From assembly GCA_029262275.1 (NCBI GenBank), contig JAJCZS010000021.1:1-64000 (forward strand): a stretch of 64,000 nucleotides of DNA. Direction: 5' to 3'. Shown here in pieces: positions 1 to 64,000 of the stretch; position 1 is the stretch's first letter; each line of letters starts with the position of its first letter. Both the position numbers and the translations under genes were made by a program. Source of the stretch: Deltaproteobacteria bacterium (lineage in GTDB: Bacteria > Desulfobacterota_D > UBA1144 > Nemesobacterales > UBA2774). The notes beneath the pieces are model-generated. The model was not told where the DNA came from, did no database searches, and saw only the letters and a program-made list of their open reading frames with translations.

Positions 1-798
1 TGATAGCTTAAAGTCCTCAGGTATTTCCCATATATCCATTATCAGATCATCAATCAGCAATCTGAGATTCTTTGCGCTTATTCTGGAGATGTCGTGAATA
101 GAATAAGCGGGGACATTTTTATTAAGTACATTGAACAAGGAGCAATGATTTCTTCTTGAGGAATATAGACATGAGCATGAGTTTAAATCCACATTAGTAT
201 CTGCAAGAAATTCCAGGGCTTGCTCAGCTTCAGATTGAATCTTACTGTACTCGGCATCTACTAGTTCAGTGACATCTGTAATTGCAAACATATCAAATAG
301 TTCTAAATCCTGAGTTTTCTTAAAGTCTTTATTCATATGAATAATGTAGGTTTGATCAACACTAATGCCTGATTGATTCAACACAAGTTTCTGAAAAGTA
401 ATATCGTATATGTGATTTTCATCTTTGCCGGTTTTGATGCTAGTTGATGACTTCACTTCATAAATTCTCCAAGCACCTGAGAATTCATTGTAAATAAGCA
501 CGTCAGTTTTAGCTAAAAGCCCGGAACTAGTTATGAAAGTTGCTTGATATATTGGGGATGTTTTTGATTCTATTAGTTCTTTAGTTTTTAAAGCAGCTTG
601 TTCATTGCTGCCTTCTACTAAAATGCCTTTATCAAATATTTCTCTTGCAGCAAGCTCGACTTCGTATCCTTCATCAATTAGCTTTTGTTCAAATTCTGAG
701 ATAGTTGGCCGTATATATAGGTCTGGATTGTTCTTCTTTAGCCAAAGACATTTTGGGCATTGAAGATATTCCCTGAAATCGGTCTTGGATAAATACAT
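1..798 (-). CDS. DUF2779-type PD-(D/E)XK nuclease-like protein, N-terminal part
   Basis: The frame is open from an ATG at 798 to the window edge, giving 266 residues with the C-terminus missing. The start MYLSKTDFREYLQCPKCLWL is typical of DUF2779 proteins. A nuclease core follows: an Asp in LLAKTDVLIYN, then EVKSS as the E-x-K signature of PD-(D/E)XK nucleases. Cysteines sit at the N-terminus (QCPKC) and in a late CSC...C cluster, the arrangement by which Cas4/AddB-type nucleases hold an Fe-S cluster. DUF2779 proteins normally carry a further C-terminal domain, which would lie outside the window. No CRISPR array or cas gene is nearby, so a Cas4 role is not supported. The family is well supported, but the cellular role is unknown. 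Confidence 0.75.
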   Translation of the reverse strand, partial: MYLSKTDFREYLQCPKCLWLKKNNPDLYIRPTISEFEQKLIDEGYEVELAAREIFDKGILVEGSNEQAALKTKELIESKTSPIYQATFITSSGLLAKTDVLIYNEFSGAWRIYEVKSSTSIKTGKDENHIYDITFQKLVLNQSGISVDQTYIIHMNKDFKKTQDLELFDMFAITDVTELVDAEYSKIQSEAEQALEFLADTNVDLNSCSCLYSSRRNHCSLFNVLNKNVPAYSIHDISRISAKNLRLLIDDLIMDIWEIPEDFKLS

Positions 799-853
799 AT
801 CTCAATTTTAGCATAGAAGAAAATAAATAGAATTATAGGGTGGAGTTTTGAAA

Positions 854-2299
854 TTATTGAGGAGTTTGTTGATAGTCGGCAATTTCAGATTCATCCATGT
901 CTAATGGAGAAATCCAGCCGCCGCCTAGAGCTTTATAGAGCCTCACATAAGCGTTGTAGTATTCCTGTGTGGCTTGGGATAGATCCAGCTGAGCTGAGAA
1001 CTGAGCGCGTTCAGAGTCCAGCACTTCGAGGTAGCTTGAGAACCCTTGGTCATATCTCATTTTAGAGAGTCTGTTAGCATTCTCTGCTGCTGTGACTTGT
1101 TTGGATAGAGCTTCAATTTGTTCTCTATAAGTCTGAATATCAACAAGAGCGTCTGATACTTCTCTGAAGGCATTGAGCACTACATTCTGATAAATGTATA
1201 GGGCTTGTTCTGTTCTCGTTTCTTCAATCTCAACCCGGGCCTTGTCCTGTCCAAAGTTGAAAATAGGTCCCGCAATTCCAGCTGCAATAGACCATGCAAA
1301 ACCATCAATCGTCATCTGCGCGGCTTCGTTTGTAGCAGCTCCAACTGCCCCAGAAATGCTTAAAGCCGGAAACCTTTCTGCTACTGCAACTCCAATTAAA
1401 GCATTTTGAGCTTGTATGAGATAAAGTGCTTCTAAAATATCGGGTCTTCTTTCCAGCAATGAAGACGGCAGCCCAACAGGTACGTCAGGAGGAATTGTCT
1501 GATCATAAAGATTAAGATCGGTATTTACTTCCTGAGGGAATCTGCCCAGAAGGATGCTGATTGCATTTTCTGTATTAGCAATTAAACGTTTATTTACTGG
1601 TACAGCAGCAGCGGCAATTTCTCTTTGTACTTGAGCCTGGTTGAGATCAATCTCAGGTATTACCCCTTTATCAAATCGTTTTTGCATAATTATTAGGCTT
1701 TCATCTCTTGATTCAAGAGTTTGTTCGGAAACCCTAAGTCTTTCTTTAAAATCTAATAGCATAAAATATGAACCTACAACTTCAGAGATAAGGCTTATTT
1801 GAACTGTTTTTGTAGCGTACTCCGTTGCAAGTAGCTGGGCTCTAGCAGATTCGTTAGCTCTACGGAATTTGCCCCAGAAATCTATTTCCCAGTTTACTAC
1901 AGGAGAAATAAATGCGCTATTAGTAGGTTCATCGGGATCACTTGATATGATCCCACCGTTGAAATTACCTCTGTTAGCTCCACCTTGTAAGTCAAATCTC
2001 GGGTAGAGGTCGGCTTGTGTAAAAGTTAGAAACGAGCGAGCTTCTTCGATACGGCTTATCGCAATAAGTAGGTCTTTGTTTTCAACTAGTGCTGTGTTTA
2101 CAAGTGAAACCAATACTGGGTCGTTAAAGAGCTCCCACCACACGAGGTTTACTTCTTGATTGTCATACTCATTAGCAAATCTGAACTCATCGGGCAAATC
2201 ATCAAACTGAGGTTCTTTGAAGTCAGGTCCAACTAGGCAACCCGTTAGTAGGATTCCAATCATAAGAAATATAGATAAGAATTTATTTGGTCTGCTCAT
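854..2299 (-). CDS. NodT-type RND efflux outer-membrane channel lipoprotein
   Basis: A 481-residue outer-membrane factor of the OprM/NodT family, which forms the exit duct of a tripartite drug or solute pump. The N-terminus is a lipoprotein signal peptide with lipobox LLTGC, followed by VGPDFKEP, the usual start of mature NodT proteins. Two repeated helical outer-membrane efflux protein domains follow (about residues 60-260 and 280-465). The length is normal for the family. The ATG overlaps the stop of the pump gene by 4 bases, so it is the last gene of an adaptor-pump-channel operon read leftward. The substrate cannot be told from sequence. Confidence 0.93.
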   Translation of the reverse strand: MSRPNKFLSIFLMIGILLTGCLVGPDFKEPQFDDLPDEFRFANEYDNQEVNLVWWELFNDPVLVSLVNTALVENKDLLIAISRIEEARSFLTFTQADLYPRFDLQGGANRGNFNGGIISSDPDEPTNSAFISPVVNWEIDFWGKFRRANESARAQLLATEYATKTVQISLISEVVGSYFMLLDFKERLRVSEQTLESRDESLIIMQKRFDKGVIPEIDLNQAQVQREIAAAAVPVNKRLIANTENAISILLGRFPQEVNTDLNLYDQTIPPDVPVGLPSSLLERRPDILEALYLIQAQNALIGVAVAERFPALSISGAVGAATNEAAQMTIDGFAWSIAAGIAGPIFNFGQDKARVEIEETRTEQALYIYQNVVLNAFREVSDALVDIQTYREQIEALSKQVTAAENANRLSKMRYDQGFSSYLEVLDSERAQFSAQLDLSQATQEYYNAYVRLYKALGGGWISPLDMDESEIADYQQTPQ

Positions 2300-5200
2300 T
2301 TTGTCTCAACTTTTGCGAGATCTCTTTTCTCTTCGTATTTACCTAGTTTTCCTACCATTACAAAAAACATCGGATAGAAAAACACACCAAGTAAAGTTGC
2401 TATAGACATGCCACCTAGGAGAGCCACTCCCATAACTACTCTTGCTTCTGCACCTGCACCTGAAGCGACAACGAGAGGCAGCACTCCAAGAATAAATGAG
2501 AATGCTGTCATTAATATTGGTCTAAATCTAAGTTTTGCGGCTTTTATTGCGGCATCGAACAGAGAAAGTCCCTTATCAAATTCAAGTTTTGCGAATTCAA
2601 CTATTAGTATGGCGTTCTTGGCGGCCATTGCAATCAACATAACAAGAGCGATTTGAGCAAATATATTCATCTCATAACTCTCACTAAATAGTCTAGCGAC
2701 GAAGAGTGCCAGGAAGGCGCCAAAGATAGCAAATGGGGTACCTAATAAAATACTCCATGGTAAAGTCCAACTCTCATACTGAGCGCATAGTATGAGGAAT
2801 ACAAATACTAGAGCAAATAAAAATACTATGCCGGCCGATCCTGACGCTGCTTTTTCCTGATAGGACATATTACTCCAAGCATAGCCCATATTTGCAGGCA
2901 GCACCTCTGCAGCAACCTCCTCTAGCGTGGCTAGGGTTTGCGCAGACGTATATCCTGGGGCCGGTCCCCCTGTTAGTTCTACCGATCGGAATAAGTTGAA
3001 TCGATTAGTGAAATCTGGGCCTGTTATATCTCTAATATCCACGAAACCTGCAAGCGGGACACTGTCACCGTTTGAGTTTTTTATGTAGTAGAAGTTAATC
3101 TGGTTTTCGCTCTGTCTATATTCAGGCTCGGCTTGTATAAATGCTCTATATAATCTGCCGAATCTTGTGAAATCATTTACATAAGTTCCACCTAGAAATG
3201 CTCCTACAGTGCTGTATATATTCTCTAGTGGGATACCAGCTTTTAGAACTGCGTCCGTATCAATATCCATAAATCTCTGGGGTACATTTGCTCTGAATGT
3301 AGTAAAAATTGAACCAATCTCTTCTCTTTGCATCGCAGCTTGTATAAATCTTGTTGATTGTTGTGCCAGGTATTCAGGAGTGTTTCCCCCTCTATCCTGA
3401 AGCATCATTGTGAATCCTGAACCACTTCCAAGACCAGGAATAGCGGGAGGGCCGAAAGCAAAAACTTGGGCTTCATTTATTTGAGTCCTAAATGCGATAT
3501 TTAGTAGACCAACTATTTCGTTTGCTGTTTCATTCCTTTCGCCCCAGTCTTTGAGGGAAACAAATACGAATGAAGAGTTTGAAGAAAAACTGCCTGATAA
3601 GAGGCTGAATCCTGCAGCTGATGTAATATATTCTACTTGATCAAACTGACCAATAATCTTCTCCACTTTTTTAGTCACAGCGTCAGATCTCTGCAGTGAT
3701 GCTGCATCAGGGAGCTGTATGTTAACCATGAGATAACCCATGTCTTCGTTTGGCATGAATCCTCCTGGGAGCAGCTTGGCTAGGAAAATAATTCCTATTA
3801 CAAGAATTCCGAGGAACAGAAGGCCACGTTTTATTTGTACGGTAACTACACGTGTTAAGTCTACATATTTATGTGTTAGTCGATCAAACCCATTGTTGAA
3901 TTTGTCAAAGAAACGGCCCAGAACTCCTTTGGCAGGCTCTCTTTTTCTAAGAAGCATTGAACATAATGCAGGGCTGAGTGTAAGAGCATTGATTGAAGAA
4001 AAAACAACAGACACAGCAACAGTGATAGCAAACTGTTGATAAAGCCGCCCAGTAATACCGGCCATTACAGCAACCGGAATAAACACTGCAACAAGAACAA
4101 GGGTTGTAGCAATAACTGGCGCTGTAACCTCGCTCATGGCTTTCATGGTTGCTTCTTTAGGGGACATGCCATCTTCAATATTTGACTGCACTGCTTCTAC
4201 AACAACAATGGCATCATCAACCACAATACCAATTGCTAGCACCAGTCCCAGTAGTGATAAAACATTAATAGTAAATCCAATTAGAGGAAAAATCATAAAT
4301 GCAGCTACTAGGGAGACAGGTATGGCAATTGTTGGAATGAGGGCTGCTCTCCAATCCTGTATAAATATAAAAACAACTAGTATTACAAGAGCTAATGCAA
4401 CAAATAGTGTGACTACGATCTCCTTAATACCCGCTGTGATCGCAAGCGTAGTGTCTAGGGATATGTCATATCTCATGCTCTCTGGAAACGATTTAGATAT
4501 ATCTTCAATAGTGGTTTTTACTGTGCTAGCGAGTTCTGTGGCATTAGACCCAGGTGCCTGATATAAAGCGATAATAGTGCATTCTTGTCCATCGAGTCTT
4601 GTAAAAGCATTGTAGGTTTCAACCCCTAGCTCGACACGGGCAATGTCCTTAATTTTAACTTGAGAGCCGCCTTCTCCAGTTCTTACCACAACTTCGCCAA
4701 ATTCCTCAGGTGAATTAAGTCGCTCAGGTAGCCTAACTGTATATGTGAAATCAGTACCAGGAGGAGCTGGCTCTGCCCCAAACTGTCCACCTGGAACAAT
4801 TACGCTCTGCTGCCTTATTGCATCAACAATTTCTGGAATAGTAATACCCAACTGCGCAATACGATCGGGTTTGATCCATACCCTCATAGAATAGTCGCTT
4901 GCACCTAGTACCTGAACACGACCGATTCCTTTAATACGAGCTAGAGTGTCTTGAATGTTAATTAGAGCATAGTTTCCAAGGAAGTTTTGATCGAATCTCC
5001 CGTCCTCAGAGGTTAAAGTGATCAACATAAGTATATTAGGGAGCGATTTCTCAGTTGTTACTCCAAGTCTTGTAACCTCTTCTGGAAGCCTTGCAGTAGC
5101 CGCTGCAACTCTATTTTGAGTAAAAACAGTGTTTAAATCCGGATCAGTCCCGACTTCAAATGAGACCTGTATTGCCATTGTGCCATCATTGGCATTAGTA

Positions 5201-5439
5201 GATTTCATGTAGATCATGTTGTCTACACCATTTATTTGTTGTTCAAGAGGTGTCGCAACAGATTCTTCTACACTTATAGCGTTAGCACCTGTATAACTGG
5301 CCCTAACTTCAACTATTGGAGGAGTAATATCAGGATATTGTTCAATGGGGAGTCCTCCCATGAATACAAATCCTACTATAACCATAACAATGGCAATCAC
5401 CATTGCTACAATAGGTCTATTGACGAAAAAATTGCCCAT
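2296..5439 (-). CDS. RND efflux pump, HAE1/AcrB family permease
   Basis: A 1047-residue inner-membrane proton/substrate antiporter of the AcrB type, full length for the family. The N-terminus MGNFFVNRPIVAMVIAIVM is the standard TM1 start. TM4 carries the paired aspartates of the proton relay (GIVVDDAIVVVE), and TM10 has the matching lysine (AMAAKNAILIVEFAK). Two large periplasmic loops lie between TM1-TM2 and TM7-TM8. The gene lies 6 bases after the adaptor gene and overlaps the channel gene by 4 bases, so all three are probably co-translated. It is likely to export hydrophobic compounds. The relay residues are intact, unlike those of the second RND pump at 25738-28917. Confidence 0.95.
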   Translation of the reverse strand: MGNFFVNRPIVAMVIAIVMVIVGFVFMGGLPIEQYPDITPPIVEVRASYTGANAISVEESVATPLEQQINGVDNMIYMKSTNANDGTMAIQVSFEVGTDPDLNTVFTQNRVAAATARLPEEVTRLGVTTEKSLPNILMLITLTSEDGRFDQNFLGNYALINIQDTLARIKGIGRVQVLGASDYSMRVWIKPDRIAQLGITIPEIVDAIRQQSVIVPGGQFGAEPAPPGTDFTYTVRLPERLNSPEEFGEVVVRTGEGGSQVKIKDIARVELGVETYNAFTRLDGQECTIIALYQAPGSNATELASTVKTTIEDISKSFPESMRYDISLDTTLAITAGIKEIVVTLFVALALVILVVFIFIQDWRAALIPTIAIPVSLVAAFMIFPLIGFTINVLSLLGLVLAIGIVVDDAIVVVEAVQSNIEDGMSPKEATMKAMSEVTAPVIATTLVLVAVFIPVAVMAGITGRLYQQFAITVAVSVVFSSINALTLSPALCSMLLRKREPAKGVLGRFFDKFNNGFDRLTHKYVDLTRVVTVQIKRGLLFLGILVIGIIFLAKLLPGGFMPNEDMGYLMVNIQLPDAASLQRSDAVTKKVEKIIGQFDQVEYITSAAGFSLLSGSFSSNSSFVFVSLKDWGERNETANEIVGLLNIAFRTQINEAQVFAFGPPAIPGLGSGSGFTMMLQDRGGNTPEYLAQQSTRFIQAAMQREEIGSIFTTFRANVPQRFMDIDTDAVLKAGIPLENIYSTVGAFLGGTYVNDFTRFGRLYRAFIQAEPEYRQSENQINFYYIKNSNGDSVPLAGFVDIRDITGPDFTNRFNLFRSVELTGGPAPGYTSAQTLATLEEVAAEVLPANMGYAWSNMSYQEKAASGSAGIVFLFALVFVFLILCAQYESWTLPWSILLGTPFAIFGAFLALFVARLFSESYEMNIFAQIALVMLIAMAAKNAILIVEFAKLEFDKGLSLFDAAIKAAKLRFRPILMTAFSFILGVLPLVVASGAGAEARVVMGVALLGGMSIATLLGVFFYPMFFVMVGKLGKYEEKRDLAKVETK

Positions 5440-5445
5440 TTTAGT

Positions 5446-6603
5446 TTATATACTCGTTAAATCTGGAATTTTGATATCCACTATTTCTGGTTTAACAACC
5501 TGACCTTCTCTAACTACCTGTAGTCCTTCATATATAACTTTCTCGCCTGGCTTAAGACCTTCTTTAATCAGCCAGAATTCCTTTATGGTTGGTCCTACTA
5601 CAACCTGTCTATTTTCTACTTTGTTTTCATCTGTAACTACTAGTACGTTGAATTTCCCCTGAAGTTCCATTACACATCTCTGAGGAACAAGGATTCCATT
5701 CTTTACAACATCCACCTCAGCTCTGACTCTTGCAAATAATCCGGGGCGAAGGAGCTGATCTGGATTTGGGAACAGAGTTTGTACGAGTATTGATCCAGTT
5801 TGTGTATCAAAATTTCTATCTATAAAATCAAAGGAGCCTCTATGTTTATATGCTGATCCATCTGAAAGAAGGAGAACTAGATCATCGTCCTCTTCTTCAG
5901 TCTCCTCAGGACGGGCAGTGCCAGTCTCATCTATGAACCTCCTAGCGGCCTCTAGATATTCTCTCTGAGTTAAATAAAATTGAACTGCCATAGTGTCTAT
6001 ATAGGAAATTGTCGTAAGCACTACAGTATTAGCGCTTGCTCCAACATAATCTCCCTCATTGGCATTCGTTTTCCCTATTACTCCATCAATCGGGGCATAA
6101 ACTTTGGTATAGCTTAGCTCAAGTTCGGCTGCTCTAAGGTTTGCCTCTGCTGCTTTTACTCCTTCCTGTGATGCATCATAACGTGCTTGTGCCGCATCAA
6201 GGTCGATTTGGCTGATTGCATTTTCTGCTGCAAGAGGTTTTATTCGGCTAAGATCGCTCTCAGCATTTACTAGATTTACTTTTGTTGCTGCAAGCTCACT
6301 CTGTGCAGTTGCAACTTTTTCTTCAAATGGCTGGCTCTCTATTGTATATAGAAGATCCCCCTTTTTAACAAAAGAACCCTCTACAAAATCTCTTGTTTCT
6401 AGAAATCCTGCTACACGTGCTGCAATATCCACGTTGGTATTTCCTAGAGTCTCACCAACAAACTCTCTGAATATGGGGACATCAGTTGCTGTTGTAACAT
6501 AGACTTGAACTGTTGGAGTTGGGAGCTGCTGTTGCTGATCCCCTCCACAGGAAAAAACAAACATAGTTAAAACTAATAATGCGCTAAGTAATTTGTTGAC
6601 CAT
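5446..6603 (-). CDS. RND efflux periplasmic adaptor (membrane fusion protein), lipoprotein
   Basis: A 385-residue membrane fusion protein of the AcrA/HlyD family that bridges pump and outer-membrane channel. A lipoprotein signal ends at FVFSCGGDQ. The order is lipoyl half-motif (about residues 60-95), an alpha-helical hairpin rich in Ala/Glu (about 95-165), second lipoyl half (KVYAPIDGVIGKT), then beta-barrel and membrane-proximal domains. An acidic stretch (ARPEETEEEDDDL, about residue 225) is unusual. The ATG at 6603 follows AAGGAGA at a suitable distance. It is the first gene of the leftward operon; no regulator is adjacent, and the upstream neighbour reads the other way. Confidence 0.92.
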   Translation of the reverse strand: MVNKLLSALLVLTMFVFSCGGDQQQQLPTPTVQVYVTTATDVPIFREFVGETLGNTNVDIAARVAGFLETRDFVEGSFVKKGDLLYTIESQPFEEKVATAQSELAATKVNLVNAESDLSRIKPLAAENAISQIDLDAAQARYDASQEGVKAAEANLRAAELELSYTKVYAPIDGVIGKTNANEGDYVGASANTVVLTTISYIDTMAVQFYLTQREYLEAARRFIDETGTARPEETEEEDDDLVLLLSDGSAYKHRGSFDFIDRNFDTQTGSILVQTLFPNPDQLLRPGLFARVRAEVDVVKNGILVPQRCVMELQGKFNVLVVTDENKVENRQVVVGPTIKEFWLIKEGLKPGEKVIYEGLQVVREGQVVKPEIVDIKIPDLTSI

Positions 6604-6805
6604 AGTGTTTTCTCCTTGTTCGTAATCTCTCCCAAGAATGTTGTCAGACTAGCTTTCATTCCCCCACCAGGGAAAATGATTATAACAGGTTTTCGGGTTT
6701 TAAACCAAGTAATCAAAAATAATGTTTCCACTATCTAAATCTGTAAATTATATAGTGGATAAAAAGTTGGTGTTTGTTATCCTTCTTAACAAAAGTGGGG
6801 ATTAT

Positions 6806-7900
6806 ATGAAAAGAGATTTCTGGCCAGACTATGTTAAAAGATTTACTCAGCTTATAGGAATTGAACACCCTATAATCCAGGCTCCTATGGCCGGTGGTCC
6901 TAGTACTCCTGAGTTAGTAGCTGCTGTATCAAATTCAGGTGCTCTTGGCTCACTAGGCGTGGGTTATCTCACACCTGAGCAAATAGATGCTGAGATTAAA
7001 AAAGTCAGAGAACTTACAACTAGGCCTTTTTGTGTAAATCTCTTTGTTCCTGAAAATAATCAATCACAAGATGTTAGTAGTGAAGTACAGAAAAAATTAG
7101 AGGAGTTCTCAAAAGAACTGGGAGTTTCTCCTGCTCAACTTCCAGGACCTCCAAGTTATACGTTTGAAGATCAGCTTGCCGTTGTTATTGACAATGATGT
7201 CCCTGTTTTCAGTTTTACCTTTGGTATACCAGAAGAACGGCTTATGAAAAAACTGCTTGATCAGCGAACGTTAATCCTTGGAACGGCAACTTGTGTCGAA
7301 GAAGGGTTTTTACTTCAAGAAGCAGGATGCAATTCCATAGTAGCTCAGGGTAGTGAAGCAGGTGGTCACAGGGGCTCATTTGGATCAACTGTTGGAACTC
7401 CAATGATAGGAGGGCTTGTATTAATCCCTCAGTTAGCTAACAAAGTTAACATCCCTGTAATTGCATCAGGTGGGATAATGGACGGGCGAGGGATTGCTGC
7501 ATCTTTGGTATTAGGAGCATCTGCTGTACAAATAGGTACAGCTTTTCTTAGCTGCAAAGAGGCAAATTTGCCCCAACCATGGCTTGATTCCTTAATAACC
7601 TCCAAAGACACTAGCACCATTTTGACTAAGACCTTTTCAGGTAAATATGCACGTGGAATAAGAAACCGTTTTATTGATGAAATGTCTTCTCTTGAAGATG
7701 AAATTCCTCCATACCCAATACAGAACACCCTTACCAGGCAAATAAGAAATGCATCAAAGGAAAGAGGGGACTCAGAATATATGTCCATGTGGGCGGGGCA
7801 GGGGGCTGCTATGTCTAGACAATCCACTGCAAAAGAACTCGTTGATGCTTTGGTTTCAGAGACCTATGAGACTATCGAGGTTATAAAAGCAAAACTATAG
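6806..7900 (+). CDS. Nitronate monooxygenase (2-nitropropane dioxygenase family)
   Basis: An FMN-dependent TIM-barrel enzyme that oxidises alkyl nitronates, probably a detoxifying enzyme. Seen motifs are HPIIQAPMAGG near the N-terminus, GSEAGGHRG with the family's catalytic histidine, and SGGIMDGRGIAASLVLGA followed by QIGTAF for FMN phosphate binding. The frame stays open upstream to 6722, but the ATG at 6806 has GGGG five bases before it and starts MKRDFWPDYVKRF. The upstream 28 residues look unlike any family N-terminus. From 6806 it is 364 residues, normal for the long-form family. It is transcribed alone, divergent from the RND operon. Confidence 0.88.
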   Translation: MKRDFWPDYVKRFTQLIGIEHPIIQAPMAGGPSTPELVAAVSNSGALGSLGVGYLTPEQIDAEIKKVRELTTRPFCVNLFVPENNQSQDVSSEVQKKLEEFSKELGVSPAQLPGPPSYTFEDQLAVVIDNDVPVFSFTFGIPEERLMKKLLDQRTLILGTATCVEEGFLLQEAGCNSIVAQGSEAGGHRGSFGSTVGTPMIGGLVLIPQLANKVNIPVIASGGIMDGRGIAASLVLGASAVQIGTAFLSCKEANLPQPWLDSLITSKDTSTILTKTFSGKYARGIRNRFIDEMSSLEDEIPPYPIQNTLTRQIRNASKERGDSEYMSMWAGQGAAMSRQSTAKELVDALVSETYETIEVIKAKL

Positions 7901-7939
7901 TTTTTTCTGTTTGGATGCTATGTAGTTGTTGTTGTTTGG

Positions 7940-7951
7940 TCGAACGTTCGA
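7940..7951. promoter_or_regulatory. Perfect 12-bp palindrome upstream of the anchored repeat protein
   Basis: TCGAACGTTCGA is a perfect 12-base palindrome. It lies five bases upstream of a candidate -35 box for the gene at 8049, so it could be an operator. No regulator in the window can be assigned to it. Confidence 0.35.
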
Positions 7952-7955
7952 ATTC

Positions 7956-7983
7956 TTGACTTGATCTGGGCTTGCCGTATATT
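7956..7983 (+). promoter_or_regulatory. Candidate sigma-70 promoter for the gene at 8049
   Basis: TTGACT (7956-7961) and TATATT (7978-7983) are separated by 16 bases. Each matches the consensus at 5 of 6 positions. This is the only good pair between 7901 and the start codon at 8049. Confidence 0.5.
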
Positions 7984-8048
7984 ATTAGATAGATAGTGAT
8001 ATACTGAGTAATATAAGTTTGTAATAATCCTTTAAGGTAAATAATGAG

Positions 8049-10031
8049 ATGACGAGAATAGGTTCTACACTTTTTATCATTCTACTTGCAGCACTATCTC
8101 TAAATACAACATTTATAGATACAACCCCAAACATAACATTTACAGATACAACCCCACCAGAATTAATCAATTTCGAGGTAACTCCTATAGCAATAAATAC
8201 CTCTACGGGCAGTGCAACTATAAGTGTACGGATAGAAGCTCGTGATAACTTCACTGGCTTTGGAGCTGCTACCGGAACTGGGAATGGCAGTATAGATATA
8301 ATAAGTCCTTCGGGGCAGCCAGTAGGACTTGGAAGCCTACCCATAACAGGAGGAACGGATTTAGAACCTATATTTGAATTTGAATTAGAATTTCCTCAGT
8401 TTAGTGAACAAGGAACTTGGGAGATCTCTCTGGTATTAATAGATAACTTATTTAATACATCGAGTTTCAATTCAAATGACTTAGCACTGTTGGGTTTTCC
8501 TTCAACCATTGAAGTTACCTCACTTGAGGATTCTACTCCTCCTCTACTAGTGAATCTAGAGGTAACTCCATTAGTTATAGACACTACTACTGACAGCGCG
8601 ACAATAAGTGTGCGCATTGAAGCCCTGGAGGATTTAAGTGGTTTTCAAACTGGAAGTATCATGATTGAGAGTCCCTCTGGACAGCCTGTTGGGAGTGGGA
8701 GCCTGTCTAAAACAGGTGGAACAGATTTAGAGCCGATCTTAGAAATTGAATTGGAATTTCCCCAGTTTAGTGAACCCGGAATTTGGGATATATCATTAAC
8801 ACTAGTGGATAATGTCTTTAATACACTAGTGCTTGAAACTACTGACTTAGCAAAGTTGGGTTTTCCTTCAACATTAGAGGTTGCTTCAGTTGAGGACTCT
8901 AACCCACCAGAGTTAATTAATCTCGAGGTTGCTCCTTTAGTCGTAAATACCATGGATGATTCATCTAAAATATGCGTAAGAATTGAAGCCCAGGATGATT
9001 TAAGTGGTTTTCAGACTGGAAGTATCATGATTGAGAGCCCCTCCGGACAGCCCGTTGGGAGTGGGAGCTTGTCTAAAACAGGTGGATCGGATTTAGAGCC
9101 GATCTTAGAAATTGAATTGGAATTTCCCCAGTTTAGTGAACCCGGGATTTGGGATATATCATTAACACTAGTGGATAATGTATTTAATACATTAGTGCTT
9201 ACCTCAGAAGACTTATCCAGATTGGGTTTTCCTTCAACTGTTGAGGTTACTACAAATCCTGTAGCTAACCCGGAGCCATGTTTTTCTTCACCTAAGCCAT
9301 CTCCAACAGCTACACCTGCGCCTCCAACCCCAACACCACCAGGCGCAACTCCTATGCCTACTTCTACACCAACTCCAAGCCCGGCTCCAACTGCGTCTCC
9401 TGACCCTGGTGATCTGAATAATGATGGTGTGCCAGATGAGGACCAAGAAAATGTTGAGACTATTGAGGTTGAAGATGGCTCATTAACTATTGAGACAGAT
9501 AATGAAACTACTATAATGAATTTTGCATCAGCTAGTAGTTTGATAAATCAGTCTCCGTTTCCTCCATCTGATATAGAATTTCTTGGTATTTTGTTCAGCT
9601 TTGAAATTTTAAATGTAGGAATAGGTGACAGTACAGAGGCTAGAATAATATTAGAAAACCCAGTTGATTTTGATGTGTACTACAAATTTGGTTCAACACC
9701 GAATAATCCTGCGCCTCATTGGTATGAATTTAATTTTAATGGAGAGACAGGTGCAGAACGACTACCTAACGGGGACATCCTCTTACATTTTGTAGATGGG
9801 AAGAGAGGAGATAATGACTTAACTGAAAATGGTCGTATTGTTGATCCAGGCGGCCCAGCAGTATTTAGAAATCAAGAACCTCAAGATGGAAATAGCAGTG
9901 GCGGTGGGTGCAGTTTATCAGATAATTCTAATTCAACACAGTCGGTGTTCAATTTGCTTCTAGTTTTTCTTCCAGTATTTTTCTTGTTGGTGGTTAGAAT
10001 TGCTAAATGTAGACTTTTGTCTAATCATTAA
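8049..10031 (+). CDS. Secreted repeat protein with choice-of-anchor U domain and C-terminal anchor
   Basis: A 660-residue exported surface-type protein. A signal peptide is followed by three tandem Ig-like repeats of about 120-128 residues, each beginning near TTPPELINFEVTP and ending near LGFPSTIEVTS. A Pro/Thr/Ser linker follows (about 415-455), then an Asp-rich DLNNDGVPDEDQENV stretch, then a choice-of-anchor U domain recognisable from WYEFNFNGETGAE, HFVDGKRGDNDLTENG and IVDPGGPA. The C-terminus SSGGGCSLS, a hydrophobic helix and basic residues form a Cys-containing sorting signal like MYXO-CTERM or Synerg-CTERM tails. The protein is probably lipid- or membrane-anchored at the surface. Repeats 2 and 3 are nearly identical in DNA. 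The function is unknown; adhesion or substrate contact is inference. Confidence 0.8.
   Translation: MTRIGSTLFIILLAALSLNTTFIDTTPNITFTDTTPPELINFEVTPIAINTSTGSATISVRIEARDNFTGFGAATGTGNGSIDIISPSGQPVGLGSLPITGGTDLEPIFEFELEFPQFSEQGTWEISLVLIDNLFNTSSFNSNDLALLGFPSTIEVTSLEDSTPPLLVNLEVTPLVIDTTTDSATISVRIEALEDLSGFQTGSIMIESPSGQPVGSGSLSKTGGTDLEPILEIELEFPQFSEPGIWDISLTLVDNVFNTLVLETTDLAKLGFPSTLEVASVEDSNPPELINLEVAPLVVNTMDDSSKICVRIEAQDDLSGFQTGSIMIESPSGQPVGSGSLSKTGGSDLEPILEIELEFPQFSEPGIWDISLTLVDNVFNTLVLTSEDLSRLGFPSTVEVTTNPVANPEPCFSSPKPSPTATPAPPTPTPPGATPMPTSTPTPSPAPTASPDPGDLNNDGVPDEDQENVETIEVEDGSLTIETDNETTIMNFASASSLINQSPFPPSDIEFLGILFSFEILNVGIGDSTEARIILENPVDFDVYYKFGSTPNNPAPHWYEFNFNGETGAERLPNGDILLHFVDGKRGDNDLTENGRIVDPGGPAVFRNQEPQDGNSSGGGCSLSDNSNSTQSVFNLLLVFLPVFFLLVVRIAKCRLLSNH
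8631..9200 (+). repeat. Tandem near-identical intragenic repeat, two 204-bp copies
   Basis: Bases 8631-8834 and 8997-9200 align without gaps at an offset of 366 bases, with about 10 differences in 204 positions by hand count. They encode the core of Ig-like repeats 2 and 3. Repeat 1 (from about 8141) is the same domain but much more diverged and carries an extra Gly/Thr-rich segment. This points to a recent in-frame duplication or gene conversion. Confidence 0.85.
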
Positions 10032-10153
10032 GAAATGATTATCAATTAATATAAACACTTGTGTATCCATTCTTGTCGATCCCCCAGATTTAGCTCAATA
10101 GTGAATATGTAGGCCATAAAATCCATACAAATATCTAACGAACATATGTTTTT

Positions 10154-10191
10154 TTGTGCATAATTACACAATCATTGCGCATAGTTACACA
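10154..10191. promoter_or_regulatory. Two-copy direct repeat upstream of the LPMO gene
   Basis: TTGTGCATAATTACACA (10154-10170) recurs as TTGCGCATAGTTACACA (10175-10191), 15 of 17 positions identical, with a 21-base period equal to two helical turns. Each copy also has a loose TGTG...CACA dyad. It lies about 100 bases before the start codon at 10294. It is a plausible tandem site for a transcription factor; which one is unknown. Confidence 0.5.
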
Positions 10192-10293
10192 TTTTTCACT
10201 AAATAGTAAAATAGTGCTTTGTTCATACAATCCATAGGTTAATCTCGTACCTAGTTATAGTTTGAATTCATATAAAAACCGGAGGTTATGGAT

Positions 10294-11934
10294 ATGAGAT
10301 TATCCATTTTTTCTTATGTATTAGTTTGTCTAATGACAATCGGATTGATTGGGGAACAAGCATTTGGGCATGGGTCTATGGAGACCCCAGTGAGCAGAAT
10401 TTATAATTGCTTTTTAGAAAATCCGGAGAATCCAAAGTCGGATGCATGCAGGGCGGCAGTCCAAGAAGGTGGAACGCAGGCTCTTTATGATTGGACCGGG
10501 GTTAACCAGGGAAATGCCAATGATATGCACAGGGAAATAATTCCTGACGGCAAACTCTGTAGTGGAGCCAAGGAACTATTTAAAGGAATGGATCTGGCTC
10601 GAAATGATTGGCATACGACTATGATTGCTCCTGATAGTTCTGGTAATTTCGAGTTTGTTTTTATTGCCACTGCTCCACATAGCACAGAATACTTTAGATT
10701 TTACGTTACAAAGGATGGTTATAACCCGCTTGAACCACTTAAATGGTCTGATCTGGAAGAGCCTCCTTTTTGCACGATTGAAGAAGTCATATTAGATAAC
10801 GGCCGATATAGAATGAACTGCCCCTTCCCACAGGGAAAGTCAGGGAAGCATGTTCTCTATACAATCTGGCAGCGTGATGATAGCCAGGAAGCGTTTTACA
10901 CCTGCACTGATGTCGAGTTTATGGGAGGCGCTCCCGTGGTCTGGAGATCGCTTGGTCAGGTCAGAGCCCAAGAAGATCTTAGTGTTGGTGATACTGTTAC
11001 GCTGAGATTGTTCGACGCTCAGTCAAGTGACGCTGAAACTCACACAATAGAGCTACAAAATGGCCAGACCATGGCTGATCAGTGGCCATTTTATTTGGCA
11101 CAGCATGTAAATGTTAGCTCCTCATTGGTTAAGATTGGGGTGCTCGATTCAAATGGTAATGTGAATCCTGTTGAGAGTTCGCAAAACAATAATGTATACG
11201 TGTCATCTGATGAAGAATTTTCTTTTCAGATTGATGTAGAGAAGTCTGACACTCCTCCTGGGGAAGGACTTACAACAGATGTGAACATAACCGACGATTG
11301 GGGTAATGGTTATTGTGCAGAAGTCTCAGTTACAAACAACTCGCAGAGTACATCTGATTGGACGGTGGTTTTTTCAATTGATGGAACTGTGAGGGAAATG
11401 TGGAGCGCAACGTATACACAAAATGGTGATGAAGTTACAGCAGAAGGCGTATCTTGGAATAATTTAGTCAATCCAGGGCAGTCTGTGGGGTTTGGATTCT
11501 GCGCTGATAGAAATTCTTCTCCACCACCGCCTACTCCGTCTCCTACTCCTGAGCCAACACCTCAGCCATCATTTGCCTGCTCAGATGGGATAGATAATGA
11601 CAATGATGGGTTAACTGATTTCCCTAGTGATCCAGGGTGCGAGAGTACAAATGATGATGATGAGTTCAATCAAACTACTGGCGGAGATGTTAGCGCAGAT
11701 GTAACTATAAATGATGATTGGGGAACTGGTTACTGCGCTGTAGTTGATGTTGTAAACAACACTTCATCTTCAGTGGATTGGGTGGTGTCTTTTCAAATAG
11801 AAGGTGCTATTAGAAATATGTGGAGCGCAAACTACCAGCAAAGTGGAAATACTGTGACAGCGGAAGGTGTATCTTGGAATAATATTGTTAATCCAGGAAA
11901 GTCTCAAAGTTTTGGGTTCTGCGCACTTAGATAA
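10294..11934 (+). CDS. AA10 lytic polysaccharide monooxygenase with GbpA-like domain and two CBM2-like modules
   Basis: A secreted copper enzyme that oxidatively cleaves chitin or cellulose. The ATG at 10294 is preferred over 10288 because GGAGG lies eight bases before it rather than two. A 25-residue signal peptide ends AFG|HGSMETP, leaving the N-terminal His of the histidine brace (residue 26). The second His is in NDWHTT (about 107), and the axial Phe is in QRDDSQEAFYTC. Order: AA10 (26-210), GbpA-domain-2-like (about 213-318), CBM2-like (about 327-405), Pro/Thr linker, Asp-rich Ca-binding-like segment DGIDNDNDGLTDFPSDPGC, second CBM2-like (about 467-546). The two CBM2-like modules share DDWGxGYCA and AEGVSWNN. 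Substrate preference is not decidable from sequence. Confidence 0.93.
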   Translation: MRLSIFSYVLVCLMTIGLIGEQAFGHGSMETPVSRIYNCFLENPENPKSDACRAAVQEGGTQALYDWTGVNQGNANDMHREIIPDGKLCSGAKELFKGMDLARNDWHTTMIAPDSSGNFEFVFIATAPHSTEYFRFYVTKDGYNPLEPLKWSDLEEPPFCTIEEVILDNGRYRMNCPFPQGKSGKHVLYTIWQRDDSQEAFYTCTDVEFMGGAPVVWRSLGQVRAQEDLSVGDTVTLRLFDAQSSDAETHTIELQNGQTMADQWPFYLAQHVNVSSSLVKIGVLDSNGNVNPVESSQNNNVYVSSDEEFSFQIDVEKSDTPPGEGLTTDVNITDDWGNGYCAEVSVTNNSQSTSDWTVVFSIDGTVREMWSATYTQNGDEVTAEGVSWNNLVNPGQSVGFGFCADRNSSPPPPTPSPTPEPTPQPSFACSDGIDNDNDGLTDFPSDPGCESTNDDDEFNQTTGGDVSADVTINDDWGTGYCAVVDVVNNTSSSVDWVVSFQIEGAIRNMWSANYQQSGNTVTAEGVSWNNIVNPGKSQSFGFCALR

Positions 11935-11944
11935 GCCAATTACC

Positions 11945-11979
11945 TTGGAGGGGTGGGTATCCCTTATTCGCCTCTCCAA
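11945..11979. terminator. Hairpin between convergent LPMO and regulator genes
   Basis: TTGGAGGGG (11945-11953) pairs with CCTCTCCAA (11971-11979) with one G-T wobble. It lies between the convergent stops at 11934 and 11990, so it could serve both strands. The following + strand is only moderately T-rich. Confidence 0.6.
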
Positions 11980-11989
11980 TATATGTTGT

Positions 11990-13492
11990 TTAAGAAGTGA
12001 AAGGAACAGTTTTTTTCTTTATCCCTAGCTTAGTCATTCTTGTTCTAAGCGTGCTTGGGTTCATACCTAGTATTTTTGCAGCTCCTCTATCCCCATGGAT
12101 TTGCCACGAAGTGGTTTTCAAAATATTAATAATATGCTCCCGCTCGATATCTTCTAATTTGGGAGAACTACTTCCGGGCATCTCAATTTTCTTATGGTTA
12201 TCCAAAAGGTTTTCAGAAATATGTAGGATGTTTCCACTAGAAAGTATAGTGGCCCTCTCAATTACATTCTCAAGCTCTCTTATATTTCCAGGCCAAGAAT
12301 AATTTATTAGTTTCTTTAGGGTTTCAGATCCTATTTTTGTTAGATTCTTGCCAATCTTATTTGAAAACTTATTCATGAAATATAGTGCAAGTGGTTCTAT
12401 GTCTTGTGTGCGTTCTCGAAGTCCAGGTAGGTCGATTGGAAACACATTCATTCTGTAGAATAGGTCTGCACGGAATTTCCCCTCATTCACAGCATCTTCT
12501 AGGTCTCTGTTAGTTGCTGCTATTACTCGCACATCTACTTTTATTGACCTTGTTCCACCAACTCTTTCAAACTCCTTTTCTTGGAGTACTCTAAGCAACT
12601 TCGCCTGGGATTCTAGTGGTAAATCTCCAAGCTCATCAAGCATAATGGTTCCACCATCAGCAAGCTCGAATTTGCCTATTTTCTTGGAAAGTGCTCCAGT
12701 AAAGGCTCCTTTTTCATGACCAAACAGCTCGCTTTCAATTAATCCAGCTGGTATAGCTGGGCAGTTAACTTTCACCAGGGGTCTGCCGTTTCTCTTGCTC
12801 AAGTTATGAATAGAGCGTGCAATTAGCTCCTTGCCTGTGCCGGTTTCACCTCTGATAAGAACTGTAGCATCTGTTTTTGCCACCTTCTCGACATTATCAA
12901 GTACTTCTTCTAATACTTCACTTGAGCCTATTATTTCTTCAAAGTTATGTTCAGTTTTTATTTCTTCTTTAAGGTAGATGTTCTCAGACTCGAGTCTTTT
13001 CCTAAGTTTGTTTACTTCATCTAAAGCACTCTCAAGCTCTATGTTACTTTGAACAAGAGCCTGCTCAGTAATTTTTCGCTTTGTTATATCTAGCCAAGTG
13101 CCCACGATTTCTTTAGGTTTACCATCGTCCCCTTTGATTAATACTGCACGGTCTAAAAACCAGTGGTATTTACCATCTGAACACTTCCAGCGGTATTCTA
13201 TTTCGAAGTTTGTTTTAGAGGAATTGAGGCTTACAGCGCCCAGAACCATATCTTTATCGTCTGGGTGTATTCTTGATCGCCAAAAATCAACACTAGCCAT
13301 AAACTCCTCAGCTTCAAACCCAGTTACAATTTCTATATTCTCGCTTATATATATAGCCCCAGTGTCTTTGATCGCATTGACTGCATACACCGCCATTGGA
13401 ACTGATCGTAGAATTAAGGACTGTCTAAGTTCAATTTCTTTTAGAGAGTCTTTGCAGGGTATTTCCTGACTGGGTCTTTTAGCTTTGTCCAT
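11990..13492 (-). CDS. Orphan PAS-domain sigma-54-dependent transcriptional activator
   Basis: A 500-residue enhancer-binding protein without a receiver domain. A PAS/PAC domain spans about residues 25-140 (HPDDKDMVLG, GTWLDITKRK), followed by a coiled-coil linker (about 145-182). The AAA+ domain has Walker A GETGTGKE (215-222), the sigma-54 contact loop GAFTGA (262-267) and Walker B MLDELGD. A Fis-type HTH closes the protein (AAKILGMNPSTLRTRM). It probably senses a small ligand or redox state through PAS and activates sigma-54 promoters. It is convergent with the LPMO gene and upstream of the copper/redox genes read the same way, so these are candidate targets by position only. No clear -24/-12 promoter was found beside them. 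Confidence 0.92.
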   Translation of the reverse strand: MDKAKRPSQEIPCKDSLKEIELRQSLILRSVPMAVYAVNAIKDTGAIYISENIEIVTGFEAEEFMASVDFWRSRIHPDDKDMVLGAVSLNSSKTNFEIEYRWKCSDGKYHWFLDRAVLIKGDDGKPKEIVGTWLDITKRKITEQALVQSNIELESALDEVNKLRKRLESENIYLKEEIKTEHNFEEIIGSSEVLEEVLDNVEKVAKTDATVLIRGETGTGKELIARSIHNLSKRNGRPLVKVNCPAIPAGLIESELFGHEKGAFTGALSKKIGKFELADGGTIMLDELGDLPLESQAKLLRVLQEKEFERVGGTRSIKVDVRVIAATNRDLEDAVNEGKFRADLFYRMNVFPIDLPGLRERTQDIEPLALYFMNKFSNKIGKNLTKIGSETLKKLINYSWPGNIRELENVIERATILSSGNILHISENLLDNHKKIEMPGSSSPKLEDIEREHIINILKTTSWQIHGDRGAAKILGMNPSTLRTRMTKLGIKKKTVPFTS

Positions 13493-13584
13493 AGTAGCGA
13501 TTATATCATTAATTTCTGTATTTTTTGATCATAATTATTAGATGTAAATAAGTGCAATATATATCCCCGTTTACTCAAAATAGA

Positions 13585-13623
13585 ATCGGGAGGGGGTCGG
13601 TGTTTTGAAGTACCCCTCCCGAT
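13585..13623 (-). terminator. Intrinsic terminator of the DUF4142-cupredoxin-YHS operon
   Basis: ATCGGGAGGGG (13585-13595) pairs perfectly over 11 bases with CCCCTCCCGAT (13613-13623) around a 17-base loop. On the minus strand the stem is followed by TCTATTTTG, a short U-rich run. It sits 11 bases past the YHS stop. Confidence 0.85.
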
Positions 13624-13634
13624 AAAGAAAGAGG

Positions 13635-14096
13635 TTATAGGTCAGATGGTGCTTTGTCCTTTATTTGGGGCCAATTTGTATCAGCTTTTTGTATATTTCC
13701 TGGAACATCCTTTTTCCATTCTTTTTGAATGTTAGGATCTAAGTTCAAATATAATGTGCCGTCTACTACTTCCCATACCTCAGCGTCTCCAACAAACTTC
13801 TTGCCAACAGCAACACCGTAGGCGCAGTATCCACCATAAGCTGGTAGATATTTTTGAGGATTAGCTTCAAAAGCTTTTTTGTTATCTTCGCTTGCGAAGA
13901 GATATGTTACTTCGTCAACAACGACTAGGTTGTTTCCATTTCCTCTAACTGCTTTTCCTTCGGTTTGATATGATACGAGGTCATAACCTTGAATTCCTGT
14001 GGTGCTGCTCTCTACACCGCCTGCATATGAATCTACGGCAAAGAAACTTACTGCTAATACTAATACTGCTAACATCATTGATTGAATCTTATTCAT
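13635..14096 (-). CDS. Exported YHS-domain protein
   Basis: A 153-residue protein with a signal peptide ending near FAVDSYA. A YHS domain spans about residues 35-95, with the family features GIQGYDLVSYQTEGKAVRG, YLFASEDNKKAFEANPQKY and GGYCAYGVAVG. YHS domains occur in metal-handling proteins and copper ATPases, and free periplasmic forms are common. It is the last gene of an operon with a cupredoxin and a DUF4142 protein, ended by a strong terminator. The context suggests metal or redox protection of the periplasm. The exact role is unknown. Confidence 0.8.
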   Translation of the reverse strand: MNKIQSMMLAVLVLAVSFFAVDSYAGGVESSTTGIQGYDLVSYQTEGKAVRGNGNNLVVVDEVTYLFASEDNKKAFEANPQKYLPAYGGYCAYGVAVGKKFVGDAEVWEVVDGTLYLNLDPNIQKEWKKDVPGNIQKADTNWPQIKDKAPSDL

Positions 14097-14153
14097 TTAA
14101 ATCTCCTTTGTTTTTTCCTGACGAGCAGGTTTTTTTTGTGTATTCATTACAAA

Positions 14154-14528
14154 CTACTTTTGTTCTATCTGAAGTCCGGCTTTCATCGTTGGATGATATC
14201 TACAGAAATAGTTTGTGGTCATATTTGCTTTAACAACTGTTTGCCATTTTCCTTCTGCTTCAATAAGCCCCGAATCCCAGCTTTCGTCATCTGCTGTTAT
14301 TGTGTGAGGAACAAAATCGTAGTTTATCCAGGTGATTGTATCACCTGGTGCCACAGTCAGCTCTTTTGGAGTAAACGCAAGATTGCGTATTTCCACTACA
14401 TGCTCTTTGCTAATGGAATCACCGGCCATAACAGGGATCAATGAGCTACATATAAGAACTGCAACTGTTAAGACAATCGCAGTTCTTAGTGACGTTATTA
14501 GTAAGGTCATCTTATTTGTTAACAGCAT
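14154..14528 (-). CDS. Periplasmic cupredoxin (plastocyanin-like blue copper protein)
   Basis: A 124-residue exported protein; the signal peptide ends near LIPVMA. The copper site is visible: His in FVPHTI, then Cys, His and Met in FCRYHPTMKAG, the canonical C-x4-H-x-x-M type 1 site. GDTITW is the usual cupredoxin strand. It probably carries electrons or copper in the periplasm. The ATG at 14528 overlaps the upstream gene by 17 bases and has AGGAAA before it. The next ATG at 14510, just after the upstream stop, would also give a full signal peptide. It is the middle gene of the operon ending at 13635. Confidence 0.85.
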   Translation of the reverse strand: MLLTNKMTLLITSLRTAIVLTVAVLICSSLIPVMAGDSISKEHVVEIRNLAFTPKELTVAPGDTITWINYDFVPHTITADDESWDSGLIEAEGKWQTVVKANMTTNYFCRYHPTMKAGLQIEQK

Positions 14529-15075
14529 TTACCATTTCCTGGGCTTTGTCTTCATGAGCTTTAAAGATCACAAGAGCTTGCTCGAAAAGCGCTTTCATTT
14601 GAGGATTTTCTATATTAGGTATGAAGGTGCCTCCTACTAGTCCATTGACTGCTTGATGGTAGGCAAGCTCATTCTCCGCATAGCGCTTATCAAATTCTTC
14701 TCCACTCAAAGCACTCATCTCTTCTACTAGCTGATCAGCCTGCTGATTAAGCTGCTGACTCAAAAAGTTGTCCTGAGGCTGTGCATTGAGTTCGTTAAGA
14801 AGAGCAAGTGCTTGTTTATTAACTCCATTGTGGTCTCTAACCATTGTTTCAGCAAATTCGATAACAACGGGATTTTTGGATTTTGCGAGTGCTAAATGTG
14901 CATAGCGAATATCTATGTTGTCTGCGATATAAGCCACATGTGCAATTTCCAAATCATTAAGATCTGCTGGAGACGGAGCCTTGTCAGCCTGTGCAGGAAC
15001 TGAAAAAGCGGCAATAAGAATCGTTAACATTAATACACCTGTGATGAATGATCTTGTAAAAATTGTTTTACTCAT
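14512..15075 (-). CDS. Exported DUF4142 protein
   Basis: An exported, mainly helical ferritin-like bundle protein of the DUF4142 family. The ATG at 15075 (MSKTIFTRSF) is chosen because AAGGAGG lies ten bases before it; an in-frame ATG at 15102 has no such site. The signal peptide ends near SVPAQA. The mature protein shows the family pattern of spaced His/Glu residues (VRDHNGVNKQAL, ENELAYHQAV). Members often sit beside stress and envelope genes. First gene of a three-gene operon with cupredoxin and YHS proteins. The molecular function is not established. Confidence 0.8.
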   Translation of the reverse strand: MSKTIFTRSFITGVLMLTILIAAFSVPAQADKAPSPADLNDLEIAHVAYIADNIDIRYAHLALAKSKNPVVIEFAETMVRDHNGVNKQALALLNELNAQPQDNFLSQQLNQQADQLVEEMSALSGEEFDKRYAENELAYHQAVNGLVGGTFIPNIENPQMKALFEQALVIFKAHEDKAQEMVNAVNK

Positions 15076-15146
15076 AATGGTAATACCTCCTTTTAAAAGC
15101 ATGTTTTCCTATTTTCTGTTTTAGAATTTGATGTCACATGTTAAGA

Positions 15147-15182
15147 AAAGGACTCAATAATTTGATAAATCTTGAGTCCTTT
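15147..15182 (-). terminator. Intrinsic terminator after the HHH-motif protein gene
   Basis: AAAGGACTCAA (15147-15157) pairs perfectly over 11 bases with TTGAGTCCTTT (15172-15182). The minus-strand continuation reads CTTTTCTTAA, a U-rich tail. It lies 20 bases beyond the stop of the leftward gene 15202-15558 and separates it from the DUF4142 operon. Confidence 0.85.
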
Positions 15183-15201
15183 CCTCTATATTCTTGTTCT
15201 G

Positions 15202-15558
15202 TCAGTTTACAAACAGAACCCAGCCGGTTTGCTCGCTTCCTTGCACTTTGCCAGCAACTTGTATGCTGGTTCTATTAGGGTTTTGCTCTATTTTCTTTAG
15301 ACCATCTTGCAGTCCTTGAAGGGAATAAACCCTATCATCTGTTACAACTACATGATGATGCGGCGGATAGCCGTCACATGGTGCTGTTGCAATAACCGGA
15401 TTAACATTGCCGGTTTTGTAATCAGGCAGTAAGCAAATGACATTTCCATTTATTGTCGCGTGGTCGTCTTTACTATCAGCGATGGATGAATTACTGAAAG
15501 CAAATGAAAGAGTGATTCCTAATATTAATACTAATGTTGTAAGTTTTAAGTGTTTCAT
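15202..15558 (-). CDS. Small exported protein with CDGYPPHHHV motif, function unknown
   Basis: A 118-residue protein with a clear signal peptide ending near SSIADS. The mature part of about 90 residues is beta-rich. It has two cysteines (VICLLPDY and APCDGYPPHHH) that may form a disulfide, and a His triplet that could bind a metal. I do not recognise the family. It has its own terminator and lies between a cupin and the cupredoxin operon, which fits a metal or stress role by context only. Coding is supported by the signal peptide and the terminator just past the stop. Confidence 0.65.
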   Translation of the reverse strand: MKHLKLTTLVLILGITLSFAFSNSSIADSKDDHATINGNVICLLPDYKTGNVNPVIATAPCDGYPPHHHVVVTDDRVYSLQGLQDGLKKIEQNPNRTSIQVAGKVQGSEQTGWVLFVN

Positions 15559-15608
15559 TTAATGCCTCCTATTAGTTTTTTCGATTTGTAAGACTCAAAT
15601 ACTCTCAA

Positions 15609-16082
15609 TTATAAATATTGGATTGAGTATTTTTTTGATAAAGCATCTACTTCTTCGTCAGAAGGCTCGCCTGCAGAGTATAGAGCTGCGAGCTCCACAA
15701 AATAACTGTCAAACGGTCCTGGCAAGATAGTGTCCAGAAGCCTGCTTGGCTTATCCCCCTTATTTACAAACCCGTGTGGGATACCTCTTGGCAAAAGAGC
15801 CATTACTCCGGCGACCGCTGTCATTGTTTGATCTCCAAGGGTGACTTCGATCTCACCTTCTAGAAGATATACAAGCTCGTCCTCATTCTCATGGACATGT
15901 AATGAAACACCTTTCCCAGGTGGGCTAATGATCTCTATTACGGAAAACACATTGTTCGTATCCTCACTTTTAACTTTATGAAGAAACTGGCTTCCGCCCA
16001 TAAGTATTTCATCGCCACCTCCTGGCATTACTAAAATCGGGTCTTGCTTAAATTCGCTACTCATTTTTAATGCTTCACTCAT
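15609..16082 (-). CDS. Cupin-domain protein
   Basis: A 157-residue single-cupin protein, cytoplasmic because no signal peptide is seen. Motif 1 is SLHVHENEDELVYLLEGEIEV, with metal-ligand type His, His, Glu spacing; motif 2 is LPRGIPHGFVNKGD with the last His. Such small cupins include quercetinase-like dioxygenases and sugar-binding proteins, and the reaction cannot be assigned. Single gene; the next gene downstream is read the same way 50 bases on. Confidence 0.8.
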   Translation of the reverse strand: MSEALKMSSEFKQDPILVMPGGGDEILMGGSQFLHKVKSEDTNNVFSVIEIISPPGKGVSLHVHENEDELVYLLEGEIEVTLGDQTMTAVAGVMALLPRGIPHGFVNKGDKPSRLLDTILPGPFDSYFVELAALYSAGEPSDEEVDALSKKYSIQYL

Positions 16083-16306
16083 TTTACTGCCTCCTTAAAC
16101 TTGATTTACTCACATATAGTGCAAGGGGTGTGCCAAGATGGAGGATTGATAAAATTAAAGATGTAAGCACTAGTGATTGTTGGATAAATCTTTAGGAACA
16201 GCTATGTGGTACTATTTTGGTTTTTAATAGAAAGTCGCGGAATAAAGCGATCTTGTTATATAAAGCAATTTAACAATCGGAAAGTGTATGGGGACTAGAT
16301 GTGAAG

Positions 16307-16864
16307 CTATATGGCCTTTAACTTTTGCCTAGCAATATTGGCTTCAGGGGAGTTAGGGTATTTATCTATTAAAGTTTTAAAGAAGAAACCCGCCTCTTTT
16401 TTTCTGCCAAGGTTAATAAGGGCGTTGCCCTGTTTAAGATATGCGTTAGGAACCCTCCAGTCTTTGGGGTAGGTATCTATTAACTTTTGAAATTCCAATA
16501 TGGCATCTTCATAATTGCGACTCTTATAACTATTATCCGCTTTAGCGTATATTTCATTTGCGGAAGGTGATTTTTGATCTCCTTCTTCATTCTTGTTAGC
16601 AGCATCTTCTATCTTTTTGTTAAGCTTTATACTCTTTTTCTGCATACTTTCTATTTCTTCAGCAAGTAGCAGTTGGTTGTTTTCTATTCTCTCTATGTCA
16701 CGGTTATTTTTTGAATTATAAGCCTCAAACTCATCTATGAGCTTATCTAGCTTGGTTTCAAGAGTATCTTGGCGCTCATTTATTTCTTTGATAGATGCGG
16801 GAGATATGAAACACCCGAAGAGGAATATAGTGGAGAGTGCTAATGCTAGGCAATATGATTTCAT
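16307..16864 (-). CDS. YbgF/CpoB-like periplasmic TPR lipoprotein
   Basis: A 185-residue lipoprotein. The signal peptide ends in the lipobox-like LFGC at about residue 18. A coiled coil spans about 27-90. Two to three TPR units lie at about 105-183 (YAKADNSYKSRNYEDAILEF, LKQGNALINLGRKKEAGFFF). This matches the layout of YbgF/CpoB, which coordinates outer-membrane constriction with peptidoglycan synthesis beside Tol-Pal. The tol-pal genes are not in the window, so the assignment rests on architecture. It is shorter than E. coli CpoB. Confidence 0.75.
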   Translation of the reverse strand: MKSYCLALALSTIFLFGCFISPASIKEINERQDTLETKLDKLIDEFEAYNSKNNRDIERIENNQLLLAEEIESMQKKSIKLNKKIEDAANKNEEGDQKSPSANEIYAKADNSYKSRNYEDAILEFQKLIDTYPKDWRVPNAYLKQGNALINLGRKKEAGFFFKTLIDKYPNSPEANIARQKLKAI

Positions 16865-17067
16865 GAATTTCTTATGTGTAATCTTGATTTCACCCTAAGT
16901 AATGCTGCTTGTATTAATACTATTGTTCAATTTACCGCAAAGAAAGTCTAAAGTAAAATTACCTCAATGTATCTGATTTATCTATTGTATAGTAAAAATA
17001 TCGATATGAGTTGAGAGTATTAGCAGGTAGAATTTTTAAAGTGTATAAACGGTTAGGTGAAAAGTAA

Positions 17068-18342
17068 TTGAATCTTAGTAAACAGATAACTCTTGGATAT
17101 GCTTTGATGTTTCTTCTTATGCTGCTTATTAGCGGATTCTCCGTATACAGCATATACAATCTAGATAAAGCTGCTGAGAACATTAAGGGCAGATATACAA
17201 CTCTCTCCAAACTCGTATCCGATAAAGAAGAAGGAAATGATGGGTTTTTTGCAAATGAGATGCTTCTTGAAGCTGTGAAAATCTCTGATGATCAGATTAA
17301 GTATTCTTATATTACTGTTTTTACCGTTATAGGAGTAATTTTAGTATTTGGCATTACTCTTACCTTTTTTATACCAAGGGTGATAACTAAACCAATATTC
17401 AATCTCTTTAAAGCTGCGGAGTCCGTAGGTGAGGGTGATTACTCATACAGAGTAGGGGAGGTTAAATCGAGTAGCGAGATCAATACTCTTGCACAAGCTT
17501 TTAACCATATGATGGACAATATTGAGATAAATAATAAGGAGCTTCAGAAAAAGAACGATGAAATCCTCAAGTTGCTTGATACTACTAAGAGATTTAATGA
17601 GATGTTGGAGACTGAGATTGAAGATGCCACCCGAGAGATAAAGGAAAAGCATAAAGCTCTTATTAAGACAGAAAAGCTTGCCACTATTGGTGAACTAGCA
17701 ACAGGTGTGGCACATGAGATTCGAAACCCACTATCGGGAATAGCTATTGCTCTTGAACTTATGCAGGATGAGACAGAAAATGAGGAGCATAAGCAGACTA
17801 TATTGGAAATCCTAAATGAGATTGTGAGGTTGGAGAGAATTGTTAAAGGCCTTTTCCAGTTAGGTCATCCAAAGAGTCTACAGCTTATTGAATGTCAGCC
17901 AAATGATATAGTTGAAAGGGCACTTAGTCTTGTTAACATGAAGGCTAAATCTAAAGGGATTATCATTGAGACGGATCTTGAGTGTGGAAAACAGTTCTCC
18001 GTTGATCATGAACAGATTGAACAAGTGGTCTTGAACCTCTTGATCAATGGTATAGATGCCACAGGGAGTTTTGGTAAAGTTAGAGTAGAGACTAAAAACC
18101 ACAATGGAACTGTAGAGATTGCTGTCTCGGACACTGGCTGCGGATTCTCTGAAAATGAAGTAGATAAGATCATACAGCCTTTTTATTCAACAAAGGAACA
18201 AGGAACAGGGCTTGGTCTTGCAATATCCAATGGAATAGTTGAGGCACACAGGGGAAAGATGCATATTACAAGTAAAAAGGGCACAGGGTCACGTTTTATA
18301 GTTGAAATACCAAATGATCTGACTGACGATACAATCGCGTAA
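17068..18342 (+). CDS. Membrane sensor histidine kinase, NtrB-like
   Basis: A 424-residue kinase starting at TTG, with AGGTGA seven bases upstream. TM1 is at about 8-29, a short periplasmic loop of about 50 residues follows, and TM2 is at about 80-102. Then come HAMP (about 103-155), a coiled coil and HisKA with phospho-acceptor His216 in VAHEIRNPLSG. The ATPase domain has N-box NLLINGID, DTGCGF and GTGLGLAI. The gene is followed 78 bases on by an NtrC-type regulator and then cstA, so the pair probably controls that transporter. The small loop suggests sensing of a small ligand, membrane state or a partner transporter. Confidence 0.92.
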   Translation: MNLSKQITLGYALMFLLMLLISGFSVYSIYNLDKAAENIKGRYTTLSKLVSDKEEGNDGFFANEMLLEAVKISDDQIKYSYITVFTVIGVILVFGITLTFFIPRVITKPIFNLFKAAESVGEGDYSYRVGEVKSSSEINTLAQAFNHMMDNIEINNKELQKKNDEILKLLDTTKRFNEMLETEIEDATREIKEKHKALIKTEKLATIGELATGVAHEIRNPLSGIAIALELMQDETENEEHKQTILEILNEIVRLERIVKGLFQLGHPKSLQLIECQPNDIVERALSLVNMKAKSKGIIIETDLECGKQFSVDHEQIEQVVLNLLINGIDATGSFGKVRVETKNHNGTVEIAVSDTGCGFSENEVDKIIQPFYSTKEQGTGLGLAISNGIVEAHRGKMHITSKKGTGSRFIVEIPNDLTDDTIA

Positions 18343-18420
18343 GAAAAATAATGATTAATCGAGAATTTTATATACATATAGAGGATCGGATGAGGATAAT
18401 CTAATTTAAGGAAGGGGTAA

Positions 18421-19794
18421 ATGAGCTCACTAATTTTAATAATTGAAGATGAAAGGCTTCTTTCAAAACAACTACAAAAAGCATTGTCACAGGAGGGATA
18501 TTTTGTTGTCACATCCTTTGAAGGAGGAGAAGGATTACAAATAGCTAAAAGGGAAAATCCTGATCTCATAATTTTAGACCTTAAACTTCCCGATCGTGAT
18601 GGTCTTCAGGTGCTAAAAGATTTGTCCGGATTTGAGCAGATGCCTCCAACCATAATGATGACTGCACACGGGAGTGTGGAGGTTGCAGTGACTGCAATAA
18701 GAGACGGTGCTTATGATTTTATAGAGAAGCCATTTCCACTTGATAAATTAAAGGTTATGGTCAGAAATGCACTAAGAACTAGAGAGCTTGATAATAGCCT
18801 AAGTGCAGTTGCAATGAGGGCCCAGGAAAAATACGGCTTTGATTCACTTATTGGGAAGAGTGAGTCCATAAAAGAAATAATTGATTTGTTTACAAAGCTT
18901 ACAGAGACAGATCCTAAAACTATACTTATTTGCGGTGAGAGTGGTACCGGAAAAGGACTTGCAGCAAAAATACTGCACTTTAACGGCACAAGAAAACAGA
19001 GCCCGTTTATTGAATTAAATTGTGCTGCAATCCCTGAGACTCTATTAGAGAGTGAACTTTTCGGTCATGAGGCTGGGGCATTTACGGATGCCAAGAAGTT
19101 AAAGAAAGGCATACTGGAGCAGGCAGACGGCGGAACTGTATTTTTGGATGAGATTGGTGATATGAGCCTTTCTCTGCAAGCAAAACTAGTTAAAGCAGTT
19201 GAAGAGAGGAGTTTTAGAAGAGTAGGGGGAACAAGAGATATCACAGTTGATATATGTGTGATGGCAGCAACTAATCATGATCTTAAATCACTTGTAAAAA
19301 ATGGCGGCTTTAGAGAAGATCTCTACCACCGCTTAAATGTGATTAATTTTGAAATGCCTTCACTAAGAGATAGAAGGGAAGACATTCCTTTGATCACTGA
19401 TTACTTTGTCTCTTACTTTAATCTAGACCTAAACAAGAATATAACTATTATCCCTTCAGAGGTTAGAAAAACATTCTTGCATTATGATTGGCCGGGCAAT
19501 GTGAGGGAGCTTAGAAGTACTATAGAGAGAGCGGTGCTCCTAGGTGAAGACGGACTTCTGAACCCCAAATATGTGAAGCTTGAAGACGGCGATAATCTAA
19601 AAGTTCAGGATGGTGATGACAAAATGGTTATAGATGTACCATTGGATGATGCCTCACTTTACAAAATTGAAAGAAAAGTTATAACTAAAGCACTGGACTT
19701 ACATAACTGGAACCAAACTAGGACTGCTGAAATGCTTGGGATAACACGTGAAGTTCTTCGCTATCGTATGAAGAAATGGGGTCTCCTAAGCTAA
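18421..19794 (+). CDS. NtrC-family sigma-54 response regulator with GAFTDA loop
   Basis: A 457-residue regulator. The receiver domain has acidic pocket Asp10/Glu11, phospho-acceptor Asp53 (ILDLKLPDRDG) and KP in the beta5 loop. The AAA+ domain has Walker A GESGTGKG (172-179) and Walker B FLDEIGD (241-247). The sigma-54 loop reads GAFTDA (219-224) instead of GAFTGA. The Fis HTH at the C-terminus reads MLGITREVLRYRMKKWG. Its ATG follows AAGGGG. It is partner of the kinase at 17068 and ends 13 bases before cstA. The Gly-to-Asp loop change occurs in other NtrC-like proteins, so sigma-54 activation is still likely but unproven. Confidence 0.92.
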   Translation: MSSLILIIEDERLLSKQLQKALSQEGYFVVTSFEGGEGLQIAKRENPDLIILDLKLPDRDGLQVLKDLSGFEQMPPTIMMTAHGSVEVAVTAIRDGAYDFIEKPFPLDKLKVMVRNALRTRELDNSLSAVAMRAQEKYGFDSLIGKSESIKEIIDLFTKLTETDPKTILICGESGTGKGLAAKILHFNGTRKQSPFIELNCAAIPETLLESELFGHEAGAFTDAKKLKKGILEQADGGTVFLDEIGDMSLSLQAKLVKAVEERSFRRVGGTRDITVDICVMAATNHDLKSLVKNGGFREDLYHRLNVINFEMPSLRDRREDIPLITDYFVSYFNLDLNKNITIIPSEVRKTFLHYDWPGNVRELRSTIERAVLLGEDGLLNPKYVKLEDGDNLKVQDGDDKMVIDVPLDDASLYKIERKVITKALDLHNWNQTRTAEMLGITREVLRYRMKKWGLLS

Positions 19795-19807
19795 TAGGAG
19801 GTCACAA

Positions 19808-21478
19808 TTGAATGCTGCTCTTCTGGCTATTATTGTATTAATTCTTTACTTTCTAGCCTATCGTTTTTACGCCAAATTTCTTGCTGATAAAATCTTTCGT
19901 CTCTCTGATGATGAAGTAACCCCAGCACATGAAAAAAATGATGGGGTCGACTTTGTGCCTTCTAATAAACATGTGCTTTTTGGACACCACTTTGCCTCTA
20001 TTGCAGGCGCTGCTCCTATTATAGGGCCGGCTATCGCAGTCTATTGGGGATGGGTCCCTGCAATAATTTGGGTAGTGCTGGGCACAATATTTATGGGTGC
20101 TGTACATGATTTCAGCGCACTTGTAATATCTGTAAGGGAGAAGGGACGTTCCGTAGGAGACTTGGCAGGATTTTTAGTTAGCCCAAGGGCCAGAACGCTT
20201 TTTTTATTAATAGTATATTTTTTGATTTTCTTTGTTATTGCAGTTTTTGCTTACGCGATAGCATCACTGTTTGTCGCTTTCCCCCAAAGTGTATTGCCCG
20301 TTAACTTTCAAATTATAGTAGCTGTTCTTATAGGATTTCTCTTTTACAAAAAAGGTGTACCCATACTTTGGCCCTCAATTTTTGCTCTAATAACTCTATA
20401 TGCGATGATCTGGGTAGGCACTATAGTCCCAATAGAGATCCCAGCTGTGATGGGTAGCCAGATTGTCACCTGGATTTTGCTTTTATTAGTATATTCCTTT
20501 ATTGCATCGGTTCTGCCGGTGTGGACGTTGCTTCAGCCAAGAGACTATATAAACGGACATCAGCTCATATTGGGGCTGGGCCTGCTTTTTATAGGACTCT
20601 TAGTTGCTCATCCTCAGATGCAAGCTCCTGCAATTAATCATAATGCTCAGGGTGGCGGGGTGCCTCTCTTTCCATTCATATTTGTGACAATAGCCTGTGG
20701 CGCCATTAGTGGTTTTCATGGACTTGTCTCAAGCGGTACGACCTCTAAGCAGCTAAACAAAATGAAGGACTCAAAGATGATCGGATATGGAGGGATGCTT
20801 GGTGAAGGCACACTTGCAATGATAGCTACTCTTGCTGTTGCTGCAGGCATCAGCCATGGGGATTGGCTCACTCACTATGAAACCTGGGACCTTGCAGCTA
20901 AGAGCGGAATATCCAACTTTGTACATGGCGCATCTACTTTTTTAGATGCTCTAAATATTCCCCCAGTTTTTGGTGACACCTTGATAAGCGTTATAGTCAT
21001 CAGCTTTGCGGCCACCTCCCTAGATACTGCAACCAGGGTTCAAAGACTTATCCTAGGAGAATTGGGTACAGCATATAAAATTAAACCGCTTAAAAATAGA
21101 TATGTAGGGGCTTTTCTTGCAGTTGTTCCTGCATTACTTCTGGCTCTTTTGGCTGAAGCACCGGCTAAGGGGCTTGGGTCAGGAGGGTTTTTGCTGTGGC
21201 CTCTTTTTGGAGCTACTAATCAACTAGTTGCGGGGCTTACTTTGTTGGTTGCTACATTTTATCTATGGAAAACGGGGCGTCCTGTGATCTATACATTGAT
21301 ACCGATGGTGTTTATTGTTTTGATGACCATTGCGGCAATGATCTGGAATTTTAGGGTATTTGCAAATAATCCGCTTCTATTAATTCTCTCAGCTATAATC
21401 CTTGCGCTCTCGGTGTGGCTGTTGCTTGAGGCTTATTTTGCATATAAATCTCAAAAGAACAGTCAAATAAATTCTTAG
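19808..21478 (+). CDS. cstA: CstA-family carbon starvation/pyruvate transporter
   Basis: A 556-residue polytopic inner-membrane protein of the CstA family, whose members import pyruvate or small peptides. The family signature is clear: FGHHFASIAGAAPIIGPAIA near residue 60 and FHGLVSSGTTSKQL in the middle. Length matches the shorter CstA forms, not the roughly 700-residue E. coli proteins. TTG is the start codon, six bases after AGGAGG. It directly follows the two-component pair, echoing BtsSR-type systems that control pyruvate transporters, but here with an NtrBC-type pair. Co-transcription is likely. Confidence 0.92.
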   Translation: MNAALLAIIVLILYFLAYRFYAKFLADKIFRLSDDEVTPAHEKNDGVDFVPSNKHVLFGHHFASIAGAAPIIGPAIAVYWGWVPAIIWVVLGTIFMGAVHDFSALVISVREKGRSVGDLAGFLVSPRARTLFLLIVYFLIFFVIAVFAYAIASLFVAFPQSVLPVNFQIIVAVLIGFLFYKKGVPILWPSIFALITLYAMIWVGTIVPIEIPAVMGSQIVTWILLLLVYSFIASVLPVWTLLQPRDYINGHQLILGLGLLFIGLLVAHPQMQAPAINHNAQGGGVPLFPFIFVTIACGAISGFHGLVSSGTTSKQLNKMKDSKMIGYGGMLGEGTLAMIATLAVAAGISHGDWLTHYETWDLAAKSGISNFVHGASTFLDALNIPPVFGDTLISVIVISFAATSLDTATRVQRLILGELGTAYKIKPLKNRYVGAFLAVVPALLLALLAEAPAKGLGSGGFLLWPLFGATNQLVAGLTLLVATFYLWKTGRPVIYTLIPMVFIVLMTIAAMIWNFRVFANNPLLLILSAIILALSVWLLLEAYFAYKSQKNSQINS

Positions 21479-21569
21479 TCTTTATGAAACCATTTTTTGA
21501 CACTTAGCGTATATAAATGACGAATCAAGAAATACTGTATAACGAGTTTTTTCAAATAGGGAGAAGGTT

Positions 21570-22226
21570 ATGAAACGTAAAATTTTAATAGTTCTTGGAA
21601 TTCTACTTTTGGCCCAAGGGTATCATTTGTTTGCAAATTCTTACGATGAAGAAGCCGATATTAAGAAGAGAACAGAGGCTAGACAAAATGAGAAATATGA
21701 AAAAGCGGTTTTCGCAGGGGGATGCTTCTGGTGTATGCAGCCGCCTTTTGATTATCTAGATGGTGTTATTACCACAACTGTGGGTTATACGGGTGGGCCT
21801 GAGAAAAGCCCTACTTATAAAGAAGTTTCTTATGGTAAAACGGGGCACACAGAGGCTATTGAGGTCATATATGACCCTCAAAAGATTACTTACGATAAAT
21901 TGCTTTCTGTATTCTGGAGGAGTTTTGACCCTACTGATGCAGACGGCCAATTCTACGATAGAGGTCAACAGTACAGACCCGGCATCTTTTACTTGAATGA
22001 AGACCAGAAAAAGGCTGCTGAGACATCCAAGAAAAAGTTGCAAGAGTCTAAGAGGTTCGACAAGCCAATTGTGGTTGAAATAACTGAGGCTGATATATTC
22101 TGGGATGCTGAAGAATATCATCAGATGTATTATCTAAAGAAACCTATGCCTTATAAAACCTACCGGTATGGATCGGGCAGAGATAAGTTCATCGATAAAT
22201 ATTGGGGTAGTCAGACTAAAAAATAA
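21570..22226 (+). CDS. msrA: Exported peptide methionine-S-sulfoxide reductase MsrA
   Basis: A 218-residue MsrA that repairs oxidised methionine in proteins. The catalytic motif GCFWC is at residues 51-55, followed by VGYTGG; EEYHQMYYLKKP is also typical. A 23-residue hydrophobic N-terminus (ILIVLGILLLAQGYHLF) makes it periplasmic or membrane-tethered rather than cytoplasmic. It would protect envelope proteins, in keeping with the many exported proteins around it. It stands alone, between cstA and the CAP lipoprotein gene. Confidence 0.93.
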   Translation: MKRKILIVLGILLLAQGYHLFANSYDEEADIKKRTEARQNEKYEKAVFAGGCFWCMQPPFDYLDGVITTTVGYTGGPEKSPTYKEVSYGKTGHTEAIEVIYDPQKITYDKLLSVFWRSFDPTDADGQFYDRGQQYRPGIFYLNEDQKKAAETSKKKLQESKRFDKPIVVEITEADIFWDAEEYHQMYYLKKPMPYKTYRYGSGRDKFIDKYWGSQTKK

Positions 22227-22272
22227 CTACACAACATTTTGTATAACTTGCAATATGCACAATAGAATTAAG

Positions 22273-22302
22273 TTGTGAAAATTCTTTGCTGAGGCGTATA
22301 AT
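22273..22302 (+). promoter_or_regulatory. Promoter abutting the CAP lipoprotein start codon
   Basis: TTGTGA (22273-22278) and a consensus TATAAT (22297-22302) are spaced by 18 bases. The expected transcription start is about 22309, next to the GTG at 22310, so the mRNA would have essentially no leader. Confidence 0.55.
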
Positions 22303-22309
22303 ATTATTT

Positions 22310-22870
22310 GTGAAGAAAATACTGCTCTTACTGTTTTCACTCTCTTTCCTATATAGTTGCGGAACATCAAGTGAAATACAGTATGTTCTAGCTAACGATT
22401 CTTACCGTTGTGAAGATTTTGATGTTACAAAGGAAAGAATGTTACGCCTTATAAACCGGGCTCGGATGTCGAGTAGAAACTGCGGGTATAAAATTTATAC
22501 TCCCGCAGGCGAGCTCACCTGGAATCCCACTTTGGCACGTGCAGCGCTAAGCCATTCAGTAGATATGGCTACAAAGGATTATGTCAGTCACAAGGGGTCA
22601 GACGGGAAAGAGGTTTCCTATAGGGCGGAGGCTGTTGGTTATAGCTGGATTACAGTTGGGGAAAATATATCGGCTGGCCGTGAAGATTCACAGGAAGTAG
22701 TGACGGCTTGGCTGCAGAGCCCAGTGCATTGTGAGAATATAATGAGGCAGAGCTTTACAGAGATGGGGGCTGCTTGTTTTCACAATAAGGATACAAAATA
22801 TAAAACTTTCTGGACGGTTGTCTTCGGGTCACCAAAAGATAAGTCTAATAGCGCTACTCTTCAACAATAG
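22310..22870 (+). CDS. CAP/SCP-domain lipoprotein
   Basis: A secreted protein of the CAP (SCP/PR1-like) superfamily. From the GTG at 22310 the N-terminus is MKKILLLLFSLSFLYSCG, a lipoprotein-like signal; an upstream in-frame TTG at 22286 lacks a ribosome site and lies inside the promoter. The CAP domain covers the rest: LINRARMSSRNCG, WNPTLARAALSHSVDMA, HKGSDGK, VGENISAGR, HCENIMRQSFTEMG. The pattern of His and Glu residues fits the CAP cavity. It overlaps the convergent cyclase gene by 17 bases. The biochemical role of bacterial CAP proteins is mostly unknown. Confidence 0.85.
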   Translation: MKKILLLLFSLSFLYSCGTSSEIQYVLANDSYRCEDFDVTKERMLRLINRARMSSRNCGYKIYTPAGELTWNPTLARAALSHSVDMATKDYVSHKGSDGKEVSYRAEAVGYSWITVGENISAGREDSQEVVTAWLQSPVHCENIMRQSFTEMGAACFHNKDTKYKTFWTVVFGSPKDKSNSATLQQ

Positions 22871-23624
22871 CAATAGGTCTCACCCAACCAGCGCTCGCAT
22901 TTATTACTTTTATAGGAGGGCAGGCTACTTTAAACCCGTAGGGTGGAAGCTCTTCAAGGTTAGCCAGCTTTTCTATTTGGCAGTATTCTTTCTCTATGCC
23001 GGCAAAATGAGCTCCCCATATAACACTAGAGTCTCCGGTTTCCTTAAATTCCTCTACCATTGCCCAAAACGGTCTGTCCCAACCTGCTGAATCCGTACCC
23101 ATGACTTTAACTCCTTGTTCGCATAACCAAAGGGTCGATTCTTTAGACAGGCCTGGAAACTCAGACCAATATTCTTTGGTCCCCCATAGTTTATCAGCAC
23201 CCGTCATGACTAGTACTATATCAAAAGGGTGAATATCATATTTAATCTCATGTAGGGCTTTCTTTAGATCCCAGTTTGTTATAACCTCTCCAGGTCTTTT
23301 GTGCCTCATATCAATTACAACACCGTCACCATAAAACCATTCAACGGGAAGCTCATCGATTGTTTTTGCCTTTTCTCCCTCCGATTTGGGATGGTAGTGC
23401 CAGGGTGCATCCATGTGTGTTCCCACGTGAGTGCCCAAAGTGACATATTCATTGGCCCACCCAAGTCCTTCGGGTAGATCCTTTTTATCACACTCAAACC
23501 GCATCATCATATACTCTGCAGTGTCCTCATGTTTTTCATATGTAATTTGCAGTTTCTGATGTTCTGGTCCCGGCGCGGGCTCTATATTTATGCTAAGGTC
23601 TATAATACGGGTTTCAGGGGGCAT
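22854..23624 (-). CDS. Cyclase-family metal-dependent hydrolase (kynurenine formamidase-like)
   Basis: A 256-residue protein of the PF04199 cyclase family. The metal-binding motif HVGTHMDAPWH is visible at about residue 70, and the N-terminus IDLSINIEPAPG fits. Members hydrolyse amides or lactones, for example N-formylkynurenine or isatin. No tryptophan-catabolic gene is nearby, so the substrate is open. A second, shorter member lies at 35532-36200 and is clearly distinct. Confidence 0.85.
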   Translation of the reverse strand: MPPETRIIDLSINIEPAPGPEHQKLQITYEKHEDTAEYMMMRFECDKKDLPEGLGWANEYVTLGTHVGTHMDAPWHYHPKSEGEKAKTIDELPVEWFYGDGVVIDMRHKRPGEVITNWDLKKALHEIKYDIHPFDIVLVMTGADKLWGTKEYWSEFPGLSKESTLWLCEQGVKVMGTDSAGWDRPFWAMVEEFKETGDSSVIWGAHFAGIEKEYCQIEKLANLEELPPYGFKVACPPIKVINASAGWVRPIAIVEE

Positions 23625-23670
23625 AGAGCTATTATATGTTAAATATTATTAATATTAAAGGTGATCTCAA

Positions 23671-24642
23671 ATTACTTCTCAATACCTAAGAAAACTTGGT
23701 GATTCTGATTTGCTAGTGTCCCCTGTAGGATTAGGCTGTCTTCAATTTAGCCGGGGCAGGGGTATATCTGGGGTTATGTGGCCTTCACTTAGCAGAGATG
23801 AAGTAAACGATATTGTTGAGACATCCATTAAAGGCGGTGTGAACTGGTTTGACACTGCTGAGCTATATGGATGGGGTGAGTCAGAAAGAGCATTAGCTCA
23901 ATCATTAAGGGATCTCGGGGTTGAGAGAGACGAAATTGTAATAGCTACTAAATGGTGGCCTTTGTTAAGGACTGCAAGTTCAATCACTCAGACTATTGAT
24001 GAGAGACTCACTGCACTCAATATAGATAGTATAGATCTCTATCAGATTCATAACTCTTTTTCATTCTCTTCTATAAGCTCTCAAATGAGAGAGATGGCAA
24101 AGCTTGTTGACCAAGGAAAGATCAAATATGTAGGAGTAAGCAATTTCTCAGCGAATGCGATGCGCAAAGCTCATAAGGAGCTTAGAAATTGCGGTCTGAA
24201 GTTAGTCTCAAACCAGGTTAATTATAGTTTGTTAAAACGGGATATAGAAAAAAATGGAATTTTAGATACAGCAAAGGAATTAGGTGTTTCTTTGATCGCA
24301 TACTCTCCTTTGGGGAGAGGTCTTTTGACTGGGAAATTTCATGATAACCCGGAATTAATAAAGAAAAGACACATTTTTAGAAGATATTATGCCTCTCTTA
24401 ATGAAAGCAAGATTAAAAAGAGTCTCACTGTGGTTGAAGCTCTTAAAAGTATTGCTCTTAAGTATCAGGTAACCCCATCTCAAGTTGCACTAAATTGGGT
24501 TATAAATTCTAACGGAGATACTATTGTTACTATCCCGGGGGCAACAAAAGTGGGACAGGCTGGGGATAATGCTGAAGCTATGAAATTTGAGATGTCTCAG
24601 GATGAGATTAGTTTTCTAAATGAAGTCTCAGCTTCATTTTGA
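23671..24642 (+). CDS. Aldo/keto reductase, apparent ATT start codon
   Basis: An NAD(P)H-dependent (alpha/beta)8 oxidoreductase. Catalytic residues are visible as Asp and Tyr in FDTAELYGWGESE, Lys in ATKWW and His in QIHNS; the C-terminal cofactor region reads IPGATKVGQ. No ATG/GTG opens the full domain. The first TTG (23710) would cut off the family N-terminal hairpin, which is encoded just upstream as QYLRKLGDSDLLVSPVGLG. That reading leads back to ATT at 23671, with AAGGTGAT about six bases before it; an in-frame TGA at 23662 blocks any earlier start. The length, 323 residues, is then normal. It overlaps the convergent phosphatase gene by 9 bases. Confidence 0.8.
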   Translation: MTSQYLRKLGDSDLLVSPVGLGCLQFSRGRGISGVMWPSLSRDEVNDIVETSIKGGVNWFDTAELYGWGESERALAQSLRDLGVERDEIVIATKWWPLLRTASSITQTIDERLTALNIDSIDLYQIHNSFSFSSISSQMREMAKLVDQGKIKYVGVSNFSANAMRKAHKELRNCGLKLVSNQVNYSLLKRDIEKNGILDTAKELGVSLIAYSPLGRGLLTGKFHDNPELIKKRHIFRRYYASLNESKIKKSLTVVEALKSIALKYQVTPSQVALNWVINSNGDTIVTIPGATKVGQAGDNAEAMKFEMSQDEISFLNEVSASF

Positions 24643-25626
24643 TTCAAGAACCTCAATTACGGCTGAGATGACTAAATCGTGGAGCTCACCATTGGTACCT
24701 ACAACACCCGTATTGTTAGATAGAGTTTTGCCTTGGGAAAAGTCTAGGTTTTTTCCGAATATGTCTGTCACTTTACCACCAGCTTCCTCTACTATAATAC
24801 AACCCGCCGCATGATCCCAAATCTTCTCCATATAATCTTTTCTTGTCGGAAGCCGCAGATAAATAGAGGCATCACCTCTGGCAATTACTGCGTACTTACA
24901 CTGACTGTCTATTCTGATAGGCTCAGCTGTAACTCCCAATACTTGTGCAATTTTCTCGGAATCGTTATGTGAAGAATGAGCGGATTCAACCGATTCACAA
25001 AATGGTGCATGTGATGGATGCTCAATATCGGAGACCTCGATATTGCTGGTATTCTCACTATCTATGTATTGAGTGGTTGCTCCTTCTCCCCTTACAGCAC
25101 TAAATATAAGACCTTGAGGACCGTCAGGATCTTTTAGATCTTTGTTGAGGTTAGGGCAGCCCAGAATTCCTAAAACTACCTTTCCATCTTCGATCAATGC
25201 TAGAGCTACAGCATACTGCTGTCCTCGTAAAAACCCCTTTGTGCCGTCAATAGGATCTAGGGTCCAGAATCTTCCCTCCGCTCCACCATCAGAGTTTCCC
25301 CTATCTATTGTCGAGTGGATTTCTTCCTTTTTTATCTCAGGTAGTACATCTGATACATATTCATAAATTTTCTGAGTAACTAATTCACCCTGTTCAGTTT
25401 GCAGTTCTTTGGAATTTTCTTCTGCAACTATTTGATCATTAGGAAAGGCTTTCTTTAATTCGTGGCATATTATTGTTTGTGCGCCAAAATCTGCAACAGT
25501 AACAGGAGATTTATCTTTCTTTGTTATAGTTTCTTCTGATACAAGAGAGGCTTGAACCCTTCTACAGAGGGCTGATGCTTTTTTTACAGCTTCAATTGCT
25601 ACTTTTAGTTCAAGATCGTATTTCAT
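24634..25626 (-). CDS. 3'(2'),5'-bisphosphate nucleotidase, HAL2/SAL1 type
   Basis: A 330-residue enzyme of the inositol monophosphatase superfamily, closest in layout to eukaryotic HAL2/SAL1 that dephosphorylates PAP formed in sulfur metabolism. Seen are VTVADFGAQ, VAEENSKEL, the metal-site signature DPIDGTKGFLRGQQYAVAL and the C-terminal WDHAAGCIIVEEAGG. It is longer than bacterial CysQ (about 245 residues), as expected for the HAL2 branch. The ATG follows CCGGAGAAAT. It may also act on inositol phosphates. No sulfate assimilation gene is adjacent. Confidence 0.88.
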   Translation of the reverse strand: MKYDLELKVAIEAVKKASALCRRVQASLVSEETITKKDKSPVTVADFGAQTIICHELKKAFPNDQIVAEENSKELQTEQGELVTQKIYEYVSDVLPEIKKEEIHSTIDRGNSDGGAEGRFWTLDPIDGTKGFLRGQQYAVALALIEDGKVVLGILGCPNLNKDLKDPDGPQGLIFSAVRGEGATTQYIDSENTSNIEVSDIEHPSHAPFCESVESAHSSHNDSEKIAQVLGVTAEPIRIDSQCKYAVIARGDASIYLRLPTRKDYMEKIWDHAAGCIIVEEAGGKVTDIFGKNLDFSQGKTLSNNTGVVGTNGELHDLVISAVIEVLESK

Positions 25627-25737
25627 TGATTTCTCCGGTTCTGTTTAATGGCGATACATTTTACCATCAAAGAAGAATCTCTAAACCCCTGGCGTTAAAA
25701 AGACCGAACATGTATGGAATTAGATGAATTGCAAATT

Positions 25738-28700
25738 CTATTCAGAGGGTGCTAAATCTGTCTTTCTTCTCTTGAATTTGGAGACCCACTTTGAAAAATC
25801 AGTCTTTGCATCAAGCACTAGGCTGAATACGGCAGGTACCAAAATAAGGGTAAATACGGTAGACACAATTAATCCCCCAACTACAACACTACCTAAACCA
25901 CGGTAGAACTCTGATCCTGATCCCGGAAGCAGAACAAGGGGGAGCATACCAAACACACTGGTTGTTGTGCTCATAAAAATAGGCCTAATTCTGGATTTTA
26001 CCGACTCAACAATAGCTTCTCGATGTTCCATTCCATGGTCCTTCATGTTATTTAGGGATTGATGGACTATGAGGATCGCGTTATTTACAACAATACCTAT
26101 AAGGATTACAAACCCCAGCATCGTTAGAACATTGAGGGGCATATATATGAAAAAGTTCAGGACAAAAAGACCTAGAAATCCTCCAAAAGAGGCAAGGGGA
26201 ACACTGAACATAATAACTAAGGGATATAGGAAACTCTCAAACAATGACGCCATAAGGAGAAAGGCAATTACTGCTGCTAGAATAAAATTCCACTGAAGGG
26301 CTTGCCTGGTCTTTGTTAGATCATCTGCTGAACCTGTTAGTATTGCGTCGTAGGCTCCTGAGAGCATACCACTTTCGATAAATGGAGCTAATATCTCTTC
26401 ATTTATAAGATCTATTGCTGATTCTAGAGGCATTTCTTCAGGCGGTATAATAGAAATTGCTATTGTTCTCTGCCTTTCATAATGATCTATCTGCTCAGGA
26501 CCGGTTGTGACATTTATATCTGCGATTGAGCCTAAAGTGAGCATTTTTCCACTTTTTGTATTTATCATGAGGTCTTCTATCTCATGAGTTCTGCTTGCAT
26601 ATTCGTCCTCACCCCTAAGTGTTAAGTCAATTTCATCACCATTAATTTGGAACTCACTTACCGTAGCTCCATCAACCAGAGCATTTAACATAAACCCAAG
26701 CTCCTGGTTTGTAATACCTACATCAGAAGCACGTTCTCTGTTTAATACGAGCTGTACTTCAGGATTTCCAAGATCAAGACTTGGAATAGGACGTACCTGT
26801 GCTCCAGGGATTTTTTCCATAGCTGTGAAAAATACCTTTTGCGCAATTCCTACTAGTTCTTCAAGTTCAGGTCCAGTGATTTGTATGTTAATAGAGCGGC
26901 CCTCACCAATGCCTCTTTGGAAAATACTTGATTGGACTACAATGGCTATCATTCCAGGGATTTTTCTAAGAGAGCTTTGCATAGGAGCCATGAGCCCCTT
27001 TACTTTATCAGATTCTTTGGCCCTTGATCCCATAAACGCCTGAGTGCCAGTGGCAACATAGAAAAAGTTGCTCATGGGTGGACCATCAAGCTCTTTTGCC
27101 TCTGGAGATCCAACTTCAGCTTCCCAATAAGGGCGCAAATCATCTTCAATTTGAATTCCAATATCTGTGAATTCTCCAATGTTATAACCAGGAGGGGGGA
27201 TTAAAATTCCGAAAAGTAGATTGCGGTTTCCTTCAGGCAGGTATTCGGTCTTCGGCATCATAATCCAGCTTAGAACAATCGCTCCGATTGTAAAACCACA
27301 TACAACAAACAGCTTTGTAGTTGTGCTAGACAGTATTTTGTCTACTAGGTTTGAGATTCCAATCGAGATATTTTCGGCTCTTTGCGAAAGTCCCCAAATG
27401 TTGGTGAAATTCTTCCCCGGTCTAGGTTTAACAACGCTTAGAATTTTAGCTGAGACAGTTGGTATTACAGTAATAGATACTATAAGACTTAATATTACGG
27501 ATACACTAATGGCGATTGCAATATCGCGGAATAGTTGCCCGGCTTGGTCTTGTATGAATATGACCGGTACAAATACTGCAGCTGTGGTAAGCGTGCTTGC
27601 AAGCACTGCTCCCCATACCTCAACTGTTCCTACGTAAGCAGCTTCCATACGGGACTTGCCCATTTGCATATGCCTGTAGATATTCTCAAGCACAACAATT
27701 GAGTTGTCTATAACCATACCCACGGCAAAAGCCATTCCCGCAAGGCTTATTACGTTAATGGTTCGGCCCATAGCTGACATCACTACGAATGTTCCTATGA
27801 TACTGATAGGTATTGCAGTGGCTATAATTAAGGTGCTGCTGGCACTTCTTAGAAAAAAGAGTAGCACTAAAACTGCAAGAAGTCCTCCAATAATCAGGTT
27901 TTGCTGAACAAGGTCGATAGCACTTATGATATAGCTTGTTTCTTCATAAACATTAAATAGATGAAGATTAAGTTTTTGTAGCTCTCCATCATTGAGCTCT
28001 TCCATTGCTACCATAAGCTCGGCCATAACTTCAATAGTATTTGCCCCGCTTTCTTTAACTGCATTTATTGCTATAGCAGGTTCACCATTTTGGCGTACGG
28101 CGTAGTCAGCGTCTTTGTATCCGAGACTGACCCTTGCTACGTCTTTTACGTATACAGGGGCACCGTTTCTTCTAGTAATAATTACATTCCCTATATCTTC
28201 AGGTGATTGGTATTCTCCAACGGTTCTAACGGTGTATTTCCTTTTGCCTTCATCAAAGTTCCCTGCACTGTAGTTGTCATTCTCACTGCTTAGGGCATCT
28301 GCCATTTCGGAGATTGTAATACCCCGCGCTGCAAGAGAATTAGGGTCGACAATGACCTGCATTTCACGCTCGTAACCGCCAAAAACATTAGACGATCCCA
28401 CCCCTGAGACTCTTTCAAATCTGGGTCTTATAAAGTCATTTGCAAAATCATAGTATTGGTAGATATCAACATCATTTCCCGCTTTGGGCTTTAATATGAA
28501 CCAGGCCATAGCGCTTGAGCCTGTATCTGTGGTACTAATAACCGGTTGGTCTACATCGTCTGGATATTCTTCAACTTGATTTAGTTTGTTTGAAACGTCA
28601 ACAACAGCTGCATCAATATCTGTACCAATATTAAATTCGAGTAAGATGGTTCCAGATGAGTCTGAGCTTGAACTGGTCATCTCGACAAGGTTATCAAGAG

Positions 28701-28917
28701 TCTTAAGCTCGTCTTCTTGCTTACGGACAATCTCTGTTTCTACTTCTTGAGGGCTTGCACCTTGCCAGAATGTGTTTACTGTGATTGTGGGTTTGTCTAC
28801 GTCGGGAGTGAGCTGTACTGGAATTTTGAATAGAGCTATGAAGCCAAAGAGTATTACAAATATTACACCGACTGCGACGCTGACCGGTTTTTTTATGGAT
28901 GTCTCAACTAATTTCAT
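25738..28917 (-). CDS. RND efflux permease, HAE1 family, with altered relay residues
   Basis: A 1059-residue inner-membrane pump of full RND length. N-terminal TM1 begins at IKKPVSVAVGVIFVILFG. TM4 reads VGMVIDNSIVVLENI, so the second Asp of the AcrB pair is Asn, and TM10 reads GIVVNNAILIVHQS, where AcrB has Lys. This combination occurs in a well-populated RND branch that keeps one essential Asp. It is preceded by its adaptor gene (25 bases) and a tetR gene in one leftward operon. The channel gene lies divergently at 30945. Substrate unknown. Confidence 0.94.
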   Translation of the reverse strand: MKLVETSIKKPVSVAVGVIFVILFGFIALFKIPVQLTPDVDKPTITVNTFWQGASPQEVETEIVRKQEDELKTLDNLVEMTSSSSDSSGTILLEFNIGTDIDAAVVDVSNKLNQVEEYPDDVDQPVISTTDTGSSAMAWFILKPKAGNDVDIYQYYDFANDFIRPRFERVSGVGSSNVFGGYEREMQVIVDPNSLAARGITISEMADALSSENDNYSAGNFDEGKRKYTVRTVGEYQSPEDIGNVIITRRNGAPVYVKDVARVSLGYKDADYAVRQNGEPAIAINAVKESGANTIEVMAELMVAMEELNDGELQKLNLHLFNVYEETSYIISAIDLVQQNLIIGGLLAVLVLLFFLRSASSTLIIATAIPISIIGTFVVMSAMGRTINVISLAGMAFAVGMVIDNSIVVLENIYRHMQMGKSRMEAAYVGTVEVWGAVLASTLTTAAVFVPVIFIQDQAGQLFRDIAIAISVSVILSLIVSITVIPTVSAKILSVVKPRPGKNFTNIWGLSQRAENISIGISNLVDKILSSTTTKLFVVCGFTIGAIVLSWIMMPKTEYLPEGNRNLLFGILIPPPGYNIGEFTDIGIQIEDDLRPYWEAEVGSPEAKELDGPPMSNFFYVATGTQAFMGSRAKESDKVKGLMAPMQSSLRKIPGMIAIVVQSSIFQRGIGEGRSINIQITGPELEELVGIAQKVFFTAMEKIPGAQVRPIPSLDLGNPEVQLVLNRERASDVGITNQELGFMLNALVDGATVSEFQINGDEIDLTLRGEDEYASRTHEIEDLMINTKSGKMLTLGSIADINVTTGPEQIDHYERQRTIAISIIPPEEMPLESAIDLINEEILAPFIESGMLSGAYDAILTGSADDLTKTRQALQWNFILAAVIAFLLMASLFESFLYPLVIMFSVPLASFGGFLGLFVLNFFIYMPLNVLTMLGFVILIGIVVNNAILIVHQSLNNMKDHGMEHREAIVESVKSRIRPIFMSTTTSVFGMLPLVLLPGSGSEFYRGLGSVVVGGLIVSTVFTLILVPAVFSLVLDAKTDFSKWVSKFKRRKTDLAPSE

Positions 28918-28942
28918 CTAAACCCTCTGGTAGTTTCTATTG

Positions 28943-30043
28943 TTAATTTGTTTTTTCGTTTTGATTAGTTTCTTCGTTTATGATTTTTACAGGCTGGTTG
29001 GGCATCAGTCTTTCATTGCCTTTAACCACGACTAATTGTCCAGTTTCGACTGGGCCGATTACTTGAATTTTATCTTCATATGCCATTCCTGTGTTAATTG
29101 GCAATGGCTGAGCTGCTCCTTCGCTCACTATGTATATGAAGTTTGCGTTGTTTTGTGAAACAATTGCATCTTTAGAAACTAATTTTACAGTTGAGGGCTC
29201 ACCAACTGGAAAAGACACTCTGGCCACCATACCGCTTTTTATGGTTCCCTCTTTATTGTCTAGGTTTATCTTTACTGGGAAAGTTCTGGATTCTCTGTCT
29301 GCCTGTGGTACTAGAGAAGTTATTTCTCCTTCTAGGTTTAAATCGGGCAGTGCATCAAAATTAACACTAACTTTTAAACCTTTGTTAACTTTGCTTATAT
29401 AACGCTCAGGCATATCTATGCCAATTTCTGCAATCTCGATATCTATGAGCTCAACAACAGGGCCGCCTTTCTGCACCCATTGTCCAACCTCAGTGAATTC
29501 CTCAGTTATATAGCCGCTAAATGGTGCGGTTATATTTGATTTCTCAATATCGTACTCTAGTCCGTCAACTTGGGCTTGAAATTGAGCTATTCTTGCTCCC
29601 AGAGCTGATTTCTCCGATTCTGCGTCCTGAAGTTGCTGAGTTGATGCTACTCCCTTTTTCTCAAGCTCCTGGAAGCGGACCAAGTTTTTTTTGGCAAGCT
29701 GATAGCGTGCTTGAGCCTCTCTTTTGTTAGCCTGAGCTTCTTTTAAATCTATCTCAATTGTACGAGTATTGAATTTAGCAATTACTTCACCTTTTTCTAC
29801 AAACTTGCCTTCTGTTCCAGGCAGGCTCTCTACCAATCCCTCAATTTCACTTGCAATAATACTACTTTTATCCGGCTCCACTGCGCCAACAAGAGTGACA
29901 GGTTTTTGAATAGTCTCCTCCTGCACTTTTTCTACAACTACAGGTGCTGCGGGAGGTGCTTGGGCTAATGATTGTAATGTGCAAAGAAACAAAAAAACTG
30001 CAATAGCAGTTATGTTAAGAATGCTTTTTCTATAAAATCTCAT
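28943..30043 (-). CDS. RND efflux periplasmic adaptor subunit
   Basis: A 366-residue membrane fusion protein. The signal peptide ends near QSLAQA, without a lipobox. Lipoyl halves are seen at EIEGLVESLPGTEGKFVEKG and ITAPFSGYITEEFTEVG, with a short alpha-hairpin rich in Glu/Gln/Ala between (about 95-165). The C-terminal barrel follows. It sits 14 bases downstream of the tetR gene and 25 bases upstream of the pump gene, with GGGAGAAC before its ATG. Confidence 0.92.
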   Translation of the reverse strand: MRFYRKSILNITAIAVFLFLCTLQSLAQAPPAAPVVVEKVQEETIQKPVTLVGAVEPDKSSIIASEIEGLVESLPGTEGKFVEKGEVIAKFNTRTIEIDLKEAQANKREAQARYQLAKKNLVRFQELEKKGVASTQQLQDAESEKSALGARIAQFQAQVDGLEYDIEKSNITAPFSGYITEEFTEVGQWVQKGGPVVELIDIEIAEIGIDMPERYISKVNKGLKVSVNFDALPDLNLEGEITSLVPQADRESRTFPVKINLDNKEGTIKSGMVARVSFPVGEPSTVKLVSKDAIVSQNNANFIYIVSEGAAQPLPINTGMAYEDKIQVIGPVETGQLVVVKGNERLMPNQPVKIINEETNQNEKTN

Positions 30044-30056
30044 TGTTCTCCCTTAT

Positions 30057-30695
30057 CTATTTAACTTTAATGCCATCAAGAAATACTGTTACAAAAGTCT
30101 CAACCAATTCTTCATTGTTAATTTTATTTCTTTTTTTCTCGCCAAAGAGTTCTTTTACGATTATATGATTTACCACCATTCCTATAAAGGCTTGAGATGC
30201 GTACAAAGCATTTACATTTTTAAAAGCCCCTTCTTTAATTCTGCCTTCTATGTAATCGCTCAGTAGCATATCCACATATTCAACGTATGTATTGAAGAAC
30301 ATGTCTGAGAGCTCATGTCCCTCAAGTGCGCTGAAATGAAGCAGTCTTATAAAGCTAGGATCATTGCCACACTTATCAAGCATTCTCTCGGCAATAGATT
30401 TAAAGATTAGATAATCGTCCTTTGTGTCTTTATAGGTCTGAATAGGGTGCTCTATTCCCGGCTCTTCATCTATTTTCTTTTCAATTATTGCACCATAAAG
30501 GTCTCTTTTTGTAGAGAAATGTCTGAATATCAGTGATTCGTTAACCTCTGCAGCCTCAGCAATTTCTTTAGTTGTCGTGCCATTGAAACCCTTTTCTGCA
30601 AATAGCTCAATTGCAGCCTCCAGTATCCTCTCTCGGGTGTTTGTTTTCTCCGGTTGAGCTGAATTTGATTTCTCAGCAGCTTTTTCTGTTGACAT
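30057..30695 (-). CDS. TetR/AcrR-family repressor of the efflux operon
   Basis: A 212-residue regulator. The N-terminal HTH (about 20-65) is typical: RERILEAAIELFAEKGFNGTTTKEIAEAA, then VNESLIFRHFSTKRDLYGAI. The C-terminal ligand domain is diverse, as usual. It is the first gene of a leftward operon with adaptor and pump, and a perfect 7+7 inverted repeat lies 26 bases upstream of its start over a candidate promoter. Autorepression relieved by a pump substrate is the likely mode. The divergent tolC-like gene may be co-controlled. Confidence 0.93.
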   Translation of the reverse strand: MSTEKAAEKSNSAQPEKTNTRERILEAAIELFAEKGFNGTTTKEIAEAAEVNESLIFRHFSTKRDLYGAIIEKKIDEEPGIEHPIQTYKDTKDDYLIFKSIAERMLDKCGNDPSFIRLLHFSALEGHELSDMFFNTYVEYVDMLLSDYIEGRIKEGAFKNVNALYASQAFIGMVVNHIIVKELFGEKKRNKINNEELVETFVTVFLDGIKVK

Positions 30696-30720
30696 TTTTA
30701 TTAATCCCTGTAGGATGTAA

Positions 30721-30736
30721 GTAAGTAGTTACTTAC
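30721..30736. promoter_or_regulatory. TetR-type operator
   Basis: GTAAGTA-GT-TACTTAC is a perfect inverted repeat with 7-base arms (30721-30727 and 30730-30736) and a 2-base spacer. It directly follows the candidate -10 box of the tetR promoter on the minus strand, a position where a bound repressor blocks initiation. Confidence 0.7.
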
Positions 30737-30765
30737 AAGCTACCAGTTATGGTACTTTGTGTCAA
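30737..30765 (-). promoter_or_regulatory. Candidate promoter of the tetR-adaptor-pump operon
   Basis: On the minus strand a consensus TTGACA (30765-30760) is followed after 17 bases by TAGCTT (30742-30737). The -10 box is weak (3 of 6), but spacing and the adjoining operator support it. Confidence 0.45.
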
Positions 30766-30860
30766 GAATGTTCACGCACCCTGTGTTTTTTTAGAAAAGA
30801 ATAGTGTGTGTTTAAGAATGAAATTTTGAGAATTACATTTATATAGGGACAATAAAACTT

Positions 30861-30889
30861 TTGAATTACCTTAGTAAATCATCTATATA
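30861..30889 (+). promoter_or_regulatory. Candidate promoter of the divergent TolC gene
   Basis: TTGAAT (30861-30866) and TATATA (30884-30889) are spaced by 17 bases, 56 bases before the ATG at 30945. Both boxes match only 4 of 6 positions. Confidence 0.35.
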
Positions 30890-30944
30890 TTGTATGCATA
30901 TGAGCACCGAGTCTCAAATATTACTGAAATGGTTGGAGGCCTAA

Positions 30945-32456
30945 ATGATTAAGATATTGTTGTTATTCTTCTTTGCAATGACAGCAACTGCGGGGGCTAT
31001 GGATTTGTCTCTCAAAGACGCTATAGGGATTGCTTTAGAGAATAATAGGGATATTCAGATTGAGAAAGAAAATGTAGTAGTATCCGAGGGCGAGATTGGA
31101 ACTCAGAAGGGTGCATTTGACCCTATTTTGAATATAAGCTCTTTTTATAATGATGGAGAGACTCCTACTGTAAATACTTTCATACCCGATGGTACTGTGA
31201 ACCAGCAGGAATTTGGAATCAGTGGAAATGTGGAGGGTAGATTCTCGACCGGAACATTTTATGATGTGTTTAACGTCTCATCAACTAGGACTGACACGGA
31301 TTCTCCGCTAGATGATCTAAGCCCAAGTTGGTTTAATAATGTGACTTTCTCCGTAGGCCAGGAACTTCTGCGTAACTTTGGAGTAGACGTTAATAACGCT
31401 TTTGTTATTACTGCTAGAAGATCAAATAGGATCTCGATGAAGGAGTTTGAAAATGTTGTTACAAACACTCTATTAGAAGTAGAGAGGAGATATTGGCTTT
31501 TGGTTGCTGCTAGGCAAAATCTTGAGCTTGAGAGAAATGCCCTTGAGCTAGCTTTAGATTTACAAAAGAGGAATGAAATTCAGGTAGAAGTAGGGGTGCT
31601 GCCACCTGTAGCTGTTACTCAAGCTAAATCAGAAGTAGCTGCAAGAGAACTAGATGTTATTAGGGCAGAGAATACTCTTCAGGCAACTGAGGATAATCTG
31701 AAAAACGTTTTAGCAATGGATTTATCTCAGATCATAAATGCAACAGATGAACCTACAACTGAAGTTTTTCAATTCAATGAGATGGAGTCACTTGATGAGG
31801 CATATCAACAAAGACCCGAGATTGAGCAGGCTAAGCTCAATATAGAAAATAGGAAAACACTAAAGAAATACTATTCCAATCAGAGACTTCCCACCCTATC
31901 AGTTGAAGGGAGTGTTCAGCTGCAGGGGCTTGGTGGAGATGAAAACCCTGATAGACTCAGCTTTGGAGGAGAACCTGAGCCGATACCTTCAAGATTCTTA
32001 GGTTCAAGTGAGGCCTTCAACCAAATTTTCGGAGCGGATTTTACTACTTGGCAGATACTTGGTGTTTTTAGCTTTCCAATATTTAATAGAACTGCAAGGG
32101 GAGAGTATGTAAAGGCAAATGCTGAGTTTGATAGAAGTGTAATAACTCTAAAGAAAACCCAGGATGATGTGGCTCTTGATGTAAAGAGTGCGATTAGAGA
32201 AATAGAAAACAGTCTAAGAGCGATAGATGCGGCTAGAGTATCTGTTGAGCTTGCCGCAGAAGTTGTAGAAAACGAGCAGGAACGGCTCAATGTGGGGATA
32301 GGTACAACGCGTGAGGTGCTGGAGGCACAAAGGGACTTAATTGACGCAGGGGTAAGAGAGATTACAGCTATAGCAAATTATAATATAGCCCTTGCAGAGC
32401 TTGAGCGTGCAAAGGGAACATTGCTTGAAAAGGATGGGGTTATTATTCAAGAGTAA
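30945..32456 (+). CDS. TolC-family outer-membrane efflux channel
   Basis: A 503-residue outer-membrane channel. The signal peptide ends near ATAGA, and the mature protein begins MDLSLKDAIGIALENNRDI, a typical TolC-family start. Two outer-membrane efflux protein repeats with long coiled helices cover about 25-230 and 280-495. It lacks the lipobox of the NodT-type channel at 854. GGAGG lies five bases before the ATG. Divergent from the tetR-adaptor-pump operon, it probably completes that system. Confidence 0.9.
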   Translation: MIKILLLFFFAMTATAGAMDLSLKDAIGIALENNRDIQIEKENVVVSEGEIGTQKGAFDPILNISSFYNDGETPTVNTFIPDGTVNQQEFGISGNVEGRFSTGTFYDVFNVSSTRTDTDSPLDDLSPSWFNNVTFSVGQELLRNFGVDVNNAFVITARRSNRISMKEFENVVTNTLLEVERRYWLLVAARQNLELERNALELALDLQKRNEIQVEVGVLPPVAVTQAKSEVAARELDVIRAENTLQATEDNLKNVLAMDLSQIINATDEPTTEVFQFNEMESLDEAYQQRPEIEQAKLNIENRKTLKKYYSNQRLPTLSVEGSVQLQGLGGDENPDRLSFGGEPEPIPSRFLGSSEAFNQIFGADFTTWQILGVFSFPIFNRTARGEYVKANAEFDRSVITLKKTQDDVALDVKSAIREIENSLRAIDAARVSVELAAEVVENEQERLNVGIGTTREVLEAQRDLIDAGVREITAIANYNIALAELERAKGTLLEKDGVIIQE

Positions 32457-32505
32457 GAGCCCTTAACCCATTTATTCCAGAACTATTAAGAAATAGTTAA
32501 ACAAT

Positions 32506-32533
32506 GTGACATACTGACCATTTCAGCTATAAT
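32506..32533 (+). promoter_or_regulatory. Promoter of the thioredoxin gene
   Basis: GTGACA (32506-32511) and a consensus TATAAT (32528-32533) are spaced by 16 bases and end 30 bases before the ATG. Confidence 0.6.
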
Positions 32534-32563
32534 ATCATTCAAATTTTATTTAAGGAGAATTAC

Positions 32564-32896
32564 ATGGCTAGTGAAGCAATTCTTGAAATTAGCGACTCAA
32601 ACTTTGAATCAGAGGTTGTAAACAGTGATGTTCCTGTCTTAGTAGATTTTTGGGCCCCTTGGTGTGGTCCTTGCAGAGCGATTGCTCCCTTGGTAGAGGA
32701 GATTTCTTCATCATACGCTGGGAAAATCAAAGTTGGCAAAATGAACGTGGATGATAACCAGTCTACAACTATGAAGTTTGGTATTAGAAGCATACCTACT
32801 ATTATTATGTTTAAAGGTGGAGAAGCAGTAGATCAGATTATTGGCGCAGTGCCTAAAGCCGAAATAGAGAGAGTAGTAGAGAAATCTTTAGCCTAA
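32564..32896 (+). CDS. trxA: Thioredoxin
   Basis: A 110-residue cytoplasmic thioredoxin with the active site WAPWCGPCRA (Cys34, Cys37), the buried Asp in VDFW, and the cis-Pro in IRSIPTI. Length and layout match TrxA. AAGGAG lies before the ATG, and a good sigma-70 promoter is visible upstream. It reduces disulfides in enzymes such as ribonucleotide reductase and supplies electrons to Msr enzymes. Single gene, convergent with the next. Confidence 0.95.
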   Translation: MASEAILEISDSNFESEVVNSDVPVLVDFWAPWCGPCRAIAPLVEEISSSYAGKIKVGKMNVDDNQSTTMKFGIRSIPTIIMFKGGEAVDQIIGAVPKAEIERVVEKSLA

Positions 32897-32936
32897 ATCT
32901 GCTGTGTTTTGGCTGTTTCTATTATTTAGTTAGTAG

Positions 32937-33623
32937 CTAGGTTCCTACTTCTGATAATTTTTCCTCAAGTTTTGCAATCTTACTATCTAACTGATTTATT
33001 TCTTGGCTCATAGATACAATGTGTTGCCTATAGTCTGTGCCCTGTCCTTTCTTATCAGGTTTTGACTTACTAGTTCCTACTTTACTGAGTGCCTGAAGGG
33101 TCTTTTGCTTATCGAACTCATATACTGTTTCACGCTCGTGATTTATTCTCTTGGAATATTTTCTTGATGCAATACCAAATTTTCCAAGTACTCGTCCAAG
33201 CCATTGTAGGTTTTGTCCCTTTTGTTCAGATTTGGGCAAAGATTTCTGTACTTCTACAGAAAGTGCTTTAGCTGTAATTTTAAACTCCTTATCAGTGTTC
33301 TCAAATAAAATGCTACCTCGGTTCCCTTCACATATATTGCTCAAGACACTTAAGACAGCTTGCTCCCATTTGTCAGGTTTTATATTATCCGATTTTTTAG
33401 GTTTGGCTCCGCTTTCTTTTGTAATATTTTCTTCGCCACCTGTGCTCTCAATCATTAAATGAGCCAACTTACCGAGCTCAAGCAATAAATCTTTTTTCTC
33501 CGCTCCGAGCTCTGAGATCTGAAGTTTGATTTTCTGTTTTTCGATGATCTCTTTAGACTTTACATTGACGGTTGATATCCCCTGATCTATTTTCCCTTTT
33601 ATTTTGTCTAGAAAGTCTGCCAT
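32937..33623 (-). CDS. Uncharacterised coiled-coil protein with possible winged-helix core
   Basis: A 228-residue cytoplasmic protein, Lys-rich and without signal peptide. Helical ends (about 1-60 and 195-228) look like coiled coils. The middle (about 85-180) has the pattern of a winged-helix domain: TAKALSVEVQKSLPKS, LGRVLGKFGIASRKYSKR, ETVYEFDKQ, resembling the C-terminal wing of some primase/helicase accessory proteins. That likeness is a judgement by eye. AGGAGG lies before the ATG. I do not recognise a named family; it may bind nucleic acid. Confidence 0.6.
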   Translation of the reverse strand: MADFLDKIKGKIDQGISTVNVKSKEIIEKQKIKLQISELGAEKKDLLLELGKLAHLMIESTGGEENITKESGAKPKKSDNIKPDKWEQAVLSVLSNICEGNRGSILFENTDKEFKITAKALSVEVQKSLPKSEQKGQNLQWLGRVLGKFGIASRKYSKRINHERETVYEFDKQKTLQALSKVGTSKSKPDKKGQGTDYRQHIVSMSQEINQLDSKIAKLEEKLSEVGT

Positions 33624-33856
33624 TTATTTGTGCCTCCTAATTAAATAATATACTCAATTTGTCCTTGATGTAAGGGCTTACGATTAAAGTTGAACTTTTT
33701 ATCTCTTTTGTCGTTCAGGCTCTTAAAATTCATGGTTGTTAAGTGAGTATAGAAATTGTGATTGGATACATTTATCATTTTTTGTTAAATTCTTTTGGAA
33801 AAGAGTGCTGAAGTTTGATATATTCTCTTGCTACTAATATCGGATATACGAGGTGA

Positions 33857-34060
33857 ATGATGTGGAGAAAAGGACTGACCGTTAGACTTACTCAAGTAAT
33901 CGAAGGTAAGAAAGATAGTTTTAATGCTGGGCTTAGGGGGACTATTGTAGAGACATTCGAGATGGATCATGGTAATTCCTATAGAGTTCAGTTCCAGGAT
34001 GGAAGGGTAGCCCGGTTTCCAGAGGCTTTGATGGATGAAGCTGTTGAGATAGTCGACTGA
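33857..34060 (+). CDS. Small SH3-barrel-like protein, unknown function
   Basis: A 67-residue protein with an alternating beta pattern: GLTVRLTQVIEG, GLRGTIVETFEM, SYRVQFQDGRVARFPEAL. It resembles a small KOW/SH3-like barrel. Two ATG codons stand in tandem; AGGTGA directly touches the first, so the second (33860) has slightly better but still short spacing. It is convergent with the RimK-like gene, 16 bases apart. I do not recognise the family, but composition and ribosome site support coding. Confidence 0.6.
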   Translation: MMWRKGLTVRLTQVIEGKKDSFNAGLRGTIVETFEMDHGNSYRVQFQDGRVARFPEALMDEAVEIVD

Positions 34061-34076
34061 TTATATTCTGTTGAGA

Positions 34077-34982
34077 TCATAGGGTTAGAGTTTTGTTGTT
34101 ACGTTTTTTATTCCCGTTTCTCTCTATAAATTCAATTATCATTGTTGCAACGTCTATCGATGTCGAAGATTCGATTCCTTCTAATCCGGGAGTGGAATTT
34201 ACCTCCATTAGTAAGGGGCCCTTATCCGACTGAAGCATATCTACCCCTGCAACGTTTAATCCTAGCAGTTTTGCTGCTTTAATAGCTGTTTGTCTTTCCT
34301 CTTTATTTAGTCTTATAGTTTGTGCTGTTCCCCCTCTGTGAATGTTGGATCTGAATTCTCCATCTGCTCCTTGTCTTTTGATCGCAGCAACAACTCTATT
34401 TCCCACCACTAAAGCTCTTATATCCGCTCCTTTTGCTTCTTTAATATACTCTTGTATAAGCATATGTGCCTTTAATCCGTAAAATGCTTCTAAGACTGAT
34501 TTCGCAGCTTTCTTTGTTTCTGCAAGTACAACGCCAATTCCCTGTGTTCCCTGTAGGAGTTTCACTACAACTGGGGTACCACCAACATCATTCATTATGT
34601 GATTTATATCAGTTGTGTTAGATGCCATAGCAGTGACTGGCATACCTAGACCTGATCTTGATAGAATCTGCATACTCCTTAGTTTGTCACGTGAACGCAC
34701 AATAGCTTGGGAGGAATTCAAACAGAAAGTGTTCATCATTTCGAACTGTCTAACGACCGCGGTTCCATAGAAAGTCCTTGATGACCCGATTCGAGGAACT
34801 ATTGCGTCTATGTCTGAAATTTTCTGCCCTTCATAATAAATGACAGGGTTCTCTTTCTCAATAATCATATAGCATTTAAGGAAATCGATAACTTGTGTAT
34901 CGTGACCCCTAGCTACAGCTGTTTCATATAACCTCGAAGTTGAATATAAATTTGGATTTCGTGAAAGTATAACAATTTTCAT
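34077..34982 (-). CDS. rimK: RimK-family ATP-grasp ligase
   Basis: A 301-residue ATP-grasp enzyme. In E. coli and Pseudomonas RimK adds glutamate residues to ribosomal protein S6. Seen are the N-terminal [34 protein letters not shown], the ATP-grasp core [17 protein letters not shown] and the metal-binding [15 protein letters not shown]. It lies one base after a retropepsin-like protease gene, the RimB-type partner found beside rimK in other genomes. The S6 gene is not in the window, so the substrate is inferred from family. Confidence 0.9.
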
Positions 34983-34983
34983 A

Positions 34984-35439
34984 TTAAACCTTTATTAATA
35001 TTTTTTTCTTTGACATGTTGAACTTTGTTACATCAACTATGAATTTCTTTTTAATGAATTTTCTTCCTAAAAGCACTGGATGATCCATTTTGGATCTGTC
35101 GGTTAGTGATAGCTCTATATCGTGTTCCTGACCAAATAGTTTGATCTTTGTTTTTATTACATATCTATTCTCTGTACTACCAAATGAGTTCCTGATTTTC
35201 TTTCTTGCGTGAATTGGTCTTCTGTAAAGTTTGTCAGTATAGTTAGGATGTGAAGGATCAAGAAGACGAAATCTTACAAATTTTTGCTCTCCACTTCGTA
35301 CTACTTTAATTTCTTTGCAGTGTATTGCAGAGGTGTATGCACCTGTGTCAATCTTTGCACTAACATTAGATAGCTTAAGTGAAGGAAAATCGACTATTTC
35401 CTTTCTACCAATCAGTGTTTTTTGAAGTTGTTCTTTCAT
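34984..35439 (-). CDS. RimB-type retropepsin-like protease (ATP-dependent zinc protease family)
   Basis: A 151-residue protein of the PF05618 family, labelled zinc protease but with the retropepsin-like active-site strand [12 protein letters not shown], followed by [19 protein letters not shown]. In pseudomonads the RimB protein of this type acts with RimK to process the glutamate tails on S6. Here the gene ends one base before rimK, so translation is probably coupled. Length is normal. Cytoplasmic; no signal peptide is seen. Confidence 0.85.
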
Positions 35440-35531
35440 ATCGAACTCTAGGTGTTTGAGTAATTAAACCCACAAATATTCAGATGTAAAGAGCTCTATA
35501 TACTTGGTGGATTTGCGAGATGAATACTGGC

Positions 35532-36200
35532 TTATATTGGACGAATTAAAGCCCTTGCAGGAGCTCCGTCCGAGCCCGCAATCTTAATAGGCAAACAGTT
35601 AAGCTCATACTTGCCAGAATTAACTTTAGAAAGATTAAGTCCCTCAATAACCCATATTCCAGCTTTTAAGATAATATCGTGCACCTCGGTGACATTCCCG
35701 TCATAACCCCCAATCGATAAGTAATCTATGCCAATTGTCTGTACCTTGCGGTCCGAGAGATACTGGGCAGCATCTGTTGATAGATGTACAAAATTTGTTT
35801 TGAAAGGTTTGTTGTCCCATCTGTTTTTTGAATTTCTAGTCTTAAATAAAATGCGCTCACCTTTGCGAATTCTATGAGGACGAATTTCTTCTAAGGTAAT
35901 AATTTCATTATGAGTAATCTCGATAACCCTGGCTTTTCCTATGGTAGCGGTAAGCGGCATCTTATCTATACTCGCGCCGGATTTCTTAAAATGAGATGGG
36001 GCATCCATATGTGTCCCCGTGTGAGCTGCCATTGAGAGATGTGTGAGATTGCATTCATCCCCTTTTTTCATACTAAGTATCTGTTTTATTTCTACAGAAG
36101 GGTCATCGGGCCAGTGCACCATGCCATCTGTGAGTGGAACGGATATGTCAATCCAGTCATGCTCGCTTGATTTATGGCTTTTTCTTTTTTGTGTCGCCAT
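35532..36200 (-). CDS. Cyclase-family metal-dependent hydrolase, second copy
   Basis: A 222-residue PF04199 protein with motif HTGTHMDAPSHF at about residue 61 and N-terminal WIDISVPLTDGMVHWPDD, the kynurenine formamidase-like pattern. It ends 92 bases before the RimB-type gene begins and follows the shikimate kinase gene by 19 bases, so it may belong to the aroK-ribE-lspA operon. GGAAAT precedes the ATG. The substrate is unknown. It differs clearly from the 256-residue relative at 22854. Confidence 0.85.
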   Translation of the reverse strand: MATQKRKSHKSSEHDWIDISVPLTDGMVHWPDDPSVEIKQILSMKKGDECNLTHLSMAAHTGTHMDAPSHFKKSGASIDKMPLTATIGKARVIEITHNEIITLEEIRPHRIRKGERILFKTRNSKNRWDNKPFKTNFVHLSTDAAQYLSDRKVQTIGIDYLSIGGYDGNVTEVHDIILKAGIWVIEGLNLSKVNSGKYELNCLPIKIAGSDGAPARALIRPI

Positions 36201-36219
36201 AGTATTTCCTAAATTTCTT

Positions 36220-36732
36220 TTATTTAAGTTTGCTCAGTACTTCCTGAGCAACTAGTTCGGGGGAAAGACTGTCAGTATTTATGATGATGTCTGCTTTTTC
36301 ATACATTGATACTCTCTTGTTGAGAAGCTCCCTTGCAGTTTTGATGGGGTCTTCAACTTGAAGAAGTGGGCGGGTGTCGTCATCTTTTATACGCTCCCAT
36401 ATCGCCTCTACAGCGGCTTTAAGATAAATAGTGATACCACCGGAATTCATAGCATCCCAATTCCTGTCTCTCTGTACTACTCCGCCGCCTGTAGCAATTA
36501 CTTGATTCTCATTTTTTGCTAGCTCTTCCATAGATTGAGATTCCAGATCTCTGAAATAATCTTCTCCATGGTCAGCAAATATTTGAGTTATGGTTGTTCC
36601 CGCTTGTTCTTCGATATAGGTATCAGCGTCACAAAATCCATAGCCGATCTTATCGGCCACTATTTTTCCTACCGTAGATTTCCCAGCTCCCATAAATCCT
36701 ACAAGGAATATGTTTTTATGTTTTTTCGTCAT
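36220..36732 (-). CDS. aroK: Shikimate kinase
   Basis: A 170-residue kinase that phosphorylates shikimate in aromatic amino-acid synthesis. Walker A is GFMGAGKSTVGK; the shikimate-binding Asp is in FCDADTYIEE, then YFRDLE and ATGGGVV; the lid carries DDTRPLL. Length is normal. The ATG overlaps the riboflavin synthase stop by 4 bases, so the two are probably translationally coupled. Confidence 0.95.
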   Translation of the reverse strand: MTKKHKNIFLVGFMGAGKSTVGKIVADKIGYGFCDADTYIEEQAGTTITQIFADHGEDYFRDLESQSMEELAKNENQVIATGGGVVQRDRNWDAMNSGGITIYLKAAVEAIWERIKDDDTRPLLQVEDPIKTARELLNKRVSMYEKADIIINTDSLSPELVAQEVLSKLK

Positions 36733-37355
36733 TTTTGAAATTGATAGATTGAATTTTTGTTTTTGGTGCCTGTTACAAATTTTTCAACATACTTGCCAAT
36801 AATATCGCACTCGATGTTCACGACACTTCCTTTTCTGAGCGTACCAAAAGTTGTAGCTTCTTGGGTGTAGGGGATTATATTAACTACAAATATATTGCCT
36901 TTGACTGAGTTTACCGTAAGGCTTACTCCATCAATGGCAACAGAGCCTTTTTCGACAATATATTTTGAAAGATTTTTAGGAACAGAGATTCTAAATTCTA
37001 TGGATTCTCCTTTTATGGTTTTTGAGCTGACTTTTCCAACCCCGTCTACATGACCGTTTACAATATGTCCACCCAATTTGTCCCCGGCTTTTAAAGCACG
37101 TTCTAGATTGACTCTTTTTCCGACCTTTAGTTTGCCAAGGTTAGTCTTTGACAAGGTTTCGTGAGAAGCGTCTACGGTGAATGTTTTCTTTCCAAGGGTG
37201 GTAACTGTCAAACAGGTTCCATTTACTGAGATACTGTCTCCAAGCACAACTTCTTTAAGCTTTATATGGCCAACCTCAAAAGTAAACTCCACGTCTTTTG
37301 GTTTACGTTTGATTTTTTTTACAGTGCCCAGGTCCTCGATTATTCCCGTGAACAT
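36729..37355 (-). CDS. ribE: Riboflavin synthase alpha subunit
   Basis: A 208-residue enzyme that dismutates two lumazines into riboflavin. It starts MFTGIIEDLGTVKKI, the family signature, and has two lumazine-binding repeats (about 1-95 and 96-190), each with a GDSISVNGTCLTV or GSVAIDGVSLTV motif. It overlaps shikimate kinase by 4 bases and follows lspA by 1 base. No other riboflavin gene and no FMN-riboswitch-like leader is seen in the window. Confidence 0.95.
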   Translation of the reverse strand: MFTGIIEDLGTVKKIKRKPKDVEFTFEVGHIKLKEVVLGDSISVNGTCLTVTTLGKKTFTVDASHETLSKTNLGKLKVGKRVNLERALKAGDKLGGHIVNGHVDGVGKVSSKTIKGESIEFRISVPKNLSKYIVEKGSVAIDGVSLTVNSVKGNIFVVNIIPYTQEATTFGTLRKGSVVNIECDIIGKYVEKFVTGTKNKNSIYQFQK

Positions 37356-37356
37356 G

Positions 37357-37872
37357 CTATTTCCCTCTTTTGGTTATGAAGGTATCGAATAGTATCAGTA
37401 TAACACCGATCGTGATTGCTGAGTCAGCTATATTGAATGGTGGCCAGTGAAGTGCAGGGTTCCCAAACCAATGAAAATCAATAAAGTCAGTTACATATCT
37501 AAGTCTGAAGCGGTCAATTGAGTTTCCTATTGCGCCGCCCAGTATTAATCCCAAAGAGAATCTGAGTAATCCGTCTTGGGGTCCAGTTTTCTTAAGAAAA
37601 TAAAATATCACAACTACTGCAGTTATAAGCACTACTACAAAAAGTAAAAGTCTTGCATTCTCCGGCAGATCCCTAAATATTCCGAATGCAGCACCAGGGT
37701 TCCTGACATGAGTGACATCTAGGAAAGGCAAAAGGGCAATTTTATCGTAAAGCGGCACAAACTTTACCACTAGCCATTTGGAGAGCTGATCCAGGATTAC
37801 GACAATTGCTGCTACGATTATTGGTGTTCTTAATTTTTGCATTTTATGAAGGAGAGAGTATATAGGATTCAA
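37357..37872 (-). CDS. lspA: Lipoprotein signal peptidase II
   Basis: A 171-residue inner-membrane aspartyl protease that cleaves prolipoproteins after lipidation. Four TM segments are visible. The conserved blocks are VILDQLSKWLVV, VRNPGAAFGIF, GGAIGNSIDRFRLRYVTDFID and FNIADSAITIG, the last two containing the catalytic aspartates. It matures the several lipoproteins seen in the window. It lies in an operon with ribE and the membrane gluzincin gene, 3 bases apart. Confidence 0.95.
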   Translation of the reverse strand: MNPIYSLLHKMQKLRTPIIVAAIVVILDQLSKWLVVKFVPLYDKIALLPFLDVTHVRNPGAAFGIFRDLPENARLLLFVVVLITAVVVIFYFLKKTGPQDGLLRFSLGLILGGAIGNSIDRFRLRYVTDFIDFHWFGNPALHWPPFNIADSAITIGVILILFDTFITKRGK

Positions 37873-37875
37873 TAA

Positions 37876-40131
37876 TTACTTCAACCGATTTAACTTAGAT
37901 TCTTCATTATCTTTCATCCATTTGGAGCGTTCTATAAAATCCTGAGCATACGCTTTTGCAGCTTCATTGTCCTCAAGCAGTAGCAAATAGTTAAATGTCA
38001 CCATTGCTTGACCATATCTTCCTTGAGAGAATTGTGAAATGCCAAGAATACGCAGGTTCTCATTGGTTAGGCTGTCGGCTGGTAGACCAAGTAAGTTTGC
38101 TTCAATAAGATTAGGGGCTGCTTTCACGTATTCACCTTCATTAAAAAATAGTCTCCCCATAAGGTAGTAAGCAGGAGCATATGAGGGCCTCTCCATTATT
38201 AGGTCTTGCAGGTGTCCTAGCTGAAGCACCTCGTCTCTTGTTGCAAAAAACTCCTTTATTTTTTCTTCAACCATAGAGCCCTCTGATATTGCTGAGATCT
38301 TAATCTCTAACTCTCTAGCTAAGTTATTAGTTGTTTGCTCTCCTCTTAGACTCTTAAATATTCTAAGGGCTTCACCAGAATTCCCAGCCTGCCACTCAGA
38401 GTTGCCTTTTATGTTCTCTAAGGTGTTTGCTTCCAACTTTGAGTTCGGCGCAGCGCTCCCAGCTATTTCCTTTGCACGCTCATAGTTTCCATCATAGTAA
38501 TGAGAATACGCAAGCCAACTTATCAAATTAATATCAGATCCATTTAGTTTTAAAGCTTCTGAGAAATTCTCTCTTGCTCTGAAGTAGTTGTTGTCTCTAA
38601 AATGTTTATAAGCGGTATTCTTTAGCTGAGCTATTTTTCTTGGGCATGTAGCTTGAAAGATGCTAGGCCTTGAAAACCTAGCCTCGGCAATAGTTTTGGT
38701 CTCAGGTGGTGTATCTATTGAAGTTAGATATTCAACCCACTCTTGGCTGAGTTGATCTAAGCTTTTGTTATAAACCGAGAAGTTCCCTGATTTGTATACC
38801 TTTTTAAACCTCTCTATACCGTATTCGTCTATTAAGTAGCGTGAAAAAGAACCCATTATTGTATAGCTGACCTCAGAGGGAGCATACCAAAATCCAAATC
38901 CCACTATGTCATTAATTTCTGGTGCTATATTCATCTCCTGCATGACTTTTGCCCACTGATGAGGAGTGTATCTTTGCCCTCTCCAATCTGCTGCAACTGC
39001 TATTCCTTCAAGCAGCCCAATCTTGGGGCTAAGTTTCAGTATGTTATTCCCGAACTCCCCTGACATGACATGTACAAGTTCATGCTTGAGTATTGGGTGT
39101 GGAAAAGAGTCATATATGAGATGGATTTCGTTGTGAATAGGATTAGCTACAGTAGTTTCTCCTGCTCCTGAGATTTTTTTTCTAGTCTCTACGTCAGGAT
39201 ATATATATGAAGTTGTTTTCTCAGAAGAATCTACATCCAGATATTCTTCTAACTGCATATATCTCCATTCATGGTCCATTGCAATGAGTTCAATGTCTTT
39301 TGCCTCGGGAGTTCCGGGAGCAAAATGAATGATGAAGTTATCAGTCTCTATGGATTCTGAAAGAATATTCTCTGTTATGTAATCACGAGTGTAGCTAATA
39401 CCAATCTCGGGTTTGTTTACGCTGATTACAATTATTGAAACAGCTACAATAATAAATAACAGCGCATCCCAAACTTTGATCATGTTATGTCCAAACCCAC
39501 TTGCGATTCTAAGGACAAGCAATAGTAATATCCCCCAGAGCACTATGTTTATACGAGAGATTATTAGAGTCAGTGTTATTGGTATTTCCTGATCATAAAG
39601 AGGGCCTGGGAAGAATCCAAAAATCGGGTTATAGATGAAAATTGAGACCCCGTAGTAAAGTTGCCAAAGTGCATATAATGCTATGAACAATACTAGTAGG
39701 AGCCCTATAAATATTCCTATTCTTCCAAAGAAGTAACCTGCCAGCATGCCTAGTGCTGCAGAGAAAAGTACTGAGACCACTGGGATTAACAAAAAGAATA
39801 TAGATCCTCCTTTTATAAAGCAGTCCTCTTTTATCGTTGAGCTTGCGAGCCCAATTACAAAGGCAATAAGAAGTAAGAGGAAATTTATTACTAAGATTGA
39901 TCCAATGGTGTCGGAGAGATCTTTTGTGGTTCTATCCTTGAATTGCGGAGAACTGATTAGAGAAGAAGATACAAATACACTCAAAAATGAAAGCAATACC
40001 GCACTTAGTGCTGAGAATTCAAAACCTAAAGTGCCAATTAAAGGGAAAAAAGTGAGGATGATTGATGCAATAAATACTACTGTAAATGAAAATAGTACGC
40101 TCTTAGAAAAAAGCATTTTCTCAAATTTCAT
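37876..40131 (-). CDS. Polytopic membrane protein with gluzincin-type peptidase domain and TPR repeats
   Basis: A 751-residue protein. About seven TM segments fill residues 10-240. An extracytoplasmic domain (about 250-470) contains the zinc motif HELVH (350-354) and a downstream GLLEGIA whose Glu375 is a good third ligand, as in M1-like "peptidase MA" gluzincins. TPR-like units follow (about 490-735). Both HExxH residues are intact, so hydrolytic activity is plausible. First gene of the operon with lspA. The combination of membrane block, peptidase and TPR has no function I can name; envelope protein turnover is inference. Confidence 0.75.
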   Translation of the reverse strand: MKFEKMLFSKSVLFSFTVVFIASIILTFFPLIGTLGFEFSALSAVLLSFLSVFVSSSLISSPQFKDRTTKDLSDTIGSILVINFLLLLIAFVIGLASSTIKEDCFIKGGSIFFLLIPVVSVLFSAALGMLAGYFFGRIGIFIGLLLVLFIALYALWQLYYGVSIFIYNPIFGFFPGPLYDQEIPITLTLIISRINIVLWGILLLLVLRIASGFGHNMIKVWDALLFIIVAVSIIVISVNKPEIGISYTRDYITENILSESIETDNFIIHFAPGTPEAKDIELIAMDHEWRYMQLEEYLDVDSSEKTTSYIYPDVETRKKISGAGETTVANPIHNEIHLIYDSFPHPILKHELVHVMSGEFGNNILKLSPKIGLLEGIAVAADWRGQRYTPHQWAKVMQEMNIAPEINDIVGFGFWYAPSEVSYTIMGSFSRYLIDEYGIERFKKVYKSGNFSVYNKSLDQLSQEWVEYLTSIDTPPETKTIAEARFSRPSIFQATCPRKIAQLKNTAYKHFRDNNYFRARENFSEALKLNGSDINLISWLAYSHYYDGNYERAKEIAGSAAPNSKLEANTLENIKGNSEWQAGNSGEALRIFKSLRGEQTTNNLARELEIKISAISEGSMVEEKIKEFFATRDEVLQLGHLQDLIMERPSYAPAYYLMGRLFFNEGEYVKAAPNLIEANLLGLPADSLTNENLRILGISQFSQGRYGQAMVTFNYLLLLEDNEAAKAYAQDFIERSKWMKDNEESKLNRLK

Positions 40132-40220
40132 GGAAAGTCCTATAACATGCAGAAAAGAAAACCGTTCTTGTTTGGATAGGCAATAGTTTACATTATGTAA
40201 TCTGAGTACATAGAACTTCT

Positions 40221-40955
40221 TTAACTACTTTTAAGTTGAAAGGTAATGGGTACGGTAACCCAGCTTGAGATTTCCTCTCCATCTTCCCTCCCTGGAATAA
40301 ATACCCAATCCTTAACCGCCTCTAGTGCCGATTCATCTAAAATTTGGTGCCCTGAGGGTCGTATGACCTCTATTTCTCCAACCCTGCCGTCCGCCAATAC
40401 AAACACCTTTAATTTAACCTCGCCTTCATAACCTCTTTTTCTAGCAGCTCTGGGATATTTAGGTTTTGGGTTCAGATTATAGTTTGGATATGCAAGAGTG
40501 CTTATAGATTCTTGTGTTCCGGGGCTTTGGTTTGATATATTTGAGTTTTGTCCTATGGATGCGGACTCAGTTCCCGTCTTTCTATTATTTTTTGTTGAAG
40601 CCTCAGATGTTGTCAGCTTCTTAGCTTTATTAGTAGACTTTGTTTCGTTTTTTGCTATTTCCTGGGTTTTTGGTTTGGCATTTTTTTGATTTTTTATATT
40701 GTCCTTAATTGGGGTTTTTTCTAAAGCAATTTTGGGTTCACTTATCTGTTTGTTTGGTTTGCTTTTACTTGCTTTTGCCTGTGCGGATGATTTCTGTTGT
40801 ACATCACCTTCACTATTGATTATGCCAACCATCACAGTTCCGGACTTCCCACCCGAAAGGGGGTTCTTCAGAAAATACAGTAGGACCGCCGAAATCAGAA
40901 TAACGTGAAAGGCGACAGATATTATAATAAACTTGTTGAGCTTAATTTTTTGCAT
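40221..40955 (-). CDS. TonB-family energy transducer
   Basis: A 244-residue protein. One N-terminal TM (about 8-28) is followed by a long Lys/Ser/Asn/Thr-rich periplasmic linker (about 45-150) and a C-terminal TonB domain (about 158-242) with YPRAARKRGYEGEVKLKVFV, VIRPSGHQILDESALEAV and VPITFQL. It couples inner-membrane proton force to outer-membrane receptors. No exbB/exbD or TonB-dependent receptor gene is in the window. The linker is less Pro-rich than in E. coli TonB. Confidence 0.9.
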   Translation of the reverse strand: MQKIKLNKFIIISVAFHVILISAVLLYFLKNPLSGGKSGTVMVGIINSEGDVQQKSSAQAKASKSKPNKQISEPKIALEKTPIKDNIKNQKNAKPKTQEIAKNETKSTNKAKKLTTSEASTKNNRKTGTESASIGQNSNISNQSPGTQESISTLAYPNYNLNPKPKYPRAARKRGYEGEVKLKVFVLADGRVGEIEVIRPSGHQILDESALEAVKDWVFIPGREDGEEISSWVTVPITFQLKSS

Positions 40956-41038
40956 TTTGTATGACTTTTAAACTATTATACAAACTTATACTATAAAAGG
41001 GAGAGCTTAAATTATAAAAAGCAATAAAGGAGAACCAA

Positions 41039-41389
41039 ATGGCATATATTTTAATAAAAACATTGTTAACTGCAGTCATAATAGTTGGTATCTCGGAGAT
41101 AGGTAAACGCTATACTACCTTTGCAGCTCTGCTTGCTGCGCTTCCTCTGACATCGCTACTAGCTATGATTTGGTTATATGCCGATACAAAGGATGCGGGG
41201 CGTATTGCAGACTTATCGATTGCAATTTTCTGGCTGGTGTTGCCTACTCTTCTTTTTTTCTTAGTGCTGCCTTGGCTACTTAGACAGCAGTACAATTTTT
41301 GGTTGTCCTTAGGAATTTCAAGTGTAGTTATGATTGTTGTTTATTTGGGTTATGCCACAATAGGAAAGAAGCTAGGGTTGCCACTGTAG
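41039..41389 (+). CDS. DUF3147 small membrane protein
   Basis: A 116-residue inner-membrane protein with four hydrophobic segments and the DUF3147 pattern SEIGKRYTTFAALLAALPLTSL. The function of the family is unknown. AAAGGAG precedes the ATG. It converges on the ECF sigma gene 13 bases away. Confidence 0.8.
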   Translation: MAYILIKTLLTAVIIVGISEIGKRYTTFAALLAALPLTSLLAMIWLYADTKDAGRIADLSIAIFWLVLPTLLFFLVLPWLLRQQYNFWLSLGISSVVMIVVYLGYATIGKKLGLPL

Positions 41390-41402
41390 TTATTAACTGC
41401 AA

Positions 41403-41987
41403 TTAGGCAATTAGTATTTCTCTTAGTTTTATCATGCCTGTTCTCATCCAGCTCTTTACGGTGCCAAGCGGCTCATTCATTTGTTTTGATATCTCACTTT
41501 GGCTAAGTCCTTTAAAATAAGCTAGCTCAATAGAACGTCTCTGCTGTGGAGTCAGCTCTGATAACGCTTTGTCTATGAGTTCTCGTTTTTCTACTACTTC
41601 CCTAGTTTCATCGGGCAACGGGGTGTCATCTATAGAATCTGATTCCGCAATTAGCGGCTCATTAGTTGTTCTCCTCTTTGTGTCAGAGCGAATTCTATCT
41701 ATAGCGCGGCTACGTGTTAGTGTAATTACCCATGCTGAGGGTGTACCACGGCCTGGTTCATAATCAGGAGCCTTATTCCATATCTGTTTGAAAACATCAA
41801 GCGCAACCTCATCTGCATCGGCCTGGTTGTTCAAAATCCTATATGCAAGACCATATATCTGTGAAATGGTGTTATCGTATAGCTTCTTAAGAGCGGACTC
41901 GCACCCTTTGGCTATCTTAGATATAAGAATGGAAAGGTCACGTTCTCGGTCCGATAACTTTTTTATTTTCTCTCCACCGTCAGCCAT
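41403..41987 (-). CDS. ECF sigma-70 family factor (SigK-like)
   Basis: A 194-residue extracytoplasmic-function sigma factor. Region 2 is at about 30-100 (GLAYRILNNQADADEVALDVF, TRSRAIDRIR), and region 4 at about 135-190 (LTPQQRRSIELAYFKGLSQSEI, GTVKSWMRTGMIKLR). This resembles the SigK/ECF19-type group that works with RskA anti-sigmas. Its probable anti-sigma is the divergent gene at 42254, across a 266-base spacer, rather than the usual co-operonic gene. Confidence 0.92.
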   Translation of the reverse strand: MADGGEKIKKLSDRERDLSILISKIAKGCESALKKLYDNTISQIYGLAYRILNNQADADEVALDVFKQIWNKAPDYEPGRGTPSAWVITLTRSRAIDRIRSDTKRRTTNEPLIAESDSIDDTPLPDETREVVEKRELIDKALSELTPQQRRSIELAYFKGLSQSEISKQMNEPLGTVKSWMRTGMIKLREILIA

Positions 41988-42253
41988 GATTTGCTCGCCA
42001 ATATTTTATAACTTCTTTAAATTCAATTAAATAACTATATCTAATTCTTGACTAAGAAGCCAAAAATTTCCTGTCCCTCAATAACCTACTGAACTTTGAC
42101 AATAATCCAATACCCACGGTAATAAAGCAGTAAGAAATATCCAAAATGCCCGCTCAATTCGTAGGTATATTTATATAAGGGGCGGTTATTGTATATAATA
42201 TTAATTAGTTCTACATTTGAAGCAAAAGTTGCTTTGTGTAACATAGGAGAGGG

Positions 42254-43126
42254 ATGAAAGACCCAGCAGAATTAGAAGAACTTATTTCCATATACGCTCT
42301 GGGTGCTCTTGAAGGTGAAGAGTTAGAAGAGGTTGAGAGAATTCTAGCCTCAGGTTCTACTGAAGCTCATGAGCTTCTAGAGAAATATCAAAATGTAACT
42401 TCCCACATCTCCTATTCCTCTAGGGGCAAAATGCCTGAATCTGATCTAAGAGCTAAGACTTTCAACGAAATCCTGGGTTCAGAAAAACGTCCAATAGCAG
42501 AAGCAAAACCCCCTTTTTGGAAGCGTTTTCAGCTAGTAGGCTTTTCTTTTGGTGCAGCTGTAGCTGCTATGTTGATATTGGTTCTGTTTTCTTCAGGAAA
42601 CTTTATTGATCAAAGGCTTGATGCAAAACGTACTCGGGTAAGTGATCTTGAGAAAGTAATGCACCAGCAGAGATTAACGATAGCTTCTCTACAAAGCACA
42701 CTTTCTGAGAAAGAGCTCGAAATAGGAGAATTAGAAGAAAATTATGCCAGGCTTGATGAATTGAGTGAGTTTTTGGAAGAGCCTGGAGTGCATGTTATAC
42801 AACTCGCTAATTTGCACACAGATGAAGATGCCGGTGGTGGAGTGCTTTACGATACAGATGATAATCAGGCTATGTTTTACTGCTTGGATCTAGATCATCC
42901 GCCTGAAGGCGAAACCTATCAGTTGTGGGTAAGAGCAGATGGTGTTCATAAGAGCATGGCTGTGTTTAAAGTAGACAACAGAGGAAGTGGTATTGTAAAG
43001 CTTGAAGCTGTTTCAGATTTAGGGAACATTGAGCATTATTCTGTAACACTTGAGCCTGAAGGCGGAGCAGATAAGCCTAGTGATAAACTAATTTTTGCTG
43101 GAGATCATAGAGGCTCCTCACTTTAG
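42254..43126 (+). CDS. RskA-like anti-sigma factor
   Basis: A 290-residue single-pass membrane protein. The cytoplasmic anti-sigma helix bundle (about 1-80) has no Cys, so it is not a zinc-type (ZAS) domain. The TM is at about 93-114, followed by a coiled coil (about 120-172). The periplasmic RskA domain (about 180-290) has YQLWVRADGVHKSMAVF and YSVTLEPEGGADKPS. It would hold the ECF factor at the membrane until proteolysis or redox stress releases it. A TATAAT lies at 42194-42199. AGGAGAGGG precedes the ATG. It overlaps the convergent symporter gene by 4 bases. Confidence 0.88.
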   Translation: MKDPAELEELISIYALGALEGEELEEVERILASGSTEAHELLEKYQNVTSHISYSSRGKMPESDLRAKTFNEILGSEKRPIAEAKPPFWKRFQLVGFSFGAAVAAMLILVLFSSGNFIDQRLDAKRTRVSDLEKVMHQQRLTIASLQSTLSEKELEIGELEENYARLDELSEFLEEPGVHVIQLANLHTDEDAGGGVLYDTDDNQAMFYCLDLDHPPEGETYQLWVRADGVHKSMAVFKVDNRGSGIVKLEAVSDLGNIEHYSVTLEPEGGADKPSDKLIFAGDHRGSSL

Positions 43127-44616
43127 TCCCTCAACATTTTAGTCCGTGAGCTTGTTCCCGAATTTAAGAGTATCGAAACTATTCCTATTGTGGCTAGATT
43201 AGCCGCCAGTCCCCAGAGCCCAGCGTGGAAACCCCAAGGTCTATCAGATTCTAATATCCCCTCCCAGTCTCCAAACATAATAGTGAAAGTAACTATAACT
43301 CCTACTATAAGTCCTGAGAGCACTGCTCGTTTATGAAGATTTTTAATATTCAGCCCCAACAGAATTGCAGGAGCTACCTGGCAAAGTATCTCAAGCTTTA
43401 TTTCCATAAGTCGCCATATGGTTTGGGGGAGTTGTATGGCTAGATAGGCCATAACGGCCATTATAACCCACGAAAATAATTTCCCCATATAGGTGAGATG
43501 ATGTTGTGATGAGTTTGGCTTTAGAGGCCTATAGAGGTCCTGAGTAAATAGAGACGAGATTGCTAGTAGTGCCGAGTCTACAGTTGACATTATCGCTGCA
43601 ACCGCAGCAGTAATAAATAAAATTATTACAAGTTCGATCCCAGGGATATTCTTTGCTATATCACTAAGTAAGATAAGGGTTATCTGCTCACTCCCGTCTC
43701 TACTGAGACCAGGCATCTGAGTGCTGCCAACGATTCCAATTACTACAATAAAAAAAGTGGTAACAAGCGGCATAAACACCATTACTTGCAACGAGCGTTT
43801 TAGTGTCCTTTCATCTTTTGCTGCATATATACGTTGTATGGCTTGCGGGTATATAGAGATTCCAAACAGCACAATCAGCAGAGTGCTCAGCCAGAGCCTC
43901 TTCTCTTCCCATGTGGGCGGAGCCCAGGTTTGAGGGTTTGTAGTAACGAAATATTCTGCAGTCTTTGTAAGTCCTCCGTATTGATATTCAATTGCTATGA
44001 ATATTAGAGCGCATCCTAGGAGTAAGATGACCCCTTGTATAACATCAGTCCATGCGACGCTTCTTAGACCACCCAGAGTCTCATATATGACCATGATTAA
44101 AGAAAGCGCAAGCACGCCATAGACAAATGGGATTTGCCCACCGGTGGATGCCTCTACAATGTGGCCTATGGCTTTTAAATTAGTCAGGATAAAATTCCCT
44201 AGTGCTAGAATTAGAAGAATGACAGCAATTACTGTTAAAACTCTGGAGTTATAGCGGTGCTGAATATAATCACCTACGGTTATGAATTTTAGCTTCCTAG
44301 ATAGTCTGTAGAGTTTGGGTGCAAACAGCAGATATCCACCTATAACTGACATCATAAAGGCCACTGTAACCAAAACAGTATAGCCCTCTCTGTAAGCCCT
44401 TCCCGCATATCCAACGATGGTGTTGCCGCTGTACTGTGTAGCGTAGAGAGTAAGGAAGAGAACAAAGAAACCCATGTTTCTACCAGCCAAGTAGAAGTCA
44501 GAGAGGGAATCCTCTTTTCGTTTTATTCTTCCCAAAAATCCTATGAGTATTAAAGAGCCCAGGTATATACCCATAAAAATGATGCCGCCTGAGCTAAGCA
44601 AGGGGGCATTATTCAT
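43123..44616 (-). CDS. Sodium:solute symporter (SSS family)
   Basis: A 497-residue membrane carrier with about 13 TM segments. SSS features are the N-terminal DFYLAGRNMGFF, the sodium-site region ATQYSGNTIVGYAG, and GGLRSVAWTDVIQG in TM5-6. Such carriers import sugars, amino acids or organic acids; the substrate cannot be told. Its ATG overlaps by 4 bases the stop of a small membrane gene at 44613, the classic arrangement of an SSS carrier with its short accessory subunit. Confidence 0.92.
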   Translation of the reverse strand: MNNAPLLSSGGIIFMGIYLGSLILIGFLGRIKRKEDSLSDFYLAGRNMGFFVLFLTLYATQYSGNTIVGYAGRAYREGYTVLVTVAFMMSVIGGYLLFAPKLYRLSRKLKFITVGDYIQHRYNSRVLTVIAVILLILALGNFILTNLKAIGHIVEASTGGQIPFVYGVLALSLIMVIYETLGGLRSVAWTDVIQGVILLLGCALIFIAIEYQYGGLTKTAEYFVTTNPQTWAPPTWEEKRLWLSTLLIVLFGISIYPQAIQRIYAAKDERTLKRSLQVMVFMPLVTTFFIVVIGIVGSTQMPGLSRDGSEQITLILLSDIAKNIPGIELVIILFITAAVAAIMSTVDSALLAISSLFTQDLYRPLKPNSSQHHLTYMGKLFSWVIMAVMAYLAIQLPQTIWRLMEIKLEILCQVAPAILLGLNIKNLHKRAVLSGLIVGVIVTFTIMFGDWEGILESDRPWGFHAGLWGLAANLATIGIVSILLNSGTSSRTKMLRD

Positions 44617-44834
44617 AGCGAGTTTTCCTCACTATCATTTTCATCAGCTAAAACTTTCCAATAGCGCCCAAGAAGTAGTGCAATAATCACTGCATAAAGC
44701 ACTGTCATGCATAAGCTGTATATAGCCCAAAGAGGGAAACCTAAGACAATAGCTCCATTAAAATCTGTAAAAAACCAGGGCACAGTCATGATTAATGCAA
44801 TAAATGAAATCAGAAAAATTTTAAATCTAGTAAT
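44613..44834 (-). CDS. Small accessory subunit of the sodium symporter, apparent ATT start
   Basis: A short gene of 73 codons plus stop. The protein has two hydrophobic segments (FKIFLISFIALIMTVPWFF and LYAVIIALLLG) with NGAIVLGFPLWAIYS between and a polar acidic tail, the layout of DUF3311/DUF997-type small subunits paired with SSS carriers. The first ATG (44789, 58 residues) would remove the first TM. Reading back, the only codon at correct distance from AGGAG (44846-44842) is ATT at 44834, seven bases on. An in-frame TAA further up closes the frame. The stop overlaps the carrier start as ATGA, so translation is coupled. Confidence 0.75.
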   Translation of the reverse strand: MTRFKIFLISFIALIMTVPWFFTDFNGAIVLGFPLWAIYSLCMTVLYAVIIALLLGRYWKVLADENDSEENSL

Positions 44835-44956
44835 TGTTCTGCTCCTAATCTCTCTTTAATATGCCGATATGTCTTGCATTTTTTGCTAACTTACTTTAAA
44901 TTTCCTATGTAATTTTAAATACTAAAATTATTCATAAATTATTGGGAGGCTATAGC

Positions 44957-46366
44957 ATGGCTAAGAAGAGTAACGGCAAAAGTAAAAATGGAAAAGGGAA
45001 AGGGGAATTTAAATTACCAAAGAGATATGAACAAGCACTGAAGTATCCATTGTTTGATTCAATCTTCAATCGTCGTTCAAGACGTTTTGGTTTAGGAATG
45101 GACCTTCCCGATCAAACGCTCGGTTTTAAATCCAATTACGATCCTGTACCTCTTGAAGAACTTGACGAGGCTTTACTCGCATGGTCCGGAACAGGGCTCA
45201 CGGGTTTATGTCTTGCCGACTTACCTCCTGAGACAGGGATTGACCTTCTTTGCCAATGGACAGGTCGTACCTGGCCATCAGCCTGTAACAATCATGGAAC
45301 AGAACTCTTTTTCACCAATGATGAGGGTCTATACCATATAGATGTAAAACATATGCTTCCTAAAAACCATGAACTCGATATGTTCTTTAAAATGAGCCGC
45401 AATGAAAGGATGGAGCGCGTATTAGAGCTTTACAGAGAAAGTCTTGTTAAGCTAGAAGACGGAAGGGCAGATCTGCCGGATCGTATGCCCGGGCTTTTTA
45501 ATTTCAACGAGTGGAATACTAATAAACCTGGCACTTCAGTATATATACCTGTGACTGACATTACAGAGGAATATCTGAACTTGCTTCATCTCTATTGCAG
45601 TAACACCTATGGATTTACTATTATTGATGACCTAACAGGTAAACCTGCTGGTGTTAGCAAGTGGATAAAGAAAGGCAGATTAAAAGATAGCGTTAAAATG
45701 TCTTTGTTTGATCTTGAGTCAAGAGTGTTAACCGGTCTAAACGTGGAGCAGGCATTTATATGTCAGAACATGAGTCTAGCTTTGCAAGCACTTGGTCTTG
45801 CCGGCTGGACATTTAGCGGATTTATTCCAAGGTTTGCTCTTGGTGCAGCACCTGATTTATTCAAGGGCCTAGGTTTTAATTTTGTACAGCCCAAGAAAGG
45901 AGTCCTCAATCCCCCAGCTACTATTCCTGTGGGACTTGATGGAGTCTTTCAAGGCTACTGTCCTCCTTACTATAAGAATATGGATGAGGCGATTGATGCG
46001 TTTCATGAGCACAAAAATGCTAACTGGGAATCGACTAAACCTTTCCCATATACAGAAGCGGATAAACATCTAATGAGAGCTCCTCAGCCTACAGAGACAA
46101 CTAAACAAATTGTGAAAGACGTTGCCAATTATATTTATGATACTTATGGCAGATTCCCTGCATTTGTTGATCCTATGTATATGCGTCTTGTGTTCCAGGC
46201 AATGAATATTGATACGGAGTTTTATGATGAGCATTATCCTAAAGGCTCCTATTCTGATATTCATAAGGAAAGATTTGAACATAACACAGGACAGGCTAAA
46301 AAGGGAAAGAAAGTAGTAAAGAAAAAAGCTAAAAAGGGTACTGGAAAGAAAGGCGCACGGGCTTAA
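44957..46366 (+). CDS. Nitroreductase-superfamily-like protein with Lys-rich tails
   Basis: A 469-residue protein; the ATG at 44957 has GGGAGG seven bases before it, while the upstream in-frame TTG (44942) overlaps that site. The body looks like the nitroreductase fold: FNRRSRRFGLG near the start, then PVPLEELDEALLAWSGTG, and late in the chain QNMSLALQALGLAGWTF. Most of the middle I cannot match. Both ends are strongly basic: AKKSNGKSKNGKGKG at the N-terminus and a C-terminal run of KK-rich AlgP/H1-like repeats. The tails suggest binding to nucleic acid or acidic surfaces. It is followed by an HU/IHF gene with its own promoter. Family assignment is tentative. Confidence 0.55.
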   Translation: MAKKSNGKSKNGKGKGEFKLPKRYEQALKYPLFDSIFNRRSRRFGLGMDLPDQTLGFKSNYDPVPLEELDEALLAWSGTGLTGLCLADLPPETGIDLLCQWTGRTWPSACNNHGTELFFTNDEGLYHIDVKHMLPKNHELDMFFKMSRNERMERVLELYRESLVKLEDGRADLPDRMPGLFNFNEWNTNKPGTSVYIPVTDITEEYLNLLHLYCSNTYGFTIIDDLTGKPAGVSKWIKKGRLKDSVKMSLFDLESRVLTGLNVEQAFICQNMSLALQALGLAGWTFSGFIPRFALGAAPDLFKGLGFNFVQPKKGVLNPPATIPVGLDGVFQGYCPPYYKNMDEAIDAFHEHKNANWESTKPFPYTEADKHLMRAPQPTETTKQIVKDVANYIYDTYGRFPAFVDPMYMRLVFQAMNIDTEFYDEHYPKGSYSDIHKERFEHNTGQAKKGKKVVKKKAKKGTGKKGARA

Positions 46367-46414
46367 TTTCTCAATTGCAAGTGTTTAAAAATTGTTGTAA
46401 CTATCATATAACAC

Positions 46415-46443
46415 TTGACAAACATTTGAAAATTATCTAAAGT
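46415..46443 (+). promoter_or_regulatory. Promoter of the HU/IHF gene
   Basis: A consensus TTGACA (46415-46420) and TAAAGT (46438-46443) are spaced by 17 bases and lie 55 bases before the ATG at 46498. Confidence 0.5.
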
Positions 46444-46497
46444 GCATTTGGGATGGGTATTTTTTAGACTCACTTTAATTTGGATGGGGGTCATTGC

Positions 46498-46779
46498 ATG
46501 AAACGATCAGATATTGAAAAAGAGTTGGCCGAAAAATTTAATTTACAACCTTCACAATCAGAGCAGATACTCGATACTATTATTGAGCATATGACAGAAG
46601 TGCTTGAGAATGATGGCAGGATTGAGATAAGAGGGTTCGGGAGCTTCTTTACGAAGAGTTATGGATCCTATGAGGGCCGCAATCCTAGAACTGGTGATAA
46701 AGTAACAGTTTCATCGAAAAAACTGCCTCACTTTAGACCGAGCCGTGAATTAATTGGCAAACTTAACGACGAAGACTAA
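46498..46779 (+). CDS. HU/IHF-family DNA-bending protein
   Basis: A 93-residue nucleoid protein that bends DNA as a dimer. The ATG at 46498 follows GGGGG by seven bases. The core is RIEIRGFGSF followed by the DNA-binding arm GRNPRTGDKV with the intercalating proline, then KKLPHFRPSRELIGKLN. The arm and the C-terminal FRPSREL are closer to IHF-beta than to HU. An IHF-type protein would fit the sigma-54 systems in the window. Confidence 0.92.
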   Translation: MKRSDIEKELAEKFNLQPSQSEQILDTIIEHMTEVLENDGRIEIRGFGSFFTKSYGSYEGRNPRTGDKVTVSSKKLPHFRPSRELIGKLNDED

Positions 46780-46885
46780 TAGCTTTTTAATAAGAAGAAG
46801 TATCTATTGTTAGATCTATCGGTATGCGCCTAGAGTAAAATAGGCAAATTGACAATTCTCCCCTTTTTGATAGCATTAATTTTCT

Positions 46886-47455
46886 ATGCCAAAGCTTAAA
46901 ATTCTTACATATCCTGACTCCACACTCAGGAAAAAATGCGATCCGGTTGAAGAGATAGACGACGATCTCATTCAGCTCCTAGATGATATGGCCGATACTA
47001 TGTATGAGGCCCCTGGAATAGGTCTAGCTGCTCCTCAGGTGGGTGTTACAAAGAGGGTTCTCGTAGCTGATATAAAACCAAGAGAACGAATTAACGAACC
47101 TGAAGAGGAGGAGGAAATTTTATTGCCTCCTGATAGAACTGAGCTCATAGAGCTGATTAACCCTGAAATAGTATTCTCAGATGGTGAGATCGTAGGAGAA
47201 GAAGGGTGTTTGAGTATCCCAGGGTTTGTGAGTGATGTGAAAAGGAAGTATGAAGTGGTTGTGGAAGGCTATAACCGAGATGGGGAGCTTATAGAAATTA
47301 AATGTGAGGATCTACTTGCTAGAGTATTTCAGCATGAAATTGACCACCTTGATGGAATACTATTTATTGATAGACTGGGCCGACTCAAAAGGGAGCTTCT
47401 AAAAAAGAAGATTGACAAAGCTCTTGGAAAAGAAGAGAAATCCTCTGTTTTATAA
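46886..47455 (+). CDS. def: Peptide deformylase with acidic insertion
   Basis: A 189-residue metalloenzyme that removes formyl groups from new proteins. All three motifs are present: GIGLAAPQVG, EEGCLSIPG and QHEIDHLDG with metal ligands Cys, His, His. Between motifs 1 and 2 is an extra acidic stretch (PEEEEEILLPPD, about residues 73-84) not found in short bacterial deformylases. The rest is regular and activity is expected. Confidence 0.93.
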   Translation: MPKLKILTYPDSTLRKKCDPVEEIDDDLIQLLDDMADTMYEAPGIGLAAPQVGVTKRVLVADIKPRERINEPEEEEEILLPPDRTELIELINPEIVFSDGEIVGEEGCLSIPGFVSDVKRKYEVVVEGYNRDGELIEIKCEDLLARVFQHEIDHLDGILFIDRLGRLKRELLKKKIDKALGKEEKSSVL

Positions 47456-47511
47456 AACCTACTATTTCTCTACCTAGACAACATCTGCCTTATTCCTTAT
47501 TATTAAGCCCC

Positions 47512-48663
47512 ATGCCGTCTAAGCTTTCAGAGGAATTATCACCTTTCTATGTAATGGATGTGTTAGAGAGGGCCAAAGAAATAGAGGCCTCGGGAAAGAG
47601 CGTTATACATTTTGAGGTAGGTGAGCCTGACTTTGACACACCCGAAGTCATATCAGAAGAAGCTATTAAGTCCATACAAGAAGGCGATACCAAATACACT
47701 CACAGCCTTGGGATACCTGAGCTTAGAGAAGCGGTCTCTGAGAACTACCGAAAGAATTATGCTGTAGATATAGATCCCAGCACGGTAGTTGTTACAATGG
47801 GCAGCTCTCCTGCTCTATATCTCTCAATAATCTCTTTAATAGAACCTGGAGATGAGGTTCTCATTACAGACCCTCATTACGCCTGCTACCCTCAGATAAT
47901 TAAAATCGCAGGAGGGGTTCCCAAAACATTTAGGATTTATGAGGATGAAGGATTTCAAATAAGTGTAGATAGATTGAAAGAGGCCATCACGCCAAAAACA
48001 AGGGCTATTTTAATCAATTCCCCAGCCAACCCTACGGGTGTTGTTTTGGAACCTGAGGTTATGAAAGAAATAGCAGAGCTAGGGATATTTATAATATCGG
48101 ATGAGATATATCATGGGCTCGTGTACAAAGGCAAAGCCAGAACTATTTACGAGGTGACTGATAAAGCTTTTGCTGTAAATGGATTTTCTAAATTCTACTC
48201 TATGACAGGTTGGAGACTCGGGTATCTTATAGCACCTAAAGATTTTGTTAGACCTATTCAGAAGCTTCAACAGAATTTGTTTATATCGCCCAATGCATTT
48301 GTCCAGAGAGCTGGGGTTCAAGCTTTAGTAAAAGCACAGAAGGATGCCCTGGATATGGCTGAGCTCTTTAATGAAAGAAGAAAAATTATGATTGAAGGTA
48401 TAAAAGAGCTTGGATTCAAAATTGATAGCGAACCACAAGGAGCTTTCTATTTGTTTGTTGATGCTAGCAAAATAAATCCTAATTCGCATGAATTGGCATT
48501 TGATATTTTAGAGAACGCTCATGTTGCAGTAACCCCCGGAGTGGATTTTGGAGAGGGTGGAGAAGGGTATTTACGGTTTTCATATGCAACTTCTATTTCT
48601 AACATCAAAGAAGGTATGAGAAGGCTGGGCAAATATATTAATCAAAAAGGCATTACTTTATGA
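47512..48663 (+). CDS. PLP-dependent class I aminotransferase
   Basis: A 383-residue fold-type I transaminase of the aspartate aminotransferase superfamily. Seen are YTHSLGIPELREAV, the substrate loop NSPANPTGVV, the PLP-binding SDEIYHGLVY, the Schiff-base Lys in NGFSKFYSMTGWRLGY, and a conserved Arg in LRFSYA. Amino donor specificity is unclear. The stop overlaps the start of the PGK-like gene by 4 bases, which ties it to the glycolytic operon. Confidence 0.88.
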   Translation: MPSKLSEELSPFYVMDVLERAKEIEASGKSVIHFEVGEPDFDTPEVISEEAIKSIQEGDTKYTHSLGIPELREAVSENYRKNYAVDIDPSTVVVTMGSSPALYLSIISLIEPGDEVLITDPHYACYPQIIKIAGGVPKTFRIYEDEGFQISVDRLKEAITPKTRAILINSPANPTGVVLEPEVMKEIAELGIFIISDEIYHGLVYKGKARTIYEVTDKAFAVNGFSKFYSMTGWRLGYLIAPKDFVRPIQKLQQNLFISPNAFVQRAGVQALVKAQKDALDMAELFNERRKIMIEGIKELGFKIDSEPQGAFYLFVDASKINPNSHELAFDILENAHVAVTPGVDFGEGGEGYLRFSYATSISNIKEGMRRLGKYINQKGITL

Positions 48664-49853
48664 AACTACCTTCCATTGCAGAAATAGATATAGCCGACAA
48701 AAGTGTCTTTATAAGGGCAGATTTTGATGTGCCACTTAGTAAGGAAGGCGAAGTTCTAAATAACAATAAAATATTAAATGTGCTTCCTACTATAAGATAT
48801 GCCTTGGGTCAAAAGGCAAAGGTAATAATTGGCTCTAATATAGGCAAGCCTGGAGGTAGATATAATCAAAAATTCAGTCTTGAGCCAGTTGGTAGAGTCT
48901 TATCCGAGACCTTGGGTGTGGAAATATTTTTCCCTGACAATTCTATTGGAGAGGCGGTTAAGAAAATTGGGTCTGATATGCAGCCAGGCCAAATTATGCT
49001 TCTTGAGAACTTGGAATTTCAAAAAGGAGAATTAGAGAATAGCTCGGAGTTTGCTAAAAAGCTTGCAGAGTGTGCAGACATCTATGTGAATGAAGCATTC
49101 TCGCTGTCTAATAAGACTACAGCTTCTCTAAGTAGTATTTGTGGATACTTTGAGAAACTATGTGTAGGTTTCCAATTCAAGAAGGAGATTGAAAATTTAG
49201 ATCGTATTAGAAACCCGGAGAGGCCTTTTACAGCAATTTTCGGGGGCGACAATGTATCAGAAAAGCTGAATCTTATGGATAGTATGCTAGAAAGTGTCGA
49301 CACTGTTATTGTTGGCGGGGTTATAGCAAACACTTTCTTAAATGTGCTTAGTGGGGAAACTGGTACATCTACGATAGATAAAACTGCTTTATATAACATT
49401 AAGAGATTTATGTCCTCTGCAGAAACTAGGAATATCAGACTTATCCTTCCTCAAGATATTGTTGCAATTAAAGGGCATTTGAACAATTACCAGAGTTCCT
49501 TTATAATTTCTGGCGGTCGTATGCCTGAGGATATGCAGGTTGTTGATATGGGACCCGCTACACAGGCTGATTATGAAAGCAGATTGGCTAAAGCCAAGAC
49601 GATTCTTTGGACTGGCCCCATGGGCATTTGTGAGGACTCTGAGTTTAAAAAGGGCACGCAATCTCTTGCGAAAGTATTAGCCAAATCAGATAGTTTCAAT
49701 GTGATTATTGGGCAAGATACTATAGACATAGCCCTTGAATCAATCGAAGATTTGGGAAGAAGCCATATTTCCTACGGTGGGCAAACAGCATTAGAATATA
49801 TAATGGGCCAAAAATTGCCTGCTATGGAAGCTATGGAAGAGCGAATTAAATGA
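48660..49853 (+). CDS. Divergent phosphoglycerate kinase homologue lacking substrate-site residues
   Basis: A 397-residue protein that aligns end to end with phosphoglycerate kinase (RADFDVPLS, LENLEFQKGE, ILWTGPMGICE, LPAMEAMEERIK). Compared with E. coli PGK the substrate basic patch is changed: the Arg in ARI is Lys37, HLGRP is NIGKP (Asn60, Lys63), ENVRF is ENLEF (Glu119), AHRAQAS is SNKTTAS (Asn151, Lys152), and the Asn of LNVP is Asp23. The nucleotide loop GGSKVS reads GGDNVS, and GGGDT reads IGQDT. It overlaps tpiA by 4 bases, the normal pgk place, but no gap gene precedes it. It may be a repurposed or inactive paralogue, or an enzyme with altered chemistry. Confidence 0.85.
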   Translation: MKLPSIAEIDIADKSVFIRADFDVPLSKEGEVLNNNKILNVLPTIRYALGQKAKVIIGSNIGKPGGRYNQKFSLEPVGRVLSETLGVEIFFPDNSIGEAVKKIGSDMQPGQIMLLENLEFQKGELENSSEFAKKLAECADIYVNEAFSLSNKTTASLSSICGYFEKLCVGFQFKKEIENLDRIRNPERPFTAIFGGDNVSEKLNLMDSMLESVDTVIVGGVIANTFLNVLSGETGTSTIDKTALYNIKRFMSSAETRNIRLILPQDIVAIKGHLNNYQSSFIISGGRMPEDMQVVDMGPATQADYESRLAKAKTILWTGPMGICEDSEFKKGTQSLAKVLAKSDSFNVIIGQDTIDIALESIEDLGRSHISYGGQTALEYIMGQKLPAMEAMEERIK

Positions 49854-50608
49854 AGAGGAATATGATAGCGGGAAATTGGAAAATGAATATGCTCCGCCAT
49901 GAGGCAAGCGAGCTTACTCAAAATATTATCTCTGGAGTAGCTGCTCTAACTCACGATATTGATATTCTACTTGCTCCACCATATACGTCATTAGATATAG
50001 TCAGAGAACTATTAAATAATACAGAAATAAAGCTTGCAGCTCAGGATGTTTTTTGGGAAGACCGCGGTGCTTATACAGGCGAGATATCTCCAGCTATGCT
50101 TATTGATGCTGGGTGTGAGTGGACAATCATAGGTCACTCGGAGAGAAGAGGGATTCTTGGTGAGACAGACTCCGTTGTTAGAAAAAAGATTAAGGCTTCA
50201 CTTGAGGACGGACTAAACGTAATAGTATGTGTCGGAGAAACCCTAGAGCAAAGAGAAGAGGGTAAAACTATACAGATTGTTACATCTCAAGTTGAAAGTG
50301 CACTTAAGGATTTAGAGCTTAATGACATGGCTAGCTTTGTCATAGCATATGAACCTATATGGGCAATTGGTACAGGGAAAAATGCGACTCCAGAGGAAGC
50401 TGAACATGTACATGCTACAATTCGTGAAATAACAGGTAATATATTCGGTCAAGATTCTGAACTAATAAGAATCATTTACGGAGGAAGTGTTAACGTAGAT
50501 AATATTGAAGAACTCATCAATATGGATAATATAGACGGTGCACTGATAGGAGGCGCCGGCCTTAATGCTGATTCCTTTGTTAGTATAGTAAAAATTGCAG
50601 GAGAGTAG
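49850..50608 (+). CDS. tpiA: Triosephosphate isomerase
   Basis: A 252-residue TIM-barrel enzyme interconverting dihydroxyacetone phosphate and glyceraldehyde 3-phosphate. All catalytic parts are intact: GNWKMN (Asn, Lys), GHSERR (His), AYEPIWAIGTGK (Glu and the mobile lid) and IIYGGSVN. The ATG overlaps the PGK-like stop by 4 bases, and secG follows 6 bases later. Its intact active site contrasts with its degenerate neighbour. Confidence 0.96.
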   Translation: MKRNMIAGNWKMNMLRHEASELTQNIISGVAALTHDIDILLAPPYTSLDIVRELLNNTEIKLAAQDVFWEDRGAYTGEISPAMLIDAGCEWTIIGHSERRGILGETDSVVRKKIKASLEDGLNVIVCVGETLEQREEGKTIQIVTSQVESALKDLELNDMASFVIAYEPIWAIGTGKNATPEEAEHVHATIREITGNIFGQDSELIRIIYGGSVNVDNIEELINMDNIDGALIGGAGLNADSFVSIVKIAGE

Positions 50609-50614
50609 ATAAAA

Positions 50615-51085
50615 GTGGAACTAATAATATACGCTGTACAGGTTATACATTTAGTAGTCAGTATCCTTCTTATTGTGGTTGTACTTCTTCAACCTGGTAA
50701 GGGTGGAGATCTAGGGTCGGTTTTTGGTGGCGGTGGTGGTGGATCAAGCGAATCTGTTTTCGGAGCAGCAGGCGCAGTTCCGTTTCTCTCTAAGGTAACG
50801 AGAGTGCTAGCGGTTCTATTCTTGCTGAGTTCTCTTACGCTTGGTTATTTTGCAGCCAAAAATGTGAGCTCATCAGTAGTAACTGATATACCGGCTGCTC
50901 AGCAGAGTAGTGAATTTGCTCCATCAGCTGAAGTTACTCAACCCGAGACATCTAGTGAGCAGACTGCTCCAGCCGAGGTAACTCAGGACACAGAAGAATC
51001 TGCACCAGAGGGTGGAGAGGCTTCAGAGTCCGATGCTCCGGCCAATGAAGAACCAGCTCCTGAGAGTAGTCAGGAAACTCAATAA
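50615..51085 (+). CDS. secG: Preprotein translocase SecG with long acidic tail
   Basis: A 156-residue SecG starting at GTG, after a CAGGAGAG site. Two TM segments (about 5-24 and 56-78) flank VVLLQPGKGGDLG and a glycine run GGGGGSSESVFG, the SecG signature. The tail of about 75 residues after TM2 is low-complexity, rich in Glu, Ser, Pro and Ala, as in many SecG proteins, and lies in the cytoplasm or periplasm depending on topology. Following tpiA is the usual gene order. Confidence 0.93.
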   Translation: MELIIYAVQVIHLVVSILLIVVVLLQPGKGGDLGSVFGGGGGGSSESVFGAAGAVPFLSKVTRVLAVLFLLSSLTLGYFAAKNVSSSVVTDIPAAQQSSEFAPSAEVTQPETSSEQTAPAEVTQDTEESAPEGGEASESDAPANEEPAPESSQETQ

Positions 51086-51172
51086 CAGAAATTAGTTTTA
51101 GTAAAGATATGTTGCGTGGGAAAGACCCATTAAGTATATTAACTAAGTATAATTTTTTCGGAGGTATTAACA

Positions 51173-51439
51173 ATGGCATATATAATTGCAGAGCCATGTA
51201 TTGATGTTAAAGATAAAGCGTGTGTTGAGGCGTGCCCTGTAGATTGCATTTACGAGGCCGATAAAATGCTTGTTATTCATCCTGAAGAGTGTATTGATTG
51301 CGGCGCATGCGTAGATCCTTGTCCTGTTGATGCGATTTTTCATGAAGATGAGCTCCCCGAAAAATGGAATGAGTATACAGCTATTAATGCCGATTTTTTT
51401 GAAGGCAAAGAAGGGTTAGAGCCTGCTAGGAAGGACTAA
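51173..51439 (+). CDS. Seven-iron ferredoxin ([3Fe-4S][4Fe-4S])
   Basis: An 88-residue ferredoxin. Cysteines at 9, 17, 21, 25, 40, 43, 46 and 50 give the C-x7-C-x3-CPVDC pattern of Azotobacter/Thermus seven-iron ferredoxins, where the first site holds [3Fe-4S] and the second [4Fe-4S]. [20 protein letters not shown] and [12 protein letters not shown] are the motifs. It carries low-potential electrons in the cytoplasm. GGAGG precedes the ATG, and a strong terminator follows. Confidence 0.95.
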
Positions 51440-51472
51440 ATCTGCCTAGAATAAACAAATTGCAAATAAACC

Positions 51473-51507
51473 AAAAGGGGATATGTCCAAGGCATATCCC
51501 CTTTTTT
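51473..51507 (+). terminator. Strong intrinsic terminator after ferredoxin
   Basis: AAAAGGGGATATG (51473-51485) pairs perfectly over 13 bases with CATATCCCCTTTT (51493-51505) around a 7-base loop, with a run of six T from 51502. The next start codon (nth, 51523) is only about 16 bases away. Confidence 0.95.
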
Positions 51508-51522
51508 ATTTCGTGAGCTAAG

Positions 51523-52194
51523 TTGAAAAAGAAAACCTTAAAAAACACTAAAGAAACCATTTCGGAGAAGAAAAAGAGAGCAAGCAAACTTCTCTCTATT
51601 CTTGAGCAGGAGTATCCCAAGGCAAAATGCCACTTAAACTTTGACGGCCCCTTTGAATTATTGATTGGCTGTATTTTGTCGGCTCAGTGCACAGACAAGC
51701 GGGTAAATGAAGTAACACCGGGATTATTTAAGAAATACCCGACCCCTTATGAATTCTCCAAGGCCGATCAGGGAGAGTTGGAGCAAGAGATACATTCATG
51801 TGGATTTTATAGAGCCAAGACTAAATCAATATTAAACTGTAGTAAGGCCTTAGTTGAAGAACATGACGGAGAAGTTCCTAGAACCATGGATGAGCTTACA
51901 GAGCTTGCTGGTGTGGGAAGAAAAACCGCAAATGTAGTTCTTGGTAATTATTTTGGAATACCCGGCATAATTGTAGATACGCATATTAAGAGACTCTCAA
52001 CAAGACTCAACTTAACAACTAACTCAGATCCTACAAAAATCGAATACGATTTAAATGAAATTCTTCCTCAGGAGAAATGGACGATTTTCTCAAACTCCCT
52101 AGGAGATCATGGTCGCACAGTGTGTGATGCCAGAAAACCAATGTGCGGGGATTGCATGATTAGCCATCTCTGCCCTTCAGCAGGACTAGTGTAA
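51523..52194 (+). CDS. nth: Endonuclease III (DNA glycosylase/AP lyase)
   Basis: A 223-residue base-excision repair enzyme for oxidised pyrimidines. The HhH motif with catalytic Lys is ELAGVGRKTANVV; the catalytic Asp is in VDTHIKRL. The C-terminal Fe-S loop CDARKPMCGDCMISHLC has the C-x6-C-x2-C-x5-C spacing. Translation appears to start at TTG with a Lys-rich N-terminus; no better start is seen and the ribosome site is weak. The stop and the next ATG share one base (TAATG). Confidence 0.94.
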   Translation: MKKKTLKNTKETISEKKKRASKLLSILEQEYPKAKCHLNFDGPFELLIGCILSAQCTDKRVNEVTPGLFKKYPTPYEFSKADQGELEQEIHSCGFYRAKTKSILNCSKALVEEHDGEVPRTMDELTELAGVGRKTANVVLGNYFGIPGIIVDTHIKRLSTRLNLTTNSDPTKIEYDLNEILPQEKWTIFSNSLGDHGRTVCDARKPMCGDCMISHLCPSAGLV

Positions 52195-53111
52195 TGCCGC
52201 GCTATAATACTTACAGGCCTTACATCAAAGAGAAATTAGGCTACAGAGTAAACAAGCTCTCTGTTGATATGGGTTTTACATGTCCCAACCGTGACGGGAA
52301 TCTGGCCATTGGCGGATGTGTTTACTGTAATAACGACAGTTTTGTTCCTCCCTATGCAAGAGCTCGTTTTTCTATGGATCAACAGATCTCAAATGGGATG
52401 ACATATCTCAGGAATAGATTTAAAGCCGAGAAGTTCATCATCTATTTCCAATCCTATACAAACACATATGATTCAGTAGATAAGTTAGAGCAGATGTACA
52501 GAGACGCATTAGCTTATGATGATGTAATTGGAATTGCTGTGGGGACGCGCTCTGACTGTGTAGATGAAGAAAAGTTGAGCATGTTTGAAGAAATTGCTAA
52601 GGAATATTATGTATGTCTTGAGTACGGAATAGAATCTATTTATGACAAAACGCTCGATTATATGAACAGGGGACACGATTATCAGTCAGTTTTGGACGCG
52701 ATAGAGATGTCAAAGGGCAGGGGGTTTGAAATAGGAGCCCACATCATAGTCGGCATGCCTACTGAGACCAAAGAGGAGATGCTGCAGATGGCAGATGAAG
52801 TTTCATCTTTGGGTATAGATGTTTTTAAAGTTCATAATCTTCATATTGTACGTAATACGCCGCTTGCCAGAATGTATAAAGAAAAGCCCTTTGAGCTATT
52901 TGGTTTTGAAGAGTATGTCTCTTTTGTTGTAGATTTCCTAGAGCGTATGTCCCCCGAGATGATAATTGAAAGGTTGTTTACGGACACACCTCACGATCTT
53001 CTTATAGCTCCAGACTGGGGCAAGTCACATCTTCAAATCCTCCAAGCAATAGAAGCTGAGCTTGAGAAAAGAGATACTTATCAAGGCAGGTTTTATCAAA
53101 ACGGCTCATAG
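52194..53111 (+). CDS. TIGR01212-family radical SAM protein (YhcC-like)
   Basis: A 305-residue radical SAM enzyme. The cluster motif is stretched as in this family: GFTCPNRDGNLAIGGCVYC. YFQSYTNTYD, EYGIES and AHIIVGMPTET are the other conserved blocks. The reaction of YhcC/YtqA proteins is not settled, although a role in tRNA modification has been suggested for relatives. It is coupled to nth by a one-base overlap. Confidence 0.92.
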   Translation: MPRYNTYRPYIKEKLGYRVNKLSVDMGFTCPNRDGNLAIGGCVYCNNDSFVPPYARARFSMDQQISNGMTYLRNRFKAEKFIIYFQSYTNTYDSVDKLEQMYRDALAYDDVIGIAVGTRSDCVDEEKLSMFEEIAKEYYVCLEYGIESIYDKTLDYMNRGHDYQSVLDAIEMSKGRGFEIGAHIIVGMPTETKEEMLQMADEVSSLGIDVFKVHNLHIVRNTPLARMYKEKPFELFGFEEYVSFVVDFLERMSPEMIIERLFTDTPHDLLIAPDWGKSHLQILQAIEAELEKRDTYQGRFYQNGS

Positions 53112-53195
53112 AATATTTTCATGAAAATATAACAATCAGATGATATAATATTTCGCTGTATATACTAATTAGATTAACAATCGGAGGCCAGAATT

Positions 53196-53957
53196 ATGAA
53201 AAGCGCCAATCCTGCCCTTGGTGGCAAAACTTTTGAACAGTACCAGCCGGGTATTCAAACTGCCGGTGCTATGACTATAAACGGCACTATCAATAAAACA
53301 CTAATACTCCTGGTGCTAGTGGTGATTCCTGCTGTTTGGATATGGAATATGTTTTATGAGAGCGGGATAGATACCGAAGGCGGTTTGCAAAATGCTAGCA
53401 TTATGTATTGGATGTATGGCGGGCTGTTTGGGGGATTGATTTTTGCATTAGTGACAATATTCAAGAAAACCTGGGCACCTATTACCGCTCCTATCTACGC
53501 TATCCTTGAGGGTTTATTCATAGGCGGAATTTCTGCGATTTTTGAAGTCCAATTTTCAGGTATCGTTTTTCAGGCAGTATCGCTTACCTTTGGAACCCTG
53601 TTCGCGATGCTTGTTGCATATAGACTTGGACTTATCAAAGTTACTGAGAAGTTTAGAATGGGAGTGGTTGCTGCAACCGGAGCCATTTTTGTTGTTTATA
53701 TGCTGTCTTTTGTCCTAAGTTTTTTCAGCATTAATGTGCCTTTTATTCACTCTGGCGGTACAATTGGAATATTATTTAGCTTGTTTGTTGTAGTTATCGC
53801 TGCGTTGAATCTGGTTTTGGATTTTGATTTTATTGAAAAAGGTACCGAGCACGGGGCGCCAAAATATATGGAGTGGTATGGGGCATTTGGTCTCATTATA
53901 ACTCTCGTTTGGCTATATATAGAATTCTTAAGACTACTTTCAAAATTAAGACAGTAA
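53196..53957 (+). CDS. Bax inhibitor-1/YccA-family membrane protein
   Basis: A 253-residue inner-membrane protein with seven hydrophobic segments and the N-terminus MKSANPALGGKTFEQY typical of a bacterial BI-1/YccA branch. Conserved acidic residues appear in DFDFIEKG. Relatives modulate FtsH proteolysis or leak calcium; neither can be assigned here. GGAGG precedes the ATG. It lies 10 bases before the next gene. Confidence 0.9.
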   Translation: MKSANPALGGKTFEQYQPGIQTAGAMTINGTINKTLILLVLVVIPAVWIWNMFYESGIDTEGGLQNASIMYWMYGGLFGGLIFALVTIFKKTWAPITAPIYAILEGLFIGGISAIFEVQFSGIVFQAVSLTFGTLFAMLVAYRLGLIKVTEKFRMGVVAATGAIFVVYMLSFVLSFFSINVPFIHSGGTIGILFSLFVVVIAALNLVLDFDFIEKGTEHGAPKYMEWYGAFGLIITLVWLYIEFLRLLSKLRQ

Positions 53958-53967
53958 GGAGAGGCGA

Positions 53968-54510
53968 ATGTTAAAAAATGGCGGAAGAATCATCTCGAAA
54001 TATTTTATTTTAATCATGGGTCTTTTTGCTGCTCTAGGGGTTGTATCTTCTCAAGCTGGACAGGCGACCCCAGATGCGCTTGCTAAGACTATGGTGAGCA
54101 GTATAAATGCAAAGAATAAGACTGCGGTTCAGTCACTTATTCATCCTCAGGTTGTTTCCTACTTGAGAGTGACCAATCCTGCGATGTTAGAAAACATTAC
54201 AGCCTCGCTTATGCAACTGAAGATTCCAGCGGATTATAAAATGGGAGTAATTAGCCTAGATCAATTGGGAGATAGTGGCATGGCTAGCTATGACAAAGCA
54301 ACTCAAACTCTTACTTTGATGGGCTCTCCTGCTTACTATAAGTTTCCACCGACACACTTAATGGCTCTTGTTGTTGAAAAAGAGAAAATAGTAGAGGTTG
54401 ATGGGAAAAAGGAAAAAAAGATAGTTAAAGTCCCACTAACACCTACACCTCTTCCCATAGCTCAATATCAAGGTAATTGGTACATTGTTATTGCAGTGGG
54501 GAAAAAATGA
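53968..54510 (+). CDS. Small exported protein of unknown function
   Basis: A 180-residue protein with signal peptide ending near SSQAGQA. The mature part starts with a helix (PDALAKTMVSSINAKNKTAV) then beta strands, which looks like an NTF2-like or lumazine-type small fold, but I do not recognise it. AAGGAG precedes the ATG, and it follows the YccA-like gene by 10 bases, so the two are likely co-transcribed. Confidence 0.65.
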   Translation: MLKNGGRIISKYFILIMGLFAALGVVSSQAGQATPDALAKTMVSSINAKNKTAVQSLIHPQVVSYLRVTNPAMLENITASLMQLKIPADYKMGVISLDQLGDSGMASYDKATQTLTLMGSPAYYKFPPTHLMALVVEKEKIVEVDGKKEKKIVKVPLTPTPLPIAQYQGNWYIVIAVGKK

Positions 54511-54542
54511 GCAAGCTTTTATAGTTTGCGATGGAATATTAA

Positions 54543-54956
54543 ATGAGTACTCCTGAGGTTCAAAATCCTGTGGTTCTATTCGACGGAGTATGTAATTTAT
54601 GCAACCGGTCAGTAAAGTTTATTATAAACCGAGACCCGGCAGCCAAATTCAGATTTGCTCCTCTTCAATCTGAGACTGGAAAAAATCTTATCTCAGAATT
54701 TAAATTAGATAATGATAATTTGGATTCAATAATATTAGTTGAAAACAGTTTGTATTATATAAAATCAACTGCAGTGCTTAAAATCCTACGCAAACTTGGA
54801 TCCCTCTGGCCACTGCTTTATGTTCTTATAATAGTTCCCCCAGCCATTAGAGATTACTTCTATGATATAGTAGCTAGACCTAGGTATAAGTGGTTCGGAA
54901 AAGAAGAGAGATGCATGGTTCCAAACGCAGATGTTGAAAAAAGATTTTTGGTGTAA
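54543..54956 (+). CDS. DCC-family thiol-disulfide oxidoreductase (DUF393)
   Basis: A 137-residue thioredoxin-like protein. The signature is FDGVCNLCNRSVKFI, with the D-G-x-C-x-x-C redox site at about residue 15, and LQSETGK and RDYFYDIVARPRYKWFG further on. Family members are predicted oxidoreductases of unknown partner. It lies 12 bases upstream of the GNAT-aminotransferase fusion gene. Confidence 0.88.
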   Translation: MSTPEVQNPVVLFDGVCNLCNRSVKFIINRDPAAKFRFAPLQSETGKNLISEFKLDNDNLDSIILVENSLYYIKSTAVLKILRKLGSLWPLLYVLIIVPPAIRDYFYDIVARPRYKWFGKEERCMVPNADVEKRFLV

Positions 54957-54968
54957 GAAAAAGAGATT

Positions 54969-56594
54969 ATGAAAGCAAAACTTGAGTTTAAGATTGCATC
55001 TGAAAATTGGGAGTTTGAGCAAATAAAAGAGCTCAATTACAGAACCTTTGTAGAAGAAATTCCCCAGCATGAACAAAATAGCGAAAAACTACTTCTGGAT
55101 AAATTTCATGCTGAGAATACTTACATTATCTGCACAAGAGAAAAAAAACTGTTAGGAATGATGGCTGTTAGGGATAAAAGACCATTTTCTTTGGACCAAA
55201 AACTCTCAGATCTGGATTCATATCTTCCAGAGCACAATTTTGCTTGTGAGTTCAGGTTGTTGTCTATAGAGCAGGAGTTTAGAAATCTAAGAATTATTCA
55301 GGGACTTCTTGTGATTTTAGCAAGATTCGCGGATGAAAAAGGCTACGATATAGCTCTTATTTCAGCCAATGTAAATAGGATCAGGTTCTACAAACAGTTC
55401 GGATTCAAAGCGTTTGGTCCCGAGGTTGGCACCAAGGGGGCTCTCTATCAGCCAATGTATTTAACACTTCAGTCATCCATAGAGTTTAGACAAAAATCTA
55501 AACTTATGTCCCGATTGCCCGGTAACTTCTCAGTAAAAAATAGGCAAGGTGTAAATTTGCTTCCTGGTCCTGTGAGTATAAGTGAAGAAGTGAAACGGGC
55601 GATGGCTGATCCGCCTGTATCTCACCGCTCGGAAGAGTTCAGGAGTGATTTTAATTTTGTGCGAAAACAGCTTTGCGAATTAACAGGCTCTAAGAATGTA
55701 GAAATATTTATGGGTGCTGGTTCTTTAGCAAATGACGCTGTTGCGGCGCAATTGTCACTTGAGGGAGGGAAGGGGCTCATTTTATCAAATGGAGAGTTTG
55801 GAGAGAGGCTGATTGACCATGCAGATAGGACGGATCTTGAGTTCGACTCAGTTGAAGTTCCTTGGGGTGAAACATTAAATTATCAGGAAATAGAGAACAC
55901 CATCATTCAAAACACACAAATAAAATGGCTCTGGTTTGTACATTCTGAAACCTCAACTGGAGTGTTGAATGACCTGGAGTTATTAAAAAATATAAGCCAT
56001 AGAGCAAACGCACGACTGTGCGTTGATTGTGTTAGCTCTATTGGGGTTGTGCCGATTGATTTAAACGGGATTTATCTTGCCTCTGGAGTAAGTGGTAAGG
56101 GCTTGGCCTCATATCCTGGGCTTTCCTTTGTCTTTTATAATCACGAAATTATATCTTCAAATTCAATACCCAGGTATTTGGACATAGGTTTCTATGCGGA
56201 GTCAGGAGGTATTCCATTTACAATCTCTTCAAATCTTGTCTACGCATTGAGAGAATCTCTCAGGAGTTTTGATAAGGATAGTAGATATAGAGAATTAACA
56301 GAAATCTCTAACTGGGCAAGGGCAAAAATTAGAGAGATGGGGTTAGACATTCTAGCCAGCGATGATAGTGCGACGCCTGCGATTGTTACTATTTTAATTC
56401 CTGAGGGTCATAGCTCAGAGGATTTAGGAAAGAGACTGCAAGATGAAGGATTCTTGGTTCACTGGAGAAGTCAGTATTTAGCCCAAAGAAACTGGATTCA
56501 AATTGCGTTTATGGGCAAACATTCCAAGGAGCAACTAATTCCGCTGTTTGAATTCTTATCTGAATTGAAATCCCCGCTTAGTAAAGCACTTTAG
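54969..56594 (+). CDS. GNAT acetyltransferase-class V aminotransferase fusion
   Basis: A 541-residue two-domain protein. Residues 1-170 are GNAT-like: acetyl-CoA-binding region at about 100-115 and ANVNRIRFYKQFGFKAFG near the end. Residues about 193-540 form a fold-type I class V aminotransferase related to serine-glyoxylate/phosphoserine transaminases: NLLPGPVSISEEV, SHRSEEF, VHSETSTGVLND, PLP Asp353 (CVDCVSSIG) and PLP Lys377 (GVSGKGLASYPG). Both halves look intact. No separate partner is nearby that would explain the fusion. It may acetylate and transaminate a shared substrate, which is inference. Confidence 0.85.
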   Translation: MKAKLEFKIASENWEFEQIKELNYRTFVEEIPQHEQNSEKLLLDKFHAENTYIICTREKKLLGMMAVRDKRPFSLDQKLSDLDSYLPEHNFACEFRLLSIEQEFRNLRIIQGLLVILARFADEKGYDIALISANVNRIRFYKQFGFKAFGPEVGTKGALYQPMYLTLQSSIEFRQKSKLMSRLPGNFSVKNRQGVNLLPGPVSISEEVKRAMADPPVSHRSEEFRSDFNFVRKQLCELTGSKNVEIFMGAGSLANDAVAAQLSLEGGKGLILSNGEFGERLIDHADRTDLEFDSVEVPWGETLNYQEIENTIIQNTQIKWLWFVHSETSTGVLNDLELLKNISHRANARLCVDCVSSIGVVPIDLNGIYLASGVSGKGLASYPGLSFVFYNHEIISSNSIPRYLDIGFYAESGGIPFTISSNLVYALRESLRSFDKDSRYRELTEISNWARAKIREMGLDILASDDSATPAIVTILIPEGHSSEDLGKRLQDEGFLVHWRSQYLAQRNWIQIAFMGKHSKEQLIPLFEFLSELKSPLSKAL

Positions 56595-56675
56595 TCTGCA
56601 ATATATATTATTCTTTGACGAAACGTTCTTAAAGTTTTATTATCTTTTTTAACGAGAAATAACTCAGGAGGATTA

Positions 56676-57212
56676 GTGATGTCTAGTTTAATTGATCGTA
56701 TGGTCAGAGCTTCAAAGCTCGATGTGAATTTGTATGAAGAGGTAGAAGCTGATAAGGGCGCCATGGGCCAAGCTGTAGCGGTTGTTGTGTTATCAAGTGT
56801 CGCAAGCGGTATTGGCAGCATAGGTATTCTGGGTATATCTGGATTAATAACCGGAACACTATTTTCTCTTGTTGGTTGGATTATCTGGGCGTTTTTAATT
56901 TATATTATAGGAACTAAACTCCTGCCAGAGCCACAAACAAAATCTGATATGGGTGAGTTGCTAAGAACAATAGGGTTCTCAAGTTCTCCTGGAATAATAC
57001 GTATAGTTGGAATCATCCCTTTTCTTGGTGCTATAGCATCAATTGTTGCTAGCGTATGGATGCTTGTAGCAATGATAGTAGCAGTTAGGCAAGCACTTGA
57101 TTATAAGAGCACCTGGAGAGCAATTGGAGTCTGCGTAATAGCTTACGTAATAGTATTAGTAGTTATATATGGGTTTGTTTTTGGATTAATGGGTCTCTCT
57201 AGTCCATTTTAA
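56676..57212 (+). CDS. YIP1-family membrane protein, copy 1
   Basis: A 178-residue inner-membrane protein with five TM-like segments, YIP1 type (PF04893). The N-terminal amphipathic part DRMVRASKLDVNLYEEVEAD precedes the membrane block. AGGAGG lies seven bases before the ATG. It is followed by a clear paralogue, so the pair is a tandem duplication. The function of bacterial YIP1 proteins is unknown. Confidence 0.85.
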   Translation: MMSSLIDRMVRASKLDVNLYEEVEADKGAMGQAVAVVVLSSVASGIGSIGILGISGLITGTLFSLVGWIIWAFLIYIIGTKLLPEPQTKSDMGELLRTIGFSSSPGIIRIVGIIPFLGAIASIVASVWMLVAMIVAVRQALDYKSTWRAIGVCVIAYVIVLVVIYGFVFGLMGLSSPF

Positions 57213-57354
57213 AATACAAAGCTGATTTTTCTTAAATTACAGAGAGCTTAACTCGACGAAAACAATTATTATTCCCTTATAGTTGTAATTTGTGAATGTA
57301 TCCAATATCTTCTTTAGTGCATCTAATAAGAATAATTATAGGAGCGGTAGATTA

Positions 57355-57891
57355 GTGTTTATTTCTCGTATCATAAGAGCATTACTTCTGGATCCAAATC
57401 TTTATGAAGAGGTAGAGAACGACAAGAGTTCTATCGTGCAGGCTATGGGAGTGGTATTCCTTGCTAGCCTTGCAGCTGGTCTCTATACATATGACTATGG
57501 TGGTGCTAGAGGCTTAGTAGTAGGAACAATTGTCACCTTTGCTGGTTGGGTTCTAATGTCTTTTCTTATCTACCTTGTAGGGACTAAACTCTTCCCTGAT
57601 ACTGAGACTAAAACCGATGTTGGTGAGATTCTTAGAGTGCTCGGATTTGCAGCCGCTCCAGGAATTTTTATCTTGTTGGCACTGCTTCCCTTATTAAATA
57701 AAGTTATTTGGCTTCTTATCTTAATTATTTGGGTATGGAGATTTGTAGCAATGATTATTGCAGTAAGACAGGCGCTCGATTTTAAAAACACCTGGAGTGC
57801 AATTTGGGTGTGTGTAGTAGGTCTGATAGCCTATTTGCTTGTATATATAATTCTACTTGCCTACGGGCTTCCTAAGCCTATCTGGAACTAG
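57355..57891 (+). CDS. YIP1-family membrane protein, copy 2
   Basis: A paralogue of the preceding gene. The GTG at 57355 is preferred: AGGAG lies ten bases upstream, and the product then aligns with copy 1 from the first residues (SRIIRALLLDPNLYEEVEND against DRMVRASKLDVNLYEEVEAD). An in-frame GTG at 57292 would add 21 polar residues without family support. Shared blocks include VGTKLFPDTETKTDVGEILR and RQALDFKNTW. It ends 2 bases from the convergent cimA stop. Confidence 0.8.
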   Translation: MFISRIIRALLLDPNLYEEVENDKSSIVQAMGVVFLASLAAGLYTYDYGGARGLVVGTIVTFAGWVLMSFLIYLVGTKLFPDTETKTDVGEILRVLGFAAAPGIFILLALLPLLNKVIWLLILIIWVWRFVAMIIAVRQALDFKNTWSAIWVCVVGLIAYLLVYIILLAYGLPKPIWN

Positions 57892-57893
57892 AC

Positions 57894-59495
57894 CTATCCC
57901 CTGGCTTTAGCAGCTTTTTTGGCTTCGTCTTTTAGAATCTTGTAGTCGATACTATCTATAAGCGCTTTCCAACTAGCTTCAACTATGTTCTCGGACACTC
58001 CTACTGTGCTCCAGTCGCTCTCTCCGTCGCCTGATTCAATAAGCACTCTTACTACAGCATCGGTACCTTGTTTTGTGTTTAGCACTCTTACACGGTAGTC
58101 CTTTAGCTTTACTTCTTTTAGGCTAGGGTAGAATCTCTCAAGAGCTTTTCTAAGGGCCTGGTCCATGGCATTAACTGGGCCATTACCGCTGGCCACCATA
58201 TGCTCATTTACTCCATCAACCTCAACTACTATTGTTGCCTCAGTGGATGGGTCTGCATCGTCTGCTCGTTTCTCTGTGATAGTTCTGGCACTTTCAAGAT
58301 GAAACGGCTTTCTGTACTCCCCAATTGCTTTTCTTACAAGCAGCTCAAAAGATGCGTCAGCTCCTTCAAACTCGTATCCTTCATTCTCTAATTTCTTAAG
58401 TTCGTTTAATATAGCAATTACTCTCTCATCCTTAGGGTCAAGCTCCACTCCAAGTTCTTTAGCCTTGTAGAGTATGTTACTTCGCCCAGAGAGATCAGAT
58501 ATGAGTATGCGTCTTCTATTACCTACAACCTCAGGCTCTACATGTTCATAAGTCTTAGAGTTTTTCATGACAGCGCTTACATGTATGCCGCCTTTATGAG
58601 CAAAAGCACTCTCTCCAACAAAAGCATCATGTTTAATAGGTGGAAGATTTGTTAGCTCATGTATAAAGTGTGAGACGTCATAAAGATTTTTGAGCTCTTT
58701 ATCTTCAAGACTATCCACACCCATCTTAAGTTTTAGATTTGGTATGATCGAGCACAGGTTAGCGTTTCCGCACCTCTCCCCGTAACCATTAATTGTTCCC
58801 TGGATTTGGCCAACGCCGCCTTTCACTGCATATAAAGTGTTAGCAACACCAAGCTCACCGTCATTATGCGTGTGTATGCCCAAACTTGGGTTATCTAATT
58901 GTGTGTTTACTTCCCCTACAATAGACTCTATATCCCAAGGCATTGTGCCACCGTTTGTATCGCAGAGCACAATAACATCGGCTCCTGCATCTTGGGCTGC
59001 TTTTATTGCCTGTATTGTGTATTCAGGATTATTTTTGAACCCATCGAAGAAGTGCTCTGCATCAAAAAACACCTCATCCACATGCTTTTTAAGATATGTT
59101 ACGGAGTCGTGAATAACCTCTAAGTTAGCTTCAAGAGATATTTTCAAAGCCTCAGTTACGTGGAAATCCCAGCTCTTTCCTACTATCGTAACAGCAGGTG
59201 TTTCAGCCTGGAGAAGTGCCTGTATGCTTGAATCTTCTTCACAAGTAACCTTTGCACGTCTTGTGCTTCCAAATGCTGCAATTTTAGCTTTTCTTAGTCT
59301 AAGTCTCTTAGCTTCTTCAAAAAACCCTTCATCTCTTTCGTTTGAACCGGGCCATCCTCCTTCAATATAGTGGACGCCAAGCTCATCTAATTTCTGAGCG
59401 ATGCGGAGCTTGTCATGGATTGAGAATGAAATACTCTCTCCCTGAGTTCCGTCTCTAAGAGTCACATCATATATTTTTACTGAACTATCGCTCAT
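57894..59495 (-). CDS. cimA: (R)-citramalate synthase
   Basis: A 533-residue enzyme that condenses pyruvate and acetyl-CoA to citramalate, the threonine-independent entry to isoleucine. It is of the LeuA/CimA type: [30 protein letters not shown] (the CimA-branch form), the metal site [15 protein letters not shown], and a C-terminal regulatory LeuA domain from about 400 ([20 protein letters not shown]). The GGWPGSN pattern and length favour CimA over LeuA. The ATG overlaps the lysC stop by 4 bases. Confidence 0.92.
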
Positions 59496-60727
59496 TTCTT
59501 TTCTCCTAATTCAAATGCATCATGGAGCGTTCTTACTGCAAGCTCCGTATATTTCTCTTTTATTACACAGGAAATCTTAATTTCCGATGTGCTAATCATC
59601 ATAATATTAATTCCTTCTTTGGCAAGGGCTTTAAACATTGTTGTTGCCACTCCGGAGTGTGTCTTCATTCCAACACCGACCAAAGAAATCTTGGTTATCT
59701 TATCGTCCGATATAATGTTCTTAGCGCCGAGCTTTTTTGCAATTTCTTCTGTAATTATAATCGATTTTTTAAATTCTGTCCTCGGAACGGTAAACGTCAT
59801 GTCCGTATTTCCTTCTATGCTCACGTTTTGGACTATCATGTCGACAATTATGCCGCTGTCACCAAGTGGGGTGAATATCTTAGCCGCAACCCCTGGGCTA
59901 TCGGGCACATGGGCTATTGTAATTTTGGCCTGATTTTTATCAAATGAAATTCCTGAAATAAGTATGTTCTCCATATGAGACATTTCTTCATTCTCCTCTA
60001 CGACCCATGTTCCTTCAGAGTCTGGTTTTGAAGTAGGCCTTACGTGAAGGGGCACTTCAAACTTCTTGGCAAACTCAACGGCCCTTGCTTGCAGTACTTT
60101 AGAGCCAAGGCTTGCCATCTCAAGCATCTCCTCATAGGAGATCCTATCAAGTTTTCTCGCGTTCGGGACCATCCCCGGATCAGTTGTATATATTCCGTCT
60201 ACATCGTCTTTGTATAACTCGCATGAATCCGCATCCAGGGCTGCGGCAAGGGCTACTGCCGAAAGATCGGATCCACCTCTGCCAAGAGTAGTTACATTTC
60301 CATCCTGATCAACACCCTGAAATCCGGCGACTACAATGATATGGCCTCCTGAGAGCGCTTGTTTTATTCTATCTGCGTCTATGCTGACTATTTTCGCTTT
60401 TGAGTGAGCGTTATCCGTAACAATCCGCACCTGGTGCCCCTGAAATGAGAGTGCTTCATGACCCAGGGATTTTATTGTCAGTGAAAGTAGCCCGGAGGAC
60501 ACCTGCTCTCCGCTCGAAGTGATTACATCAAGCTCCCTTTCATCGGGCGGATCCATAACTTGAAGACAGAGCTTTACAAGCCTGTCCGTTTCCCCCGCCA
60601 TGGCGGAGACTACGACAAGCACCTGATTTCCCTGCTCCTTAGTTTTTACGACGTGCTCGGCAACACACTTTATCTTCTCAAGGTTGGAAACACTTGTTCC
60701 GCCGTATTTTTGAACGATAAGACCCAT
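59492..60727 (-). CDS. lysC: Aspartate kinase
   Basis: A 411-residue enzyme for the first step to lysine, threonine and methionine. It has the N-terminal [40 protein letters not shown] and two ACT domains at the C-terminus (about 265-410; [18 protein letters not shown]). It is of the monofunctional class, with likely feedback inhibition by lysine and/or threonine through the ACT domains. Its start lies 58 bases inside the tsaE gene, with GAAGGAAA before the ATG, and its end is coupled to cimA. Confidence 0.95.
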
Positions 60728-61179
60728 TTACTTTTTCCTTCGATTCTGATATCTCTTCTTGTCTCGGAGTCCTCCCCGTCTGACTCCGGAATTGTTATCT
60801 CTATTTTTATCGTATGTTCAGGGAATATATCCTCAACCCTGTCTGCCCACTCTACTGCTGCTACGCCGTTTCCAAAGAAATATTCATCATATCCTATCCC
60901 AAATAGCTCGTCTTCACTTGAGACTCTATAGAGATCAAAGTGATAGAGCGATATGCGGCCCTCGTAGCTGTTCATGATCACATACGTGGGGCTATTGGGC
61001 TCTTCCTCAATCCCAAGTCCCTTGGCGATTCCTTTAACGAGCACTGTTTTTCCGGCTCCAAGATCGCCCACGAGGGCTATAATACTACCGGGATTTAGAG
61101 ATTTTCCAATAATCTCACCTAGTTTGAGAGTCTCGTTAGTGTTCTTTAGCTGCATTTCTATAGTTTCTATATTTGCCAT
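60670..61179 (-). CDS. tsaE: tRNA threonylcarbamoyladenosine biosynthesis ATPase TsaE
   Basis: A 169-residue ATPase needed for t6A37 modification of ANN-decoding tRNAs. Walker A is GDLGAGKTVLVKG; PNSPTYVIMNSYEG, HFDLYRVSSEDEL and AAVEWADRVED follow in normal order. The C-terminus extends about 20 residues past the usual end and overlaps lysC by 58 bases in another frame. It lies 29 bases downstream of nnr. Confidence 0.93.
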   Translation of the reverse strand: MANIETIEMQLKNTNETLKLGEIIGKSLNPGSIIALVGDLGAGKTVLVKGIAKGLGIEEEPNSPTYVIMNSYEGRISLYHFDLYRVSSEDELFGIGYDEYFFGNGVAAVEWADRVEDIFPEHTIKIEITIPESDGEDSETRRDIRIEGKSKWVLSFKNTAEQVFPTLRR

Positions 61180-61208
61180 TTTTTGTTTTTGTGAGGCCTG
61201 GAGTAAAA

Positions 61209-62762
61209 CTATCGGATTCGGGTTACCGGGTGCTCATCCATTTGAGGGATTTCTTTAATAGCATGGGGTAATGAATTAGCAACATCACTTGCAATCATGC
61301 CCGCTTCGCCGTTTTTACGAGCGACCAGGTCCCCGGCAAGACCGTGGGCGAATACCCCAAGTACACAAGCTTCGAGCGGGTCTAGTCTTTGGGCTAAAAA
61401 CCCGCCTATAATCCCGGTAAGAACGTCTCCCATACCTCCTGATGCCATACCGGCATTGCCTGTGGTATTTATAAATATTTCGCCCTCAGGGGTTGAGATT
61501 ATAGAGCGCGCACCTTTTAAGACCAGGTAAACGTTGTATTTAGCTGAGAAATCAAGAGAGACGCCGATTCTATCATCCTGCACTTCTTGGGTTGAAATTC
61601 CCGCTAGTCTGGACATCTCTCCAGGATGCGGAGTAAGCACGATAGGCGCTTTCGCTTCTTTTAATATTTCAGGATTCTCCGCTACCAGAGTTAATGCGTC
61701 AGCATCTATAACCATAGGGAGATTGGAGTTTCTAATTATTTCATATAGGAATTCGCGGGTCTCGTCAGTTGTTGAAATACCAGGACCTATAGCGAGGGCT
61801 GTTTTTTTCCCCTTCATGATTTCAAGGACTCTTTTAACCGACACGGTTCCCAGAGTCTCCATATCTGTTTCAGGCAGGGGCTCTGTCATAGCCTCCGTAG
61901 TTTTCTGCTCCATAATAGGGTTTAGGCTCCTTGGAACTCCAACCGTTACCAAGCCTGCTCCGGATCTTTGTGCTCCTAAAGCTGCAAGAGCCGCAGCGCC
62001 CGATTTTCCCGCTGAGCCTGCAAGTATGAAAAGATGTCCGTAAGTCCCTTTATTGGTGTCCTCATATCTGGGCGCTAGGATATCAGCAACTGATTCACTT
62101 GATAGAAGCTCGTATGGGATCTGATCCTCAAGGGAATAAGGAGTAGTAATGCCCGCGACATATATTTCTCCCGCGTATTCGACTCCCGGATAGATCGATA
62201 TGCCAAGCTTGGGAAGCACAAACGTCACGGTGATATCCGCTAAAACCGCTGTCCCAAGTGGGTACCCGGTATTGGAATCAATCCCGGAGGGTAAGTCAAC
62301 GGCGAGTGTCGGAACTCCCTGGGAGTTTATGAATTCAATTACTTTTTTATGAAAACCTGCAATTTCACGCTCCAGCCCTGTGCCAAAAAGGGCATCCACA
62401 ATAACATCAGCCTGTTTATATTTTCTAAGGTTATCTTTAAGCTCAATAATATTTCCGTCTAAATTCTTAAGCGCCTTATAGTTTGTAAGAGCGTCCCCTT
62501 TATATTTTTTTGGGTCAGAGACTATGTAGGTGTCAACATCCAGTCCCTCTGATATTAGATGCCGGGCGATTACAAAACCGTCCCCGCCGTTGTTGCCCCC
62601 TCCTGAGAATATGGCGACTTTCTGAGCATAAGCGAAGTTGTCCAACAACACGTCTGCAGCAGCCCGTCCCGCGTTCTCCATCAAGACAAGACCGGGAATG
62701 CCATATTTCTGGATTGTGAGTCTGTCTATTTCTCTTACAATTTCTCTGGTTGCTATTTTCAT
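61209..62762 (-). CDS. nnr: Bifunctional NAD(P)H-hydrate epimerase / ADP-dependent dehydratase
   Basis: A 517-residue repair enzyme for damaged NAD(P)HX. The N-terminal YjeF_N epimerase (about 1-215) shows LVLMENAGRAAADVL, FSGGGNNGGDGFVIARHL and VDLPSGIDSNTG. The C-terminal ribokinase-like dehydratase (about 220-510) shows LAGSAGKSGAAALAALGAQR, TPHPGEMSRL and GNAGMASGGMGDVLTGIIGG. AGAAGG precedes the ATG. First gene of the nnr-tsaE-lysC-cimA operon. Confidence 0.95.
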   Translation of the reverse strand: MKIATREIVREIDRLTIQKYGIPGLVLMENAGRAAADVLLDNFAYAQKVAIFSGGGNNGGDGFVIARHLISEGLDVDTYIVSDPKKYKGDALTNYKALKNLDGNIIELKDNLRKYKQADVIVDALFGTGLEREIAGFHKKVIEFINSQGVPTLAVDLPSGIDSNTGYPLGTAVLADITVTFVLPKLGISIYPGVEYAGEIYVAGITTPYSLEDQIPYELLSSESVADILAPRYEDTNKGTYGHLFILAGSAGKSGAAALAALGAQRSGAGLVTVGVPRSLNPIMEQKTTEAMTEPLPETDMETLGTVSVKRVLEIMKGKKTALAIGPGISTTDETREFLYEIIRNSNLPMVIDADALTLVAENPEILKEAKAPIVLTPHPGEMSRLAGISTQEVQDDRIGVSLDFSAKYNVYLVLKGARSIISTPEGEIFINTTGNAGMASGGMGDVLTGIIGGFLAQRLDPLEACVLGVFAHGLAGDLVARKNGEAGMIASDVANSLPHAIKEIPQMDEHPVTRIR

Positions 62763-62917
62763 GACCTTCTATAAAAAATAACAAATTATCAGATGATTGT
62801 ATAGGGACTGATTAGAACCGTGCGGAAGATATACGGCTCTCCACTGGGAAACCAGTAGAAATAAGTGCGTAAAATTTAGATGAAAACTCAAGGCAGCTAC
62901 CTTCATTCAGCACATGG

Positions 62918-62947
62918 ATTCCCGATACAGACGCTCGGGAATGACGG
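62918..62947. repeat. REP-like unit 1
   Basis: ATTCCCGA (62918-62925) pairs with TCGGGAAT (62935-62942), followed by GACGG. This is the most regular form, like the widespread GATTCCCGC...GCGGGAATGACG repeats. Confidence 0.75.
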
Positions 62948-62963
62948 AAGAAGCTAAAGAGAG

Positions 62964-62990
62964 ATTCTTCGCCTGCGGCTCAGAATGACG
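62964..62990. repeat. REP-like unit 2
   Basis: ATTCT (62964-62968) pairs with AGAAT (62982-62986) and an inner GCC/GGC stem follows after a mismatch. The tail reads GACG. Confidence 0.65.
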
Positions 62991-63141
62991 AATTAAAGAT
63001 AAATCCATCCTAACTATTAAATTCCAATTAATAGGGAACTTCAATATATTAACATTAGCCGGCTAAAGGGTAAGGGCGTCCGAATTCTCGCTAGCTTGAA
63101 TTCGTTCTTTAGAAAAGGAAGGAACTAAAGAACAAAAATAG

Positions 63142-63189
63142 ATTTCTCACGGAGCCTGCTCTGAACTTGTTTCGGGGGTTGAAATGACG
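63142..63189. repeat. REP-like unit 3
   Basis: ATTTC (63142-63146) and GAAAT (63181-63185) enclose a 34-base interior (with CTCTGAACTTGTTTC) and are followed by GACG. It has a longer interior than the other units. Confidence 0.6.
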
Positions 63190-63203
63190 TGATCAGACTA
63201 AAT

Positions 63204-63222
63204 CCCCCTTTTTCTAAGGGGG
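63204..63222. repeat. C5/G5 hairpin
   Basis: CCCCCTT (63204-63210) pairs with AAGGGGG (63216-63222) around a 5-base loop. It could act as a terminator, but no gene ends beside it, so it is more likely another dispersed palindrome. Confidence 0.5.
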
Positions 63223-63236
63223 AGATAAAAGACGAG

Positions 63237-63285
63237 ATTCTGAATAGATCCCGTATCGAGTACGGGACATGGTTCAGAATGACGG
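63237..63285. repeat. REP-like unit 4
   Basis: Outer arms ATTCTGAA (63237-63244) and TTCAGAAT (63273-63280) plus an inner stem CCCGTA (63250-63255) with TACGGG (63261-63266); the tail reads GACGG. It is the longest and best paired unit. It lies 27 bases past the stop of the leftward phosphatase gene and could also end its transcript. Confidence 0.7.
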
Positions 63286-63311
63286 AAAATGGTGTGAATC
63301 TTACATCCAGG

Positions 63312-64000
63312 CTAGTGAATGAATATTTCCTCTAAAACGCGTCCGTCTATATTTTGAGGAGGGGATATGCCAAGGGCCTTTAAGACAGTCGGCGCGGTGT
63401 CGTAAATGTATACCTTCTCTTCTATACCGTAATCCTGTTTTACCCCTTCTCCTACGGCAAGCCAAGGGATGGCTGTTACGTAGATATGATTTCCTTTGTG
63501 GGTATCGCCCTTGCCTCCGTGATCTGCCGTAATAACGATGAAAGTCTTATCGTAAACCCCGGCTTGCTTAAGCGAGGCTATTATCTTTCCTAGCTCTTTG
63601 TCGACTCTTTGAATTGCCTCGAAGTATTCCTTGGACATCCAGCCTTTTTTGTGACCGGGAATATCCGGCTCGGGAAAATGAATAAGTGTAACTCCGGGCA
63701 TGCTCTCTTTCATATAGGAAGTAAATCCTTCAGAAATGTCACCAACACTTGTGGGACTGTATTTTATTACTTCAATTTTGTCGATACTGTTCGGTACTGC
63801 TATAAAGTTGAGTTTGTCTTTGCCTACAAACATTGCGGTGCTAAACCCCTCTTTTTTGGCTATTGTGAATATTGTCTCAAACTCCGTATAGCCCATATCT
63901 TCTATCCACTCATTTATAAAGGTGAGGTGTTTTTTGGGGACAAGCCCTGTTACAAGTGATACATGAGAGGGAAGTGTCTTAGGTGGATCAACTGTCTTTG
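63312..64000 (-). CDS. Alkaline-phosphatase-superfamily phosphodiesterase/pyrophosphatase, C-terminal part
   Basis: The frame is open from 63312 to the right edge, so the N-terminus lies outside the window. Upstream of the first in-window ATG the frame reads PPKTLPSHVSLVTGLVPKKH. This is the nucleotide pyrophosphatase/phosphodiesterase motif whose Thr acts as nucleophile, so the ATG at 63896 is not the real start. Metal sites follow: HFPEPDIPGHKKGW and ITADHGGKGDTHKGN. The end contains YIYDTAPTVLKALG. It is likely exported and hydrolyses a phosphodiester or phosphonate; the substrate is unknown. Confidence 0.85.
   Translation of the reverse strand, partial: KTVDPPKTLPSHVSLVTGLVPKKHLTFINEWIEDMGYTEFETIFTIAKKEGFSTAMFVGKDKLNFIAVPNSIDKIEVIKYSPTSVGDISEGFTSYMKESMPGVTLIHFPEPDIPGHKKGWMSKEYFEAIQRVDKELGKIIASLKQAGVYDKTFIVITADHGGKGDTHKGNHIYVTAIPWLAVGEGVKQDYGIEEKVYIYDTAPTVLKALGISPPQNIDGRVLEEIFIH

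Follow-up and report, generated by a model that had tools for sequence, protein, structure and literature searches.

Does a gene in a common bacterial position for phosphoglycerate kinase (PGK), directly before tpiA and secG, still encode that enzyme when the residues of its active site have been exchanged? The question is raised by a locus in the window, that is, the whole 64,000-nucleotide stretch of DNA analysed here, which comes from a genome of Candidatus Dadabacteria (the same genus as genome G001). An earlier note on this DNA had described a PGK homologue with a rewritten substrate site and had offered two alternatives, namely that the organism uses another PGK, this copy having a new role, or that the lineage has an unusual but working PGK site. 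The gene, here termed PGKdiv, and its neighbours are arranged as follows.

47512 to 48663, plus strand: class I/II aminotransferase gene, upstream of PGKdiv and overlapping it by 4 bases
48660 to 49853, plus strand: PGKdiv, a putative PGK-derived pseudoenzyme of 397 aa (PF00162 at 348 bits, predicted fold, active-site residues lost)
49850 to 50608, plus strand: tpiA, catalytic motifs intact, downstream of PGKdiv and overlapping it by 4 bases
50615 to 51085, plus strand: secG, 3' of tpiA

The 4-base overlaps on both sides of 48660-49853, the pgk-tpiA-secG order and the intact catalytic motifs of tpiA agree with the earlier description. Further upstream, the window encodes a 474-aa protein without a Pfam match (44942-46366) that lies 5' of HU in several genomes of the window's family, f1, and a homologue of which adjoins fbaB in G018 (L041:3799-5187).

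By homology and fold, PGKdiv is a member of the PGK family. Its ORF of 397 codons begins with ATG, has no internal stop and matches the Pfam PGK model (PF00162) along its length (residues 6-383 of 397) with 348 bits against a cut-off of 27. An AlphaFold model built with 38 other sequences (mean pLDDT 93.8) predicts the full two-domain PGK fold, with a TM-score of 0.94 and an rmsd of 1.5 on 1PHP, which is the best match among the nearest solved structures, all of them ordinary PGKs; the scaffold is thus retained, as had been supposed. The active site is a different matter, as the alignment with 1PHP makes apparent (PGK numbering is offset from that of the window protein, Lys215 of PGK, for instance, being codon 198).

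48726 to 48728, plus strand: codon 23, Asn25 of PGK replaced by Asp (alignment)
48768 to 48770, plus strand: codon 37, Arg38 of PGK replaced by Lys (alignment)
48834 to 48851, plus strand: codons 59-64, SHLGRP replaced by SNIGKP, with His62 and Arg65 lost (N60, K63; alignment)
49014 to 49016, plus strand: codon 119, Arg122 replaced by Glu (ENxRF to ENLEF; alignment)
49110 to 49115, plus strand: codons 151-152, His169-Arg170 replaced by Asn-Lys (alignment)
49251 to 49253, plus strand: codon 198, catalytic Lys215 replaced by Asn (alignment)
49707 to 49718, plus strand: codons 350-353, GGGD replaced by IGQD (alignment)

Every substitution that had been listed beforehand (Lys37, NIGK, Glu119, those at 151-152, Asn198 and IGQD) is present. 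The 3-phosphoglycerate (3PG) site, comprising D23, N25, R38, H62, R65, R122, H169 and R170, has lost seven of its eight residues, only Asp23 (PGK numbering) being left. Absent from that earlier list are the exchange at N25 and further changes at T393 (Y372 in the window protein), G396 (Q375), G239 (V221) and N336 (T318); the glycine triplet 394-396 reads GGQ, the STGGG loop having become SYGGQ, and K202, E325, D353 and T354 are kept. Judged by its residues, the window protein lacks what a functional PGK has in the 3PG site, at Lys215 and in the nucleotide loops. In human PGK1, the R38M change alone reduces a turnover of 89.8 per second to 7.2e-6 per second, the Arg38 to Lys exchange of PGKdiv being milder than R38M, and R38, K215 and K219 jointly balance the transition-state charge (PMC6040698); the 3-phosphate is bound by Arg65, Arg122 and Arg170 (PMC7729029). 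With K215, which steadies the phosphate in transfer, and these three arginines lost, and Lys in place of R38, the window protein is probably inactive as a PGK.

PF00162 detects two PGK genes in the assembly, which measures 2.48 Mb and is 97.5% complete. In the second, at G000:C8:30867-31988, the 3PG site is complete (8/8 residues), both Lys215 and Lys219 are present and the glycine loops are retained; this gene lies between gap, with a 4-base overlap, and fbaB in a gap-pgk-fbaB operon; enolase is also encoded in the genome. The search for a second canonical pgk and for gap that the earlier note had proposed is therefore positive for both, in line with the first of its alternatives: given this ordinary PGK, PGKdiv need not carry out the PGK reaction, and the gap-linked copy presumably does that chemistry. 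In the ordinary PGK of the window's genome, Asp374 is exchanged for Glu and Asn336 for Gly, and among ordinary Dadabacteria PGKs Glu replaces the invariant Asp374 in 26 of 37 and Ser or Gly replaces Asn336 in 15 of 37 (loci include L001 and L033). As Glu374 is likewise seen in family f5, in which the ordinary PGK is the only one, it is presumably compatible with activity. An additional PGK, outside both operons and with its catalytic residues intact, is found in three f4 genomes (L037 in G028, L038 in G034 and L039 in G022), two of which are missing the tpiA-linked copy.

A survey of 58 genomes of the phylum Candidatus Dadabacteria places the locus within a conserved operon, HU-def-aminotransferase-tpiA-secG-ferredoxin-nth. 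A divergent PGK lies between the aminotransferase gene and tpiA in 23 of the 58 genomes, which belong to five families (14 in f1, five in f4, two in f7, one in f3 and one in genus g15 of f6); tpiA follows directly 3' in 23/23, with stop-start overlaps, and is single-copy in all. The occurrence of the same gene, open at the same place, in 22 other Dadabacteria genomes rules out a sequencing artefact or contamination. An ordinary gap-linked PGK is found in addition to PGKdiv in 22 of the 23, the exception, G013, being 80% complete. Among the examined members of f5, f8 and genus g10 of f6, the interval from the aminotransferase gene to tpiA is free of any PGK, a clean absence, and the f5 and f8 genomes carry the ordinary gap-linked PGK alone. 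The same interval holds a decayed remnant of PGKdiv in G022 of f4 (L210:1506-2290; tblastn 2e-6) and a weak one in G028 (tblastn 0.005). PGKdiv is thus dispensable in the lineages that lack it and in G022. In G043, tpiA and the adjoining aminotransferase gene lie in pieces with stops (L214:6188-7752), through sequencing error or possibly real decay.

In a scan across phyla, tpiA is near pgk in 63 of 80 PGK loci among the matches listed (one being the Dadabacteria locus L072), so the divergent copy occupies a common bacterial pgk position, of which it would be the original resident. Beyond Dadabacteria, matches reached no more than 296 bits in 247 genomes sampled from another phylum, that of G060 (a Desulfobacca-containing record), as compared with at least 391 bits for f1 and f4 orthologues; relatives as strongly diverged as the orthologues of f3, f6 and f7, for which the score is only 148-232 bits, would not be recognisable in this manner, and rare ones may exist beyond the matches listed. 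Two PGK-like frames from elsewhere were also observed: a 504-aa protein with long insertions (L220:2113-3627) from a Nitrospirota bin in which an ordinary PGK is encoded as well, and an acidobacterial 571-aa frame on the minus strand of L221, in which an apparent membrane segment precedes a stretch similar to the N-terminal domain of PGK.

A maximum-likelihood tree of 88 sequences separates the 23 tpiA-linked copies, by a single branch supported at 100/100, from 25 reference PGKs and from the ordinary Dadabacteria PGKs, which group elsewhere; the tree also rules out that PGKdiv is a recent duplicate of the ordinary pgk in its genome. The PGKdiv branches are very long, up to 2-3 changes per site, and the order of f3, f6 and f7 within the clade is unsure for that reason. 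Lys215 is absent from all 23 copies (N, S, C, R, D or E stands in its place) and present in 37/37 ordinary and 25/25 reference PGKs. In f4, the 3PG site is complete (8/8 residues) in each of the five members, Lys215 has given way to Asn or Ser and Gly373, in 5/5, to Trp; in f1, both the 3PG and the nucleotide-phosphate sites are lost in part. The simplest order, read from these present-day states rather than from an ancestral reconstruction, would be loss of the nucleotide-phosphate site and only later of the 3PG patch, with the f4 members as a possible intermediate state.

Selection on the gene has not ceased. Within the genus, omega (dN/dS) is 0.106 for PGKdiv, 0.101 for tpiA, 0.060 for the aminotransferase gene and 0.044 for the ordinary PGK; PGKdiv therefore evolves faster than the latter, yet under clear purifying selection, and this combination with lost catalytic residues fits what is expected of a maintained pseudoenzyme. 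Relative to ordinary PGKs, the segments that have lost most constraint include 149-161, 372-384, 341-353, 194-206, 31-43 and 60-72, and mainly cover motifs of the substrate site, the nucleotide site and the hinge; heading the ranking is 356-368, which comes after the GGGD loop. The largest relative gains fall at 97-109, 272-284, 1-13 and 82-94, the first two of which are candidate functional surfaces.

48948 to 48986, plus strand: codons 97-109 (GEAVKKIGSDMQP), candidate interface, with a higher relative conservation in PGKdiv than in ordinary PGKs
49473 to 49511, plus strand: codons 272-284 (GHLNNYQSSFIIS), C-domain hairpin, candidate interface or pocket, conserved in f1 and f4 PGKdiv

That constraint has moved out of the cleft points to a role in binding or as a scaffold, against which other explanations must be weighed. 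One is a neofunctionalised kinase, its PGK fold retuned to phosphorylate or bind another substrate. Within the window's family, D23 and K37 (window numbering) are invariant, residue 119 is always Asp or Glu and residue 152 is Gln in 12/14; the nucleotide-site columns are more conserved than the rest (p 0.02), and much of the adenosine side (G195, G196, K202, G219, G220, E325 and T354) is kept in most f1 and f4 members, so that a ligand may still bind and weak activity is possible. We nevertheless consider such a kinase improbable, as a wide range of residues stands in for Lys215, part of the family no longer has Asp374, the phosphate-adjacent glycines have become Q, E, D or W, and residues 60, 63 and 151 vary even inside the window's genus. 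Column entropy at the 3PG site of this family is 0.90, as against 1.05 for the rest (p 0.29) and approximately zero in ordinary PGKs; these columns as a set, being no more conserved than the rest, look more like lost constraint than a new conserved substrate site. The earlier description of the site as "rewritten" is borne out only in part.

Slow decay of a redundant gene, preserved by nothing more than its operon position or its translational coupling to tpiA through the stop-start overlaps, would accommodate the graded loss across families, the remnants in G022 and G028 and the clean absences; it is made quite unlikely by the 23 intact ORFs over very long branches, the omega noted above and the newly constrained blocks, and the aminotransferase gene lies directly before tpiA in genomes without PGKdiv, so coupling does not need it. 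As for a working PGK with an unusual active site, the second of the earlier alternatives, the changes to seven of eight 3PG residues and to Lys215 are inconsistent between relatives, an ordinary copy is present, and the f5 and f8 genomes live with such a copy alone. The full predicted fold and the retention of K202, E325, D353 and T354 speak for it, as does the ordinary copy of the window's family, itself unusual (N336 to S or G, D374 to E), which might not be the sole active one; on balance, we regard a working enzyme as very improbable.

The reading that we favour, and hold to be likely, is that PGKdiv is a PGK turned pseudoenzyme in the tpiA slot, freed by the gap-pgk-fbaB copy and still maintained by selection. 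The tpiA-linked gene would have been free to lose catalysis because the gap-linked copy did the work; the nucleotide-phosphate site would have gone first, a state persisting in f4, and the 3PG patch would have followed in the window's family. With less certainty, the protein may then have been retained for a non-catalytic binding role, as a scaffold or ligand-responsive partner, for which binding surfaces are proposed around residues 1-13, 82-109 and 272-284. A partner from its own operon is one possibility, and the tpiA linkage in 23/23 genomes makes TpiA a candidate; operon position alone could account for this linkage, and a mirror-tree test did not find a TpiA-specific signal (partial r 0.53 for TpiA, 0.68 for the aminotransferase and 0.63 for SecG). 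A more specific proposal, wherein PGKdiv serves TpiA, or a different operon product, as a subunit with a regulatory or structural function, the nucleotide-phosphate site was lost first and the f4 form is a 3-phosphoglycerate sensor, has an outside but real chance of being correct.

Compared with known systems, PGKdiv shares with canonical PGK (PF00162; 1PHP, 1ZMR) the fold, length, domain order, structural glycines and slot before tpiA-secG, but it has lost the 3PG basic patch, Lys215 and the GGGD and GGG loops, evolves fast and coexists with an ordinary PGK. Kinetoplastid PGK-like proteins are predicted to be inactive, and one of them, TbPGKL, is tied to the flagellum, its gene being deletable in insect-stage cells (PMC7729029, PMC4106842). 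These dead PGKs likewise have lost catalytic residues, are kept beside active PGKs and have poorly conserved pocket residues; they differ in being eukaryotic and often fused to extra domains, whereas PGKdiv is bacterial, stands in an operon with tpiA and consists of the PGK domain only, the cNMP-binding, HTH and transmembrane domains of kinetoplastid PGKL being absent. PGK-TIM fusions exist in Thermotoga (PMC7729029) and resemble PGKdiv in that PGK immediately precedes triosephosphate isomerase and is coupled to it; in the fusion both parts are enzymes within one chain, whereas PGKdiv is a separate gene, with catalytic residues lost, whose ORF overlaps that of tpiA by 4 bases and which scores 355.5 against a cut-off of 883 with the fusion model (NF010569). 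In the collection of papers that was searched, no inactive bacterial PGK is described.

These results carry a warning for annotation, in that homology and operon position would label PGKdiv as pgk. Second, non-catalytic jobs are often ascribed to glycolytic enzymes and are hard to separate from catalysis. Dadabacteria appear to have split the roles, one PGK gene keeping the chemistry and the other having lost catalysis yet still being under selection, and the f4 members, with the 3PG site intact and Lys215 lost, allow a direct test of which site was lost first and of whatever role is left.
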